NCBI GenBank assembly: GCA_013114715.1
Contig: QCWB01000002.1
Span: 1-51,467, forward strand
Source of the DNA: Nitrososphaera sp.
GTDB taxonomy: Archaea > Thermoproteota > Nitrososphaeria > Nitrososphaerales > Nitrososphaeraceae
Direction of reading: 5' to 3'
Length of the DNA stretch: 51,467 bases
Made by a program: the position numbers and the translations under genes. Under the pieces are notes generated by a model that saw only the letters and a list, made by a program, of their open reading frames with translations, did not search any database and was not told the DNA's origin. Position 1 is the first letter of the stretch, and every line of letters starts with the position of its first letter. Below, in pieces: positions 1 to 51,467 of the stretch.

Positions 1-71
1 ATTGTAAAAAACACCAGCCACCACTCAACCCTAATCAGATTGTGCTGTCAGCTTGGCGGGCTTCTGTCTAA

Positions 72-200
72 CTAGATTTTTGACATGGCTTTTCGTCTGC
101 TGTTAGCCAGGTCTTCTTTGATCTTTTGCACCATAGAGTCGTGGGTGGCCTTTAATTCGCTCTTTGCTTTTTCGTAATGTGTTGATATATCAGATGTCAT
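72..200 (-). CDS. Small charged protein at the end of the ATP synthase operon
   Basis: This 42-aa reading frame starts with an ATG that overlaps the atpD stop codon (ATGA at 197-200), the spacing of a translationally coupled gene, and ends with TAG at 72-74. The peptide starts MTSDISTHYEKAKSELK and ends SRRKAMSKI. It is highly charged, has no membrane segment and looks helical. I do not recognise a family. Its position suggests an accessory or assembly peptide of the A-type ATPase, but this is inference. Positions 1-71 hold no gene that I can support; the next operon gene may start beyond the window. Confidence 0.5.
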   Translation of the reverse strand: MTSDISTHYEKAKSELKATHDSMVQKIKEDLANSRRKAMSKI

Positions 201-862
201 ACGCTTTTTGCTACCTCTGCTTCCGCTATTTTCTTCTTATCAAGGACTACTTTAACCTTCTTGAGCCTGACGAACTCTTCACGCTCGCGTTCTTCCAGTG
301 TTGCCTTGATGAAGTAGACAGCATCCTGGTACTGCGGGATGATAACGTATTCCAAAGCGTTGATCAGTTTTTGTGTGCGCTCTAGCTCCTTTGCAAGGCT
401 GAATATGGCGTTTTCGTATTCCGCAGCCTTGCAGATGCCAGGCAGCATGTTCTTGATAAGCTTTGAAGCCTTGTCTACTGAAGCATTTGTTTCGATAAAG
501 CCGTAGGAAAGATGTTGGCCGCCTTCTCGAGTCTTGACCTGAAGGGTTGGAATTTTAACGTCCACGATGCGTCGCACGTTCACGTCTACTTCCATGACGC
601 TTGGCGTAGAGTCTGAAATCGATTCAAGGTTGGTGGTGCCAAGACTCATGTACGACGTGTAGACTGCAGAATAGATCTCGCCTAGCGGAGTCCAGATGTC
701 TTCTCTGGCTTTGTTGGCCTCTTCTATCATCTCGTCTATTTTTTTGAGCAGCACTTCACGTTTGTCGTCTAGGATCTTGTGCACCATCTTGGCAACTTGC
801 ATCGAGCGCCTGATCTTGATGAGCTCGATCTTTGTTGCCGTGACTCTTTTTCCAAAGGACAT
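197..862 (-). CDS. atpD: A-type ATP synthase subunit D (central stalk)
   Basis: Subunit D forms the rotating central stalk that couples the catalytic A3B3 head to the membrane rotor. The 221-aa product has the family's N-terminal signature (starting [19 protein letters not shown]) and two long helical stretches at about residues 5-80 and 150-210, which pair as an antiparallel coiled coil. The length is normal. Its ATG shares one base with the atpB stop (TAATG), so translation is probably coupled. It is the fourth gene of a minus-strand operon in the order E-A-B-D. The membrane subunits (I, c) and C/F are not in the visible part. Confidence 0.95.
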   Translation of the reverse strand: MSFGKRVTATKIELIKIRRSMQVAKMVHKILDDKREVLLKKIDEMIEEANKAREDIWTPLGEIYSAVYTSYMSLGTTNLESISDSTPSVMEVDVNVRRIVDVKIPTLQVKTREGGQHLSYGFIETNASVDKASKLIKNMLPGICKAAEYENAIFSLAKELERTQKLINALEYVIIPQYQDAVYFIKATLEEREREEFVRLKKVKVVLDKKKIAEAEVAKSV

Positions 863-2253
863 TATTTGCTACCTTTGTAGTATTGCTTGACGTGCTTGTC
901 CTTTATCTTGGTCAGCTCGCCTTCAGGCAGAGTTGACAGGACTTCCCATGCACGGCCAAGTGTTTCTTCAAGGTTCCTGTTCTCGTCTGCTGCCTGTTTC
1001 AGGAAATAGTTCTCAAACATGTCGCCAGCATCAAGATATTTCAGGTCGGTTCCAGTCAGGCCTGCACGACCGACGATTTCAGCCAGAGCACGGACTTCCT
1101 GTGCCCTTGAATACAAGTCGTAGAGCTGGTTTCCCACTTCCATGTGGTCTGAACGTGTCTTGCCCTCGCCGACTCCGTCTTTCATGAGACGTGACAGGGA
1201 CATGAGCACGTTTACCGGTGGATAGACGCCCTTTCTGAACAAATCACGGCCAAGCACTATCTGCCCTTCAGTGATGTATCCAGTCAGGTCAGGAATCGGG
1301 TGTGTAATGTCATCTGCCGGCATGGACAGGATTGGCACCTGCGTGACGCTGCCGTCTTTGCCCTTTATTCTGCCTGCGCGCTCGTAGTTGTTTGCCAAGT
1401 CGGTGTAAAGGTAACCTGGGTATCCCTTTCTGCCAGGGACCTCTTCTCTGGCTGCGCTGATCTCTCTTAGCGCCTCGGCATAGTTGGTCATGTCAGTCAG
1501 GATTGCCAGCACGTGCATTCCAAGGTCGTATGCAAGATATTCTGCTACTGTCAGTGCCACTCTAGGAGTGATGATTCTCTCGATGGCCGGGTCGTCTGCC
1601 AAGTTGAGGAACAGGACGCTGCGCCTCAGTGCGCCAGACTCTTCAAGGCTGCGCTTGAAGTACTGGGCTTCAGAGTACTGCACGCCGATGGCTGCAAAGA
1701 CCACGGCAAAGTCTTCCTTTGTTCCGACTACTGCAGCCTGTCTGGCTATCTGGGCTGCCAATATGTTGTGTGGCATGCCAGAGCCGGAGAATATCGGGAG
1801 CTTTTGGCCTCTGACCAGAGTCAGCATGCCGTCGATTACCGATACGCCAGTCTGGATAAACGAAGTTGGATACTCTCTGCGCTCGGGGTTCATGGGTTCG
1901 CCGTTTACATCCAGGAATTTGTCTGCTATTGGGTCTGGAAGACCGTCGTTTGGCCTTCCCAGTCCGTCAAATACCCTGCCGAGCAATTCCTGTGAAACTG
2001 GCATTTCCATGGTCTTGCCAAGGAATTTGGCCTTTGTTCCAGTGATGGTAAGCCCTGTCGTGCCTTCAAAGACCTGTACGACGGCCTTTCCAAAGCCGAC
2101 TTCAAGGACCTTACCTAGTCTGCGTTCCCCTTCTGAAGTTTCGATCTCGACCAACTCATCAAAAGATGCTTTGGTAATGCCGTCGATTACCATAAGCGGG
2201 CCCTTGATCTCTGCTACTTTTGTATATTCAATTCCTGCTGTTGTTTCAGGCAA
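862..2253 (-). CDS. atpB: A-type ATP synthase subunit B (regulatory, non-catalytic)
   Basis: This is the non-catalytic nucleotide-site subunit that alternates with subunit A in the A3B3 hexamer. The product is 463 aa, the usual length. The P-loop position carries the degenerate sequence FSGSGMPHN (about residues 155-163) in place of a Walker A, as expected for B subunits. The start is a TTG at 2251-2253 that overlaps the 3' end of atpA by 8 bases; no better start is visible, and this one gives the usual N-terminus. Confidence 0.96.
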
Positions 2254-4048
2254 CTACTTTAACCTCCTCTGTTTTTGAACCGCCCGCACTCAGTTTGCGG
2301 AACTGCTCATCTAGCTCCTTGTCGAGATCCTGCAGTTTCTGCAGTTGTTCTTCTGGGATTTCGAACTTGGCCTTTAGGAGCTGCGTAATGATTGGCATTG
2401 CTCTAATCTCTGTCAGCGAGACTTCAGATTTCAATGCCTTCTGCGCTTCTTTAAAGAACTTGACCATCAGCTTGACCAGCTTGACCTGTTTTTCTGGCCC
2501 GCAGTAGGTGTCAACCTTGTCAAACGAATTCTGCTGCAGAATGCCAATCTTGATCATTCTTGCTACTTCAAGCACAAGCTTTTCCTCGTCTGGAAGGGCT
2601 TCAGGACCCAGCAGTCTGACGATTTCCTTCAGTGTATCTTCCCTCTGCAGGATGTGGTATGATTCTGACCTCAGCTCGTACCATTCCGGCGAGACGTTTT
2701 CCTTCCACCACTTTGAAACGTCTTCAAGATACCCAGAGTAGGACTGCATCCAGTTGATTGACGGGTAGTGTCTGGAGTACGCAAGCCTGGTGTCAAGGGC
2801 CCAGAAGGTCTTGATGAATCTAATCGTGTGTGTTGTTACTGGCTCTGTAAAGTCTGCTCCTGAAGGAGAGACTGCGCCTACCAGAGTCACGGAGCCGGCC
2901 CTGTCCGGTGAGCCAAGAGCTCGTACACGGCCTGCTCTTTCATAGAATTCCGCCAAGCGTGACGCCAAGTATGATGGGTATCCTTCTTCTGCGGGCATCT
3001 CTTCAAGACGGCCAGACATTTCTCTGAGAGCCTCGGCCCATCTGCTGGTTGAATCTGCTACCAGCACGACGTCAAAGCCCATGTCGCGGTAGTATTCTGC
3101 CATCGTGACGCCTGTGTATATGGACGCCTCCCTGGCGGCTACCGGCATGTTACTTGTATTGGCTACTAGGACTGTTCGCTCCATCAGCGGCCTGCCAGAC
3201 CTTGGGTCTATCAGGTGTGGGAACTCTACAAGCACTTCGGTCATCTCGTTGCCCCGCTCGCCGCATCCAATGTAGACGACCACCTTGGAGTCGGCCCACT
3301 TTGCAATCTGGTGCATGGTAACAGTCTTGCCGGTCCCAAATCCGCCTGGGATGGCTCCTGTGCCGCCCTTTGCAATCGGGAAGTAGGTGTCAATTACCCT
3401 CTGTCCTGTTACAAGCGGGACAGTCGGGTCGTAGCGCTCGGCATATGGCCTTGGCTTTCGCACTGGCCACTTGTGGTACATCTTTAGCGGAACTTTGACG
3501 CCGTCCTTTTCAGAAGTGGCTATTACCTGCTCGAGGTCATAATCTCCCTCAGCAACAATGTCAACCAGTTTTGCGTCCTTTGCATGGTATGGCGGAACCA
3601 GAATGCTGTGCTTTAAAAGCTGGGTCTCGTCTACCACGCCAAGAATAGATCCTGGGCCAACGACGTCGCCCTTCTTCATGCTTGGCACAAAGTGGAATTT
3701 TTTCTTCATGTCTACTGGGGTGGTCTGGATGCCCCTTCCGATGAAGGCGCCAGACTTTTGCGCAATCTCGTCTAGCGGTCTCTGGATACCGTCGTAAATT
3801 CTACCAATGATGCCCGGTCCAAGCAAGACTGAAAGCGGCTGGCCTGTTCCGACCACCGGCTCGCCTGGTTTTAGGCCCGACGTAGACTCGTATACCTGAA
3901 TAAATGCGATATCTCCGGTAAGCCTGATGACTTCGCCTATCAGCTTTGAATCGCCGACTTCGACAGTTTCATACATTTTTGCTGCGGACATGCCGTCTGC
4001 CTTGACCGCAGGACCGCTGACCCAAACAATACGACCTTTTACTACCAT
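2246..4048 (-). CDS. atpA: A-type ATP synthase subunit A (catalytic)
   Basis: This is the catalytic subunit that makes or hydrolyses ATP in the soluble head. The 600-aa product has the A-subunit-specific non-homologous insert (about 110-190), a Walker A GGFGTGKT at 235-242 and the GERGNE motif with the catalytic Glu at about 264. The ATG overlaps the atpE stop by one base (TAATG). Gene order E-A-B-D and tight overlaps indicate one transcript. In a thaumarchaeon this enzyme is the main ATP source, driven by the gradient from ammonia oxidation. Confidence 0.97.
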
Positions 4049-4674
4049 TATTCTTCCTCTCCAGCTGTTCCTCTCAGCATCCGTGCAACATTTTTCCTTA
4101 TTAAAGGTTTGAGTCTTTCAATTCGAGAATCAAGGGTATTGTCAAAAGTCATGGTGTTATCGGCCGACTTGACACGCACGCCACCGATGACATTTATCGG
4201 CTGGTCTGAAATCTTGGTCTTTATCCTGCTTTTTTTAGTAGATTCTGCGAGTATCTTTTTGACCAGCTCAGAATCGTTTTTGTTGCATTCAATTACGACT
4301 TCATCAGAGCCAACAGTGGGCAGGCTGTCTTCTATTATTCGCGTCATCAAAGACTTGTAGCTTTCCTCCTTGCCTGAAGACATTAGACGGGCTTTGGCTT
4401 TTTCAAAAGCCTCGTTGACGTCATTTTCAAGCATAAGGAGCTCCTTATTTCTGGCATTTAGCCTGCTTGAACCAACGATCTGTCTCTTGAGGTTCTCAGC
4501 CTGCTTCTTGGCAGATTCTATTATCTTTGTGCGTTCTGCTTCCAGTTTACTCTTGGAATCTTCAATGTTTTTCAACGATTCTTGATAAGCTGCATCGATT
4601 TGTGAGATTAATTCGGTCTCTTTCTTTGATAAAACTTTATTTATGGTTCGCTCCAGGGCAGAATTCGAACTCAT
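4048..4674 (-). CDS. atpE: A-type ATP synthase subunit E (peripheral stalk)
   Basis: Subunit E is part of the peripheral stalk that holds the A3B3 head still. The 208-aa product has a long charged N-terminal helix (about 1-90, rich in Glu, Lys, Ser and Ala) and a globular C-terminal half with the family-like segment [20 protein letters not shown]. It is the first visible gene of the operon, with a TATA-like box about 30 bases upstream, so transcription probably begins within a few bases of the ATG. Confidence 0.9.
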
Positions 4675-4697
4675 TTAACCGTCATTGCCAGTTCGTC

Positions 4698-4710
4698 GTG
4701 ATTTTAACCT
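4698..4710 (-). promoter_or_regulatory. Probable promoter of the ATP synthase operon
   Basis: On the minus strand the sequence GGTTAAAATCAC sits about 30 bases upstream of the atpE ATG. It resembles an archaeal BRE/TATA element at the distance expected for a leaderless or very short-leader transcript. The assignment rests on position and A/T content only. Confidence 0.4.
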
Positions 4711-4726
4711 TTTGATGGTTTTTTGT

Positions 4727-5221
4727 TTACTGCTCTGAATTTTTTGCAAGCTGCGCTTCAAGCTTTTTTACAAAAACCCTGATTCGAAGCATGTGACTTC
4801 CGTTCCAGTAGACTTTGCCGCACTTGGGGCATTCATTGAATTCAGTCTGACTCTCCATCACGGCCACCGGTACCTTGCCCCTAATCTGAGTAGAGGACTT
4901 TTTTTCAAGCGGGGTGTTACATGCTGTGCACCTTGAGCCTATGGCTTTGTCTTGCACTGACTTTATGCCCAGCTTTGAAAAAATATGCACGATATCTTCA
5001 AGCTCGTTGGTTCCAGATACCAATACGCCCTGGCCATCAGCTGCGACTATCCGTTTAAAGAATTCCCGGTCTGCGGTAATTATGATCCTTTTCTGGTCGA
5101 TTCCAAGCTTTAGCACTTCATCATCTGAAGTATCTGCCATATACGCGGTGTCAAAGCCCAGAATCCGGAGCTTTCTTGCCACGGTCCCAAGCATGGCGTC
5201 TGCTAAAAAAAGGTCATTCAG
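4727..5221 (-). CDS. Mut7-C / DUF82 PIN-like RNase with zinc ribbon; 5' end uncertain
   Basis: This matches the Mut7-C family, a PIN-like nuclease fold followed by a zinc ribbon. Visible features are the N-terminal ADAMLGTVARKLRILGFDT block, the TADREF motif (about residues 40-45 counting from the first ATG) and two Cys pairs, CTAC and CPKC. The first ATG is at 5192-5194, but the in-frame reading upstream continues as LFLADAM, which includes the conserved first Asp of the family. No normal start codon lies upstream; the range given runs from an in-frame CTG at 5219-5221. One more T in the T7 run would give an ATG start overlapping the preceding stop (see findings). The ATG-only product would be 155 aa. 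Confidence 0.75.
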   Translation of the reverse strand: MNDLFLADAMLGTVARKLRILGFDTAYMADTSDDEVLKLGIDQKRIIITADREFFKRIVAADGQGVLVSGTNELEDIVHIFSKLGIKSVQDKAIGSRCTACNTPLEKKSSTQIRGKVPVAVMESQTEFNECPKCGKVYWNGSHMLRIRVFVKKLEAQLAKNSEQ

Positions 5222-5813
5222 TAGAAGATGGCGCCTCGCTTAGGCATTCGTTGCAGATAAAGCGCCCGTCTTCATACTGGAGCAAGTCGGACCATTCGCC
5301 GCATTCATCGCAAAAGCCCGAAATTTTTCCTGATGACTTGCCAAGACCAAGCTCTCCACGTATTATTGCAGCTTTTTCTGAAACTACGTCGACAAGTTCT
5401 GGCGTAACGGCAATCACGTCTGATGCAGAGACCACTCCAACCAACCTATTTTTGTAGACAACCCCAAGCCGCTTGATGTTGTGTTTTCGCAGCAGGCGTG
5501 CAGCCTCGGTGATGCTCTCCTCGCTTTCTATTGTTTGGATCTCGTTCATGACGTCAGACGCCTTTACCTCGCTTGGCTTGATGTCGTCAGCCACGCCGTT
5601 TACCACGATGTCAAAATCAGTGACAAGGCCCACCGGCTTGTCCTTGTCCATGACTATAATGCTGCCTATTTTTTCTTCCTTCATTATTTTTGCAATCTTT
5701 TGGATACTGTCAGACGGAGCGGCGGAAACTACCGGGCTGTTCATGATATCGCGCACCAAAAGCCGCGTAGTCATGCCTGGATCCGCATGTTGTCGGGCTG
5801 GTTTTTTGACCAC
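5214..5813 (-). CDS. Twin CBS-domain protein with C-terminal zinc ribbon
   Basis: This 199-aa protein has two CBS domains (about residues 18-72 and 85-140), which form a pocket for adenosine-type ligands such as AMP, ATP or SAM. A short ribbon with CDEC and CNEC at about 168-190 follows. Such CBS/ribbon proteins are common in archaea and are thought to be energy or nucleotide sensors; the target is unknown. Its TGA stop overlaps the beginning of the downstream Mut7-C gene, which suggests co-expression. Confidence 0.85.
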   Translation of the reverse strand: MVKKPARQHADPGMTTRLLVRDIMNSPVVSAAPSDSIQKIAKIMKEEKIGSIIVMDKDKPVGLVTDFDIVVNGVADDIKPSEVKASDVMNEIQTIESEESITEAARLLRKHNIKRLGVVYKNRLVGVVSASDVIAVTPELVDVVSEKAAIIRGELGLGKSSGKISGFCDECGEWSDLLQYEDGRFICNECLSEAPSSTE

Positions 5814-5845
5814 GTCGACTTAGATGCTCTGGTTTTTAATTACCT

Positions 5846-7813
5846 TTACTGCTCCAGTGGCAAACCAGCCTGCTCGCCTTTGGCGGTAAACGATACTCTT
5901 GACTGGCCGTTTGGAAGCGACCGGACAAAATCATCGAGGCTGATCATCTTTATCGAATCAGCAAGGCCTTCGCCGGCTGCCGAGACCAGTTCTGCCTTGG
6001 TCTTTTTTGCGGCATTCATTGGATCCAGCCCGCCCTGCTGCAAGATGCAGTAGACAAGGGATCGCTTCTTTATCGCGTCGGCCGGACCGCAGACTAGGAC
6101 CTCCCTTCCATTCAGGTTGGCCACCCCTATTGCCAGGCGCGCCTCGATTCCCTTGATGTAGCTTCGCTTGCCCTCTATTACAAACGAGCCCTTGGGAAGA
6201 AACTGGCCGGTCGGCGCCCCCTTTTTTATCTGCTCCGGAAATACCCAGTACGCGTCCGCGCTTGAAAGGCCGTCCTTCCAGGCCCGGCTAAAGGAAACCG
6301 TTGCCTGGGCCACCTGCCGAAGCGAGTCGTCTATGCTGCCTTCCCTTGCTGCTGCAGCGGCATTTTTTATGATAAAGAATGGCGAGCCGTGTACCTCTGC
6401 ATGAAACACGATGTCGTTCTCTGTCAGATACTTGCGAATCAACGCAGAATTGGATGGTGCGTCCCGGCCGCCTATTGCAAGCAGGCCGTCTGAAGTGACA
6501 AACCACCGATACCGCTCAAACCATTCCTTGGAGACCTGCTTTTGCACGGCCATCTTTTTCTGGATGGCTGCCGTCTGGCTATGCAGCTTTTCAATGTCGC
6601 TTTTCAGCTTGGTGCTTGCTTCTTCTATTGACGCGTTTCCGCGCTCAAGTTCCTTGGCCCGGCCAAAAAGCATAGAGGCCAGCTTGGCCAGGTTGGCCTG
6701 AAACTCTGTATGCTCGCCGGCTATCTCGATGTACTTTATTCCTTTTTCAGAGACCAGCTCTGCGGAATTTGCTGCCAGCACCTCGCGCAATTTGTTTTCG
6801 TCCGACCCGCTGTAGGAAAGCCGCATCAATTCGTCTGCAAGTTTTCTAATGTCTGCAGATTTGGCCAGTACTGCTTCTTTGGCCTTGTTCTGCTCTGCCA
6901 AGTCGTGCTCCAGAACAGCTATCTGCTTGTCTATCTCCACGGTCCTTGTGCTTCGGCCAACGTCAAAAATCTCGCCTGTAAGCACTTCGTCTACCGCTTC
7001 CATGAAACTGGCGGTGCGTTTTGGCTCCATCTTCTGCGCTTCTTCCGTTATTATTGGAAAAGCGTCCACCGGCTTTCCACCTGCGCTGATTACCACGGGC
7101 TCGTGGCCGGTTCCAGAGCTGATGCCGGCCACAAGGCTCTGGATGGTCTCAAATATCCTCCGGACTTCATCGTCTGCGAGATCCGCAGTCTGCTTTGCAG
7201 AAACGCCGGCCCTTCTTGCTACCTCTTCGACGAATTTTTTGGGCATCGAAACCCCGCGTCCGATCCAGCGCAGCACGTCAAGGCCCTTGGCTTCTTTTTT
7301 CAGCGAGATTAGCTGCTCAAAAGTGATTTGAAATACGTCAACTCCCCGGGACGGAGGAAAAGCATAGCGAAGGCCGACTCGCAGCGTCCTGTGCCGGACC
7401 TCGATTGGATTGAGTATTGCCAGTATCTGCATGTTCTGGTCGCACAATACAATGTTGCCCTCGCCAAAGAACTCGGCAATGATAATTCTGATCCTGTCGT
7501 CTGGTTGCCGGAACCTCAACGAAACGATGCGCTCAGAGCCAGCCTGCTCTATTGATTCCAGCTTGGCGCGTTCGAGCTCTGACTGCAACATTTTTTCCAG
7601 ATTGCTTTTTTCCATCGTCTTTAGCTTTAGTTTTGTTATCCAGATCCCCTTGACTGAAAGTACCAACATGATGTCCTGCTGCGTCGGGTGATGCAGCTTT
7701 AGCAAAAATGAATCCCTTGTCACAGCATTTATGCTGCTTAGATAGTATCCAGAGCCAGCTTGGGCCATTATTTCGTTGACCAGGTAGCGCAGCTCAATGC
7801 CTGACAGCTCCAT
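5846..7813 (-). CDS. rqcH: RqcH/NEMF-type ribosome quality control protein
   Basis: The 655-aa product belongs to the NFACT family (bacterial RqcH, eukaryotic Rqc2/NEMF). These proteins bind the obstructed large ribosomal subunit with peptidyl-tRNA after splitting and can add C-terminal tails. Domain order is NFACT-N (about 1-240, with the conserved Asp-Arg pair in QPDDRIRI), helix-hairpin region, long coiled coil (about 285-435) and NFACT-R (about 440-560, with RWFVTSDGLLAIGGRDA). The length fits archaeal members. It is followed by the CBS gene on the same strand after a gap of 32 bases. Confidence 0.92.
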   Translation of the reverse strand: MELSGIELRYLVNEIMAQAGSGYYLSSINAVTRDSFLLKLHHPTQQDIMLVLSVKGIWITKLKLKTMEKSNLEKMLQSELERAKLESIEQAGSERIVSLRFRQPDDRIRIIIAEFFGEGNIVLCDQNMQILAILNPIEVRHRTLRVGLRYAFPPSRGVDVFQITFEQLISLKKEAKGLDVLRWIGRGVSMPKKFVEEVARRAGVSAKQTADLADDEVRRIFETIQSLVAGISSGTGHEPVVISAGGKPVDAFPIITEEAQKMEPKRTASFMEAVDEVLTGEIFDVGRSTRTVEIDKQIAVLEHDLAEQNKAKEAVLAKSADIRKLADELMRLSYSGSDENKLREVLAANSAELVSEKGIKYIEIAGEHTEFQANLAKLASMLFGRAKELERGNASIEEASTKLKSDIEKLHSQTAAIQKKMAVQKQVSKEWFERYRWFVTSDGLLAIGGRDAPSNSALIRKYLTENDIVFHAEVHGSPFFIIKNAAAAAREGSIDDSLRQVAQATVSFSRAWKDGLSSADAYWVFPEQIKKGAPTGQFLPKGSFVIEGKRSYIKGIEARLAIGVANLNGREVLVCGPADAIKKRSLVYCILQQGGLDPMNAAKKTKAELVSAAGEGLADSIKMISLDDFVRSLPNGQSRVSFTAKGEQAGLPLEQ

Positions 7814-7896
7814 ACGGAGATAGATTGTATGCGCAAATATGAATTAAAATCCCCGCGTAAGAACGCTTAAATTAATTCGGTGGAAATGGAAATCTA

Positions 7897-8145
7897 GTGT
7901 CCACAGACGACGACAAAAAGAAATCTGCCGACGAGTTCAAAACAAGGGTTTACGGAGTAGGCACTCTTTTGGCTGTAATAATCGCAGTACCAGCAATTGC
8001 CACCGCATTAATAATGAATTACATAGTCAAGGCAGATTTTATAGTCATGATTTCCGCAAGTCTCATTTCTCTTTTTATAGCCATGGGCTTTGTGTTCAAG
8101 CTTGCAAAACGGCTTGTTAAAACTCCTGACGGCGGTTCAAAATAG
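7897..8145 (+). CDS. Small two-helix membrane protein
   Basis: This is an 82-aa protein with a charged N-terminus (STDDDKKKSADEFKTR) and two hydrophobic segments at about 24-46 and 50-68. I do not recognise a family, although it has the look of small thaumarchaeal membrane proteins. The GTG start at 7897-7899 lies about 25 bases after the TATA-like TTAAATTAA, which fits a leaderless mRNA and supports this start. It diverges from rqcH. Confidence 0.6.
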   Translation: MSTDDDKKKSADEFKTRVYGVGTLLAVIIAVPAIATALIMNYIVKADFIVMISASLISLFIAMGFVFKLAKRLVKTPDGGSK

Positions 8146-8197
8146 ATCTGGAACAAAACTGGAACAATGGTAAAATAAAACAGACGCCAAGTATCCC

Positions 8198-8455
8198 GTG
8201 TTGGTCAGTCTAAAGAACGTGGCATTGCAACTGTGCACGTGCACATATATCGAGATAATGACTGGTGTGGGCATCGCCCTTTACCTGCTGTACTTGCAAA
8301 GCTATCTGCTGGCTGCAGTAACGGTAGCTGCGTTTGGGCCACTCATTGGATTTCACTTTGCCATAGACAAAATCAAGCCAGGCAAGAACGGCTGGAAGAA
8401 AGACAGGATAGTAAAGATAAAGTCCTTATCAGGTGCCAGTTCGTGGCCTGCCTAA
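8198..8455 (+). CDS. Small membrane protein, hypothetical
   Basis: This is an 85-aa protein with hydrophobic segments at about 20-40 and 42-56 and a basic C-terminal part (KIKPGKNGWKKDRIVKIK). No family is recognised. The GTG start at 8198 lies about 23 bases after a TATA-like TAAAATAAA, again fitting a leaderless transcript. It overlaps the 3' end of the convergent pyrI by 4 bases. Confidence 0.55.
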   Translation: MLVSLKNVALQLCTCTYIEIMTGVGIALYLLYLQSYLLAAVTVAAFGPLIGFHFAIDKIKPGKNGWKKDRIVKIKSLSGASSWPA

Positions 8456-8919
8456 AAGACGAGCTCTTCTATCAATAGGGTCCTCGCGCAATAACGGCAC
8501 TTGAGCACCATCTTTTCTTTGTCTATTACGTCGATCTTGGACTTTATGTCCTCTCCGCTATTTGTTATGCACTTTAGGTTGCTGCACTTGAATATCCCGA
8601 CTATGGATTCTGGCAGCTGGATTCTTCGCTTTTCAACGAGTTTGTAGTCCTTGATCAGGTTTATCGTTGCGCGCGGCGCTATCAAGGCCAGCTTGTTAGT
8701 CTCGCTGGTTTCCAGGTAACGGTTTTCAACCTTTATGATGTCTTTTTTGCCGTGCTTGCTGCTTGGGACATGCATTGCAACGGTAAGCACGTTTCCTTCC
8801 TTGCCGGTGATGGCAAGGGCGCGCAGAACAAGCAGTGCTTTTCCAGCTTCAATGTGATCTATAACTGTTCCATCCTTTATTCGGCGGACTAGCAGCTGGC
8901 TTGTGTCCGACATCAACAT
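8452..8919 (-). CDS. pyrI: Aspartate carbamoyltransferase regulatory chain
   Basis: PyrI is the nucleotide-binding allosteric subunit of aspartate transcarbamoylase in pyrimidine synthesis. The 155-aa product has the N-terminal allosteric domain (VRRIKDGTVIDHIEAG) and a C-terminal zinc domain with the family's exact spacing: C112-x4-C117-x23-C141-x2-C144. These cysteines hold the contact to PyrB. The pyrB gene is not in the window, unlike the usual pyrBI pairing. M1 or M3 could be the start. Confidence 0.93.
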   Translation of the reverse strand: MLMSDTSQLLVRRIKDGTVIDHIEAGKALLVLRALAITGKEGNVLTVAMHVPSSKHGKKDIIKVENRYLETSETNKLALIAPRATINLIKDYKLVEKRRIQLPESIVGIFKCSNLKCITNSGEDIKSKIDVIDKEKMVLKCRYCARTLLIEELVF

Positions 8920-8990
8920 GTTCTTCCTCCCGATATTATATCAGCATATCGATAGATACATTGATTATTCCGAATTGTAAATTACGTGGC

Positions 8991-9236
8991 GTGGGACTGT
9001 TCAGGCGTTGGAAACCAAAAGGCAGCATGTTCAGTTTGAAATGCAGCCAGTGCGGCGATGGTTTTTTGTCCAGTTATAACCTTGAGGCCCCTATCTGCGG
9101 CAGCTGCCTGCAGAAGGCCAAATCTCTGGATTCAACAATAGACCATGAAAAGCAGTGCTCAAAATGCGGCAACTACGGGGTAATCTACGGCAAGGAGCTC
9201 TGCCACTCTTGCTATTTCGGTTTCAACAAGAAATGA
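8991..9236 (+). CDS. Small double zinc-ribbon protein
   Basis: Read from the GTG at 8991, this 81-aa protein begins MGLFRRWKPKGSMFSLK and carries two zinc-knuckle pairs, CSQCG...CGSC and CSKCG...CHSC. An ATG at 9027 is an alternative start; the frame is open further upstream without a convincing start. The function is unknown; proteins of this type may bind nucleic acid or ribosomes. It diverges from pyrI across a short A/T-rich promoter region. Confidence 0.55.
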   Translation: MGLFRRWKPKGSMFSLKCSQCGDGFLSSYNLEAPICGSCLQKAKSLDSTIDHEKQCSKCGNYGVIYGKELCHSCYFGFNKK

Positions 9237-9239
9237 GAC

Positions 9240-9325
9240 AAAGGGGAGAGCCACAGCATCGTCATTAATCGATGCCGTGGGGGAGAATGGGATGCTCGGG
9301 AAGCCTATGATTCTCCCTCCCCTTT
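9240..9325 (+). ncRNA. Possible structured RNA: closed two-hairpin junction
   Basis: The stretch just after the zinc-ribbon stop can fold into a three-way junction. The outer stem AAAGGGGAG (9240-9248) pairs with CTCCCCTTT (9317-9325). Inside are an 11-bp stem with one mismatch (9251-9261 with 9270-9280) and a perfect 8-bp stem GGGAGAAT/ATTCTCCC (9281-9288 with 9310-9317). A TTTT run ends it. Three stems with so few mismatches in 86 bases are unlikely by chance. It matches no RNA family that I can name, and the strand is uncertain because pairing is symmetric. It could also act as a terminator or 3'-UTR element of the preceding gene. Confidence 0.4.
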
Positions 9326-9327
9326 TC

Positions 9328-9345
9328 AGGCACTATATATCTAAT
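9328..9345 (+). promoter_or_regulatory. TATA-like element with no clear downstream gene
   Basis: The sequence CACTATATATCTAAT looks like a good archaeal TATA box on the plus strand. The next 150 bases hold no convincing gene before the antisense ChaB gene. A short RNA or unrecognised peptide may start near 9360. Confidence 0.3.
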
Positions 9346-9500
9346 AAGACTTAAGGAACGCGCCTAGTTTTGCTCAAAATTGGCAGTTAATGGTATATGA
9401 TGCCAGTATATGGTAATATGCATAAGACTGGCAAAGATCTGGATTCCTGCTTGGGTGGAACAAGCTTTTTCCAAAAGTGGATACTAGTTAAAAGAGAGAT

Positions 9501-9740
9501 TTATTTTGCAGATGCTTTCGGGACCCACGATTCTCCTTTCTTTTTGTATTTCTTTTTTATCGCACTCCAGGCCACTTTATGAGTTATTTCTTCTGGATCG
9601 TCATTTTTGGAGCGTCTCTTATTGACGTTCTTGTATTCCCTCAGCGCATTTTCACGTGCGGCCTCAAATATGTGCTGAGCATGCTCTGGGAGGCTGTCAA
9701 TTTGTTTTTTAGTACGTTCGGACAATTTTCCTTTAAGCAT
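9501..9740 (-). CDS. ChaB-family protein
   Basis: This 79-aa protein has the ChaB fold signature. SLPEHAQHIFEAARENALREY is followed by a basic linker, then ITHKVAWSAIKKKYKKK and a final SWV. ChaB was named for a presumed regulation of the ChaA cation antiporter, but its biochemical role is not settled, and no antiporter gene is nearby. ChaB proteins occur widely in thaumarchaea and their viruses. It is transcribed alone. Confidence 0.85.
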   Translation of the reverse strand: MLKGKLSERTKKQIDSLPEHAQHIFEAARENALREYKNVNKRRSKNDDPEEITHKVAWSAIKKKYKKKGESWVPKASAK

Positions 9741-10133
9741 GAAATCTATATTCCGAATTTTGGCTTAAATTTTGCGTATAATATAATTACAATGCAAAAA
9801 AACTATTGCTATGTGAATTAAATCGTATACGATCTAAATCGCATCTGAATTCAACTTGGCGACTGCCAGCGTAAGAGTTCTATATGAAAAAAAACCCTGA
9901 CCAAAGTCGGAGCCATGATGAACAAGGTGATCGATTCGGAGGTCAGGGGAATTGGTGCTTTTTTGAGGCTCAGACCCGCAACCAGTCCAAGCCTGATCCC
10001 GGCATTGTTCGACATTTAATAGGATTAAACATTAAAAAGAACTAGGGGTACTCTGCACGAATTTGAGTAAGATTAGCGCTTTTATTCATAACCGTTTTAA
10101 ACTATAGAGCAGTAACCCTTCAGTCCCTAAAGG
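9741..10133. other. Intergenic region of about 390 bp with only small overlapping ORFs
   Basis: The A/T-rich left part is the ChaB promoter. The middle (9884-10045) has two overlapping short reading frames on the plus strand. Frame one is ATG at 9884 to TAG at 10045, 53 aa, polar. Frame two is ATG at 9915 to TAA at 10019, 34 aa, containing GIGAFLRLRPATSPSLIP, which looks more protein-like. The 8-bp pair CCCTGACC/GGTCAGGG could close a stem around 9895-9955. It may be the remnant of a lost gene; I cannot assign it. Confidence 0.3.
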
Positions 10134-10646
10134 TTAATTTCTTATTGCCATTATAATCGAGTTGTCCGTAACTTCTATCTGTACTGTTGATCCCGCTTTG
10201 TTTATCAAAGCTTGATTTTGTATCTGGAAAAATTCGCTCCACTTTCTGCCCATATCATGCTGTAAGACGATTTTATTTTGTCCATTTTCCTCATACTCAC
10301 GAACGTGAAATCCAGATCTCTTTGCTCGCAACTTGAGAAGCGTTATCAGTGTATCAGAGTCGAACTTGCCGTACATTAGCATGATAGTTTCCTCCAAGCC
10401 TGTTGCCGTCCTTAACGCGATTTCTCTTATTTTGTCAGAATCTAGTGTGTCAAAGACCTCTCTTAATGCTTGTTTGTGAACAGTGGCAAAACCGGCCTGC
10501 GCAGCAGTCATTTCCCATTCCACATAGTTTGAGAGTATCTGATTGACAAGCGTGTTCAGGCTTATTTTGGTGTCTTCGGCTTTTTTTCGTAGAGTAGCAA
10601 GAGTGTTGCCATTTATTCTAAAAGTGACACTCTCGTTATCAGTCAT
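10134..10646 (-). CDS. Ribbon-helix-helix protein with extra C-terminal domain
   Basis: Residues 5-45 have the pattern of a CopG/Arc-type ribbon-helix-helix DNA-binding domain: a short strand SVTFRIN, then two helices with ISLNTLVNQILSNYVEW. The remaining 125 residues form an alpha/beta domain that I cannot name. The 170-aa length is much longer than a bare RHH repressor, so the C-terminal part may sense a ligand or dimerise. A TATA-like CTTATATTTC lies just upstream of the ATG. It is probably a transcription regulator with an unknown target. Confidence 0.65.
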   Translation of the reverse strand: MTDNESVTFRINGNTLATLRKKAEDTKISLNTLVNQILSNYVEWEMTAAQAGFATVHKQALREVFDTLDSDKIREIALRTATGLEETIMLMYGKFDSDTLITLLKLRAKRSGFHVREYEENGQNKIVLQHDMGRKWSEFFQIQNQALINKAGSTVQIEVTDNSIIMAIRN

Positions 10647-10788
10647 AAATGGTATTTGTGTGCGTGAAATATAAGAGTTCTATGGCAATGTCTTGCATTG
10701 CACTGTTTTATTGGAAAATAATTGCAGATTATTTCTTTTGAGATGGGTGTTTTACATTTGCAAGTATCAAACATTAACATCAGTGCCT

Positions 10789-11922
10789 TTATCCAAAAGT
10801 AAAGGTATAGATCTGGAATCCTTCTCCTGCGACGTTGATCACCAGGTGATGATCGCCGTACGCTGAATGCGATACGATATTGTAAAGCCGCTGGCCGTCT
10901 ATTGTAGCGCTTCCGTCTTCAAGCAGGTCCCTGCCCAGAGACTCCTCGGTCAACGCAGAATCGTCTTCAGAGACAAAGATCTTGCCAGTGCCGCCTGCCA
11001 CGATATTTACAGATTTGGCAGAGTATTGCAGCTCTATTCGTCCTGCAGGACCCTGCAGCTCCATGTGGTCAGGGTTGTTCTTCCATTGCCCAGATAGGTA
11101 AATGGCGTTGGGCTTGAGATCTTTATCTTCAATGCTGTAAGTCACTACTTGGTCTGGTCGGAATACTTCAGAGTTGCCAAGCTGAGCTCTTGCAAATGCA
11201 TATCCGAAATACAGCTCAGGGGTATGGATTTTGCCAAAGTCAACGCTTTGGACATCTTGCGGTGCTGTTGACTGCGAATCAATGCTAATATCGCTTCCAA
11301 GGTTTGCGGCGCGCTCTTTTAGCAGAGACTGGATCACGTTTTCTGACTCGGCATACCCGCCTTCTCCGATGTGATCGTATCGGATATATCCTTCATCATC
11401 AACGATGTATTTTCTTGGCCAGTACCGGTTCTGGTATTCCTGCCACGTCCCCTTGTCGTTATCCTGAACCACAGGGTATTTGATGCCAAACTTTTCTACG
11501 GCGGCCTTGACGTTGTCTGGGTTCTTTTCAAAGTCAAATTCAGGCGTGTGCACGCCTACTATGACAAGCCCGTCATCGGCGTACTTTTCGTACCAGGAAT
11601 TGAGATATGGAATGGTTCTGATGCAGTTGATGCAGCTATAGGTCCAAAAGTCAACTACCACGACCTTGCCACGGAGGTCTTTGAGCTGAAACGGCTCGGA
11701 ATTGATGTACCCGGAGACCCTGGTCAGTTCTGGCGCCAGTTTGTATTGCGACTTGTCTATATGAGCAATCACGCCTTTCTCGTCGACTGACGAGACAAAC
11801 TCTGGCTGTTGTCCAGAGGCACCTTTGTTGAGATCGGGGCTGTTGAAATAAACAGCAAAGCCGGCTATCAGCGCGACTACAGCAACGCCGACTGCCAGAG
11901 CACTTAGGTTATCGGTATTCAT
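10789..11922 (-). CDS. Membrane-anchored thioredoxin-like protein (DipZ C-terminal type)
   Basis: The 377-aa product has one N-terminal membrane helix (about 7-26) and a redoxin domain with the active site WTYSCINC (Cys97 and Cys100). A C-terminal beta-rich domain (about 230-377) corresponds to the carbohydrate-binding-module-like end of DipZ proteins. It should lie outside the membrane and reduce or rearrange disulfides using electrons passed by CcdA. Its ATG overlaps the ccdA stop (ATGA), so together they form a two-gene version of the fused DipZ protein. Exported multicopper and cytochrome-type proteins of the nitrifying chain are plausible clients (inference). Confidence 0.88.
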   Translation of the reverse strand: MNTDNLSALAVGVAVVALIAGFAVYFNSPDLNKGASGQQPEFVSSVDEKGVIAHIDKSQYKLAPELTRVSGYINSEPFQLKDLRGKVVVVDFWTYSCINCIRTIPYLNSWYEKYADDGLVIVGVHTPEFDFEKNPDNVKAAVEKFGIKYPVVQDNDKGTWQEYQNRYWPRKYIVDDEGYIRYDHIGEGGYAESENVIQSLLKERAANLGSDISIDSQSTAPQDVQSVDFGKIHTPELYFGYAFARAQLGNSEVFRPDQVVTYSIEDKDLKPNAIYLSGQWKNNPDHMELQGPAGRIELQYSAKSVNIVAGGTGKIFVSEDDSALTEESLGRDLLEDGSATIDGQRLYNIVSHSAYGDHHLVINVAGEGFQIYTFTFG

Positions 11923-12695
11923 GTGCCTCTCTCTAGGTTGATTATCTGGTCGGCCAGAGGAAAGTTTCCGATGACCGATAGCTGGTTTGTCAAGACCAAT
12001 ATTCCAAGCAGTATCAGTATGCCGCCCATGACAGGATTAAAGTACTTCAGGTATTTCATCATCCTGCGGATTACGCCGGTTGCCTGCGAAAAGAACGCGC
12101 CGGTGATCAGAAATGGCGCTCCAAGGCCAAGCGAATACGCAAGAAGCGAGTTGTACGCCGCGCCAGGCGCGGTGGCTGCCAGAGTCAGCGTGCTTCCAAG
12201 GATCGGCCCGACGCACGGCGTCCAGCCGGAGGCAAATGCCGCGCCAAACACAAAAGACGTGATGTAGCTTGTCTTAAACCGCGGGATTTTTGTCATCCTT
12301 TTCTCAAAGTTGAGCACCCGGATTTTGGTAGACAATATCAGGTACGCGCCAAAAACCACGATTACGATGCCGCCTATCGCCTGCAGAGTACCTTGGAAGC
12401 CGACTCCAATGTTGGCCAAAAAGCTGTTCAGTATCACGCCCAGCACTGCAAATACAAGCGAGAATCCAAGCACGAAGTATACCGTGTTAAGGAAGATGTT
12501 GATTCGAGTAGATCGCTTGACCGTGAGCCAGGACTGGCCAGACTGCTTCTGGTCTTGGTTCTGCACCTCGCTAAGAGTAGTGCCGGAAAGATACGAGATA
12601 AAGGCCGGAATTATCGGCAATATGCACGGCGAAAAGAACGATCCCGCGCCTGCCAGTGCAGAAACAAGTATACCGGTCTCTACCAATTCATGCAA
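11919..12695 (-). CDS. ccdA: CcdA/DsbD-type transmembrane electron carrier
   Basis: This 258-aa polytopic protein has about six to seven membrane helices and the two key Cys motifs of CcdA: SPCILPIIP (Cys24) and GWTPCVGP (Cys161). The cysteines form the disulfide that moves reducing equivalents from cytosolic thioredoxin across the membrane. It is the first gene of the pair with the thioredoxin-like partner downstream. Confidence 0.92.
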   Translation of the reverse strand: MHELVETGILVSALAGAGSFFSPCILPIIPAFISYLSGTTLSEVQNQDQKQSGQSWLTVKRSTRINIFLNTVYFVLGFSLVFAVLGVILNSFLANIGVGFQGTLQAIGGIVIVVFGAYLILSTKIRVLNFEKRMTKIPRFKTSYITSFVFGAAFASGWTPCVGPILGSTLTLAATAPGAAYNSLLAYSLGLGAPFLITGAFFSQATGVIRRMMKYLKYFNPVMGGILILLGILVLTNQLSVIGNFPLADQIINLERGT

Positions 12696-12743
12696 AGCTT
12701 GCCAGTTTTTGAATTAATACTTTTTTCCAAATTGGCACCAAAT

Positions 12744-13034
12744 TTACATAGGCCTGACCGTGACGCGCAGTAGCGCGGCTATTCCGGCCATCTCGGCAAA
12801 ATGCACGCCTACGAAATACGGCAACAGCGCTTCAGAGTACAGCGGCGCCATGGCAAAATAGCCGTAGACGCCGATGATATTATGCAACATCAGCATGCCT
12901 GCAAAGAACATCAGCCCAATGGTAAAGGTCGCCCTTGTCTTGCCGTATATCCTTCCGTAGAGGGCCAGTATTACAGACAGCATTGCCACGTTTATCAGGC
13001 TGGCTATGGAGCTAATGTCCATTAATGCAGACAT
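12744..13034 (-). CDS. Three-helix membrane protein, hypothetical
   Basis: This 96-aa protein has three hydrophobic segments (about 8-27, 36-60 and 70-90) and no recognised domain. It lies between ccdA and the ArsR-like regulator on the same strand. The HNIIG and HFAEMAG histidines inside or next to helices might bind a metal or haem, but this is speculative. Confidence 0.6.
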   Translation of the reverse strand: MSALMDISSIASLINVAMLSVILALYGRIYGKTRATFTIGLMFFAGMLMLHNIIGVYGYFAMAPLYSEALLPYFVGVHFAEMAGIAALLRVTVRPM

Positions 13035-13094
13035 TTGCGGATGATGAATCGCCGCCGTTATCTCTTATTTACTTTTTTCCAGATTTGTTCAGGA

Positions 13095-13397
13095 TTACCG
13101 ACGCTTTTTCTCTATTGCAGACTTGACTTCGTTAAACGCGTTGATGTTCACGTCCAGATAATTTGAAATGAAGTACAGAACGCCGTATTTTTCTCCGGAT
13201 TTTGCGACCATGTTGTTTTTTTCAAGCACCCCGATGTGATGCTGGATTGCCTTGTAGTCCAGGTTCATGGCCTCTGCAAGCTGGTTCATGTTGTACGGCC
13301 TGTCCTTTAGCAGGTCTATTATCTTGATTCGGTTTTCCCCGCCCCGCGAGCCGGCAAAAAGAAACCACAGCAGCCGCTTGGCGTCTGGGTCAGGCAT
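13095..13397 (-). CDS. ArsR-type winged-helix regulator
   Basis: This 100-aa protein has a winged-helix domain. SRGGENRIKIIDLLKDRPYN is followed by the recognition region AMNLDYKAIQHHIGVLEKNN and a wing with KSGEKYGVLYFIS. No Cys pair for metal sensing is visible, so the signal is unknown. Its start lies 44 bases from a 16-bp palindrome, a likely autoregulatory operator. The membrane-protein gene follows on the same strand and may be a target. Confidence 0.85.
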   Translation of the reverse strand: MPDPDAKRLLWFLFAGSRGGENRIKIIDLLKDRPYNMNQLAEAMNLDYKAIQHHIGVLEKNNMVAKSGEKYGVLYFISNYLDVNINAFNEVKSAIEKKRR

Positions 13398-13441
13398 GTT
13401 TCCCGAACTCGAGTAAGTCTGATGTAGATTTAAACTTGAAG

Positions 13442-13477
13442 AAGGTTAGCTAACCTTATATCTCTGAAAAAGGTTAG
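13442..13477. promoter_or_regulatory. Palindromic operator with extra half-site
   Basis: A perfect 16-bp palindrome AAGGTTAGCTAACCTT (13442-13457) is followed by one more half-site AAGGTTAG (13470-13477). The palindrome sits just upstream of the regulator's TATA-like TTTAAATC on the minus strand and touches a plus-strand TATA-like CTTATATC. It is well placed to control the divergent regulator and possibly the DEAD-box helicase gene. Confidence 0.6.
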
Positions 13478-13572
13478 TTGAATCAAACAAAGGGTTTAGG
13501 CGGAGTTGTATGATGCACCATCCGCGACTTTTGTATAGAAAATAACAAAATACGAAAAAAAAGTGAAAGAAA

Positions 13573-14925
13573 ATGACGAAAAAGTTTGAAGAATTAGGTC
13601 TGAGTGCGGAACTGACTAGAGCGCTCAGCGAGAATGGATATGAAGCGCCTTTTCCAATACAAGAAGCAGCAATACCGCTTATTTTGGAAGGTAAAGATGT
13701 GATAGGACAGGCGCACACAGGAACTGGCAAGACGGCAGCATTTGGACTGCCTCTTTTGTCTATGGTAAAAGCCGACGGCCCTGTTCAGGCGCTGGTGCTG
13801 GTCCCGACCCGGGAACTGGCAGTGCAAGTTACAAACGAGATTCACAAGCTTGCAAGATACACAGGTGTCAAGACCGTCGCAATATACGGTGGCCAGAGCA
13901 TCAACATGCAGCATGACAAACTAAAACGCGGCGTACAGATTATCGTTGCCACGCCAGGAAGGCTTATCGACCACATAAAGCAGGGCTCGATAATACTTGA
14001 CGACGTCAGGTTCCTGGTCCTTGACGAGGCCGACAGGATGCTGGACATGGGCTTTATAGACGACATAAAGTTCATCATGTTCTACGTCAACGAAGACAGG
14101 CAGACATTCCTGTTCTCGGCTACAATGCCGCCAGAGATCCTAAGGCTGTCAGAAGAATACATGAAAAACGCTGAGCATATACGGCTCAACGAAGAGGAAG
14201 TCGCTCTAGACACCATAGAGCAGGCGTATCTTGTAGTCGAGGAGAAGGAAAAGTTCAAGCATCTTTCCGACTTTATCCGGCAGAACCAAAAGGCCCAGAC
14301 CATAGTCTTTGCTGCAACAAAGCAACGCGCAGACAGAGTTGCCCACAAGCTGTATCAGGACGGCTTTAGGGCAGTAGCCATCCACGGCGACCTGACCCAG
14401 AGGCAGAGAGACTCTGCAATGTACAAGTTCAGGAAGGGCTCTGAAGATATCCTTGTTGCAACCGACATAGCTGCAAGAGGCATAGACGTGCCGGCAGTGG
14501 GCCATGTCATCAATTATGACGTGCCAGATGACCCAAACGTCTACTTCCACAGAATAGGCCGCACAGCCAGGGCCGGGGCAGAAGGAAAGGCCATCTCTCT
14601 GGTCTCTGCAGACAGAGTCGCAGATTTTGAGCGCATATTGGCGCAGACCACCCTTCCGATAAGAAAGCTCAACGATGAGCTTGGAATAGCAGTCCCGGTT
14701 GCCCAGCAACGCCAGGCATCGTTTGGCGGCTACAGAAGACGAGGACCGTCCTACGGCCACGGATCTGGTGGCAGGGGGTACGGTGGCGATCGTAGAGGCT
14801 ATGGTGGCGGCGGACGGAGCTATGGCGGCCATAGAAGCTCCGGCGACAGAGGCTACGGCGGCCAGAGGCGCAGCTACGGTCAGGGCCGCGGCCATTCAAG
14901 GCACTCAGAATACAGCTCCTACTAG
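13573..14925 (+). CDS. DEAD-box RNA helicase with Gly/Arg/Tyr-rich tail
   Basis: This 450-aa ATP-dependent RNA helicase shows all core motifs: Q motif PFPIQ, Walker A AHTGTGKT (47-54), PTRELA, TPGR, DEAD (151-154), SAT (182-184), RGIDVP and HRIGRTARAG. From about residue 375 the tail is low-complexity GYGG/RRGY repeats, typical of RNA-binding or condensate-forming tails. It resembles cold-shock DEAD proteins (CsdA/DeaD type) and probably acts in RNA remodelling or ribosome assembly. The long 5' leader may be regulatory. Confidence 0.95.
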   Translation: MTKKFEELGLSAELTRALSENGYEAPFPIQEAAIPLILEGKDVIGQAHTGTGKTAAFGLPLLSMVKADGPVQALVLVPTRELAVQVTNEIHKLARYTGVKTVAIYGGQSINMQHDKLKRGVQIIVATPGRLIDHIKQGSIILDDVRFLVLDEADRMLDMGFIDDIKFIMFYVNEDRQTFLFSATMPPEILRLSEEYMKNAEHIRLNEEEVALDTIEQAYLVVEEKEKFKHLSDFIRQNQKAQTIVFAATKQRADRVAHKLYQDGFRAVAIHGDLTQRQRDSAMYKFRKGSEDILVATDIAARGIDVPAVGHVINYDVPDDPNVYFHRIGRTARAGAEGKAISLVSADRVADFERILAQTTLPIRKLNDELGIAVPVAQQRQASFGGYRRRGPSYGHGSGGRGYGGDRRGYGGGGRSYGGHRSSGDRGYGGQRRSYGQGRGHSRHSEYSSY

Positions 14926-14967
14926 GCAGCAATCATTTTAAGGCCCGGTAGGCCCATATTTTTTAAA

Positions 14968-15468
14968 TTGTCTTTTGGCGTAGATACCCTTGGCGGCCTG
15001 TCTGAAAAGCTCAAAACGCTTGTAAATGACACGCAGGGTCAATACGAGTCATTCTTCGACGCTACGCAGCTTTACAAACAGGGCAAGATGAACGAAAAAG
15101 AATACTTTGCCAGAATTGGTGATTACCTTGTCGCCACGTCTGCCCTGAACTTTCTTGCAGTCCGGGTTATTTTCGAGATCAAAGGCGCCATGGAAAAAGG
15201 TACTTCTATCAAGAGTCCAACGGGAGGACCTGCAACGCCGCCACCCCCGCAGGCAGGGTTTGGCATTGGAGGCTTTGTAAACGCAGGCGGAACGGCTGGA
15301 CCGTCGGCCCAGTACAGCATGCCGTCGCCATCGATGCAGGAAGAACCAACCTTCAAGCCGGTGGACATCGAGATTCCAAAGCCGTCAGGCATGAAGAACT
15401 GCATAATCTGTGGCAGTTCAATACCACAGAAGGCCAAGTTCTGCAGCAAGTGCGGCAAGTCGCAGTGA
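14968..15468 (+). CDS. Helical protein with Pro/Gly linker and C-terminal zinc ribbon
   Basis: This 166-aa protein starts at a TTG. The N-terminal 75 residues form a helical domain (LGGLSEKLKTLVNDTQGQYE...). A Pro/Gly/Ala-rich linker (80-130) and a zinc ribbon CIICGSSIPQKAKFCSKCG follow. It has the same layout as the product of 18182-18592, so they are distant paralogues or share the ribbon. The function is unknown. TnpB converges on it with only 13 bases between the stops. Confidence 0.65.
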   Translation: MSFGVDTLGGLSEKLKTLVNDTQGQYESFFDATQLYKQGKMNEKEYFARIGDYLVATSALNFLAVRVIFEIKGAMEKGTSIKSPTGGPATPPPPQAGFGIGGFVNAGGTAGPSAQYSMPSPSMQEEPTFKPVDIEIPKPSGMKNCIICGSSIPQKAKFCSKCGKSQ

Positions 15469-15481
15469 ACTATCAATAGAG

Positions 15482-16630
15482 TCATTGACTTCCCGGACAG
15501 GCTTGCGCCCGTTTCTCTGGTAATCCATATGTTACAATATGGAATTCCTGCTTCAGCGACTCCTTTGGAATCTCCACAGGCGTGATTTCCCGGCGCTCCA
15601 CCGGTAGATGTAACATCTCAAGTCCATTCTGCAGATGGTTCATGGCAGAGTTGTAGTCTCTATCAAGTACAGCTCTACATTTTGGACAGGAATGAGTGCG
15701 CACTGCTAGTGACTTTGGAACAGGCTGACTACATCGATGGCAATCAATTGAGGAGTACGCAGGCTCTACCTCAACCATTCTGTTGGCTTTGTACTGGCAC
15801 ATTGTGTTGAACGTTGACCAGCTTGCATCCAGTATCTTGCGCGCAAGTTTGTGGTTCCTCGTCAGGTTTGCCACCCTCAAGCGCTCAAGGAATATCAGGT
15901 CATAACGACTGCAGTAGTACGTCGATGTCTTGTGCAGAAAGTCTCTACGCTTGTAGTTTATCTTCTCGTACAGCCTTGCAAGCATATGCTTTGCCTTCCT
16001 GTGATTGCTGCTGCCTTGCTGCCTTCTTGACACTCTGCGATGAGCTCTCCTTAACGGCTTGAGCATCTTTGTCAAAAATTGTGGGTTTTCAACGATGTGG
16101 TTATCCGAGTCGTGAGCAAACTTGGCAATACCAACATCTATCCCGACTGGCTTTGAGTATCTAATACTGGAATACTGTTTGCGGAGTATCTCGCATGCTA
16201 CAACTGCATACCAGCGTCCATTCTTCCTGCAAATAGTGACCTGCTTGACATTGATAGGCTGGCGATGCATAACAATATTCATGCTGCCAATCTTGGAAAG
16301 CGCTAGTTTGTTGTTCTCCATCCTAAAACCTGTCTGGTTATATGTGAAAGTATTGAAACGATCATGATACCTGTATGACAGCTTTCTTTTTGCCGTCTTT
16401 CTTGCCGTTGCAACTTGCTTTCCTACCATCTGGAGCATCTTGGAATGATAGTTCCTGAGCCAAGGATGCTGCTCCTTTAATTCGGTCAGCGCATAGTTCA
16501 TGTCATATTCCGACATTGGTGGGATTGATAGGAAATAGTTGTACACCCACCTGCAGCCGTCCAGCGTTTGCTCTAATGCCAATTCTTGTTGTCTAGTAGG
16601 ACGAAGGCGAAACTTGTAGTTGAGCAGAAC
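15482..16630 (-). CDS. tnpB: TnpB-family RNA-guided nuclease (IS200/IS605, solitary); start unclear
   Basis: This is a TnpB/OrfB-type protein, the RNA-guided nuclease encoded by IS200/IS605 elements. Counted from the TTG at 16582, the RuvC catalytic residues are present: D149 in GIDVG, E233 in FLERL and the Asp of LDRDYNSA (about 307-309). The zinc finger is also intact (CHRC, CPKC). The typical N-terminus YKFRLRPTRQQ lies upstream of that TTG in the same frame, which is open only to a TAA just above 16630 and has no ATG or GTG; CTG is the only near-cognate start. No tnpA is present. An omega-RNA would be expected to overlap the 3' end near 15440-15560. Confidence 0.85.
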   Translation of the reverse strand, partial: VLLNYKFRLRPTRQQELALEQTLDGCRWVYNYFLSIPPMSEYDMNYALTELKEQHPWLRNYHSKMLQMVGKQVATARKTAKRKLSYRYHDRFNTFTYNQTGFRMENNKLALSKIGSMNIVMHRQPINVKQVTICRKNGRWYAVVACEILRKQYSSIRYSKPVGIDVGIAKFAHDSDNHIVENPQFLTKMLKPLRRAHRRVSRRQQGSSNHRKAKHMLARLYEKINYKRRDFLHKTSTYYCSRYDLIFLERLRVANLTRNHKLARKILDASWSTFNTMCQYKANRMVEVEPAYSSIDCHRCSQPVPKSLAVRTHSCPKCRAVLDRDYNSAMNHLQNGLEMLHLPVERREITPVEIPKESLKQEFHIVTYGLPEKRAQACPGSQ

Positions 16631-16804
16631 GTAATCTGTTTACGAAGTTTGCTATTTAACATCTGGAACACCTTAGAGAGAGGGGGTAAAAGCCGGCGTT
16701 TAAACCGGACACCCAAGCAACAAAATTTAGAACAAGTGGATAACTATCATATAGAATGCAAGTCAGCATGAAAATTGAGGGCAGCTAAAACGACTGATAT
16801 GGGA

Positions 16805-17266
16805 CTACGACAAATTTAGATACTTGGGATCGTCTGAATCCTCAAGCACCACAAGCTGACAGTCTGCTAGTCGCGTTCCTTCAGAAACACGAAAAACATA
16901 CTTAAACTCCCTATCGGCAGATGGCGCTATTTCTCCCATAGCAGCTAAATTTCCACTGTCTGGAGGAAATGGTCTCGCATCTTCATAGAGATTTTTCTCA
17001 CCATCTATTAATCGAAAATCAAGCCAGCTTACAAGTTCAATATCTGACCCGCGATTTTCTACCATCACAATGACGGTTATCAGGCGACCGTCTTGGGTAG
17101 CATTGATAACCTCAAAAGTGAGATCATTAACGCGTACACTCTTTTCGCTTACAGTCAGTACAGGCGCATTAGCTTCTGAATTTGAAGTTATTAAAGCAGC
17201 TGCTATTACAATAGCGAAGAATGCACCGACAGCAATCCCTATTCCAATTTTCTTGGCCTTACCCAA
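16805..17266 (-). CDS. Membrane-anchored DUF4352-like protein
   Basis: The 153-aa product has an N-terminal membrane helix (about 8-28) and an exported beta-sandwich domain. Its pattern (VNDLTFEVINATQDGRLITVIVMVENRG, here quoted in part only as VIVMVENRG and FRLIDGEKNLYED) resembles DUF4352/Telokin-like domains. It is probably attached to the outer face of the membrane. The function is unknown. It stands alone between TnpB and a small zinc-ribbon gene. Confidence 0.65.
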   Translation of the reverse strand: MGKAKKIGIGIAVGAFFAIVIAAALITSNSEANAPVLTVSEKSVRVNDLTFEVINATQDGRLITVIVMVENRGSDIELVSWLDFRLIDGEKNLYEDARPFPPDSGNLAAMGEIAPSADREFKYVFRVSEGTRLADCQLVVLEDSDDPKYLNLS

Positions 17267-17424
17267 TATACATCCCCAGATACCAAAGGCTGAATCTCAA
17301 GACAATTACGGAGCTGAAGCTGCTGTGTATATAAGACTTCTATACGAGATTGCTTAGTTTGATGAGAGACGCCAGAATTGGCCCTCCCACATCTAACAGT
17401 CATTCCCTCTATGAGATCTGGACG

Positions 17425-17622
17425 TTATCCAAATTCCACCCCACATGTGTAGCAGAAAATTCTATTTAACTTTCTGCAAAAAGGTATGCCGCATATAGCA
17501 CACCTCTTCTGTTTTGTGCCGGATATCTTGGACTGCTCGAAGCTGACGATTCGTCCGTACCGCTTTCTGATTTTCGAGGTCAGGTTGCCCTGTGAACTAT
17601 TAAATCCAGCAACTCCCGCCAC
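17425..17622 (-). CDS. Small basic zinc-ribbon protein
   Basis: This 65-aa protein starts at a GTG; a TATA-like TTTTAAATAC lies about 33 bases upstream. The C-terminal half has CAICG and CYTCG knuckles separated by basic residues (PFCRKLNRIF). Small proteins of this type are frequent in this window and may bind RNA or ribosomes. There is no further evidence. Confidence 0.45.
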   Translation of the reverse strand: MAGVAGFNSSQGNLTSKIRKRYGRIVSFEQSKISGTKQKRCAICGIPFCRKLNRIFCYTCGVEFG

Positions 17623-17756
17623 CCCGTGAGATAATCAATATGAAAAGTAGTATTTAAAATGGCGGACTGTCTACTCGACAGAACTGCATACGTGATACTG
17701 TTGCATATTTGTGATGGCTCCGTTGCGCTTAAAAATAGGCCAGCAGTGTGGAATAT

Positions 17757-18053
17757 ATGGTTCTGACAATTGAAACACGTGGAGCTCTTGAACGTATTAT
17801 AGAGCAATTCGTAAGCGGGATTCCAGAAAATATCAAATTATGGCGGAATGAAAATGTGCGAAAAGAATACAAGATAAGAGATGTGGATGAATTTGTTTAT
17901 GGGCATACTGTCGGTTCTATAACGACAGCATTTGCGAGTATGATATTTGCTGTGGAACATAGAACTCCTACACTACAGGAAATGGAGGAAGCTAAAACAG
18001 TGATTTTTGAGCGCATACCAAAGATCAGAGAGGCAATGCACAAAGCAGGTTGA
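17757..18053 (+). CDS. Hypothetical helical protein
   Basis: This 98-aa protein of unknown function is mostly helical (RGALERIIEQFVSGIPENI..., then HTVGSITTAFASMIFAVEH). I chose the ATG at 17757 because a TATA-like CTTAAAAATA lies about 25 bases upstream; an in-frame GTG at 17748 would add three residues. No domain is recognised. Confidence 0.6.
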   Translation: MVLTIETRGALERIIEQFVSGIPENIKLWRNENVRKEYKIRDVDEFVYGHTVGSITTAFASMIFAVEHRTPTLQEMEEAKTVIFERIPKIREAMHKAG

Positions 18054-18098
18054 TTATTTCGCGTTCGAAGGCCAGTGGCTTCTTACTTTCCGCCGCGA

Positions 18099-18143
18099 TT
18101 CGGCAGCGCCGAAATACGCCGATAACTAGACAGTGCCTCTAGT
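18099..18143. other. Two adjacent perfect hairpins
   Basis: TTCGGC-AGC-GCCGAA (18099-18113) and ACTAGA-7 nt-TCTAGT (18125-18143) lie in the gap between two plus-strand genes. They could act as a processing or termination signal, or belong to a small RNA. Confidence 0.3.
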
Positions 18144-18181
18144 CGCAATAATTAATAGATACTTTTGGTCAGCAATCCTAG

Positions 18182-18592
18182 ATGAAAGTCTTCAACGGAC
18201 GGTCTGCAACCGAGGATTACATGTCAACCCATTCTCTTACATTTTCAACGCCGGAGATGACACTAAGAAAATTTGCGCTGTGGCTTGGAGAGCAGGTAAA
18301 CGGTGCTGGAAACGTCCAGGTTCCAAGGGTCGAAACGTACCTTGAGGAAAAAGGCCAAAAAAGCCAGGGAGATTTTTCTCCAAATGTTGACGACTCGTTC
18401 AAGCCAACCGGAGCAGTTGCAGACATGTACGGCGATTTTCCATCCTCGCCAACAGATCAGATGACTCCTCCACAAATGACCCCGCTAAACAGGGAGACTC
18501 TGGAGCCGGAGCCAAGGTTCTGTATAAGCTGCGGTCAGAAGCTAAAGGCCAATGCAAAGTTCTGCACCAAATGCGGCGGCAGCCAGAGCTAG
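18182..18592 (+). CDS. Protein with C-terminal zinc ribbon, hypothetical
   Basis: This 136-aa protein has an N-terminal part of unknown fold, a Pro/Thr/Ser-rich linker (about 75-108) and a C-terminal ribbon CISCGQKLKANAKFCTKCG. The ribbon is very like that of the product of 14968-15468. A TATA-like AATTAATAG about 28 bases upstream supports a leaderless start at 18182; M14 is an alternative. The function is unknown. Confidence 0.6.
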   Translation: MKVFNGRSATEDYMSTHSLTFSTPEMTLRKFALWLGEQVNGAGNVQVPRVETYLEEKGQKSQGDFSPNVDDSFKPTGAVADMYGDFPSSPTDQMTPPQMTPLNRETLEPEPRFCISCGQKLKANAKFCTKCGGSQS

Positions 18593-18708
18593 TTTGGCCG
18601 TTTTTCGCGCTCTTTTAAGGCCAGATAGCATTCGTTGCAGATGGTTTTGGAAAACAGGAAATTCAGCGAATAGAAACGGACCTGCCGGCAATACTCACAG
18701 GTGCGCAC
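18589..18708 (-). CDS. Tiny zinc-ribbon protein
   Basis: Reading from the GTG at 18706-18708 gives a 39-aa protein beginning MRTCEYC, with a second knuckle CNEC and a basic end (KEREKRPN). A TATA-like CTTTTTATCC about 25 bases upstream on the minus strand fits a leaderless transcript. It converges with the 18182 gene, with a 4-base overlap. The same frame is open further upstream, but that part lies antisense to the Fap7-like gene and does not look like protein. Confidence 0.45.
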   Translation of the reverse strand: MRTCEYCRQVRFYSLNFLFSKTICNECYLALKEREKRPN

Positions 18709-18780
18709 AACCTGTAATTGCAGCAAGCCGGATAAAAAGGATCGAAAGGCAGATAGTATATTACGTTCGCTCTTTACTGT

Positions 18781-19344
18781 TTGAAGCTCGTAATAACCGG
18801 CAATCCGGGAGTCGGCAAGCATACAAACGCAAAGATAGTCGCGAAAAAGCTTGATGCAGAGATAATCGACATAAACAAGATTGCCATTTCGGAAGACGCC
18901 ATAGCAGAGCAGACAGACCATGGCGCAGAAGTAAACATCAAAAAACTGACTGGCCTGCTTTCTAGGAAAATGAAAAAAGATGCAGACTATGTCATTGTCG
19001 GGCACTTGGCCCCGTACGTCTTGAAGCCGGAGGGCATCGGCATGGTCGCGGTCTTGCGCAGGTCGCCTTATGATCTGGAAAAAACGCTTGAGCAAAGAGG
19101 CTACAGCCGGCAAAAAATAAACGAGAACGTTTCAAGCGAGATACTGGGCATATCCCTTTACGATTCGATAGAAACTTTCGGCAAGAGAAAGGTGGCGGAA
19201 TTTGACACTACTGGCAAAAAACCAGGACAGACGGCCGATGACATTGTTGCAACACTGGAGAAGAAAAAGCGTCGGCATTCTGGCTCGGTTGACTGGCTGG
19301 CAGTTATCTCTGATGAGGACGTTCAGCGGTTCTTCAACTACTAA
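18781..19344 (+). CDS. Fap7/AK6-like P-loop NTPase (adenylate kinase family)
   Basis: This 187-aa protein has a Walker A GNPGVGKHT (7-15) and the small-kinase layout of archaeal AK6/Fap7 proteins. These proteins have adenylate kinase or ATPase activity and in eukaryotes and archaea help small-subunit ribosome maturation. Members share the segment VIVGHLAPYVLKPEG and a following RxSPYDLEKTLEQRGYS-type lid. The start is TTG at 18781. The C-terminal basic stretch KKKRRH is unusual. It is followed by the Sm gene on the same strand. Confidence 0.85.
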   Translation: MKLVITGNPGVGKHTNAKIVAKKLDAEIIDINKIAISEDAIAEQTDHGAEVNIKKLTGLLSRKMKKDADYVIVGHLAPYVLKPEGIGMVAVLRRSPYDLEKTLEQRGYSRQKINENVSSEILGISLYDSIETFGKRKVAEFDTTGKKPGQTADDIVATLEKKKRRHSGSVDWLAVISDEDVQRFFNY

Positions 19345-19389
19345 AAGTTCGTATATATACTGCTAAAATGCATTACGAACGGAAGGATA

Positions 19390-19803
19390 ATGGCAGCGGT
19401 TGTTACCAGAAGATTTGGGGAGGAAACCCTTCAGTTCATTGGAAAAAAAGTTGCAGTAGAAACTTCAGATAACAAGGTTTACAATGGCACCTTGGTTGGA
19501 ATTGACGACAAACTGGATGTAGTTCTAGATAACGTAGAAGGTCACGGAATATTAAAAATGATTCTAAACGGCGCGTTTGTTAAAGAGATAAGGCTCATGG
19601 AAAAGCCGTTTGACTTCAAGGCCCTGTCCGACAGGTTGTCGCGGGTGTTCCCGGGCCTAGTCAAGATACGAGAAGACGTTGGCGCGATCATCGTCATGGA
19701 CAAGATAAAGGTAACACAGTTTGGAGTCGAGGAAGGCTCTGGCCTGGCTGCAGACAGGGTCAAGACCATCTATGACGACTTTATGAAGGAGACAAAGAAG
19801 TAG
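19390..19803 (+). CDS. Sm-like archaeal protein (LSm) with C-terminal extension
   Basis: The first about 75 residues are an Sm fold (FIGKKVAVETSDNKVYNGTL for Sm1 and a later GHGILKMILNGAFV for Sm2). These proteins form heptameric rings that bind U-rich RNA. The remaining about 60 residues are an alpha/beta extension, giving 137 aa, which is long for SmAP1 and closer to the extended archaeal type. The stop shares a base with the tgtA start (TAGTG), so the two are co-translated. Confidence 0.85.
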   Translation: MAAVVTRRFGEETLQFIGKKVAVETSDNKVYNGTLVGIDDKLDVVLDNVEGHGILKMILNGAFVKEIRLMEKPFDFKALSDRLSRVFPGLVKIREDVGAIIVMDKIKVTQFGVEEGSGLAADRVKTIYDDFMKETKK

Positions 19804-21323
19804 TGTTCGAGGTCCGTTACACGGATCTTGCTGCGCGCATTGGAAGGCTGGAGACACCGCACGGAATCGTGGAAACACCATCTTTCGTGCCGGTGGTTCA
19901 TCCCGTGCGGCAGACGATAAGCCCGGCATTTCTGAAAAAAATTGGCTTTGACATCGTTATTACTAACGCGTACATCACTTTCCGGCAGTACGGAGACGAT
20001 GCCAGAAAGCGCGGGATTCACGACATCATCGGTTTTGACGGCACGGTAATGACCGATTCCGGCGGCTACCAGGTCCTAGAATACGGATCTGTCGAAGTCG
20101 AGCCGGCTGTCATGGCCCAGTTTGAAAAAGATATCAGAAGCGATATTCCAATCCCGCTGGACAAGCCGACTGGCTACGGGCTTGCCTACGAGCAGGCAAA
20201 GCAGTACGTTGCCACCACGCTTGAAAATTGCAAAGAAACTCTAAAGGTTGTCGGCGACACCGATGCAATCTGGATTGGCCCCGTACAGGGTGCAGAGCAT
20301 CTTGACCTTGTTGATTATTCTGCAAAAAAGCTAGACGAGATGGGATTTCAGTTCATGGCGCTTGGAAGCCCGGTAGAGCTGATGGAAGCCTACGAGTTTG
20401 CCATCCTGGCGAAAATGATAGCCAAGTCCAAAAAGGCCATACCGGCAAAGCCGATACACCTTTTCGGGGCGGGCCATCCGCTTACGATACCGCTTGCCGT
20501 AGCCCTTGGCTGCGACACGTTTGACTCTGCTTCCTACATGCTTTACGCCAAGGACGGCAGGATGATGTTTCCAAACGGCACGGCCAGGCTTGAAGAGCTG
20601 ACTTATCTTCCATGCCAGTGCGCTTCCTGCACGTCGCATACACTAAATGAATTGCGGGCCATGCCCCGCGAAGAGCGGATGATAGAGCTGGCCAAGCACA
20701 ACCTCTATGTGTTAAAGGCAGAAGTGGATTTTGTAAAGCAGGCGATTATGGACGGCAGGCTCTGGGAATACGTCATCCAGAAGGCAAGGGCCCATCCAAA
20801 GCTGATGGAAGCCGTGCAACTTTTCAGCACTGGCGATTTTGACTTTTTGGCTGCTGGCACGCCCATCTTCAAGGAAAAGGCTGTTTACTTTTTTGATGCA
20901 ATAGACCAGCACAGGCCAGAGGCCAGACGATTTCGGGATAAAGTCGCCGGCTTTAGGTCAGCCAAGAAAAAACTTGTACTATTCCCCGAAGGAGAAGTAC
21001 ACCCCTTTTACTCTACCAAGGGCTTTAAGGAATTGGCAAAGAAATTCCCGGATGCCCAGATATGCACGTACAATCCGTTTCTTGGAGTCATTCCGTCCGA
21101 GATTTCAGACATTTTCCCTGCATCGCACAACCTTACCGCCAGGCTTGAGAGGCGCGCAGACGATTATCCGGAATTCCAAAGCTCGATTGGCAAATTTGTT
21201 GCAAACAACAATTTTGAAGAGATAGTAATCGTTGCAGACAGCTTTATGCAGCAGGTGGCCGGGGCGACAAAACTGGATGCGCGTATAGTAGACTATGCAG
21301 ACCACGTTATTGACAGGCTCTAA
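19803..21323 (+). CDS. tgtA: Archaeosine tRNA-guanine transglycosylase
   Basis: This enzyme exchanges guanine-15 in tRNA for preQ0 in archaeosine synthesis. The 506-aa product has the catalytic TGT domain (1 to about 340) with the nucleophile region TDSGGYQ, the substrate loop HLFGAGHPLTIPLAV and the zinc site CQCASC. An archaeal C1 domain follows (about 375-500, LVLFPEGEVHPFYSTKGF). No C-terminal PUA domain is present, so PUA-type function must come from another protein. It starts at GTG directly overlapping the Sm-protein stop. Confidence 0.95.
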   Translation: MFEVRYTDLAARIGRLETPHGIVETPSFVPVVHPVRQTISPAFLKKIGFDIVITNAYITFRQYGDDARKRGIHDIIGFDGTVMTDSGGYQVLEYGSVEVEPAVMAQFEKDIRSDIPIPLDKPTGYGLAYEQAKQYVATTLENCKETLKVVGDTDAIWIGPVQGAEHLDLVDYSAKKLDEMGFQFMALGSPVELMEAYEFAILAKMIAKSKKAIPAKPIHLFGAGHPLTIPLAVALGCDTFDSASYMLYAKDGRMMFPNGTARLEELTYLPCQCASCTSHTLNELRAMPREERMIELAKHNLYVLKAEVDFVKQAIMDGRLWEYVIQKARAHPKLMEAVQLFSTGDFDFLAAGTPIFKEKAVYFFDAIDQHRPEARRFRDKVAGFRSAKKKLVLFPEGEVHPFYSTKGFKELAKKFPDAQICTYNPFLGVIPSEISDIFPASHNLTARLERRADDYPEFQSSIGKFVANNNFEEIVIVADSFMQQVAGATKLDARIVDYADHVIDRL

Positions 21324-21337
21324 GTATTTCAGAGCAC

Positions 21338-21649
21338 CTACTCGTTCTTTTGCACTACTGCACCCTTTGACTTTTTCAGTATCTCGTCCATCTTTTCTGA
21401 GCATGCATTAAGCATTGATTGCAACTCTTTGAGATCCTTCTCGACCTTTCCTCTATCCTCCAAGTACCCCAAAAATCCAACATACATCAATTCAAAACCG
21501 CCCTTGAAGTATATTTTTCCTTCTTCTCTATTCTGCCTTATCCTAACCTTTAGCTCATTTTTGCGAGCAATGTCTTCTATGGTGAGATTTATCCTACGAG
21601 AAGGTTGTTCGACTTCATTTGAGTTGTTAATCTCAGATTTCCTAGCCAT
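21338..21649 (-). CDS. Small helical protein of the isoprenoid/beta-protein cluster
   Basis: This 103-aa charged protein has a basic N-terminal half and a helical C-terminal half (GKVEKDLKELQSMLNACSEKM) suited to a coiled coil. No family is recognised. It is the last gene of a minus-strand run and abuts the stop of tgtA. The upstream gene's stop is directly adjacent to its start, so co-expression is likely. Confidence 0.6.
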   Translation of the reverse strand: MARKSEINNSNEVEQPSRRINLTIEDIARKNELKVRIRQNREEGKIYFKGGFELMYVGFLGYLEDRGKVEKDLKELQSMLNACSEKMDEILKKSKGAVVQKNE

Positions 21650-22591
21650 TTAGAATTCCATCACCACCTCTGGAATGTTCATTCCGCAGATGTTCAAACC
21701 CTTGATTGTTATGCCTTTGATAGCAAGATTCATGTCAAATTTACCAGAAGTAGCAGAATCTGTCGTTACGCTTCCTTTTATATTCTTGAATTCAAGTCCG
21801 CCTTTTATCTTCATTGATACTTCCTTTATTGATAGTGTTATTGAACCCTTAATTTTTGCGTCTTTGGCATCGCCATGACGTGTTACCCCGGATCCGAACA
21901 TCTTTTTTGAGGTCTTTACCGTCATGTCAGTATCTGTGCGAATTTCAAGTGGACCGGTAGTAACCGAAGGTATGACAATATTCAAAACTTGTATCTTGTC
22001 CATAGTCATAGAGGGCGTGGATATATTGTTAGAATTTAGTTCTGCCATTTTCGTTTCTTCTATGAGAACATCGTTAGGATCCATCGGGTTTTCAAAAGGA
22101 ATCGAATTTCCAAGATACACTCCCAGAGGGTTGGAAAGTGGCACTTCGGTGCACTTCATGTCAATTTTCTTTGCCCTTATCTCCGTAACACCTATGATCT
22201 GATCCTTCCCATTTCCTAACGGCCTTGGCGTCATTGAAAATGGACCTGCTTTGGTGGTTGGCACAAGCATTGAAAAGCTGCCAGCGTCCATGACTATGTT
22301 GCCAAGAGAATGGGTTTCCGTGAAAGTGTCAAAGTCCAGACTGCCGGATACATCGTACGTTCCAAGTGGATCTGGAAGATCTATTTCGCCCTCAAAGCTG
22401 GTTGTTGCAGAAAGTTTCATTTGAAATTCAACGTCTTTAGCCGTACTGGACTCGTAAGAAAAGTTTCCAGCAAAATTGACCATCTCAAGACTGGGAATGG
22501 AAACAGGACTCACCTCGATACTGTCTATAGTCACAGGTCCTCCGATGCTAGAGGCGATATTCGATTTCGGAATAACTATGCGAGGATTCAA
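21650..22591 (-). CDS. Beta-rich protein of unknown function, paralogue of 24125-25027
   Basis: This 313-aa protein has no signal peptide or membrane helix. It is full of alternating hydrophobic/polar strands (ITIDS/IEVSPVSIPSLEM, IKGSITLSIKEVSMKIKGG) and ends with short strands on the pattern IKGITIKGLNI. The start of the strand region (IEVSPVSIPSLEMVNFAGNF) lines up with LEISPIEIDHVSLSNFSSDF of the 24125-25027 product. Both also share a middle stretch ending in Pro-Leu-x-Asn-Pro. Such stacked strands suggest a beta-solenoid or LEA-like sheet. The role is unknown; see findings. Confidence 0.7.
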   Translation of the reverse strand: MNPRIVIPKSNIASSIGGPVTIDSIEVSPVSIPSLEMVNFAGNFSYESSTAKDVEFQMKLSATTSFEGEIDLPDPLGTYDVSGSLDFDTFTETHSLGNIVMDAGSFSMLVPTTKAGPFSMTPRPLGNGKDQIIGVTEIRAKKIDMKCTEVPLSNPLGVYLGNSIPFENPMDPNDVLIEETKMAELNSNNISTPSMTMDKIQVLNIVIPSVTTGPLEIRTDTDMTVKTSKKMFGSGVTRHGDAKDAKIKGSITLSIKEVSMKIKGGLEFKNIKGSVTTDSATSGKFDMNLAIKGITIKGLNICGMNIPEVVMEF

Positions 22592-22650
22592 ACTATATGC
22601 ATAGTATCCCCTGGTATGATTTAAGAATTCGCTATTGCCCTAAACCATTA

Positions 22651-23715
22651 TCACAATTTGATATTCAGATTGATGGAGAAAGATTCCAAGAACGGGCTAA
22701 AAGAGATGGCGCTTGGATTGATAGAAATGCCGTACCTTTTTGGATTGTTGCTTAATTCGCTAAATACTCTAGTCATCCTAGCCAGATCGTCAGGGATTGT
22801 GAATTTTCCTGTTAACAATGAGCGAAGCAGTTCTCCTGCATCCTCAAATACCCGAAAGTGACGCAAGACTGCTCTTCGATATTTCTGGAAATCCTGCATG
22901 TTATCTAGAAAGATGTCTGCGCATTGCAGAGAAGGTATGATTCCTTCTCCTGCTAATGGGAAGACCGTGCCTATACTTTCGCCTACTCCAACGATTTTTC
23001 CGGAATAGAACGGTTCGCAGCGACTTGGTGGAACAAGCCGTATAGGTCTTCCAACAATCTTTATCCTCTTTGCCGGATGTTTTTTTACGAATTCGTCGAT
23101 GTAATGAATGTGATTGCGATAATAATCTCCTGCTCCAATGTGCGCTTCTCCGTTCCCTAGGGGGAAATACCAGAAATAGCCGCTGTTGGTTTCAAACATT
23201 TTCAGGTAGAAATCATTCATCGGCGGATTGTCAAATTTCATTCTATACTGAACCACGGGGATTTGCAGATCGGGGTTCTGCATCTTTGGAAGTATGCCCC
23301 TGATCCCTCCCGTAGCGTCTATTACCATGTCGTATTCTTCCTCAAGACTTCTGACCCATTTGCCGTAGATTATTTTGTGGCCCTTCTGCATGTCTAGAAC
23401 CATTCGATGTTTGTCAAAAGTAACAAGGCCGGTGGCGTCTGAAACGTATTCGTTGTCCCCGTATTCCATCCTAAATTTGATGCCCTCGTGTATTATGTAG
23501 TCCTGAAAATCAAGGTCGCAATTTTCTACGAAACTCTTTATGCCATATTTGCTTGTGCCCCACGCACATACACATTCAAAATTATTTTCAGTGTACCTCT
23601 CGTAGCCTGTCACCTCATGCCCGCGTCTGGTTAGCTGGTTAATTAGATACGAACCGGCAACGCCCATGCCTACAATTGCGATCTTTTGCTTGCCAGTCGG
23701 GGTCGTTGATTGCAT
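22651..23715 (-). CDS. Geranylgeranyl-reductase-family FAD oxidoreductase
   Basis: This 354-aa flavoprotein has an N-terminal FAD-binding GMGVAGSYL, the family's SGYFWYFPLGNGEAHIGAG block (about 200-220) and the second FAD motif VGESIGTVFPLAGEG. Archaeal members reduce double bonds of geranylgeranyl chains in ether lipids or isoprenoid precursors. It is shorter than typical lipid-saturating GGRs (about 390-450 aa). Its place among unknown beta proteins and opposite a polyprenyl synthase suggests a specialised isoprenoid substrate rather than bulk lipid (inference). Confidence 0.82.
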   Translation of the reverse strand: MQSTTPTGKQKIAIVGMGVAGSYLINQLTRRGHEVTGYERYTENNFECVCAWGTSKYGIKSFVENCDLDFQDYIIHEGIKFRMEYGDNEYVSDATGLVTFDKHRMVLDMQKGHKIIYGKWVRSLEEEYDMVIDATGGIRGILPKMQNPDLQIPVVQYRMKFDNPPMNDFYLKMFETNSGYFWYFPLGNGEAHIGAGDYYRNHIHYIDEFVKKHPAKRIKIVGRPIRLVPPSRCEPFYSGKIVGVGESIGTVFPLAGEGIIPSLQCADIFLDNMQDFQKYRRAVLRHFRVFEDAGELLRSLLTGKFTIPDDLARMTRVFSELSNNPKRYGISINPSAISFSPFLESFSINLNIKL

Positions 23716-23764
23716 CTATACAGCATTAAGTGTCACAATTTCTTATTGTTTTCGTATGTGCGAT

Positions 23765-24064
23765 TTATTCTTTTCTTGCAGGTCTTTTCTTGGCCTTGCC
23801 TTTGGAACTTTTGGACGTATCTTGCCCGGACCTTTGATCTTCACGTTTTTTTATCAGAATCTGGTATGTGGTGCAAAATGATTTCCACTGCTCCTTGATC
23901 ATTTGCAGTTCTTTGCGCGAGGTTTGCTGAAGAATCTTGTCGTTAGCTAGGCGATTTATTTCCATTTCAAGTATCTTGTCAATGCTGATTGATTGGGAAT
24001 CACTTAGCTCTTCGAAGAATTTTTGTTCAAAAGCGTCCTCATTTTGGCTGCCTTTTCCGGACAA
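23765..24064 (-). CDS. Small helical protein with Lys/Arg-rich tail
   Basis: This 99-aa protein has an acidic N-terminus, a helical centre (SIDKILEMEINRLANDKILQQ...) and a basic, disordered tail (SSKGKAKKRPARKE). The layout recalls granule- or nucleic-acid-binding adaptor proteins such as phasins, but there is no sequence match that I can name. It lies between the flavoprotein and the second beta-rich protein on the same strand. Confidence 0.6.
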   Translation of the reverse strand: MSGKGSQNEDAFEQKFFEELSDSQSISIDKILEMEINRLANDKILQQTSRKELQMIKEQWKSFCTTYQILIKKREDQRSGQDTSKSSKGKAKKRPARKE

Positions 24065-24124
24065 TTTCTATTAGCACATCATCGTAATTGTTGTTATTAT
24101 TGATATCGGTTAGAATAGACCATT

Positions 24125-25027
24125 TTACAATCCTACATCAAGTTCCTTGGCATCAAAACCTTCTAACTTGATGTTCTTTATCTGAATGTCTTTGAGTCTG
24201 AAATCCATCGTCATGCCAGACATCGAGGTCTTGTCTGAGACGATGTTTCCGGTGAGATCATTGAATTCCATTTCATCAGCCTGCATTGTAGTTTTTACGT
24301 CTATCGTTGCCCATAGCTTTACGATTCCAAGCAAGTTGAACTCATCCGAATTTTTAGTAGTATGGGCCTTAACAGAAAAGTCATCCGATAACACTTTTTC
24401 GACTACTATATCATCCATATGCAAATTGTGCAACTCAAATGGAGGAAGGGTAATCTTTGTAGCTTCAAATTCATCTATCTTGGTGTTATCTATCGATGCT
24501 TTCTGAGGTCCAAAAGGATTTTGGAGAGGGATGGTCGCACCAAATAGTGCTGGAGAAGAAGTAGGAACCGAAGTCTCCTCCATCATGATATTTGAGAGTT
24601 TCATGCTGTCTGCAACGATCTTGTCCTTTTCAGCTGGAGCAATTCGCAGGTCATCTGCCTTGAATTTTAAGGCCAGTTTTGGTATGTCTATATTCATTTT
24701 GCCAGGCGAGACTTCAACCATGTCGACGTCGACAAAACCGGTATTAAACTTGAAGAGATCCAGCGAGTCGCTTTTATTGACAGAAAAAATTGTTTCGCCG
24801 AGGAACTTTATCCGAAAACTAATCTTCCAATTGAGCCGGACTTCAACTTCAAATTTCATTTTGGTATTTTTTAGTGAGCCTTTCTGATATTCAAAATCGC
24901 TGGAAAAATTTGAAAGTGAGACGTGGTCTATTTCGATGGGGCTTATTTCAAGGTCATCCATGTTAAGGGCCATTCCAGACATGAGTTTGATTACTGAATT
25001 ATTGATGGAAAAAGTTTGATTTGCCAA
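24125..25027 (-). CDS. Beta-rich protein of unknown function, paralogue of 21650-22591
   Basis: This 300-aa protein has no signal or membrane helix. It consists of many short strands, for example MNIDIPKLALKFKADDLRI and the final MDFRLKDIQIKNIKLEGFD. It shares with the 21650 product the opening element LEISPIEI, the Pro-Leu-Gln-Asn-Pro turn and the end pattern of paired short strands. Two diverged copies within one gene run suggest a structural pair, perhaps a heteromer. The function is unknown. Confidence 0.7.
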   Translation of the reverse strand: MANQTFSINNSVIKLMSGMALNMDDLEISPIEIDHVSLSNFSSDFEYQKGSLKNTKMKFEVEVRLNWKISFRIKFLGETIFSVNKSDSLDLFKFNTGFVDVDMVEVSPGKMNIDIPKLALKFKADDLRIAPAEKDKIVADSMKLSNIMMEETSVPTSSPALFGATIPLQNPFGPQKASIDNTKIDEFEATKITLPPFELHNLHMDDIVVEKVLSDDFSVKAHTTKNSDEFNLLGIVKLWATIDVKTTMQADEMEFNDLTGNIVSDKTSMSGMTMDFRLKDIQIKNIKLEGFDAKELDVGL

Positions 25028-25071
25028 GTGTTGTTTATTCTGGTATCTAGTATATTATTTTGTTGGCAAGG

Positions 25072-25464
25072 TCACATTAACTTGTCTAATTTTTTTGCAA
25101 TTGCTCCCAAGTCCACCCGTTGGTCCGTCCAGCCCTTTTCGTGGTGTTTCTCGATATTTTCGATACTGTCTGCTATCCTTCTTAGAAGCTCTACTGTTTC
25201 TGCACTGGCAAAAGGAGCCAACTTGGACATGTCGATTTGTACATCGACGTTCCCTTTTTTCTGCTTTGAGCCTGATTTTTCGCCAGAGCCATGATCACCG
25301 GAAGAACCTCCTTTGCCTTCACGGGACTTCAAGTATGATTTGACCAGCTCGTCGATAGATCTATTCTCTTTTTTGCTGATCTCCCTTAACTTTGCAATAG
25401 TCTCCTTGGAAAGCCCTAACGCATCTGAATCGTCATTATTTTTACCAGCAGGGGTGCGAGACAT
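25072..25464 (-). CDS. Small helical protein with Gly/Ser/Lys-rich linker
   Basis: This 130-aa protein has an RHH-like or short helical N-terminal region (LSKETIAKLREISKKENRSIDELVKSYL, quoted here as SIDELVKSYLKS), a Gly/Ser/Lys-rich linker (55-75) and a C-terminal helix (SAETVELLRRIADSIENIEK). The N-terminal pattern would also suit a ribbon-helix-helix DNA-binding fold. It is the first gene of the minus-strand cluster, divergent from the polyprenyl synthase, and might regulate it. Confidence 0.6.
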   Translation of the reverse strand: MSRTPAGKNNDDSDALGLSKETIAKLREISKKENRSIDELVKSYLKSREGKGGSSGDHGSGEKSGSKQKKGNVDVQIDMSKLAPFASAETVELLRRIADSIENIEKHHEKGWTDQRVDLGAIAKKLDKLM

Positions 25465-25568
25465 GCTCAGTCTGTCTATGTAATGCAGGCATATTTAATG
25501 ATCAAGGAGCGTTGTATCCGATAAAAATAAGTCAAACTGAGTTAATGATACAATCAGAATAAAATCGA

Positions 25569-26570
25569 TTGTCATCGCACCCAAAATACAAAGACGAAGA
25601 ATCCCTTGATTTTGACCTTGGCGTAGACGAATATATTGAAAAGTATATCTCAAGAAACAGCGGGCCGTATTCCCTACACACTCCAGTATGGGACCTGCTT
25701 GATAGGGGAGGTAAAAGGTTCAGGCCATTATTGGCGCATTTGTGCTGCAAGACTGTTAGGGGCAAGTCGGATCCGATGATTACTTCGCTGGCAGCTGCCG
25801 TAGAATTATTGCACAACATGACACTTATCCACGATGATATTGAAGACAACAGCGATGTAAGGAGAGGAAAACCGTGCATCCACAAAATTTACGGAGTCCC
25901 CTTGGCTATAAATACCGCCGACTTTATGGCCGTAAAAGTTTTTGACATGATCCTATCAAATGGCGTTGATCATGCGACCAAGGTAAAGATCCTGCAAAAA
26001 ATAGTCGAAAGGATTCTGCAGATGCTTCATGGCCAAGCTATAGAGATTGAGAGCAGGCAATTGAAAAGTTATGATGTCAACTTGGCTGTCGAGATAATGA
26101 AAAACAAGACCGCAGCGTTGGTTATGTTGTCATCAGAGATTGGTTCGATAATTGGAGGTGGAGATGAAACACAAATCCAGCTCATTCAGAGATATGCTGG
26201 ATACGCTGGCCTAGCATTCCAAATCACTGATGATATCCTAAATCTTGTAGCGACAAAGAAATACGGCAAGGAGATAGGAGGGGATCTCCGGGAAGGAAAA
26301 CGCACTGTGATAGTAAGTCACTACATATCAAACTCGTCTGAAAGTGACAAAAATCGGATATTGAAGAATCTTGGAAAGAAGGACACTTCAGAAAAGGAGA
26401 TCAAGAAAATGATCTCCCTTATGGAGCAAAAAGGTTCAATAAGCTATGCAAGACAGCTGGCAGATTTTTATCTAAACTGCGGTCTATACTATCTTTGGTT
26501 TTTACCTGACAACGATGGAAGAAAATCTCTTGTAAAACTGTCGAGATTTCTCACACGCAGAACATGGTAG
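25569..26570 (+). CDS. Polyprenyl diphosphate synthase (trans-type)
   Basis: This 333-aa enzyme is an all-helical trans-prenyltransferase that joins isopentenyl diphosphate to allylic diphosphates. The first Asp-rich motif is DDIED (89-93), with the preceding residues MTLIH, and the second is DDILN (221-225), followed by KKYGKEIGGDLREGKRT. The missing third Asp in the second motif is seen in some members. Bulky aromatic residues are absent before the first motif, which argues for a C20 or longer product. The start is TTG at 25569. It diverges from the flavoprotein/beta-protein cluster. Confidence 0.88.
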   Translation: MSSHPKYKDEESLDFDLGVDEYIEKYISRNSGPYSLHTPVWDLLDRGGKRFRPLLAHLCCKTVRGKSDPMITSLAAAVELLHNMTLIHDDIEDNSDVRRGKPCIHKIYGVPLAINTADFMAVKVFDMILSNGVDHATKVKILQKIVERILQMLHGQAIEIESRQLKSYDVNLAVEIMKNKTAALVMLSSEIGSIIGGGDETQIQLIQRYAGYAGLAFQITDDILNLVATKKYGKEIGGDLREGKRTVIVSHYISNSSESDKNRILKNLGKKDTSEKEIKKMISLMEQKGSISYARQLADFYLNCGLYYLWFLPDNDGRKSLVKLSRFLTRRTW

Positions 26571-26616
26571 GGATTACTATCTTTTCTAGGCTATCAGGCC
26601 AGATAATTGTTAGAAC

Positions 26617-26868
26617 CTATTTTTTCTCATCGTCACATGTACATCTGTTCAGGGTATGTCCGCAGGAGTTGCACCTGTCAGTAGAGACCTGAATTTTCGG
26701 GATCAGTCTAGTTAAATTGGAGAGTCCCGACAACAATTCACGTGGTACGCAGATTGATATTGTAATGTTTGAATCCTGGCATTCGCACTTGTCAACTTCC
26801 TTGCCACAGCAGCTGCAATATCTAGCATTAAGGCCTGGCGTCAGATTTGCCCTAGCAGTATTCTCCAT
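26617..26868 (-). CDS. Small protein with two CxxCG-x5-CxC zinc knuckles
   Basis: This 83-aa protein has the same Cys pattern at both ends, CSCCGKEVDKCEC near residue 18 and CNSCGHTLNRCTC near residue 65, separated by a 35-residue middle segment. The pattern suggests two zinc-binding modules. No family is recognised. It converges on the polyprenyl synthase. Confidence 0.6.
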   Translation of the reverse strand: MENTARANLTPGLNARYCSCCGKEVDKCECQDSNITISICVPRELLSGLSNLTRLIPKIQVSTDRCNSCGHTLNRCTCDDEKK

Positions 26869-26920
26869 ATTTTACATCGGTGTACGTAGATAATAAGTCT
26901 TTTTGGCTGCTTTATAGCAG

Positions 26921-27823
26921 TTAGAATTGCACCAGGTTTCGATATTTCTCGTACCTTTCCCAGACATCATCAGCAGTTATTGAAAGCAGTTTTTTTACGC
27001 CAAAATCCTGGACGGCAAAAGAGCCCATGACGTTGCCATATATCACTGCCTCTTTAAGAGTCCGAAAATCAACCTTGCCGATTTTTGCGACGTGGCCTAC
27101 GAATCCGCCGGCAAAAGAGTCGCCGGCCCCAGTCGGGTCGGATATCTCGTCTAGGAAAAAGGCCGGCGCTGGAAAGACCTCGCCGTCAGAAGAGAACAGG
27201 ATTGCTCCATGCTCGCCTTTCTTGATTATTGCGAATTTCGGCCCAAAGGAAAGTATCTTTTTTGCGCATCGGGCCAAATTTACTTCCTTGCAGAGCAGCC
27301 TTGCCTCGCTGTCGTTTATCACGACTGCATCGGTCTTGCCCATCATCTTTACTACGTTGTCTCTGTCCTGCTCTATCCAGTATTCTATCGTGTCGCAGGC
27401 CACAAGCTTTGGGCTGGCAAAATGCTCAAGGATCTTGATGTTCTGCTTGGGGTCGTTGTTGGCCAGATACACGTAATCTGAACCAGCGTACTCGGCCGGT
27501 ATGACTGGATTAAAATCGGCTATGACGTTGAGTTCCGTCTTGTTGGTAGTCCTGTTTGAGAGGTTGTAATCAAACGACGAGTCGTAATGGAAGGTCTTGC
27601 CATTTTTGACGGTGACTAGCCCTCTGGTGTCTATGCCCTTTCTGTCAAGCGCAGAGATGTTCTCTTTTGGCATGTCAGAGCCTATCACTGCAACCATGGC
27701 TGTCTTTGTAAATACACATGCCGAAAGGGAGGCAAACGTGGCGGCGCCGCCAAGTATTCGAACCTCCGTGCGAAACGGCGTCCGAGTCGTGTCAAGAGCC
27801 ATGGTGCCAAAAACGGTGAGCAA
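26921..27823 (-). CDS. PfkB-family sugar/nucleoside kinase
   Basis: This 300-aa ribokinase-family kinase has the N-terminal GGAATFASLSACVF substrate motif and the catalytic anion hole DPTGAGDSFAGG (229-240), with the base Asp at 235. The substrate cannot be read from sequence; archaeal members phosphorylate ribose, nucleosides, fructose or adenosine. The gene diverges from the UbiX-like gene. Confidence 0.9.
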   Translation of the reverse strand: MLTVFGTMALDTTRTPFRTEVRILGGAATFASLSACVFTKTAMVAVIGSDMPKENISALDRKGIDTRGLVTVKNGKTFHYDSSFDYNLSNRTTNKTELNVIADFNPVIPAEYAGSDYVYLANNDPKQNIKILEHFASPKLVACDTIEYWIEQDRDNVVKMMGKTDAVVINDSEARLLCKEVNLARCAKKILSFGPKFAIIKKGEHGAILFSSDGEVFPAPAFFLDEISDPTGAGDSFAGGFVGHVAKIGKVDFRTLKEAVIYGNVMGSFAVQDFGVKKLLSITADDVWERYEKYRNLVQF

Positions 27824-27899
27824 CGGCTCTCAGCACTCTTGAAATAAATAAATTCCTACCGGATAGTCACCATTAAATAACAAATCCAGCCTATCGGGA

Positions 27900-28475
27900 T
27901 TGTTGCGTCTAGTACTGGCAATCACAGGGGCGTCTGGCGTTATTTACGGTATAAGGGCCCTTGAAGCTCTAAAACAGCTTGGCATAGAAACCCACCTGAT
28001 ATTGAGCGAGTGGGGAGAAAAGACCATCAAGATAGAGACGGACAAAGACGGGCAATACGTGCGCTCTATCGCAACAAAAGTTTACGATGACCACAACATG
28101 GCAGCGCCGGTTTCATCCGGCTCGTTTATGACAGACGGGATGGCCGTCGTGCCATGCAGTATGAAGACTTTGGCCAGCATCGCAAACGGCTTTGACGACA
28201 GCCTGATTTCAAGGGCTGCAGGCGTATGCATCAAGGAATCTCGCAAGCTGGTAGTCGTGCCAAGGGAAGCCCCGCTGTCAAAGATACACCTTGAGAACAT
28301 GGCCAAGCTGGCAAGCGTCAACAATGTAGTCATAATGCCAGCAATGCCCGGGTTTTACCACAGGCCAAAGACCATGGACGAGCTGGTAGACCATGTTGTC
28401 GGAAAAGTCCTAGACCAGTTTGGGATAGAACACGACCTTTTCACCCGCTGGGGAGGCAACAACCGGATCACCTAG
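27900..28475 (+). CDS. ubiX: UbiX-like flavin prenyltransferase
   Basis: This 191-aa flavoprotein has the family's GASGVIYGIR motif near the N-terminus, VPCSMKTLASIANG, VVVPREAPLS and the PAMPGFYHRPKT segment. UbiX joins dimethylallyl phosphate to FMN to make the prenylated flavin used by UbiD decarboxylases. No ubiD lies in the window. The TTG start at 27900 lies about 25 bases after ATTAAATAAC, which fits a leaderless mRNA. Confidence 0.93.
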   Translation: MLRLVLAITGASGVIYGIRALEALKQLGIETHLILSEWGEKTIKIETDKDGQYVRSIATKVYDDHNMAAPVSSGSFMTDGMAVVPCSMKTLASIANGFDDSLISRAAGVCIKESRKLVVVPREAPLSKIHLENMAKLASVNNVVIMPAMPGFYHRPKTMDELVDHVVGKVLDQFGIEHDLFTRWGGNNRIT

Positions 28476-28586
28476 CGTCTATAAGGTTTTATAATCTGTT
28501 ATTGGAAGTAGAATCTGTGGACCCTGCGGTGGTGAGTTGGCGTATCTAGATACAAGAAGGAGTATTCTTCCAGCCGGTCTATTGGA

Positions 28587-29000
28587 ATGGTGATCCCGCT
28601 CCTCGCTTTGATATTTGTCGCAGTCCTGTTTGTACTGTCGTCTAGGGCGCAGCAGACAGGCGCCAGCTTTATCCTTGCAGTTGTTGCCGCGGGCCTTGTA
28701 ATATTCTGGGTTCGAGAATTGCATAGGATGTCTAGCTCAGAAGAGCAAAAGATGATGCCAGAATCAGAGAAAAGAGACTGGATATATGACCTGATAAAGA
28801 ACGAAAGTGAGATGGTCTTTGTTGCCGAGGTCCCGGGTCCTGAAGAACAGATAAACGTCCGGTTTACAAGCGGCATCCTGCGCATAAAAGGCGGCCAGAA
28901 CTTTGCCAAGGACGTCCAGATCGAGGCATCGACCGAGATGGGCATTTCTGATTACAAATACAGAAACGGCGTGCTCACGATAAAGCTGCAAAAGATCTAG
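28587..29000 (+). CDS. Membrane-anchored Hsp20/alpha-crystallin-like protein
   Basis: This 137-aa protein has two N-terminal hydrophobic segments (about 2-18 and 26-43). The cytosolic tail pattern, VFVAEVPGPEEQINVRF, then GILRIKGG and finally YKYRNGVLTIKLQK, follows the alpha-crystallin domain of small heat-shock proteins. A membrane-tethered sHsp-like domain could hold unfolded membrane proteins. The similarity is in pattern and should be tested by profile search. Confidence 0.6.
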   Translation: MVIPLLALIFVAVLFVLSSRAQQTGASFILAVVAAGLVIFWVRELHRMSSSEEQKMMPESEKRDWIYDLIKNESEMVFVAEVPGPEEQINVRFTSGILRIKGGQNFAKDVQIEASTEMGISDYKYRNGVLTIKLQKI

Positions 29001-29093
29001 AAACCTCTTTTTACTTAATCCTGACTGCCCTGTAACGAGTACCCTCATGTTTAAAGAGTCTAAATAAAGTTATGTTATAAGGTTTTCAGCTTT

Positions 29094-29165
29094 GGGTGCT
29101 GTCAAGTTGTCGGCTGTTTGAGCACCATGCTCGAGCAAGAGCAACGAAAGGCTTTACAGTATCCA
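29094..29165 (+). repeat. Left copy of the 72-bp inverted repeat
   Basis: The copy begins GGGTGCTGTC and ends ACAGTATCCA. It contains the 10-bp palindrome TGCTCGAGCA (29128-29137), and its first half can fold as an imperfect hairpin (GGTGC and TCAA pairing with TTGA and GCACC). It ends 11 bases beyond the stop of the oxidoreductase gene. Confidence 0.97.
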
Positions 29166-29176
29166 TTATTGGTTTC

Positions 29177-29992
29177 CTAATGACTAGTGCCATCCATTTT
29201 GAATGAAGGGATTACATCTTTTACAAAAGCTCGTAGGCGTTCAAAGTACTTCTCAGAATTGCCGGAAGGATAAACAGCTATAAACTTGCACCCAACATTT
29301 TGAAGGTCATCTATTTTCTTGATATATGAAGATGTAGAACGCATCCCGCTGAGATGATACCCATAGGTGAATTTCTTATCACTTAGCTTTCTTGATCTAC
29401 GGATCGAACGTATTTCCTGTACAGTTTTGTAGTATTCTGAAGTCTCTAGGTTAGAGGGAATCCATCCATCACCTAATGTTGCCGCGACATCAATCATTGA
29501 AGGTCGTTTAGTGCCAATCCAAATTGGAGGGTAAGGTGATTGAACGCACTTGAAAAATGCTTGATTTGATATTTTTGGATTTGTGAGAAGTGATCGGATT
29601 TCTTGTAGCCCCGTCCTGACCATATTTACCCGCAAAGAAGCATTTTTCCATGAGCCGAAAAGATCGAATTCTTTCTTGTACCAACCTGCGCCGATACCAA
29701 GAATAGCTCTACCATTAGAGATTATGTCAAGGGAAGATATTGACTTAGCAACACTGAGCGAACCTCTTAATGGTAACGGTGTAACGCATGTACCAAGTCT
29801 AACTTTCTCCGTTAGTCCTGCAATGAAAGATAATAATTCGAAGACATCAAGTGTTTGATTATTGTGTGGGTATAGGACATGATCCCATGATAAGATAGTA
29901 TCAAAATATGAATCGGCTAATTCTGCAACAGAACGTATCAGTGAGAGGGTGCAGTAATTACCATAGTTAGGAAAAATAACCCCAAATTGCAA
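29177..29992 (-). CDS. Luciferase-like (LLM) F420/flavin-dependent oxidoreductase
   Basis: This 271-aa TIM-barrel protein of the luciferase-like monooxygenase class has the N-terminal MQFGVIFPNYG, WDHVLYP (about 36-43), the VRLGTCVTPLPLR strand, AILGIGAGWYKKEFDLFG and the C-terminal PPIWIGTKRP. The cofactor is probably F420 or FMN; F420 is known in thaumarchaea. The TTG start is only 5 bases after the helicase stop, so it shares the transcript. It is an unexpected partner for a Hachiman-type pair; no defence role is established. Confidence 0.85.
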   Translation of the reverse strand: MQFGVIFPNYGNYCTLSLIRSVAELADSYFDTILSWDHVLYPHNNQTLDVFELLSFIAGLTEKVRLGTCVTPLPLRGSLSVAKSISSLDIISNGRAILGIGAGWYKKEFDLFGSWKNASLRVNMVRTGLQEIRSLLTNPKISNQAFFKCVQSPYPPIWIGTKRPSMIDVAATLGDGWIPSNLETSEYYKTVQEIRSIRRSRKLSDKKFTYGYHLSGMRSTSSYIKKIDDLQNVGCKFIAVYPSGNSEKYFERLRAFVKDVIPSFKMDGTSH

Positions 29993-29997
29993 CTCAG

Positions 29998-32922
29998 TTA
30001 CCTCTTTACGGAATTCTGGCTTGTTCTTAGTAATTCTTTGATTTCATCATACAGCAGATCAGTACTAGTTTTATTGTTAGGAAAGAGTGTTTCAAGGTCA
30101 GTTTTTTGAAGTTCAGATAAGGTTTTTCGTTTGGCCTTCAAGAACTTGCCTAGCTTTATTGCAGTGTTTCTCCCCATATGAGGGAGACCCATCTCCATTA
30201 GCCCCACAGTCATAGGGTCCGAACATCCCAACTTGCAAAACTTTGCTAATTCGCGTATTCGTTTGCGCTGGGAAGCTTTCATACGGACTATACTTTCAGA
30301 TATCGGTGTAACCGTTGATAAAACCCAATAAGCGTCCTCTCGTAACGACTCTTCGATAAATGCAGCATCAGTCTTACGAAGACCAGTTAGTTCGATAATC
30401 TTTTCTGTTTCGTAAGAATTGATCCAGTACCACAATACCGTTGCAAAATTAGCAGCAAGTTCAGTATCATCGTATTTTTCCATTATCGATGAATCTTGTT
30501 TAATGGTCTGTTTGACAATTCCGGCATCTTTCAAGATCTTAACATCCTTCATTATTTCATAATATGTCCGCATTTCCTTTGGAATACCTGCCAAAGATAG
30601 TACTAGGATATCGAACTGATCGCCTTGAAAATTACCATCAGCAATTTTCTTACAGTTATCGACCAAATTCTTAATACTGAATGGATATAACATCGAGTGT
30701 GTCGCAAGTCTGCCTGTAGGCTTCAGAGATAACTTACCTGCTTTCTCATCCAGAAAGTCAAATTTATGTAGCTTCATAATCTCCCAGCTTAGTCTGTCTG
30801 ACAGTTTTTGTTTATATTCATCTTCAGCGGATTTCCAGAACCAGAGTTTTTTCATGTATTCTATTATGTCTGCCTTGCTTCTATCTGTCATATCCAAGAG
30901 ACCAAGAATTTCTGATTGAACCGCGTATCTAGTTTGTGGTACACTCTTTACAAACTTAGTCATAGCAGACTTGAGCTGCTCTTCTCCACTTTCGAAATAG
31001 AATGAAGATAGCTGCTCAGCCTCATAGTTGGTCAAGGCGATTAGTACGCTTGTGCCTTTCGAATCGAAATCTGGTCTACCAGCTCTTCCAGCCAGATTTC
31101 TGTAGCTTGCCACAGGTAATCTACCCTTAAACATGCCTCGACGCTCCTGCGGGAAGGGGAATATTACCATGCTGAAGGGGAGATTAACACCTGCTTCTAG
31201 AGTAGTCGTAGCAACAAGAGCTCTAATTGCCTTGTTTCTTACACCGTTTTCAATTATATTTCGATATCTTAGCGGCAATCCTGCGTGATGATAAGAAACG
31301 CCAAATTTGACTAATTCTATGAGATTGCGAGCGTATAGGGGCAGTTCTGGTTCAGTATTGGCAATTTCATCGATTAGCTTCTTTCTTAGTGTTTCATCTT
31401 TGTTTCGGATCTCTCCAATATCCGGGAGAAAAGTCTCAGAAGACCTGAGAATATCACATATTTCTTGTGCAATAGACTCCACCTTTGTTCTTGATAAGGA
31501 GATTATTAGACACTGACCATCCTTCATCATTTCTTCCTGTACAAACCGAGCAGTGATGACAATTCTTTTCATTTGATCGCTGCCGGGAGCGGATATCATA
31601 TGTGTAGGAGTCTTTACTCCATTCTTTTTCCATAGAACTCCGTTGCAATAGATAGTTTCTTCAAGGTCTACAGGTCTCCAATTTTTCTTGACATACTTTG
31701 CGTCTAGCCAGTCGGAGAAACCTACTACATCGGAATCATTAACCATGCCAGACAATGCAACTAATTGAGGACCCTTACCGTTGAGTTCCTTAAATCTCGT
31801 GAGTATAAACTCAAGTGGAATTCCTCTTTCATCTTCAGACATTTTATGAACTTCATCGACAATAAGTGAACCAATAACCGCACTGTCAATTAGATTCTTT
31901 TTTACAATGCTACCAAATTTTTCGTAAGTAGCAACAATAATGTCGGCATCATTTAGTATCGCATCTGACTCAGGATGTTCTCTAGTAGAGACTGCAACAG
32001 TTTTCCCGGTCTTGGAAAGCAAATCCTTCATCTTATCGCCTACTTCTTCAACTAGACTCCTTGTAGGACCTACATATGCGACCTTTCTTTCGCGTGACGC
32101 AGTAGAGGCCACTAAAGATGATAGAAATGTCTTCCCAGTGGCGGTGTTAGTACATATTAATAACTTCTTACCATCTAGAAGTCCCTCGTTTATTACTTCT
32201 AACTGTGTTGGCCATAATTCTATTCTTTTAAGTTCTACAAGTCGTTCAACTACCTGATTCGATAAAGGTAGTCGTAATATGCTTCTGTTCATTGCAGAAC
32301 TAATCACCATGCAAGAGAGCCTTGCCAGCATGGAAATCCACGGATCTGCGTCGGACTCTTTAGCAATTTGCTGTAAATCTTCAATTGCTTGGGAAAGCTC
32401 TCCAAATTTAGAGGGATCTTTTTCAATTACAGCCTCCTTGTACCTAAGGAGCAGATCAACTATTCCTAGCAAAACTATTCGGTTATCTTCGTTGTCAGAG
32501 CTCAAGCCGAATTGATTAGCAGATTGAAGTCGCTGTAAGACTCTAAAGAAATCACTAGCTTCATGTTGAAGGCTTGAGAGATCTCGCAACCCGAAATCTG
32601 ATATTACTTTTGTATACGTTCTTGCCAGATACTCCGAATTATTGAAGATAGATTCCATTGGAAGAATGGTGCCTTGCATCATGGTGTACGCTTTCCTACT
32701 TCGTGGGCCTTCTCCTGCTATATCGAAGGACATTCCTGTCATTGCAAGATAAATAGACTCGTATTTCTTTGCCACAAGTTGCTGAGCGCATAGGTCTTCA
32801 AGAATTTTTGCAGATTCTATCAGTACGACAGGATCCTTTTTCGTACGGAATGCACTGGCTATACCAGCTAGACTCCGAGCCAATAATGCAGTATCAAGAC
32901 CGAGGTCCGGCAAATTTCTCAC
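29998..32922 (-). CDS. hamB: HamB-like SF2 helicase of a Hachiman-type defence system
   Basis: This 974-aa superfamily 2 (Ski2/Hel308-like) helicase has Walker A TNTATGKT (258-265), DEVH box (356-359), SGM motif III (391-393), ATTTLEAGVNLP (571-582) and motif VI NLAGRAGRPDF (609-619). Helical N- and C-terminal extensions follow the pattern of HamB, which scans DNA and releases HamA nuclease on phage attack. The assignment rests on the neighbouring DUF1837-like gene and the length. The GTG start at 32922 lies 29 bases inside the hamA 3' end, a coupled overlap. Confidence 0.8.
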   Translation of the reverse strand: MRNLPDLGLDTALLARSLAGIASAFRTKKDPVVLIESAKILEDLCAQQLVAKKYESIYLAMTGMSFDIAGEGPRSRKAYTMMQGTILPMESIFNNSEYLARTYTKVISDFGLRDLSSLQHEASDFFRVLQRLQSANQFGLSSDNEDNRIVLLGIVDLLLRYKEAVIEKDPSKFGELSQAIEDLQQIAKESDADPWISMLARLSCMVISSAMNRSILRLPLSNQVVERLVELKRIELWPTQLEVINEGLLDGKKLLICTNTATGKTFLSSLVASTASRERKVAYVGPTRSLVEEVGDKMKDLLSKTGKTVAVSTREHPESDAILNDADIIVATYEKFGSIVKKNLIDSAVIGSLIVDEVHKMSEDERGIPLEFILTRFKELNGKGPQLVALSGMVNDSDVVGFSDWLDAKYVKKNWRPVDLEETIYCNGVLWKKNGVKTPTHMISAPGSDQMKRIVITARFVQEEMMKDGQCLIISLSRTKVESIAQEICDILRSSETFLPDIGEIRNKDETLRKKLIDEIANTEPELPLYARNLIELVKFGVSYHHAGLPLRYRNIIENGVRNKAIRALVATTTLEAGVNLPFSMVIFPFPQERRGMFKGRLPVASYRNLAGRAGRPDFDSKGTSVLIALTNYEAEQLSSFYFESGEEQLKSAMTKFVKSVPQTRYAVQSEILGLLDMTDRSKADIIEYMKKLWFWKSAEDEYKQKLSDRLSWEIMKLHKFDFLDEKAGKLSLKPTGRLATHSMLYPFSIKNLVDNCKKIADGNFQGDQFDILVLSLAGIPKEMRTYYEIMKDVKILKDAGIVKQTIKQDSSIMEKYDDTELAANFATVLWYWINSYETEKIIELTGLRKTDAAFIEESLREDAYWVLSTVTPISESIVRMKASQRKRIRELAKFCKLGCSDPMTVGLMEMGLPHMGRNTAIKLGKFLKAKRKTLSELQKTDLETLFPNNKTSTDLLYDEIKELLRTSQNSVKR

Positions 32923-33727
32923 ACATTAATTGTGTTGTGTTTTCAAGTGTTTCAACTCCGGCTATGCTAACTGTTATATCGTTACCATATTCTGGAAGCT
33001 CATCCATGCTTCTATCAAAGGCATCAGTTGTGCAGTAACTTGCATCGAGGAAGACCGACAAGTCTAACAGATAATCTAGGTTTTCCAGACTATCCTTCAG
33101 GAGTAGAAATTTAGGTTCCAGATCCGTTGTGTTACCTTTGACAGCTTCCTGGAAATTAATTGCTTCAGCGAAATCAGCTACGATTCGTGCGAGGGAGAGT
33201 AGTACGTGATTAACATCTGACTGTTCAAGTGCCTCTACACACTTGTCTTTTATTACTATATGCGCCGATGCAGATTTTATTGCATTATGGATATGTTTAC
33301 TTTCGCCGATCATCAATTTAGGCTTACTCGTATGGGTATCCGAGGCGATTATATCCAATCCATTAGAATGGCTTGTTCCAGAATTTCTCCATTTGACATA
33401 AACGAGTGAGTGTCCTCTAGAAAGAATCAATCCCTCAAGTAGCATTTCACCCACAAGACCCTTTACGTCTGCCTCATCGAGAAAGACGTCAGGTAGCTTC
33501 TCGGAAATTCTTATTCCGCGCATCGCGATTTTTCGCAGTACTCTCGTGCGATAAGTATTAGCCTTTATTTCACGTTTCTTTGATACAGCTTCGGATAACA
33601 ATCCTTCTAATCGAGCGATTTTGTCATTATCAAGTACACCACATATCTTAATTGCAGTGTTACGACTACCTTTGATCTTTCTTGTCTTATTGTGTGTATA
33701 GACTAGATCTAATGCGAGGCCGGCCAC
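32894..33727 (-). CDS. hamA: HamA-like nuclease (DUF1837) of a Hachiman-type defence system
   Basis: The 277-aa product carries a PD-(D/E)XK-type core with the DUF1837 pattern: Gly-Glu at 93-94 (VGEMLLEGL), HSNGLDII with Asp125 and IGESKH with Glu142 and Lys144. HamA is the non-specific DNA nuclease of Hachiman, held inactive by HamB. The order hamA-hamB with overlapping ends is the standard one. The start is GTG at 33725-33727, with a TATA-like TTATTATT about 26 bases upstream. The right inverted repeat ends 56 bases upstream. Confidence 0.8.
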   Translation of the reverse strand: MAGLALDLVYTHNKTRKIKGSRNTAIKICGVLDNDKIARLEGLLSEAVSKKREIKANTYRTRVLRKIAMRGIRISEKLPDVFLDEADVKGLVGEMLLEGLILSRGHSLVYVKWRNSGTSHSNGLDIIASDTHTSKPKLMIGESKHIHNAIKSASAHIVIKDKCVEALEQSDVNHVLLSLARIVADFAEAINFQEAVKGNTTDLEPKFLLLKDSLENLDYLLDLSVFLDASYCTTDAFDRSMDELPEYGNDITVSIAGVETLENTTQLMCEKFAGPRS

Positions 33728-33782
33728 TTTCAGAGGTTTAAATGAGCAGAATAATAAGCATTCTCGCGGACAGGTACGAAGC

Positions 33783-33854
33783 TGGATACTGTAAAGCCTT
33801 TCGTTGCTCTTGCTCGAGCATGGTGCTCAAACAGCCGACAACTTGACAGCACCC
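33783..33854 (-). repeat. Right copy of the 72-bp inverted repeat
   Basis: This is the exact reverse complement of 29094-29165. It begins TGGATACTGT and ends CAGCACCC on the plus strand. It lies between the divergent hamA and methyltransferase genes, upstream of both. Confidence 0.97.
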
Positions 33855-33918
33855 TCATGCCTATTCTGGGATAGGAGGAAACAAAAAACTGTTATAGCTG
33901 GTTTCTAGCAGAATCAAT

Positions 33919-35190
33919 GTGCTGTCTCAGGAAGTAGATGATTCCTGGTCGTTTAAAGACGCCACAAGAACCGAAACTTCCTATCTTACCCACGGTTATC
34001 ATCGATATCCGGCTAAGTTCATCCCGCAGCTAGCTGCAAGGGTCATAAGAGAAAATACGCAGGCAGGAGATCTGGTTTGCGACCCGTTCATGGGTTCAGG
34101 AACGACGTTGGTAGAGACCATAGTTAACGGCCGCAGGGCATACGGTACAGATATCAATCCTGTTGCAGTCCTGATCGCTAGGGCTAAAACTACTCCAATA
34201 GAGCCGGGTAAGTTGAAACGGGAAGTTGAGGCAGTCCTTCAATATCTAAAGGCGGCCATCGTAAGACAAGAGGGACAGGCACTTCTGACTTCCGAAACTT
34301 TCGATGTTCACCTTCCATCTCATTCCAGAATAGACTATTGGTTTCCAGAGAAGCAAAAGCATGACCTTGCCCTCATGCTTGGGAGAATCATGGCCGTAAG
34401 CGACAAGGACGTACAGACTTTCTTGCTTTGTTCTTTCTCCAATATTCTAAAGGGCTGCTCGAGATGGATTATGAAGTCAGTCAAGCCTACCATTGACAAG
34501 CACAAGATTCCTGCTCCCGCATACCAGAGCTTTCTCTTACAGACTAGGAGAATGGTCAAAAAGAATGAAGAGTTTTGGAGAACAATTGGCAGTCACAAGA
34601 TTGACTGTATTATAGACAATAGGGATGCTCGTAATTTAGCGTTGGAGAACAATTCTGCACAGCTAGTTGTGACAAGTCCTCCCTATGTAACATCTTACGA
34701 ATATGCAGACCTGCATCAATTAACAGGATTATGGCTGGGATATGTTGATAGCCTGAAGGAATTTAGAGCGAAATTCATAGGCTCCATACAAAAGGAAGAC
34801 GGAGACCTTGATCTCTGTAGCCCTCTTGCTAAAGAAACAGTCGTGGAATTGAGAACCAAAGATAAAAGAGAAGCCACCGGTACGGAACGATATTTCTTTG
34901 AAATGCAGCAATGCTTTGAGGAGATGCACCGTGTTCTCAAGAAAGGCGGTAGAGCGGCCATAGTCATTGGAGATACGGATCTTAAGAAAGTGAAGATAAG
35001 AAACGGTGAAGTATTCATTGAAACTATGGAAAAAATAGGGTTCAAGAAACACCAGATAATCAAACGACCAATTCCAAGCAAGATTCTGCCGCTTACACGT
35101 GATGAAAAGACGGGCAAATTTGCTAGAACCGCAAACGCTGACAGAATGGCATATCCCACAGAATACATCATAATAATGGAGAAAATCTAG
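33919..35190 (+). CDS. Type II DNA methyltransferase (N4-cytosine type likely)
   Basis: This 423-aa amino-methyltransferase has the AdoMet motif DPFMGSGT (55-62), the acidic loop YGTDINP and the catalytic TSPPY (252-256). TSPPY is typical of N4-cytosine and some N6-adenine enzymes. About 190 residues between motifs I and IV may hold the target recognition region. The GTG start follows a weak TATA-like GTTATAGCT. Its stop overlaps the next gene's GTG (TAGTG), marking a restriction-modification pair. Confidence 0.9.
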   Translation: MLSQEVDDSWSFKDATRTETSYLTHGYHRYPAKFIPQLAARVIRENTQAGDLVCDPFMGSGTTLVETIVNGRRAYGTDINPVAVLIARAKTTPIEPGKLKREVEAVLQYLKAAIVRQEGQALLTSETFDVHLPSHSRIDYWFPEKQKHDLALMLGRIMAVSDKDVQTFLLCSFSNILKGCSRWIMKSVKPTIDKHKIPAPAYQSFLLQTRRMVKKNEEFWRTIGSHKIDCIIDNRDARNLALENNSAQLVVTSPPYVTSYEYADLHQLTGLWLGYVDSLKEFRAKFIGSIQKEDGDLDLCSPLAKETVVELRTKDKREATGTERYFFEMQQCFEEMHRVLKKGGRAAIVIGDTDLKKVKIRNGEVFIETMEKIGFKKHQIIKRPIPSKILPLTRDEKTGKFARTANADRMAYPTEYIIIMEKI

Positions 35191-35885
35191 TGCCATTTAC
35201 TTTTGCCGATTTAGTGCGGTTGTACGAGAAAAAGCGTGAAAAGTACGGTACTCAAACTTTTAGGTACATTTCTGGAATTCTGAAGGAAGCAAAGATTCTT
35301 CATAAACGTCACTTTGAAGGGACAGACCATGAGCAGTCTTGGCGCGCTTTCAAAGGGAAGAACTTGGAGAAGCTTATCGTGTACATCTTGGAGAGGGAAA
35401 TCAGAGAGCTTGGATTGGAGCTAGTACAAGGCCATAGCCTGGAACGAAATTCCAATCTACCTCACGCACTTGACAAGGTCAAGAGAAACCTCGTTATCGA
35501 TTATGGCGTTTATGGAATGCATCTTCCTGACGTAGACATCATTGTTTTTGACCCAACGGATTCCTATGTTTTGGCTGTGCTATCTGTCAAGGTTACACTT
35601 AGAGAAAGGATAGCACAAACCGGCTACTGGAAGCTCAAACTGTCGGCGGGAGCCGTAACGAAGAATATCAAGGTATACTTTGTAACGCCTGATGAGGACG
35701 GTACATTAGTTACCAGGACTCCCGCCAAGAAAGGACGAGCAATTGTTGAAGTTGACACAGATGGCAGCTATGTCATGAGTGAAGAAAGCATTGAAGAAAG
35801 CGAGCGTGTCAAGACATTCGATAAACTCATTGCCGACCTCAGAACCTTACTTGACACTAAGCGTAAGAGCTCTTTCAAAGCTTGA
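35190..35885 (+). CDS. Type II restriction endonuclease, BsaWI/CCGG-like
   Basis: This 231-aa protein is coded directly after the methyltransferase. It has a PD-(D/E)XK layout with Glu60 in the first helix (KNLEKLI), Pro-Asp at 113-114 (HLPDVDII) and SVK at 132-134 followed by ERI, as in enzymes of the CCGG-cutting group such as BsaWI. The site cannot be read from sequence with certainty; W^CCGGW-like is a guess from the resemblance. The enzyme should cut unmodified foreign DNA, the methylase protecting the host. Confidence 0.75.
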   Translation: MPFTFADLVRLYEKKREKYGTQTFRYISGILKEAKILHKRHFEGTDHEQSWRAFKGKNLEKLIVYILEREIRELGLELVQGHSLERNSNLPHALDKVKRNLVIDYGVYGMHLPDVDIIVFDPTDSYVLAVLSVKVTLRERIAQTGYWKLKLSAGAVTKNIKVYFVTPDEDGTLVTRTPAKKGRAIVEVDTDGSYVMSEESIEESERVKTFDKLIADLRTLLDTKRKSSFKA

Positions 35886-35956
35886 ACTACGATATTATTC
35901 TGAAAGCAGGTTGGGAGCTAGAAATGGATTAAAGTGACCTCTAGGCTACTATTGCT

Positions 35957-36139
35957 ATGCCCTGGATAACGAAGAACGGTAGACGCCAGTTCGTAGGAGA
36001 CTGGGGAAGCTTGTCTGATGGCGAAAGATGGCAAGCAATCCACAACCGTAACGCCGCAAGAGAGGAAGAAGCAAGAAGGTGGACAGAAGAGCCGCAAAAG
36101 AAAAAGCAACAAGCGGCTGAAGAAAAGGAGAAGAGCTAG
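35957..36139 (+). CDS. Small charged protein, hypothetical
   Basis: This 60-aa protein starts with MPWITKNGRRQFVGDWG and ends in a Lys/Glu/Gln-rich helix. No domain is recognised. The next small ORF starts one base after its stop, so they are probably a pair. Confidence 0.5.
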   Translation: MPWITKNGRRQFVGDWGSLSDGERWQAIHNRNAAREEEARRWTEEPQKKKQQAAEEKEKS

Positions 36140-36140
36140 G

Positions 36141-36368
36141 ATGGGAAATTGGGGTGGCGCCCCGCCTTGGGTTTATAAACAAAGAGAAGCCAGTATGGCA
36201 TCATCGTATGAGTCACAGATATCGACTCTCAACTTTAGGATAAAACAGCTCGAAACAGAAAACGCTGAACTCAAGCTAAAGCTGGCAGAGATTACAGCTA
36301 AGTACGAAGAGTGCAGAAAGCTATCAGAAGATAACAAAGCTCGGAAGTCTAAGACTTCAGGAAAGTAA
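36141..36368 (+). CDS. Small coiled-coil protein
   Basis: This 75-aa protein starts at ATG 36141, with its start one base after the preceding TAG. Residues about 20-65 show a clear heptad pattern (ISTLNFRIKQLETENAELK), so it should form a leucine-zipper-like coiled coil. The tail is basic. The function is unknown. It is followed by a hairpin at 36370-36387. Confidence 0.55.
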   Translation: MGNWGGAPPWVYKQREASMASSYESQISTLNFRIKQLETENAELKLKLAEITAKYEECRKLSEDNKARKSKTSGK

Positions 36369-36369
36369 A

Positions 36370-36387
36370 ATGCACCTCTTGGTGCAT
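36370..36387 (+). terminator. Hairpin after the coiled-coil gene
   Basis: ATGCACC-TCTT-GGTGCAT is a perfect 7-bp hairpin two bases after the stop codon. There is no T run after it, so it may be a processing or stability element rather than a classical terminator. Confidence 0.4.
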
Positions 36388-36448
36388 ATACTATTACTCC
36401 CGGTCGGACTGCATCTCACTCTGCAACAAAATCGAAAGATAATTATTT

Positions 36449-36565
36449 ATGAGAAGAAAAATAAGATTTTCACAAAGTGGCGGATGTGGTTGTTTTTGCC
36501 ATGACAAGACAGAGATGGACTACTGCGGCTATTGTTCGCCGTCCAATAAAAGATTCATGCGCTGA
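36449..36565 (+). CDS. Tiny Cys-rich zinc-binding protein
   Basis: A 38-aa ORF starts at ATG 36449 and contains GCGCFCHDKTEMDYCGYC, a compact CxCxCH...CxxC metal site. It ends PSNKRFMR. An overlapping frame (36477-36668) has no such logic. The Cys/His spacing supports a real zinc-finger peptide. The function is unknown. Confidence 0.5.
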   Translation: MRRKIRFSQSGGCGCFCHDKTEMDYCGYCSPSNKRFMR

Positions 36566-36804
36566 CATAATGGGGTCATTACGGTCTATACTCCATAGTC
36601 TGAAAACAGATAATTATTTCCCTACCAAGAAGGCATACTACCAATACAAGATCTGTGGGAGAAAATGAGATTGGGATACATGTCAAGACCTATGTGCCAA
36701 CAGAATTTATCAAAAACAGGATAGTTACAAAGAATAAGCAATTGTTGCAGAATGCTATCTTATCAGAGCATTGAGCAAGGAGTAGGCGGTGTTCAGAAAG
36801 ACAA

Positions 36805-36927
36805 ATGTTCTGTCGTAATTGCAGCAAACCTCTAGCTATTGGAGAGATGATAGTTTCTGCGTTCAACAGCAATATGAAAAAGAAGTATTATCATGAATCG
36901 TGTGCGAAACGCGTGAATGTCATCTAG
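36805..36927 (+). CDS. Tiny zinc-finger protein with CxxC...HxxC
   Basis: A 40-aa ORF starts MFCRNCSKPLAIGE and carries YYHESC near the end, so it has a CxxC-x24-HxxC site, as seen in small thaumarchaeal zinc peptides. Nearby start and stop fit a single small gene. Confidence 0.5.
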   Translation: MFCRNCSKPLAIGEMIVSAFNSNMKKKYYHESCAKRVNVI

Positions 36928-37306
36928 GCATACGATTGTGTTGTCGCAAGCAGATTCTCTCTGAAAGATCGGATTTCTTGCAGATAGGTAATCTCAAAAT
37001 CAATATTTTGATAGATCGAGCCCTGCTCCAAATGAGCGGAGCTGTGAAGTCGGAGCAGGGCTCAGGATTCGCACGCTCAGATGTCCGGTACGATTCGTAT
37101 TACAGAAATAATTTAAAAAAGTTAGGTAATGCTTCACCGCTAAGTTATCGCGTGACGACAACATTCCCATTAAACATCGTCGCTTGCCAAGTTATCAGAA
37201 CCCAAGACAATCCTTAAGTGGTGCTAATCGATTCTGCATCAGCCTAGGTTAACAGCAGCATGATACGCCGTCACTCGAAGTTAACAGCTGGGCGATAATG
37301 GCAGCT
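36928..37306. other. Intergenic region of about 380 bp with a strong hairpin and short repeats
   Basis: No gene is supported here. The region holds a perfect 12-bp stem (37018-37029 with 37052-37063). It also holds degenerate repeats of (A/G)GTTA(A/T/C)CAG at 37190, 37247, 37279 and 37315, the last one just inside the neighbouring gene, and a partial copy at 37143. It may be a non-coding RNA locus or remains of a mobile element. Confidence 0.5.
37018..37063. repeat. 12-bp perfect inverted repeat (hairpin)
   Basis: GAGCCCTGCTCC pairs with GGAGCAGGGCTC across a 22-base loop. It is the strongest simple hairpin of the accessory region and has no T run after it. Confidence 0.9.
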
Positions 37307-38266
37307 TCACTCTGAGTTACCAGTGTCAGAATTAGAGTCTTGCTTAAGCAATCGAACGACTTCCTCATAGAAGTTACATTCTGCCTTTTCTAGCAGCTCA
37401 GGATATAGACCTGGAAATGTGTTTACATCAACCACGTAATACCGGCCATCATGTCCCTTAATGATGTCTACACCATACAGGTCAAGGCCGACTATTCGGC
37501 CTACCCGTAGAGCTATATCTCGTTGCTGTCTATTCGGTTCTTTTAAGAGCATGTGGCCGCCCTTTTTCTCCCTGTCGCTTATTTTCCATCCTTTGATCTG
37601 CGAGCCTTCTTTTCCGTAGCCGTAAATGACGCTACCATTTATTACATTAATTCCAATCCATTCGCTTATGTCATTTGGGATGAACTGTTCGATATAGTGT
37701 ATATTATTGTGGCTGGCATAGTCGAGAGTATCTACCAGTAGTTGCTCGTCTTCCCTTATTCTAACTATGCCGATTCCATAGGAGCCCATTCTTGGCTTTA
37801 TCACAACATCGCTGTTCCAATCGCGGAAAACCTTTTTCATCTGGTTAACTCCACCATGTGACAAGAGTGCAATAGATGGCACAGCAACTCCGTTTCTCCT
37901 GAGGAGTTCAAGCGACTTGAATTTGTCCAAGCCAATCTCAAACGCAAGAGGGTTATTCACAACACGGACCTTACTTGCAATCGCGCGCAAGACTTCCATT
38001 GGAAATGAATTTCTTCCTTCCCTGCCCAGCTCTCCGAGCCAGAAAAAGATATCCAAATCGTCAAAACAAAAGTCATCCAGATATGCAGACCCATTCTTAA
38101 TAATGGCCCTTCTAAAGTCCAGCTCCTCGAAGAGCTTGATTTCAGAGTCTTTTTTTAGCCGATCCACGAGCCGTTCTTGCACCTCTTGCAGCAGGTAGCC
38201 TGGAGCATTTTCAGATACACTGGATAATTCCTTTCGTGATGGCAGCCACAATCCTAGCGTCAACAA
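37307..38266 (-). CDS. ATP-grasp ligase (RimK/LysX-like)
   Basis: This 319-aa protein with an ATP-grasp fold has the ATP-binding lysine in VVIKPRMGSYGIGIVRI, then YIEQFI and the Mg-binding end VDVNTFPGLY. RimK/LysX relatives join amino acids or peptides to a carboxylate, for example in glutamylation or lysine biosynthesis carriers. The 60-residue N-terminal domain is not clearly of RimK type. The substrate is unknown. Its position beside defence genes hints at a peptide or nucleotide modification role, unproven. Confidence 0.78.
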   Translation of the reverse strand: MLTLGLWLPSRKELSSVSENAPGYLLQEVQERLVDRLKKDSEIKLFEELDFRRAIIKNGSAYLDDFCFDDLDIFFWLGELGREGRNSFPMEVLRAIASKVRVVNNPLAFEIGLDKFKSLELLRRNGVAVPSIALLSHGGVNQMKKVFRDWNSDVVIKPRMGSYGIGIVRIREDEQLLVDTLDYASHNNIHYIEQFIPNDISEWIGINVINGSVIYGYGKEGSQIKGWKISDREKKGGHMLLKEPNRQQRDIALRVGRIVGLDLYGVDIIKGHDGRYYVVDVNTFPGLYPELLEKAECNFYEEVVRLLKQDSNSDTGNSE

Positions 38267-38574
38267 TTCAAATTCTGGAGAGATACTACGTCCTATATCA
38301 TGCTTTTTTCAAAATGTTTTAATCGACTTGAAAAAATACTTTCGTACAGCAGAGATAATCCGATTGCAGCTCGCTAAGAGTCGATTTGAAGAGTGCATTT
38401 CTGTTATGATCGGATTCCTGCAGCAGGGAATCTGGAAGAATTAAACCTGGTATCGAAGGATGCAAGAAACTATAGCCAAAGATCATCAGTTGAAATTCAC
38501 CTCGTCGATTAGGCTCACAAATATCCTTCATGGTAAATAAGAGGTTTATTGTGCTTTCTACACCAGCCTTTTGG
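38267..38574. other. Intergenic region of about 310 bp with one doubtful ORF
   Basis: The part at 38319-38531 is open on the minus strand for 70 codons starting MKDICEPNRRGEFQLM. I see no domain, and the composition is not clearly coding. It lies between two minus-strand genes. It may be a small gene or a remnant. Confidence 0.3.
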
Positions 38575-39807
38575 TCACAGATATAGAAGCTTCAAGAACT
38601 CACCTACTTCTACGTCTTCATACCCGCGCAGGTGTTTGAGCGTTTTCTCTTCGCCTTGCCTTATTAGCTCCTTAATTGTCTTTACAGAAAAATCGGCATT
38701 CTTAAGAATGTGTGGCGACTCCATTCTGTTTCTGGCTATCCTGTGGATTGCAAGTATCTCTGCACCGTATTTGCCGACAAGGTTTTCATACTCACCCCTT
38801 ATCTTATTCACAAATGCAGGGTCCAATGACTGCTTTTCAACATTCTTCTCAAAAATATCGTAAAGCATCTCTATAAGTTCGGTCTGTCTGGACATATGCT
38901 TCCAAGCTCGTAAATCGTAGATAGTTTTGTCGCTAAACATAATATCTCTAGTTCTATCTACAATTTCCGACCTGTTTACAGGCATCCTGTTTATCTTTCT
39001 AGGATAATTCTCTACCAAGAAGACATTTTTATCATTTCTCGGTGAAGCTTCGATTATCTCTTTTAACGGAGTATTGCTTAATAAACTACCATCCCATGCA
39101 TATGCCTCGCCAACTTTGACCCATGGAAATCCATATGCGGAATAAGCGCAACTAGCCAGTATGTGTTGAGGTGTTATGTCCATCTTATCGCTATCAAAGA
39201 TCAAAGCCTCTGCCGTTAAGATGTTGACAGCGGTAGCAATCAACCTTGGGTTACTGTCCTCCTTTGCCTTACGAGCTTTACGTGAGAATCTGTTATAGTC
39301 AACATATTTTTCAAGCGTACTTGTCAGTCGAGAATGGTCGTAAAAAAAAGTCCACTCCGATGGCGGCAGTAGCAACGACATGTCGTCAGTTGAGCCATTA
39401 GTGTTAATTTGCAGCCATCTTGGAACAAAAAAAGAGGGCACGCCGAACATAATCGCGTTTAAAGGCGCAGCAGACATTCTCCTAAAATCAATCGTCCCTT
39501 TCTTGTAATCATAATATGGTATAAACATATCCGGAATTATCTCAAAACTGCTCTCAGCTATCTCTATCCAGAAATCTTCAAGATCCTTTGCAGGATTGCC
39601 ACTTTTGCTTCCACAAATTATGGCAGCATTAACAGCTCCTATAGAGGTACCTCCTACTATTTCAAACCTTATTCCACTATTATAGAGAGCCTTGAAAACT
39701 CCACATCCAAAAGCCCCAAGCGAGCCACCACCTTGAAGTACTAGAACATTTTCAATAGTTCTAGACTCACTATGTTTTGAACATCTCTGTATATCGGCAT
39801 CTGCCAT
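38575..39807 (-). CDS. Patatin-like phospholipase
   Basis: This 410-aa patatin-fold lipid hydrolase has the oxyanion motif GGGSLGAFG (26-34), nucleophile elbow GTSIG with Ser55, and the dyad Asp in WDGSL (Asp239). The C-terminal part (MPVNRSEIVDRTRDIMFS and on) resembles DUF3734, which accompanies patatins of this size. It may release fatty acids or isoprenoid-linked lipids. Patatins also act as effectors in anti-phage systems, but no nucleotide cyclase is close. Confidence 0.88.
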   Translation of the reverse strand: MADADIQRCSKHSESRTIENVLVLQGGGSLGAFGCGVFKALYNSGIRFEIVGGTSIGAVNAAIICGSKSGNPAKDLEDFWIEIAESSFEIIPDMFIPYYDYKKGTIDFRRMSAAPLNAIMFGVPSFFVPRWLQINTNGSTDDMSLLLPPSEWTFFYDHSRLTSTLEKYVDYNRFSRKARKAKEDSNPRLIATAVNILTAEALIFDSDKMDITPQHILASCAYSAYGFPWVKVGEAYAWDGSLLSNTPLKEIIEASPRNDKNVFLVENYPRKINRMPVNRSEIVDRTRDIMFSDKTIYDLRAWKHMSRQTELIEMLYDIFEKNVEKQSLDPAFVNKIRGEYENLVGKYGAEILAIHRIARNRMESPHILKNADFSVKTIKELIRQGEEKTLKHLRGYEDVEVGEFLKLLYL

Positions 39808-39935
39808 AATGCTGATCTAAGCAGCAAAGTACCTAATAAATGAGGATTGCAAGACGTCTGAATCGTCACGGTAGTTCTACTCAAAGAAATTGCATCTTTT
39901 AGGCAGTTAAATTGACCGGGATTTTACTTTCGCAG

Positions 39936-40709
39936 TTACTTGGCAGCCTTTCTGTATCCGTGAGTAAACCCTGCGTCGTACACCTTAGAGTGCTCGTATT
40001 TTGCCGGCGCAATTACGTCGCCTACAATAATCAGGGCTGTCTTGATTATCTTGGCTTTTCTCACCTGTTCTGTAATGTCGGCAAGCGTCCCCTTGATTAT
40101 CTTCTCGTCTTCCCAGGTCGCGCGGTAGACAACTGCAGCCGGCGTTTTTTCGGTATAGACGCCGCCCTTTAGCAACTCCTTTACTACGTCGCTAATAAGG
40201 TGCACGCTCAAGTAAAACGCCATGGTAGCTCCGTGCTTTGCCAGCTCGGAAATTGCTTCCCGCTCCGGGACGGGGGTTCTCAGTTCAGCTCTGGTAATTA
40301 TCAGAGTCTGCGTGATTCCTGGCAAAGTAAGTTCGAGCTTCAAGTCCGCCGCGGCTCCGAGAATAGCAGTGACTCCAGGGACTACCTTGCAGGTTATCCC
40401 CTCGGCTTCCAGCTTGTCAATTTGCTCCCGGATGGTGCTGAAAAGCGCCGGATCTCCGTCATGGAACCTGACGGCCAGCTTGCCTTCCATCGCCGTGTCT
40501 CTGAGGATCTGCGAGATTTTTTCTCTGTCTATCAGGGCAGCATCATAGAGCTTGGCGTCTTTTCTTGCGTATTCCAGATTCTTTGGGTTGAAAAGCGACC
40601 CGGAATAGATTATTACGTCTGCCTGCTCGACCAGCTTTTTTGCCTTGAGCGTAATTAGCTCCGGATCTCCAGGGCCAGAACCTACAAAATAAACCGTCTT
40701 ATCTTGCAT
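39936..40709 (-). CDS. cbiF: Precorrin-4/cobalt-precorrin-4 C11-methyltransferase
   Basis: This 257-aa SAM-dependent tetrapyrrole methylase has the N-terminal VGSGPGDPELITLKA, the GDPALFSTI segment and LPGITQTLIITR. This is the CbiF/CobM pattern for C11 methylation in corrin ring synthesis. It overlaps the upstream cbiL by 11 bases. Thaumarchaea make cobamides through the anaerobic route; the other cob/cbi genes are not in this window. Confidence 0.92.
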   Translation of the reverse strand: MQDKTVYFVGSGPGDPELITLKAKKLVEQADVIIYSGSLFNPKNLEYARKDAKLYDAALIDREKISQILRDTAMEGKLAVRFHDGDPALFSTIREQIDKLEAEGITCKVVPGVTAILGAAADLKLELTLPGITQTLIITRAELRTPVPEREAISELAKHGATMAFYLSVHLISDVVKELLKGGVYTEKTPAAVVYRATWEDEKIIKGTLADITEQVRKAKIIKTALIIVGDVIAPAKYEHSKVYDAGFTHGYRKAAK

Positions 40710-41424
40710 TCTTTTTTGCCACCATTATTGAAAAGTATTTTTCAGCCGGCCCCTTTCTGCCGCGCTGCTGCGCCAAGTTAGTTAATTCAAGTATCTCGCC
40801 TTCCGGAGCAGAAACGTCCTGGGCTATTGCTATTGCAGCGTCATCCGGAAATCCTGCCTGACCCAGCATCTCTATCACGTTGTCAAAATACCTGCCGTCT
40901 TTTAGAAATACAACAGTATCGCAAGCGCCCGCAGTCTTTTTCACCCGCTCCAGGTCATAGCAGGCTGGAACAACAGCTATTATTTCGTCTCCCTCTGCAA
41001 GGCTAATCTTGGCCTTGTTGGCTATGGCAAAGATCGACGCAACGCCAGGGATGACCTCGATTTCAATATCCGGGTGCCTCTTTTTCAACTCCCTGTGGAT
41101 GTAGATCCACGTGCTGTAAAGCGCCGGATCTCCAACAGTAAGGTAGATCACTTTTTTTCCTGATCTTACTTCTGACGCTATCTCGTCTGCATTTCTCTGC
41201 CAGTAATCTTTTAACGATTCTCTGTCCTTGACCATAGGAAAAATCAGGCTTGCTGTTTTTGTAGATTTATCGATATATTGTTCAACAACGGAAAGCGCTA
41301 TGCTGGGCTTGCCTTCCCGTGCAGTAGGGGCGAATATGACCTCTGCGCCCTTGATCAAGTTTACCGCCTTGACGGTCAGCAGCTCCGGGTCTCCGGGGCC
41401 GCAGCCAACGCAGAAAAGCTTCAT
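40699..41424 (-). CDS. cbiL: Cobalt-precorrin-2 C20-methyltransferase
   Basis: The protein from ATG 41424 (241 aa) begins MKLFCVGCGPGDPELLTVKA and contains the tetrapyrrole-methylase GDPALYSTW and IEVIPGVAS motifs of CbiL/CobI. A longer frame up to 41490 adds 22 unlikely residues and overlaps the DnaJ gene, so I chose the internal ATG. It is translated just before cbiF. Confidence 0.92.
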   Translation of the reverse strand: MKLFCVGCGPGDPELLTVKAVNLIKGAEVIFAPTAREGKPSIALSVVEQYIDKSTKTASLIFPMVKDRESLKDYWQRNADEIASEVRSGKKVIYLTVGDPALYSTWIYIHRELKKRHPDIEIEVIPGVASIFAIANKAKISLAEGDEIIAVVPACYDLERVKKTAGACDTVVFLKDGRYFDNVIEMLGQAGFPDDAAIAIAQDVSAPEGEILELTNLAQQRGRKGPAEKYFSIMVAKKNAR

Positions 41425-41455
41425 AGATACTCGCTTTGTCCACGGCAATTTATTA

Positions 41456-42037
41456 TTATGGGAAAATCTGCTCGCCGGTGAACCTGTCAATTATCTTGAT
41501 GGCCTTGGTCGGGCAGGTCTGCGCAGCCGAGTAAATCGTGTCAAAGTCCGCGCCTGTTTCGGACTCGACTATTGCCTTTGGGTTAAGCCTCTTGTTCTTC
41601 TCGACTACAAACACCTTTGGGGCCAGGGTCTCGCAGCTGCCAAATGCCATGCACAGCGACGGCTCTACTATGATGTGGAACCTGCTTTTCGGAGTTTCAA
41701 TGTACGTGGACCCAAAGTAATAGTCGGAAACGGTTTCCACCTTCTGTCTGTCTACTTCTGGCTCTGGAGCAGCATTGGAAGGAGGTGGGCTGTAGGGTTC
41801 TGGTTCTGGAGCCTGAACATTCTCAAAGCTAGGACTGTCGTACTGGTCGCGCTTGCTTGGATCAGACAGAACCTCGTATGCGGCATTGATTTTTTTAATC
41901 ATCTCTTCAGCGGTATTGCTGCTGTTCTTGTCTGGATGGTACTTTCTGGCAAGCCGACGGTAGGCTTTTTTGATCTCTTGCGGGCCAGCTCGTTCTGAAA
42001 CGCCCAAAACCGCATAGTAGCCCTTGCTGTCAGTCAA
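41456..42037 (-). CDS. DnaJ-ferredoxin fusion protein
   Basis: This 193-aa fusion has an N-terminal J domain with the HPD motif (34-36), a Pro/Glu linker (about 70-100) and a C-terminal ferredoxin-like domain. The ferredoxin part has C129-x5-C135 and Cys175 in QTCPTKAI, enough for a 3Fe-4S or related cluster. This architecture is known from thaumarchaea and from plant/algal chloroplasts. It may couple chaperone recruitment to redox or Fe-S status. Confidence 0.9.
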
Positions 42038-42124
42038 GCCCTATCAATTGAGCCTGGACAGTATTATTTCTCTTTTGGAAAGCTCCAAATCACATATAGG
42101 GGTGTTTGCTAGCTTATCAGGAAA

Positions 42125-42685
42125 GTGGAGCAAAGTTTCAACGATTTTACACGAACTGGTTTTGCAAGACTCTTAAAGTTATTTGAAGCTGATACCGAGA
42201 GCATAGTCAAGCTGACCAGAGCGTTTGCCCTGGCAAACAAACTGCACAAGGAACAGCCAAACAAAAATGAGCCGTACATCAACCACCCGCTGCGGGCAGT
42301 CCTAATTCTAGCCGAGGAGCTGCAGATACGCGACGTGGAGGTTTTGCAGGCGGCACTTTTACGCGATGCCGGCAAGTACGAACAGATAAAAGAAGAATAC
42401 AGCGAGCGGACAAACGCTCTTGTGCAGGCAATGTCAGAAGCCAAGACCAAGGAAGACAAGGCCCTTGAGGACTTTTACAGCAGGATATCCAAAGAATCCA
42501 AGGACGTACGGTACATCGTGCTGGCAGAACGGCTGGATACTGCGCGCAGCATGAAAAACAACACCTACAGAGACAAAGCCCTAAGGTTCAAAGAAGAGGC
42601 TGAAAAGTACGTCATGCCTCTTGCCAGGAACACGGATGAAAGGCTGGCCTTCAAGCTATCAATAGCCATGTACGAGATCAGGTAA
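42125..42685 (+). CDS. RelA/SpoT-type HD-domain protein with altered HD motif
   Basis: This 186-aa protein resembles the hydrolase half of RelA/SpoT and MESH1. It has NEPYINHPLRAVLIL (His54), then ALLRDAG where the usual His-Asp doublet is Arg80-Asp81, and AERLDTARSMKN near the end. The loss of one metal-binding His suggests reduced or absent ppGpp-type hydrolysis, or a changed substrate. The GTG start at 42125 follows a T/A-rich promoter region. There is no synthetase domain. Confidence 0.75.
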   Translation: MEQSFNDFTRTGFARLLKLFEADTESIVKLTRAFALANKLHKEQPNKNEPYINHPLRAVLILAEELQIRDVEVLQAALLRDAGKYEQIKEEYSERTNALVQAMSEAKTKEDKALEDFYSRISKESKDVRYIVLAERLDTARSMKNNTYRDKALRFKEEAEKYVMPLARNTDERLAFKLSIAMYEIR

Positions 42686-42797
42686 CTATGCACCGGCCGT
42701 CCGGTCCCTTTTTGTGCTTTGCCCAATGCCTGTTGCAGCCAACAAGCCTGTGCTCTGTGCAGCCGCAGATGGGGCAGCGCTTTATCTCTTTGTCCAT
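42678..42797 (-). CDS. Tiny zinc-finger protein
   Basis: A 39-aa ORF starts MDKEIKRCPICGCTEHRLV and ends KGPDGRC-IVT, with CPICGC, CNRH and a last Cys giving a possible zinc site. It converges on the HD-domain gene with an 8-base overlap. The next gene on this strand is 32 bases upstream. Composition and Cys spacing support it. Confidence 0.5.
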   Translation of the reverse strand: MDKEIKRCPICGCTEHRLVGCNRHWAKHKKGPDGRCIVT

Positions 42798-42828
42798 GCC
42801 AAGTTTTTGACAGGGCCTGTATTTGAGG

Positions 42829-43134
42829 TTATAAGACGTGCATCATGCCGCCAGAAACCACATTGATGTACTCGACTGAAGCCAGCTCCTTTGTCCTGGC
42901 GACTATGGCATCAAGCCAAAGGCCGTCTATTCCCTGGCTCCAGACAGTGACCTTTTTGTATTGTCGCTTGCTGCCGTGGAAAAAGCCGGTACAGTCCTCT
43001 ACGGTCATGTTGGGGTATTTTTGGCTTATCTCTTCAATAACTGCCGCGGCCTCAACCGGGGCGTAAAGGATGGTCAAAGTCGGAAATGGGATTGCTGCAT
43101 TTGACTCAGCAGGCGAGGTGTCTTCAGCCATCAA
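42829..43134 (-). CDS. Hypothetical small alpha/beta protein
   Basis: This 101-aa protein has a ferredoxin-like alternating pattern (TLTILYAPVEAAAVIEEIS, then YKKVTVWSQGIDG and YINVVSGGMMHV). No family is recognised. It may begin at M2. It diverges from the parvulin gene. Confidence 0.6.
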   Translation of the reverse strand: MMAEDTSPAESNAAIPFPTLTILYAPVEAAAVIEEISQKYPNMTVEDCTGFFHGSKRQYKKVTVWSQGIDGLWLDAIVARTKELASVEYINVVSGGMMHVL

Positions 43135-43215
43135 GACAACGTTTACCGGCGACTATATAAAGACTCACAAGCCTATCCGCAAAGTTAATTCCCTGCATCC
43201 CATGCCATCATCTGC

Positions 43216-43494
43216 ATGGCAAACAAAATCAAGTGCTCGCACATTCTGGTGCAAAAACAGAGCGAGGCGCTGGCGGTACTTGAAAGGCTGAAAAAAGGCG
43301 AGAGTTTCACCAAACTCGCGCAGGAATTGTCCATAGACCGGGGCAGCGGCAAAAGGGGCGGCGATCTGGGTTATTTTACACGCGGCATGATGGTCAAGCC
43401 ATTTGAAGAAGCTGCATTCAAGCTTGAAAAGGGGCAGATGTCTGAGCCAATAAAGACGGAATTTGGCTACCACATAATCAAAAGGGTGGACTAG
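43216..43494 (+). CDS. Parvulin-type peptidyl-prolyl isomerase
   Basis: This 92-aa stand-alone parvulin domain starts [17 protein letters not shown] and has the family's [24 protein letters not shown] and EFGYHIIKR motifs. It isomerises X-Pro bonds in the cytosol. Single-domain parvulins of this size are known from thaumarchaea (NmPin/CsPinA type). Confidence 0.95.
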
Positions 43495-43577
43495 ATGGAC
43501 GCTCTACCTTTTAAAATATCATCTAATATGGCGTTCAATGGGAAAATAGTGGCTTGCTGCCTCTCATTGCCTTGCAT

Positions 43578-44420
43578 TCACATTCTATGGCCGGCCAACA
43601 ATTCATCACAAAATAGATAATCGTTATTTCTTAATTTCTGCAGGAATAACGGCAATTGTTCATAATCCAAAGAATAGTTGCAATTTAGTCTAGGGTTGAC
43701 TCTTGGATCAGAATGTATGCCTATAGAGATCCCCGCTTTCGCAAACGCAGGATTGTCATTCTCTAAATCGCCCAGATACAGTATCCCACTTTTCTCAATG
43801 TATTTCAATTCGGTCATAACACAATCAAATCCTCTTCCCTTATCGCATTTTATCGCATAGACGTCTAGAAAGGGATGGGAGTGGTATGTCTGAAGGTAAA
43901 GACAATTCGGAAAGTATGGTTCGTACGGTAGCGCCTTTTTGACATATTCTGTGATTAATTTTGAATATTCCTTCCAGTCTTTGATATCCCTCCAGTCAAA
44001 AGTCACTCCAGCAAGAAACCCTTCCGATGTAAATTTCCTTTCAACCATTATGTCAGGGAATCTTGAAATGACGTCTTCAGATAATTTCTCGAGTGCCTTT
44101 GCACTTTTAATCAAAGTGCTGTTCTCATAAAGCATACGGTGATCCTTGATTTTAGGACGGACATCGCTGCTTTTGTCCATTACAAGGGTTTCAATTCCCA
44201 TTATACATGAAATGATACCAGCGAACTGAACACGAGGAGAAAGAAACCAGTAATCCTTGCTTGAGAGGATGCAAATCGGTATCTCTTTTGATATCTCTTG
44301 TAGAATCTCTTCCAACCTTCTAGGTACCATGTTTTGATCTTTTATTCTCATGTTACCCGTAGGACACAGAGTACCATCGTAATCCGATATTATTGCAAAA
44401 ATCTTCTTGCGATTAATCAT
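43578..44420 (-). CDS. HAD-superfamily phosphatase in the fluoride operon
   Basis: This 280-aa HAD protein (Cof/TPP class) has motif I DYDGTL (catalytic Asp), motif II LSSKD, the Lys in CDKGRGFD and motif IV GDLENDNPAF. The large cap resembles trehalose-6-phosphate or mannosyl-3-phosphoglycerate phosphatases. Its ATG overlaps the DUF190 stop (ATGA), so it is the third gene of a crcB-DUF190-HAD operon behind a fluoride riboswitch. The substrate is unknown. Confidence 0.85.
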   Translation of the reverse strand: MINRKKIFAIISDYDGTLCPTGNMRIKDQNMVPRRLEEILQEISKEIPICILSSKDYWFLSPRVQFAGIISCIMGIETLVMDKSSDVRPKIKDHRMLYENSTLIKSAKALEKLSEDVISRFPDIMVERKFTSEGFLAGVTFDWRDIKDWKEYSKLITEYVKKALPYEPYFPNCLYLQTYHSHPFLDVYAIKCDKGRGFDCVMTELKYIEKSGILYLGDLENDNPAFAKAGISIGIHSDPRVNPRLNCNYSLDYEQLPLFLQKLRNNDYLFCDELLAGHRM

Positions 44421-44746
44421 AGTGCATATACTTCTTGAACTGTTATCAGTCCATTATCAGCCACCATCGCCTTTAGGGGTATAAGCAAAGGCTCCAGTTT
44501 TGATTGCTCGTCTACCACCTCTATAACCAATGGATGGTTTATTGAAATGCCTTCTATGTGAAGTGTAGAACGTCCTCTCCTGCCAAACCCATCTACTGCG
44601 TTAATTACTGTGGCTCCCAGTATCCCATTTTTCATCAGAAAGTCTAACAGGGCGTTGAAGAGTCTCTTGCCTTCCAATAGGTCGTTCTTTTTTATTCGTA
44701 TGGTAAGACACCACATTTTCATCTTTACCATGCTATTATTCTCCAC
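44417..44746 (-). CDS. DUF190 (PII-like) protein linked to CrcB
   Basis: This 109-aa DUF190 protein has a ferredoxin-like fold related to PII, with KMWCLTIRIKKNDLL, GILGATVINAVDGFGRRG and VIEVVDEQ. DUF190 genes often sit beside crcB and are thought to help fluoride export or its regulation. It overlaps crcB by 11 bases and the HAD gene by 4. Confidence 0.88.
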   Translation of the reverse strand: MENNSMVKMKMWCLTIRIKKNDLLEGKRLFNALLDFLMKNGILGATVINAVDGFGRRGRSTLHIEGISINHPLVIEVVDEQSKLEPLLIPLKAMVADNGLITVQEVYAL

Positions 44747-45125
44747 CTCCTCTCAGAATAAGATTCATCACAAGTCTGCCTCCAATTACCGCACCTATTG
44801 AGAGGCCTACATTGGCCAGGATGTTTATTCCAGCGTTTGCAATATACCGGTCTTCAAACATCTTGGTTGTTTCCAGTGCAAATGAAGACATTGTTGTCAG
44901 TGAACCGCAAAACCCAATCGCCACAAGCAGAGAATATTTGGAATCAAGGTTCCAAGCAAAAGTCAAGACGGAAAATATTCCCAAAATGAAACTTCCAATG
45001 GTATTTACAATTAGGATGTTTATTGGCAAGGTTCCAAAGAGCAAAGGCGAAGACGCCATCTTGTAGCGTAGAAAAGCGCCTGCAACGGCTCCTATGGCCA
45101 GAAATACAAATTCAATTCCTTTCAT
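44736..45125 (-). CDS. crcB: CrcB/Fluc fluoride channel
   Basis: This 129-aa membrane protein with four helices has the Fluc motifs IVNTIGSF (about 39-46) and GFCGSLTTMSSFALE (about 72-86). Fluc dimers are highly selective F- channels that lower cytosolic fluoride. It is the first gene of the operon, and the start codon lies just after the riboswitch expression platform. Confidence 0.94.
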   Translation of the reverse strand: MKGIEFVFLAIGAVAGAFLRYKMASSPLLFGTLPINILIVNTIGSFILGIFSVLTFAWNLDSKYSLLVAIGFCGSLTTMSSFALETTKMFEDRYIANAGINILANVGLSIGAVIGGRLVMNLILRGGGE

Positions 45126-45127
45126 TT

Positions 45128-45221
45128 TGCCTACCCTTATTTTTCAATTCTGGTAGGCATTATCAGCTCCTCTGAAAAAGGGCGGTTCTGGATTCTATTC
45201 CAAGGCTAATGCCATAGCCGA
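45128..45221 (-). promoter_or_regulatory. Fluoride riboswitch (crcB motif) with RBS-masking switch
   Basis: On the minus strand the leader reads GGCTATGGCATTAGCC (45204-45219), an extra small hairpin, then ACCGCCC and CTGATAATGCCTACC (ending at 45152). This fits the crcB motif: the first stem, then CUGAU followed by a strand that pairs with GGCAU. The 3' strand TGCCTACC is exactly complementary to GGTAGGCA (45128-45135) just before the crcB ATG. Fluoride binding would trap the first partner and free the RBS region. A TATA-like TTTAAA at about 45240 fits a start near 45220. Confidence 0.8.
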
Positions 45222-45380
45222 CATAAAATATACCGCTAAATTTAAAAATATATCGTTTTTCGGTACCTACCTTGTAAGGGATAAACCGCCATTGAGACAC
45301 AATTCACATGATGGTATTGTTTTTCCTTATCCTTTGCTTTTGGCAGCATCTTCTACGCGTACTCCCTGCAGGAGTATTTT

Positions 45381-45401
45381 GGGACTCATGCGGTGAGTCC
45401 C
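45381..45401 (-). terminator. Hairpin at the 3' end of glnA
   Basis: GGGACTCA-TGCGG-TGAGTCCC is a perfect 8-bp hairpin directly after (and touching) the glnA stop. Another imperfect palindrome, ACTCCCTGCAGGAGT, lies just beyond at about 45360-45374. They are likely transcript-end or stability structures. The remainder of 45222-45400 is promoter and leader DNA. Confidence 0.4.
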
Positions 45402-46864
45402 TATACATCTGCGTAGATGGAAAATTCGTGCGGGTGCGGGCGCAGCGTGACCTCGTTGTGCTCCTTTCTTCCCTGCTCGACTATCTTTTCTACCGTTTCG
45501 GAATCAAAGACGGGCTTTAGGAACTCGTTGTCGTTTTCCAGCTCCTCGCAGGCCTCTTTCAGGCTTGCCGGCAGCTCTGTGATTCCGCGCTCGCGCCTGG
45601 CCTGTGGAGTCATCCTGAAAATATTCTCGTTGACCGGGTCGCCGATCTCTTTTTTGTTCTTTATTCCGTCCAGTCCTGCTGCCATGATAGCCGCAAACGC
45701 CACGTATGGGTTGCACGATGGATCTGGGGCCCTGAACTCTATTCTCTTCATCTTGGCAAACTTGGATCCTCTGTAATGGGCCGGGATCCTGATTATCGCT
45801 GACCTGTTGCCGTTGCTCCACGCCACGTAGACCGGCGCTTCGTAGCCGGGCACAAGCCGCCTGTACGAGTTCGTAGTTGGTGCCACGATTGCCGCAAGCG
45901 CGTGCGCATGGGCCATTATCCCTCCGCCAAAGTACCGTGCTGTCTGTGACATCTCTGCATAATCGTCGCTTTCATCGTAGAACAGATTCTCTCCTTTGTT
46001 CCAGAGGCTGACGTTGACGTGCATGCCAGATCCGTTATCCATGGCTATCGGCTTTGGCATCATGGTAGCCACCATGCCGTGCTTCTTGGCAATATTTTTG
46101 ACTATGTGCTTGTAGCTTTGCGCGGAATCCGCGGCATTTACCAGCGTGTCAAAGCGGATGTCTATCTCGCACTGGCCTGCTGTAGCCACCTCGTGGTGAT
46201 GCGCGTCGCAAACTATGCCAAAATTATTGGTTAGAACTTCGACGCAATCGTTTCTGTACTCCATCAGGGTGTCGCTTGGCGCGCTTGGCAGGTATCCGCC
46301 TTTCAACGGCAAGGCATAACCTACGCTATCCGTGGACCATGGCGCTTCCTGGGACGTGATTTTGTAGCTCTGGCCCCGAGACGGTGTCAGCGTGTCTACC
46401 TCGAGCTTGTTAAATACGAAAAATTCTACCTCCGGCCCCCAGTAGGACGTGTCGTAGCCCTGAGCCTTGGCGTAGTCGTCCGCCCTTCTGGCGATGCCAC
46501 GCGGGTCGCGTGGGAATACTTCTGGCTTTGAGCCGCCGGCCAGAATATCGCAGATTAGCCTTGCAGTCGGAGTCGTTATCCATGGGATCGTCGCATAAGT
46601 TGATGGGTCTGGCCTGATAAGAAGATCGGATTCGTAGATTTCGGTAAAGCCCCGGATAGAAGAGCCGTCCACCTTTGGCAGGCCGTCTGTAAAATCGTCT
46701 ATTTTCAGCATCTTTGAGTCCATGGTAGTATGGTGGAATCTTCCAAAAAGGCCGGTAAACTGTAAGTCGATAAATTTTATGCCGTCATCCTTGATTTTTT
46801 TCATTACCTCGTCAGCGGTATAGGTCAAGCTTTCAATCTTGCCGTTGGTTATCTTGTAAGGCAC
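45401..46864 (-). CDS. glnA: Glutamine synthetase, type I
   Basis: This 487-aa GS-I is the main ammonia-assimilating enzyme (glutamate + NH3 + ATP). It shows DGSSIRGF near residue 65, the metal/glutamate motif GPEVEFFVF, SGMHVNVSLWNKG, and NRSAIIRIPAH for ATP/ammonium. The GTG start at 46864 is preceded by GGAG at a good distance. Ammonia is the energy source in these organisms, so control of this gene is of interest. It diverges from Gins51. Confidence 0.96.
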   Translation of the reverse strand: MPYKITNGKIESLTYTADEVMKKIKDDGIKFIDLQFTGLFGRFHHTTMDSKMLKIDDFTDGLPKVDGSSIRGFTEIYESDLLIRPDPSTYATIPWITTPTARLICDILAGGSKPEVFPRDPRGIARRADDYAKAQGYDTSYWGPEVEFFVFNKLEVDTLTPSRGQSYKITSQEAPWSTDSVGYALPLKGGYLPSAPSDTLMEYRNDCVEVLTNNFGIVCDAHHHEVATAGQCEIDIRFDTLVNAADSAQSYKHIVKNIAKKHGMVATMMPKPIAMDNGSGMHVNVSLWNKGENLFYDESDDYAEMSQTARYFGGGIMAHAHALAAIVAPTTNSYRRLVPGYEAPVYVAWSNGNRSAIIRIPAHYRGSKFAKMKRIEFRAPDPSCNPYVAFAAIMAAGLDGIKNKKEIGDPVNENIFRMTPQARRERGITELPASLKEACEELENDNEFLKPVFDSETVEKIVEQGRKEHNEVTLRPHPHEFSIYADV

Positions 46865-46943
46865 CTAGAATCTCCTATAGTGAGACTGGAAATCTATAAT
46901 TTAAGCTTCTCGGCAATGATCTAAATGTCCCAAGTGACCAGAA

Positions 46944-47507
46944 ATGAGTGAAAAAATCGAGGATATCACCATAACCGACGTCCATAACTTGCTAAAAAAA
47001 GAGGCTCACACACCAATTTTGCAAGATCTCCAAAATGACGCCTATCAAAAGATAGCCGCGTCGCTTGGAAACTTGAAGGGTCAGGGCTTTGAGGGCATCG
47101 AGGCAAAAATACGGGACCAGATGGTGGAGCTTTTGTCAGAATCTGCAAGGCTGCTGATAGAAGTAAGAAAACAAAAGATGCTCTACGGAAGCGAACCGCC
47201 GGACTACTCCAAGCTCACCGATGAAGAAAAATACATTCTTGACGGGCAGCAGGAATCCGAGGCCAGAATGCAGCAAGTGGTAGTCGCAACCACCAAGGGA
47301 AGGCCAAAAGTGCTTGAAACCATATCTGCTGAAATACGCTCAAAACAGATGATAGTCAGGTTCGTAAAGCCAATGGAGCAATTTATCGGAGTAGACATGT
47401 CCAAGTACGGACCGTTTAGGGAAGAAGACGTGGCTTCACTGCCGCTTGAAAACGCCAGGTCGCTTTTGAGCAGCGGAATAGCTGTTCAGGTGCATGCCAA
47501 GCTGTAA
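46944..47507 (+). CDS. gins51: Gins51-type GINS replication subunit
   Basis: This 187-aa protein has a helical A domain (about 1-120) and a small C-terminal beta B domain, IVRFVKPMEQFIGVDMSK followed by YGPFREEDVASLPLENARSLLSSG. The order A then B is the Gins51 (Sld5/Psf1) type. It binds MCM and GAN/Cdc45 in the replicative helicase. No Gins23 or MCM gene is in the window. Confidence 0.88.
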   Translation: MSEKIEDITITDVHNLLKKEAHTPILQDLQNDAYQKIAASLGNLKGQGFEGIEAKIRDQMVELLSESARLLIEVRKQKMLYGSEPPDYSKLTDEEKYILDGQQESEARMQQVVVATTKGRPKVLETISAEIRSKQMIVRFVKPMEQFIGVDMSKYGPFREEDVASLPLENARSLLSSGIAVQVHAKL

Positions 47508-47556
47508 AAATAAATACCTATTTCGAGCAGTAAATGAACACTTGACGCATAATGGC

Positions 47557-47832
47557 GTGGACATTGTAGATTTTGTGCTGTACACGGTCTATCCTACGGC
47601 AGCCTTCTTTCTGGTAGGATTCATTGCAAAAAAGACAGGCCTACGGCAGGTTTTTACCTACCTAATACAAGCCGTAATCTGCTTTGTTTTTGCGGCGGTC
47701 TATTACGTCGTGATACCATTGGGCGGCGCCGACGGGCTGGCCATAATACTGGCCCTGTTTGGGGGCCTGCTTCTTTTCATGGCCAGGAAGCAAAAGATAC
47801 AGCAAGAACAGCAGAATACAGGCGAAATCTAA
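47557..47832 (+). CDS. Small three-helix membrane protein
   Basis: From GTG 47557 the product is 91 aa with three hydrophobic segments (about 3-22, 30-52 and 55-74) and a Gln/Lys-rich C-tail. A longer frame from 47494 would overlap the Gins51 gene. A TATA-like AATAAATACC about 40 bases upstream makes a start at 47542 (TTG) or 47557 plausible. The function is unknown. Confidence 0.55.
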   Translation: MDIVDFVLYTVYPTAAFFLVGFIAKKTGLRQVFTYLIQAVICFVFAAVYYVVIPLGGADGLAIILALFGGLLLFMARKQKIQQEQQNTGEI

Positions 47833-47886
47833 AATTTATAATTTATTGGCATTTTAGTCTCATAATTCGTCAACATTTTAATTCTA

Positions 47887-47899
47887 ATGCATAATGCAT
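47887..47899. promoter_or_regulatory. Tandem ATGCAT motif in an A/T-rich promoter region
   Basis: ATGCATAATGCAT contains two copies of the palindrome ATGCAT. It lies 49 bases before the start of the next membrane-protein gene, just upstream of its probable TATA box, so it could be a regulator site. Confidence 0.25.
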
Positions 47900-47947
47900 A
47901 TCAACTGGCAATAAACGCTAAAATATTTGAATTGTTATAACTAACGT

Positions 47948-48496
47948 ATGCAATCGACAAAGGTCGTACTACCAAAGGTGACCGACTCGATCAAGTCCGG
48001 CATCGTAGCAGGACAAGTTGCGGCGTGGGCGATCTTCGGCCTTATTTTAGCCATAGATACTAACTTACTGACACCCACTGCAACACAACCAGGAACATTT
48101 TACAAGATGATTGGAATGGCATTTGGGCAGGGTCCTGCAACAGACGTGTACCTTGGCTTTTTGCTGCACATGATCACCGCCACAGTGATAGGAATAATCT
48201 ACATGGTTATTTCAAACTCCACAAGAAAGCTGTACATAAGCTCGATATTCAAAGGCCTTGCAACTGGAATCATCACCGGCGTCGTTGTATGGGGCGTTCT
48301 GTTCCTTCCGCTGAACTATGGCCTTATGCAGCCAATGCTCAACAATATCCTGGCAACTTCAGACCCGTCGTCTAGCATGTATCAGCTGGCGGACAGATTG
48401 GTGCAGCTTGCAGGAATAATCTTCACAGGTTCGCTTGCGCTGCATATTCTGTTTGGCGGCGTGCTAGGCTTTATGGGAAGAGTGACAACAGCTTAA
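47948..48496 (+). CDS. Four-helix membrane protein, hypothetical
   Basis: This 182-aa protein has hydrophobic segments at about 18-38, 66-86, 100-122 and 148-172. No domain is recognised. It begins MQSTKVVLPKVTDSIKSG. The A/T-rich region before it (47833-47947) holds the promoter. It is probably a cell membrane protein of thaumarchaeal type; the role is unknown. Confidence 0.65.
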   Translation: MQSTKVVLPKVTDSIKSGIVAGQVAAWAIFGLILAIDTNLLTPTATQPGTFYKMIGMAFGQGPATDVYLGFLLHMITATVIGIIYMVISNSTRKLYISSIFKGLATGIITGVVVWGVLFLPLNYGLMQPMLNNILATSDPSSSMYQLADRLVQLAGIIFTGSLALHILFGGVLGFMGRVTTA

Positions 48497-48571
48497 GAGC
48501 TTGTGGTAAAGCCCACACAATAATTTTTTACGCAACAAAACATATTACAATGACGAGAGCTACTTGTAAAA

Positions 48572-49312
48572 ATGATAAAAGACAAGATAGCGTTAATCAC
48601 AGGTGCCAGCAGCGGCATCGGCTACCAGACTGCTCTTGCCTTGTCTAAAGCCGGCGCAAAAGTGGCCGCCGGAGCAAGGCGAATGGACAAGCTTGAAGCC
48701 TTGAAAAACGAGATAACAAGCAATGGTGGCGAGGTTTTGATAAAGCAGCTTGATGTGACAAAGAAATCAGATTGCGATTCCTTTGTCGAAGCAGCAGTCG
48801 GCAAGTGGGGGACCGTGGACATTTTAGTAAATAACGCAGGCCTGATGCCGCTAAGCTTTTTCAAGAATATGAAAATCGATGAATGGGACCGCATGATAGA
48901 CGTCAACCTGCGCGGCGTGATTTACTCTACAGCCGCTGCAATTCTACACATGACCGCCAAGAAATCAGGCCACATAGTCAACATCTCGTCGATAGCCGGC
49001 AGAGTCGTGTTTCCAGCAGGGACAGTCTACTGCGCGACCAAGCACGCTGTCACGGCATTCAGTGAAGGCCTGCGACAGGAATTCAGCCAGCGGTACAATA
49101 TACGAGTAACCTGCATCGAGCCTGGAGTCGTTGACACCGAACTTAACAGCTCTATAACAGACAAGTCGCTTGAAAAATTCGTAGAGGCAACAAAGCAGAT
49201 GCAATCGCTAAAGGCAACGGACATCGCCAACGCGATTGTGTTTGCAGTGGATTCGCCTCCATACATGAACGTAAACGAGATAATGCTGCGGCCGACTTCG
49301 CAGGAAAGGTAG
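48572..49312 (+). CDS. Short-chain dehydrogenase/reductase
   Basis: This 246-aa classical SDR has the dinucleotide motif TGASSGIG (10-17), NNAG (about 87-90), the catalytic Ser in IVNISSIAG (139-140) and YCATK (Tyr153, Lys157). An Arg pair after the second strand (GARRMDK) favours NADP. The substrate is unknown. It lies directly before the flavoprotein gene. Confidence 0.93.
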   Translation: MIKDKIALITGASSGIGYQTALALSKAGAKVAAGARRMDKLEALKNEITSNGGEVLIKQLDVTKKSDCDSFVEAAVGKWGTVDILVNNAGLMPLSFFKNMKIDEWDRMIDVNLRGVIYSTAAAILHMTAKKSGHIVNISSIAGRVVFPAGTVYCATKHAVTAFSEGLRQEFSQRYNIRVTCIEPGVVDTELNSSITDKSLEKFVEATKQMQSLKATDIANAIVFAVDSPPYMNVNEIMLRPTSQER

Positions 49313-49354
49313 CGCCTGAAGGGTTTTTACTCAGGACCTTCCATTATCTTCGAG

Positions 49355-50503
49355 TTGACAGCAAAGCGAATCTTAATTCTTGGAGCCGGGTTTGGCGGCC
49401 TTGCAGCTGCAAACAAGCTGAGAAAAAGCCTCAGTCAGGATCATCGCATCATAGTTATTGACAGGAAAAAATCTTTCATGATGGGCCTAGTCAACCTCTG
49501 GATTCTTGCCGGAAGCAGGGGGCTGGAAGATTCCCAGACTCCAATCGATGGCCTAAACAGCAGGGGCATAGAGTACCTAAATGACGAAGCCGTAAAAATA
49601 GACCCGGATTCCAGCAGGGTCCAGACCGCGGCCCACGGATGGATAACCTACGACTACCTTGTGATCGCCCTGGGAAGCGAGCTTGCGCCGGAACGGATAA
49701 ACGGCTTTGTCGGCAGAGGCTTTAATTTGTATGATTCCTCACAGGTGCCAGCTCTTCGCGAAAAACTGCTGGCAATAAAACGCGGCAGGGTTGCAATTTC
49801 AATCATGGGGCTGCCATACAAATGCCCTCCAGCCCCCTACGAAGCTGCGATGATAATCAACGACATTCTGACTAAAAATGGCACAAGAGGCACAATAGAC
49901 ATTGACATGTACGTGCCGTCGCCACTATCGCTTCCAATTGCAGGGCCAAAAGTCAGCGCGGACGTCGTAGCAACGATAGAAAAATACGGAATCAAGTTCA
50001 ATCCTTCTTGCAAGATATCCTCGGTCAGGGACGGCGAAATAGAGTTTGAAGGCGGCAGAAAAGAAACCTATGATGTCTTGGTTGGCATCCCTCCGCACAG
50101 GTCGCCGGACGTAATCAAGAGTTCCGGGCTGACTACCAGAGAATGGATTTCAGTTAACCGGCAGACCATGAGAACCGACCGAAAGAACATCTTTGCAGTG
50201 GGAGACGTGACAGAGATAAAGGTCGGTCAGTCGGCCATTCCAAAGGCGGGCATCTTTGCCGAAGGACAGGCCAAGGCCGCTGCAGGCCAGATAATCAACG
50301 AGATAAACAACGACAAATCAGAGGCCAGCTTTGACGGCCAGGGTTTCTGCTTCATGGAAATAGGCGGCAGACAGGCCGGCTATGTAAAGGCCGATTTCTA
50401 CAACCCTGACGGCCCGTTGCTGAGCCTTGAGCCGCCATCAGAGGCAAATTATGAGAAAAAGCACGACTTTGAGAGAAGTCGGATTCGCGAGTGGCTACTC
50501 TAA
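49355..50503 (+). CDS. SQR/NDH-2-like FAD oxidoreductase
   Basis: This 382-aa two-dinucleotide-fold flavoprotein has the FAD motif LGAGFGGLAAANKL (8-21), a central YKCPPAPYEAAMI and the C-terminal FAD motif FAVGDVTEIKVG...PKAGIFAEGQA. It resembles sulfide:quinone reductases and type II NADH dehydrogenases. A single Cys in the mid region and no clear second redox Cys argue against a classical SQR. The start is TTG at 49355. Confidence 0.88.
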   Translation: MTAKRILILGAGFGGLAAANKLRKSLSQDHRIIVIDRKKSFMMGLVNLWILAGSRGLEDSQTPIDGLNSRGIEYLNDEAVKIDPDSSRVQTAAHGWITYDYLVIALGSELAPERINGFVGRGFNLYDSSQVPALREKLLAIKRGRVAISIMGLPYKCPPAPYEAAMIINDILTKNGTRGTIDIDMYVPSPLSLPIAGPKVSADVVATIEKYGIKFNPSCKISSVRDGEIEFEGGRKETYDVLVGIPPHRSPDVIKSSGLTTREWISVNRQTMRTDRKNIFAVGDVTEIKVGQSAIPKAGIFAEGQAKAAAGQIINEINNDKSEASFDGQGFCFMEIGGRQAGYVKADFYNPDGPLLSLEPPSEANYEKKHDFERSRIREWLL

Positions 50504-51052
50504 GGCGTCTTTCTTTTCCGGCTTGGACATGACGTAAAAGCCATGAGCTGCAATTAGAAATGCCGCCAGAGACATCTTGGTCGCAAATACAAGATTCCAC
50601 GGAGTCTGGGGGTTTGGATACGGAACGCTCTTGTCGTCAAAATCAAGCACGCCTTTTATCGCGTCGGCTGTAATAAGCGAGTTCCAGACGGCAAAGTTGT
50701 AAACAAACTCGTACAGCGCCACAACAGCAATGACAAGCACTATCAGCTGCAGGATGGATTTTATCCATTTTGGTATGCCCTTGACCCTGTCGCCTCCAAG
50801 CCGGACAACGCAGTACCATGACACTACAGAAACTATCATCAGATAAGTTATCAGTTTCGCCAGGCCCTTGAAAGGAAACTCTGTGTCTACTAGGACCTCG
50901 CCTATGATGACTCTGCCTGTCTTTTGGTATTCTTCGAGGCTGACGAAAATGGCATAAAAAGTGATAGCTGCCATTACCGTGGCCGAAAAGTAAAAGACGC
51001 CTAGAAATATCTTCCTGGTCCTTCTATCGTCTTTTTCCAGCGCAGAGCGCAC
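50495..51052 (-). CDS. Four-helix membrane protein, hypothetical
   Basis: This 185-aa protein has four membrane segments at about 15-36, 66-85, 92-115 and 152-172 and charged ends. It has no recognised domain. It overlaps the 3' end of the convergent flavoprotein gene by 9 bases. It may be of the kind of conserved membrane protein found in ammonia-oxidising archaea, but I cannot confirm this. Confidence 0.65.
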   Translation of the reverse strand: MRSALEKDDRRTRKIFLGVFYFSATVMAAITFYAIFVSLEEYQKTGRVIIGEVLVDTEFPFKGLAKLITYLMIVSVVSWYCVVRLGGDRVKGIPKWIKSILQLIVLVIAVVALYEFVYNFAVWNSLITADAIKGVLDFDDKSVPYPNPQTPWNLVFATKMSLAAFLIAAHGFYVMSKPEKKDALE

Positions 51053-51084
51053 ATTCTAGGGTAAATAAGTACGTGATATATGAT

Positions 51085-51467
51085 TTACTTCAGGGACTTT
51101 AGCAGCCTGTCTGCAGAAAGCGTGTTTAAGACATCAGATTTCTTTGCCCAGCCGCGTCTTGCCTGGCCTATCCCAAACTGCAAAAATGCATAGTGTATAG
51201 GATGGTGCGCATCAGAATCGATGACCAGCTTTACTCCGTTCTGGACTGCCAGCCTGACATAGTCGTCTTTCAAGTCCAGCCTATTGTAATGCGCGTCTAT
51301 TTCAAGTGCGGTGTGTGTGTCTTTTGCAACTTCGATAAGTTTTGTAATGTTTACAGGATAACCCTCCCTTTTGTTGATTAGCCGGCCGGTTGGATGAAAA
51401 ATAATGTCCACGCTTGGGTTTTTTGCCGCCATGACAAGTCGCTCTGTTTGCGCCTCGATTGGCAGGC
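51085..51467 (-). CDS. polX: PolX-type PHP domain protein, partial (cut by window end)
   Basis: The visible 127 residues form the C-terminal part of the PHP phosphoesterase domain of family X DNA polymerases: DIIFHPTGRLINKREGYPV, ALEIDAHYNRLDL, KLVIDSDAHHP and the end FGIGQARRGWAKKSDVLNTL. His and Asp residues for metal binding are present. The reading frame continues to 51467 and beyond, so the polymerase and N-terminal parts lie outside. It serves DNA repair. Confidence 0.88.
   Translation of the reverse strand, partial: LPIEAQTERLVMAAKNPSVDIIFHPTGRLINKREGYPVNITKLIEVAKDTHTALEIDAHYNRLDLKDDYVRLAVQNGVKLVIDSDAHHPIHYAFLQFGIGQARRGWAKKSDVLNTLSADRLLKSLK

What the first reader, a model, noticed from the sequence alone, without database searches (positions are those of the whole stretch)
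29094..33854. Hachiman-type HamA/HamB pair plus a third gene inside a perfect 72-bp inverted repeat
Seen directly: two 72-base sequences 4.6 kb apart are exact inverted copies and enclose three genes on one strand. One gene has the DUF1837 (HamA) nuclease pattern, with Glu94, Asp125, Glu142 and Lys144. The other is a 974-aa SF2 helicase with a coupled overlap. Known: HamA plus HamB make the Hachiman anti-phage system. Inference: exact repeats of this length imply recent duplication or active maintenance, so the cassette may invert or move as a unit. An archaeal defence cassette packaged this way would be new to me.
Basis: partly seen in the sequence, partly recalled or inferred. Interest (0 to 1): 0.8.

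Follow-up and report, generated by a model that had tools for sequence, protein, structure and literature searches.

The report
Archaeal Hachiman-like operon, repeat-bounded and inverted
A three-gene anti-virus operon in a soil-type archaeon has apparently been flipped end for end between two identical 72-base hairpin repeats; the repeats belong to a small scattered repeat family rather than being dedicated packaging for the defence genes, and nothing found shows that the flipping is a controlled switch.

Summary
Two exact 72-bp inverted copies (29094-29165, 33783-33854) enclose three same-strand genes. HamB is supported. The 277-aa protein is a divergent HamA-like nuclease: its motif is intact, but it scores below every curated cut-off. 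The third gene is a luciferase-like monooxygenase.

New evidence: G029, another species of the genus, carries the same operon without the repeats, with HamA divergent from a 381-aa gene. In the window the promoter and first 19 codons of that gene lie outside the left arm, at the wrong end of the operon. Flipping the segment between the arms restores the G029 order. So the operon has inverted relative to its relative, with both ends at the repeats.

Each arm is itself an imperfect palindrome that folds end to end on one strand. Two solo relatives sit at unrelated loci in G026, so the arm is a dispersed hairpin repeat, not a defence-specific boundary.

HamA's putative TATA box lies inside the segment, so flipping should not silence it. 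No recombinase was recognised nearby, and outer target-site duplications are absent. Most likely: a one-off inversion by recombination between two repeat copies. A reversible switch, or an assembly choice of orientation, is not excluded; reads were unavailable.

The parts
28992..29048 (-). 19-codon remnant (MRVLVTGQSGLSKKRFLDL) of a 381-aa P-loop gene that lies divergent from HamA in G029
   Evidence: 84% identical over residues 1-19 of L024:9395-10540, the only match in the genome
29074..29089 (-). promoter-region 16-mer (CTGAAAACCTTATAAC on the minus strand) of the remnant gene, exact in G029; lies outside the left arm
   Evidence: only exact occurrence in the window
29094..29165 (+). left arm: 72-nt hairpin repeat
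29177..29992 (-). luciferase-like (LLM, F420/flavin type) monooxygenase, 271 aa; third gene of the operon
   Evidence: PF00296 E 2e-32; 60% identical orthologue at the same place in G029
29998..32922 (-). HamB-type SF2 (Hel308/Ski2-like) helicase, 974 aa
   Evidence: PADLOC HamB E 7.6e-40; N-terminal 220 aa alone hits a HamB model E 1.2e-4; 67% identical in G029
32894..33727 (-). divergent HamA-like nuclease, 277 aa, motif GE94..GLD125..GE142SK144
33750..33757 (-). putative HamA TATA box TTATTATT, at the same distance from the start codon as in G029; inside the inverted segment
   Evidence: sequence comparison
33783..33854 (-). right arm: exact inverted copy of the 72-nt hairpin repeat
33919..35190 (+). 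neighbour outside the repeat: N4/N6 DNA methyltransferase of a type II restriction-modification pair
   Evidence: PADLOC MTase_II E 1.5e-65, PF01555
35190..35885 (+). neighbour outside the repeat: BsaWI-type restriction endonuclease
   Evidence: PF18643 E 6.7e-31

Best explanation
An archaeal Hachiman-like defence operon (HamA-like nuclease, HamB helicase, LLM monooxygenase) lies beside a type II restriction-modification pair. By homology to Hachiman, HamB would patrol DNA and release or activate the HamA nuclease when it meets damaged or single-stranded DNA; this step is inferred, not shown. Two copies of a low-copy, scattered 72-nt hairpin repeat came to lie on either side of the operon in opposite orientation. 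Recombination between them, most simply homologous recombination, inverted the whole operon relative to its ancestor. That an inversion happened is inferred from gene order; the recombination mechanism is inferred; that it is a single unregulated event is my preferred reading. The operon keeps its own putative promoter inside the inverted segment, so expression probably survived.
For: Exact inverted repeat. G029 has the same three genes in the same order (52/67/60% identical), HamA divergent from the 381-aa gene, and no such inverted repeat. The start and promoter of that gene lie outside the left arm, 4 nt from it; flipping 29094-33854 puts the two start codons 172 nt apart in the G029 order. 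In G459, from another class, the 381-aa gene also lies upstream of HamA in divergent orientation. Solo relatives of the arm in G026 (48/72 identical in the first, 13/13 outer pairs kept; E 0.0072, and 1e-8 for the second copy) show a dispersed family. Putative HamA TATA box at the same spacing in both genomes, inside the segment.
Against: Only one close relative has the operon, so ancestral order rests on G029 plus the distant G459. No genome with the arms in the ancestral orientation was found. The genome is an 87% complete draft in 229 contigs and no reads were available. HamA is below curated thresholds and the profile-profile comparison failed.
Confidence: 0.6

Rival explanations
1. Invertible switch: a recombinase acting at the arms flips the operon back and forth to tune defence.
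For: Exact identity of the arms; evidence that the segment has inverted; two tyrosine recombinases elsewhere in the genome.
Against: No recombinase recognised among the cassette and neighbouring genes that were annotated; putative HamA promoter lies inside the segment so flipping would not disconnect it; arm relatives occur solo without any cargo pair in G026.
Confidence: 0.12
2. The inversion and the inverted duplication arose in one event (template switching, staggered-break repair, or intramolecular replicative transposition of the hairpin element), so there never were two pre-existing repeats.
For: Arms 100% identical; exactly two copies in the genome. Only the copy upstream of HamA shows a possible 4-bp duplication (GCTT either side) once the segment is flipped back, and that intergenic stretch is about 74 bp longer than in G029.
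Against: No inverted target duplication of the kind replicative transposition leaves was seen at the second copy; cannot be separated from recombination between recent copies with these data.
Confidence: 0.2
3. The repeats are terminal inverted repeats of a transposon-like unit that carries the operon as cargo.
For: Perfect inverted repeats at both ends of a defence operon; GC of the stretch (39-42%) is below most of the left half of the window.
Against: Each arm is a complete palindromic element with its own end-to-end pairing and has solo relatives; no direct duplication outside the two arms; no transposase among the genes inside; the boundary coincides with an inversion relative to G029 rather than an insertion, since part of the ancestral locus (the remnant gene) lies outside.
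Confidence: 0.07
4. The orientation of the segment in this draft assembly is an artefact: an exact 72-bp inverted repeat leaves orientation ambiguous for short-read assembly.
For: Draft assembly in 229 contigs; the flipped order would be the ancestral one.
Against: The contig runs unbroken through both arms, which usually needs words or reads longer than 72 bases, and those fix orientation.
Confidence: 0.12

Closest known systems
Hachiman (HamA DUF1837 nuclease + HamB helicase; PMC12278908)
   Same: Nuclease gene directly upstream of, and overlapping, a Ski2/Hel308-like helicase gene; D-E(X)K motif with the same 17-residue D-to-E spacing as plasmid HamAs; HamB models match, including the N-terminal region alone.
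   Different: HamA scores below curated cut-offs and does not align to bona fide HamA by profile-profile; a third LLM monooxygenase gene; closest solved structures to the helicase are archaeal Hel308 (E 2e-73) rather than HamB (E 8e-37).
Dispersed palindromic repeats / miniature inverted-repeat elements (REP- or MITE-like)
   Same: 72 nt, ends pair with each other (TGGGTGCTGTCAAG / TGGATACTGTAAAG), scattered at unrelated loci in two species.
   Different: Very low copy number; no parent transposase found; no consistent target-site duplication; strand-asymmetric fold with G-U pairs, which also fits an RNA hairpin.
Invertible defence loci (for example phase-variable restriction systems; from general knowledge)
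   Same: Inverted repeats bound a segment that has inverted.
   Different: No recombinase found, whole operon with its putative promoter inside, no evidence of mixed orientations.

Membership tests
Hachiman | HamB-type SF2 helicase | tested here: met
   PADLOC HamB E 7.6e-40; N-terminal 220 aa alone E 1.2e-4 to HamB PDLC00192. Caveat: the helicase core is closer to Hel308.
Hachiman | HamA / DUF1837 domain at curated score | tested here: not met
   No PF08878 hit for the window protein; one of four homologues E 0.0012; PADLOC E 0.014.
Hachiman | HamA detectable by weaker homology tests | tested here: inconclusive
   A profile of six bona fide HamAs ranks the window protein first of 1025 ORFs, at E 0.48, and the G029 protein third; hhalign gives no match; AlphaFold model unusable, pLDDT 34.
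Hachiman | D-E(X)K nuclease motif | tested here: met
   E94, D125, E142, K144 invariant in four homologues; same motif and D-E spacing in plasmid HamAs.
Hachiman | hamA immediately upstream of hamB, short overlap | tested here: met
   29-nt overlap here and in G029; same order in G459 and at both G191 loci; as in plasmid HamAB.
Hachiman | Anti-phage activity and DNA-damage-triggered nuclease | not testable with these tools
   Needs expression or a host.
Mobile cassette bounded by terminal inverted repeats | Target-site duplication outside the repeats | tested here: not met
   Outer flanks TCAGCTTT and TCATGCCT share no duplication.
Mobile cassette bounded by terminal inverted repeats | Transposase or recombinase in the unit | tested here: not met
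   Only HamA, HamB and LLM genes inside.
Invertible segment | Segment found in both orientations | tested here: inconclusive
   Opposite orientation relative to the divergent gene in G029, but not both states in one population; no reads available.

The most novel reading that the evidence does not exclude
A reversible, hairpin-repeat-bounded archaeal defence operon whose orientation alternates within a population, so that the Hachiman-like operon is alternately read away from the restriction-modification operon or in the same direction as it.
Probability: 0.1. Interest if true: 0.75.

Novelty: new variant of a known kind. Interest (0 to 1): 0.42.

Why it matters
It gives a traced example of a defence operon inverted between two copies of a small dispersed repeat in an ammonia-oxidiser-type archaeon, and it places a divergent archaeal branch of Hachiman-like pairs (Nitrososphaera and a distant lineage of the same phylum) next to nucleotide-metabolism genes. 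Both are testable. It also corrects the idea that the repeat is a dedicated cassette boundary.

Tried and rejected
AlphaFold on HamA with two sequences failed (pLDDT 34), so no fold search was run. The genome-contig scan with HamA found only G029's own record, and the viral-contig scan found no relative. The 72-mer has no match in viral contigs, plasmids or phages, and no Rfam family matches the region. tRNA: ARAGORN finds none. Integron attC was considered: the arm lacks the canonical GTTRRRY/RYYYAAC boxes (read by eye, boxes from memory). Replicative transposition was considered: the predicted inverted target duplication is absent. A parental insertion sequence with matching ends was sought in 1.17 Mb of G026: none found, only scattered weak matches to one end. 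The weak 26-bp match in contig C220 was not pursued.

Full report
OBSERVATION. The 72-nt inverted pair is real and exact: arms 29094-29165 and 33783-33854, 4617 nt apart. Ten first-order shuffles of the window gave longest exact inverted repeats of 14-20 nt. By BLAST the 72-mer is present only twice in its own genome (1.8 Mb in 229 contigs, 87% complete) and absent from 69 other genomes of the family. Three minus-strand ORFs fill the segment.

GENES. The 974-aa protein matches PADLOC HamB models (best E 7.6e-40). Its helicase core is closer to Hel308 than to the solved HamB, but its N-terminal 220 residues alone match a HamB model at E 1.2e-4, which a plain Hel308 would not be expected to do (my inference). 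The 277-aa protein is a weak HamA: PADLOC HamA1 E 0.014, no PF08878 hit itself, E 0.0012 for one of four homologues. A profile built from six bona fide HamAs (five plasmid proteins and one from another archaeon) ranks it first of 1025 ORFs, though only at E 0.48, and hhalign finds no match. The motif GE94..GLD125..GE142SK144 is invariant in four homologues and has the same 17-residue D-to-E spacing as bona fide HamAs. PMC12278908 reports a D-E(X)K motif as the HamA active site and HamB as a Ski2-like, functionally Hel308-like helicase. The third gene is an LLM monooxygenase (PF00296 E 2e-32).

RELATIVES. G029 (same genus; its contig is public as Nitrososphaera sp. isolate L.E.AR.1) carries HamA-HamB-LLM in the same order, with the same 29-nt overlap, at 52/67/60% identity, but no comparable inverted repeat and no copy of the arm. 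HamAB pairs of this branch were also found in G459 (another class) and twice in G191. They are rare: own genome included, 4 of 400 class genomes matched, two of them weakly, and 3 of 398 phylum genomes.

INVERSION. In G029, HamA is divergent from a 381-aa gene (L024:9395-10540). In the window, the first 19 codons of that gene (28992-29048, minus strand, 84% identical, the only match in the genome) and its promoter region (CTGAAAACCTTATAAC, exact over 16 nt) lie just outside the LEFT arm (4 nt between the 16-mer and the arm), beyond the 3' end of the LLM gene. Flipping 29094-33854 in silico puts HamA next to it in the G029 arrangement. G459 also has the 381-aa gene upstream of HamA in divergent orientation. 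The simplest reading is that the segment between the arms has inverted in the window's lineage. The putative HamA TATA box (TTATTATT, 22 nt before the start codon in both genomes) lies inside the segment; the promoter of the remnant gene lies outside. Inversion therefore should not separate the operon from its promoter.

WHAT THE ARMS ARE. Read inward from the outer end, each arm folds end to end (-33 kcal/mol, z -4.45); the other strand does not. A covariance model of the arm found one full-length relative in G026 among 43 genomes (E 0.0072): 48 of 72 positions identical, including TGTCAAGTTGTCGG, with all 13 outer pairs kept (one double change, three single changes), and the same strand folding. 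With only two sequences the shuffle control is not informative (243/500); the slid controls do worse (34-54% paired). A second model found another copy in 1.17 Mb of G026 (E 1e-8). One G026 copy directly follows a coding frame that I read as universal-stress-protein-like; neither copy has a paired partner within the stretches read. So the arm is a member of a low-copy dispersed hairpin repeat family. Whether it is a MITE-like element or an RNA hairpin is open. When flipped back, the copy upstream of HamA has GCTT on both sides and the intergenic stretch is about 74 bp longer than in G029 (131 against 57 nt between the 16-mer and HamA), which fits insertion of a 72-73-bp element; the GCTT match was noticed after the fact and could be chance.

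MECHANISM. Shown: exact repeats, conserved operon, displaced neighbouring gene. Inferred: inversion by recombination between the two copies; function as DNA-damage-sensing nuclease-helicase by homology to Hachiman. Not shown: any recombinase acting here, any population mixture, any anti-viral activity. Two tyrosine-recombinase genes exist on other contigs; serine recombinases were not searched for.

CONTEXT. Beyond the right arm lie a type II methyltransferase and a BsaWI-type endonuclease. Synteny with four genus genomes stops at the end of the 28587-29000 gene (within about 17 nt), exactly where the remnant gene is cut, so the locus has also lost most of an ancestral neighbour.

VERDICT. A real, repeat-bounded inversion of a divergent Hachiman-like operon; the repeats are ordinary dispersed hairpins. 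The claim of a dedicated or active invertible cassette is not supported by what could be tested.

Noticed in passing
L024:8445-12242 and L034:4184-13206: In G029 and in G459 (another class) the HamAB pair sits with a conserved set: the 381-aa P-loop gene, a radical-SAM gene with pVip (viperin) matches, and a thymidylate-kinase-like gene. Possible nucleotide-modification partner of a Hachiman-like pair; lost in the window apart from the 19-codon remnant.
   Followed up: partly
L034:5765-6628, L034:8257-9225, L024:13276-13665: Near those HamAB loci are AP-endonuclease-type TIM-barrel, OGG-like and uracil-DNA-glycosylase-like genes (weak to moderate Pfam hits).
   Followed up: no
L152:4872-8595 and L035:9259-13363: G191 has two separate HamAB pairs of this branch; the first has a transposase-like ORF directly upstream (L035:8068-9258, judged by sequence only).
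   Followed up: partly
window 15482-16582: IS605-type TnpB gene (PF01385 E 4e-21, PF07282); no TnpA identified beside it.
   Followed up: no
window 28587-29000: A conserved 137-aa gene marks the end of synteny with four genus genomes; weak FTR1 match.
   Followed up: partly
L120:2983-3002 (G026): A 20-nt, 90% match to the outer end of the arm alone, possibly a single end of a related mobile element.
   Followed up: no

Follow-up and report, generated by a model that had tools for sequence, protein, structure and literature searches.

The window, a stretch of 51,467 nucleotides from a soil-type ammonia-oxidising archaeon of the genus Nitrososphaera, carries a riboswitch-bearing leader on its minus strand, between a glutamine synthetase ORF (46864-45401) and crcB. 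The crcB gene apparently forms an operon with genes for a DUF190 protein and a HAD-type phosphatase, the frames being overlapping or adjacent. Its ATG (45125) lies 21 nt after the aptamer match, which places the element in the 5′ UTR of a fluoride-toxicity gene. An earlier sequence-only reading of this DNA had assigned the element to a crcB leader, and the Pfam identification of the ORF directly downstream agrees with it. The features discussed below are as follows.

45237..45248, minus strand: TATA-like box TTTTTAAATTTA, predicted from the sequence to be the promoter; P1 follows about 29 nt downstream.
45147..45228, minus strand: fluoride riboswitch aptamer, full RF01734 model; Rfam match.
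45204..45219, minus strand: P1 stem-loop GGCU-AUGGCAUU-AGCC; pairs in 100% of cells, 43 relatives.
45213-45209 with 45160-45156, minus strand: pseudoknot of the P1 loop strand GGCAU with AUGCC, 5 bp; 99.5% of cells paired, 43 relatives.
45189..45202, minus strand: additional small hairpin UGGA-auagaa-UCCA, inserted between P1 and P2 when aligned to the Rfam model.
45166..45187, minus strand: conserved junction and P2, AACCGCCC...GAGC; from alignment to the Rfam model and relatives.
45152..45159, minus strand: UGCCUACC, the strand common to both states; its UGCC pairs in the pseudoknot, its full 8 nt in the masking helix.
45128..45135, minus strand: masking (switch) strand GGUAGGCA; exact complement of UGCCUACC, conserved and covarying in relatives.
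44736..45125, minus strand: crcB, Fluc-type fluoride exporter, 129 aa; PF02537, E 5.9e-22.
44417..44731, minus strand: DUF190 protein (COG1993), gene 2 of the apparent operon; PF02641, E 1e-20.
43578..44420, minus strand: HAD-type phosphatase, gene 3, overlapping the DUF190 stop; PF08282, E 2.3e-7.

In another genome of the same genus (G170:C10), a HAD phosphatase gene has a fluoride riboswitch of its own.

When the whole window was searched with Rfam, the sole match was RF01734, the fluoride riboswitch, at 45228-45147 on the minus strand. At 43 bits (E 1.1e-8) this match exceeds the gathering score of 34, and it covers model positions 1-64 of 64; a genome-wide scan with RF01734 returned the same copy at E 9.4e-11. 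The sequence-only reading had recognized a fluoride aptamer here and had named this search as a check on it. Both its identification and its location stand, while its 5′ limit has to be moved, as the Rfam match begins at 45228, 7 nt upstream of the end given there. In the window copy, P1, the pseudoknot and almost every conserved position are retained, and P2 (GCCC 45183-45180 with GAGC 45169-45166) has one C-A mismatch. Among the 43 relatives, the pseudoknot pairs show G-C to A-U changes. The small TGGA/TCCA hairpin (45202-45189) that had been picked out by eye is present and recurs among relatives with compensated pairs; its two central pairs are retained in nearly all of the 43, with a few G-C to A-U double changes. 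The element shares P1, P2, the pseudoknot, the conserved 3′ strand and a position in the crcB 5′ UTR with the published RF01734 or crcB motif (Weinberg et al. 2010, PMC2864571), and the association of that motif with DUF190, HAD, antiporter, MutS and Hyf-type genes is seen in relatives. It differs by the extra short hairpin between P1 and P2 and by its expression platform, which is a start-region hairpin rather than a terminator. The window element is a member of RF01734, and we infer that it would bind Mg-complexed fluoride.

Downstream of P2, TGCCTACC (45159-45152) and GGTAGGCA (45135-45128) are exact 8-bp complements, just as the sequence-only reading had described for the 8-base 3′ strand and the sequence before the ATG. 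In the RNA, GGUAGGCA ends 2 nt before the crcB AUG and the 8-bp hairpin spans positions -3 to -10, so that this alternative helix would cover the start region and, through the common UGCC, is incompatible with the aptamer fold. That reading had all 8 bases of the 3′ strand serving both states; the dual use is borne out, but only AUGCC (5 bp) pairs in the aptamer and the two states share UGCC. ViennaRNA gave -13.2 kcal/mol for the switch hairpin (z -3.9, with 0 of 200 shuffles equally stable) versus about -8 kcal/mol for the pseudoknot duplex alone, the pseudoknot and fluoride being outside its scoring. The complementarity of the 3′ strand to its own leader was matched by 0.3% of mononucleotide-shuffled leaders.

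A comparison of this leader with those of relatives had also been proposed, and in it the switch pairing recurs. RF01734 matches were found in 71 (about a quarter) of 300 genomes sampled from the class; the flanks of 91 matches were taken and each aptamer 3′ strand was compared with its own leader. Comparable aptamer-leader pairing was present in about 65 of 71 related loci. In families f1, f2, f11 and f14, the leader strand beside a start codon is typically GGUGGGCA or GGUAGGCA where the aptamer has UGCCUACC, and GGUAGACA where it has UGUCUACC. In a plain MAFFT alignment of 43 dereplicated, diverse leaders, fitted to no structure, the switch helix was paired in 95.9% of cells versus 30-50% for slid controls. 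Three of its pairs were changed on both sides, and the covariation score was reached by 0 of 500 shuffles, a signal to which relatedness contributes in part. We therefore swapped leaders within families and found that own leaders pair better than swapped ones, with 0 of 5000 permutations reaching the own-leader mean.

At one position the two states are tied together three ways, with G/A in the P1 loop, C/U in the aptamer 3′ strand and G/A in the leader. The aptamer column holds C in 22 leaders and U in 21, and with the leader partner these form C-G (21), U-A (18), U-G (3) and a single C-C (Fisher P 7.5e-9 for the C/U versus G/A table, kinship uncorrected). This three-way change links the pseudoknot to the masking helix through a single strand that has two mutually exclusive partners; the alternative pairing proposed from the window by itself is thus kept, and covaries, in several families of the class. 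Judged by these comparisons, the leader complementarity is not due to chance. One could still suppose that the aptamer is real and that the complementarity arises incidentally from a conserved G-rich start region, with no switching, since the leader strand in relatives partly resembles motifs complementary to the 16S tail (AGGU, GGUG) and ribosome binding alone could conserve it. However, the leader base tracks its aptamer partner (C-G versus U-A) and further pairs vary in concert, neither of which is expected from ribosome binding, and own leaders outdo swapped ones within families. We consider this explanation highly improbable.

The switch helix is mostly absent from families f4, f18 and f20 of the class in the leader comparison. 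A universal archaeal switch helix was rejected, as these three mostly go without it and so do most other sampled Thermoproteota families. In family f40 (Thermoproteota), an analogous CCTATCTC/GAGATAGG helix stands before the ATG, with the same logic in other letters.

Several features bear on which step is controlled. In 72 related loci, A/T-only octamers are most frequent ~30 nt before P1, and the TATA-like box at about this distance suggests that transcription probably begins at the aptamer itself, at or near its 5′ end. The sequence following the hairpin, AAAATGAAAGG, contains no U-run, and no intrinsic terminator was found in the platform. With a transcript that probably starts at the aptamer and no U-run after the hairpin, control of translation fits best. 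A palindrome-like site, GGTAGGTACC, lies at 45271-45262 on the minus strand, upstream of the TATA-like box, and has GGTAGG in common with the switch strand; it is possibly a protein-binding site or a chance occurrence.

In the transcriptional fluoride riboswitches of Bacillus cereus and Thermotoga petrophila, as in the window, the platform competes for the aptamer pseudoknot strand (PMC11077080). The B. cereus pseudoknot forms with or without fluoride, and the platform displaces it unless it is locked by fluoride (PMC11077080). Because the window shares this invading-strand logic with a terminator switch (PMC11077080), and because many crcB motifs of other organisms coincide with predicted terminators (PMC2864571), the aptamer might instead act on transcription, with the alternative hairpin causing premature termination or RNA decay as in B. 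cereus. In the bacterial examples, however, the invading strand is part of an intrinsic terminator, whereas that of the window ends 2 nt before the start codon and has no U-tract behind it; a terminator-type platform was rejected on this ground. The helix also stays close to the start codon in relatives, as would be expected if the start region were its target, and we regard control at the level of transcription as unlikely. The translational fluoride riboswitches of Pseudomonas syringae and Burkholderia pseudomallei, employed as controls of that type in PMC13273304, are bacterial; from their description, they share with it the lack of intrinsic termination.

How a masked start region would block initiation depends on the use of Shine-Dalgarno (SD) pairing. 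Within the 51-kb window, matches to SD 4-mers at -16 to -3 were found for 11 of 49 ORFs, versus 9 and 6 at control positions. The 16S rRNA is incomplete in this genome's assembly, and the tail GGAUCACCUCCU was read from one same-genus relative, having been located in two. Against this tail the masked strand of the window is a poor, GGGU-type partial match; in many relatives, the switch strand contains AGGU or GGUG motifs that can pair with it. The seemingly weak SD use and the poor match make steric masking more likely than the hiding of a strong SD, and here initiation would have to be blocked by occlusion of the start region.

Taken together, the family match, the exact complementarity, the covariation and the lack of a terminator lead us to consider it highly probable that a cis-acting RF01734 riboswitch controls crcB translation by strand exchange. 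Without fluoride, the aptamer 3′ strand UGCCUACC would be captured by GGUAGGCA just upstream of the AUG, and the 8-bp hairpin would bar ribosome access. Mg-bound fluoride would lock the pseudoknot between the loop GGCAU and AUGCC and leave the GGUAGGCA strand single, so that CrcB, followed by the DUF190 protein and the HAD phosphatase, could be translated. The direction of this predicted switch, OFF without fluoride and ON with it, follows the B. cereus logic with a start-codon hairpin replacing the terminator. Exporter production would thus very probably be turned on when fluoride is present.

A further sample of 80 crcB loci from named genomes, selected solely on similarity of the CrcB protein, was scanned with a covariance model built from P1, P2, the small hairpin between them and the switch helix. 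Strong full-length matches of 65-102 bits were found at 14 of the 80. L118, L119, L120, L121, L130, L157 and L179 apparently come from genomes also in the training alignment; L125, L152, L153, L159, L166, L181 and L185 apparently lie outside the training set and retain the helix, L166 with a mismatch. Most of the remaining loci were without the element in this search, in line with a published estimate that about 15% of Flucs are under riboswitch control (PMC11139923). Some Nitrosopumilus and Nitrosarchaeum crcB leaders (L127, L175, L142 and L158) resemble decayed riboswitches in which P1 or the switch strand is degraded; with weak full-model matches of 20-28 bits and degenerate leaders, they were rejected as working switches. 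L143 (19 bits) has a similar degenerate look in the alignment.

Such degenerate versions, together with the mismatch in P2 of the window copy, raise the question of whether the window riboswitch is itself decayed and non-functional, with fluoride binding lost and crcB constitutive. This is very doubtful, as P1, the pseudoknot and nearly all conserved positions are kept and the copy scores 107.6 bits with the full model, although the window sequence belongs to the training set of that model. The same genome moreover holds a second RF01734 copy (G000:C86), which fronts a second crcB.

Beyond crcB, the same cassette of aptamer and switch helix fronts many genes in family f2. A syntenic island of ~25 kb carries 6 copies in one genome (G087:C37:50001-78000, L032-L033) and 8 in another (G186:C57:22001-52000, L034-L035). 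Its genes encode DUF190, universal stress, HAD, Hyf/Nuo-like complex, TFB, TIR-like, Lrp and secreted proteins; a Pfam match confirms enolase in G087, and G186 has crcB (by sequence) and MFS. DUF190, HAD, enolase, universal stress protein, the Hyf/Nuo-like complex and crcB are among the listed contents of fluoride regulons (PMC11139923), a correspondence that supports fluoride as the ligand in this lineage. In L034, L049, L055 and other f2.g18 loci, the riboswitch with the same switch helix lies directly before secreted cupredoxin-domain proteins, and in f2.g18 loci it also precedes a ~390-aa secreted protein family without a Pfam match; such a riboswitch is sometimes the only copy found in the genome.

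In several f1 loci (L016, L020, L022, L043, L062, L064 and L071), a short ORF starts from an AUG within or immediately behind the switch helix, and its stop codon runs into the next start (AUGA); the same overlap is seen in f2 crcB leaders such as those of G015, G097, G252 and G298. This arrangement suggests translational coupling, but about one-third of upstream AUGs would give AUGA by chance because TGA is built into ATGAAA starts. The crcB leader of the window has no upstream AUG, and the overlap does not apply to it. At L018 (G263:C59) and L026 (G262:C157), the crcB frames seem to start with ATT or ATA in place of ATG, immediately past the switch helix. In other Thermoproteota families (L089-L117; f23, f27, f32 and others), many riboswitches front a protein of ~280-300 aa with the conserved motif RQNDDGGYTF, rather than crcB; we take this protein to resemble a terpene cyclase or prenyltransferase. 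Tentatively, and with somewhat less than even confidence, we suggest that in ammonia-oxidising archaea the aptamer and start-masking helix form a cassette copied before about ten gene families (crcB, Na+/H+ antiporter, Hyf/Nuo-like complex, cupredoxins, TFB, Lrp, MFS and others). In many copies the controlled AUG may belong to a short leader ORF with a stop codon that overlaps the true start (AUGA), so that fluoride would act through translational coupling and a wider regulatory cascade.

The crcB motif has been known from both bacteria and archaea since 2010, in association with mutS, transport and formate hydrogen lyase genes (PMC2864571). One natural archaeal riboswitch has been studied experimentally, a fluoride-responsive and presumably translational one tested in Thermococcus (Speed et al. 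2018, AEM 84:e02306-17, via PMC8241225 and PMC11077080); as the citing papers describe it, it resembles the window element in being archaeal and in the fluoride response and translational action that are predicted here. Archaeal fluoride riboswitches, a translational one included, are thus already published. The earlier emphasis on their rarity outside bacteria must be softened accordingly, given also that about a quarter of the class genomes sampled here have the family. A limited literature search found no paper on fluoride riboswitches in Thaumarchaeota or Nitrososphaeria, and what seems undescribed is that such a switch is conserved in Nitrososphaeria and has spread to other genes, as in the islands of 6-8 copies.

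Natural archaeal riboswitches have very rarely been tested, and RNA control of initiation in archaea with little SD use is poorly known. Since covariation defines both states of the proposed switch to the base-pair level, single and compensatory mutants would allow a clean test. The finding also points to a fluoride regulon in ammonia oxidisers.
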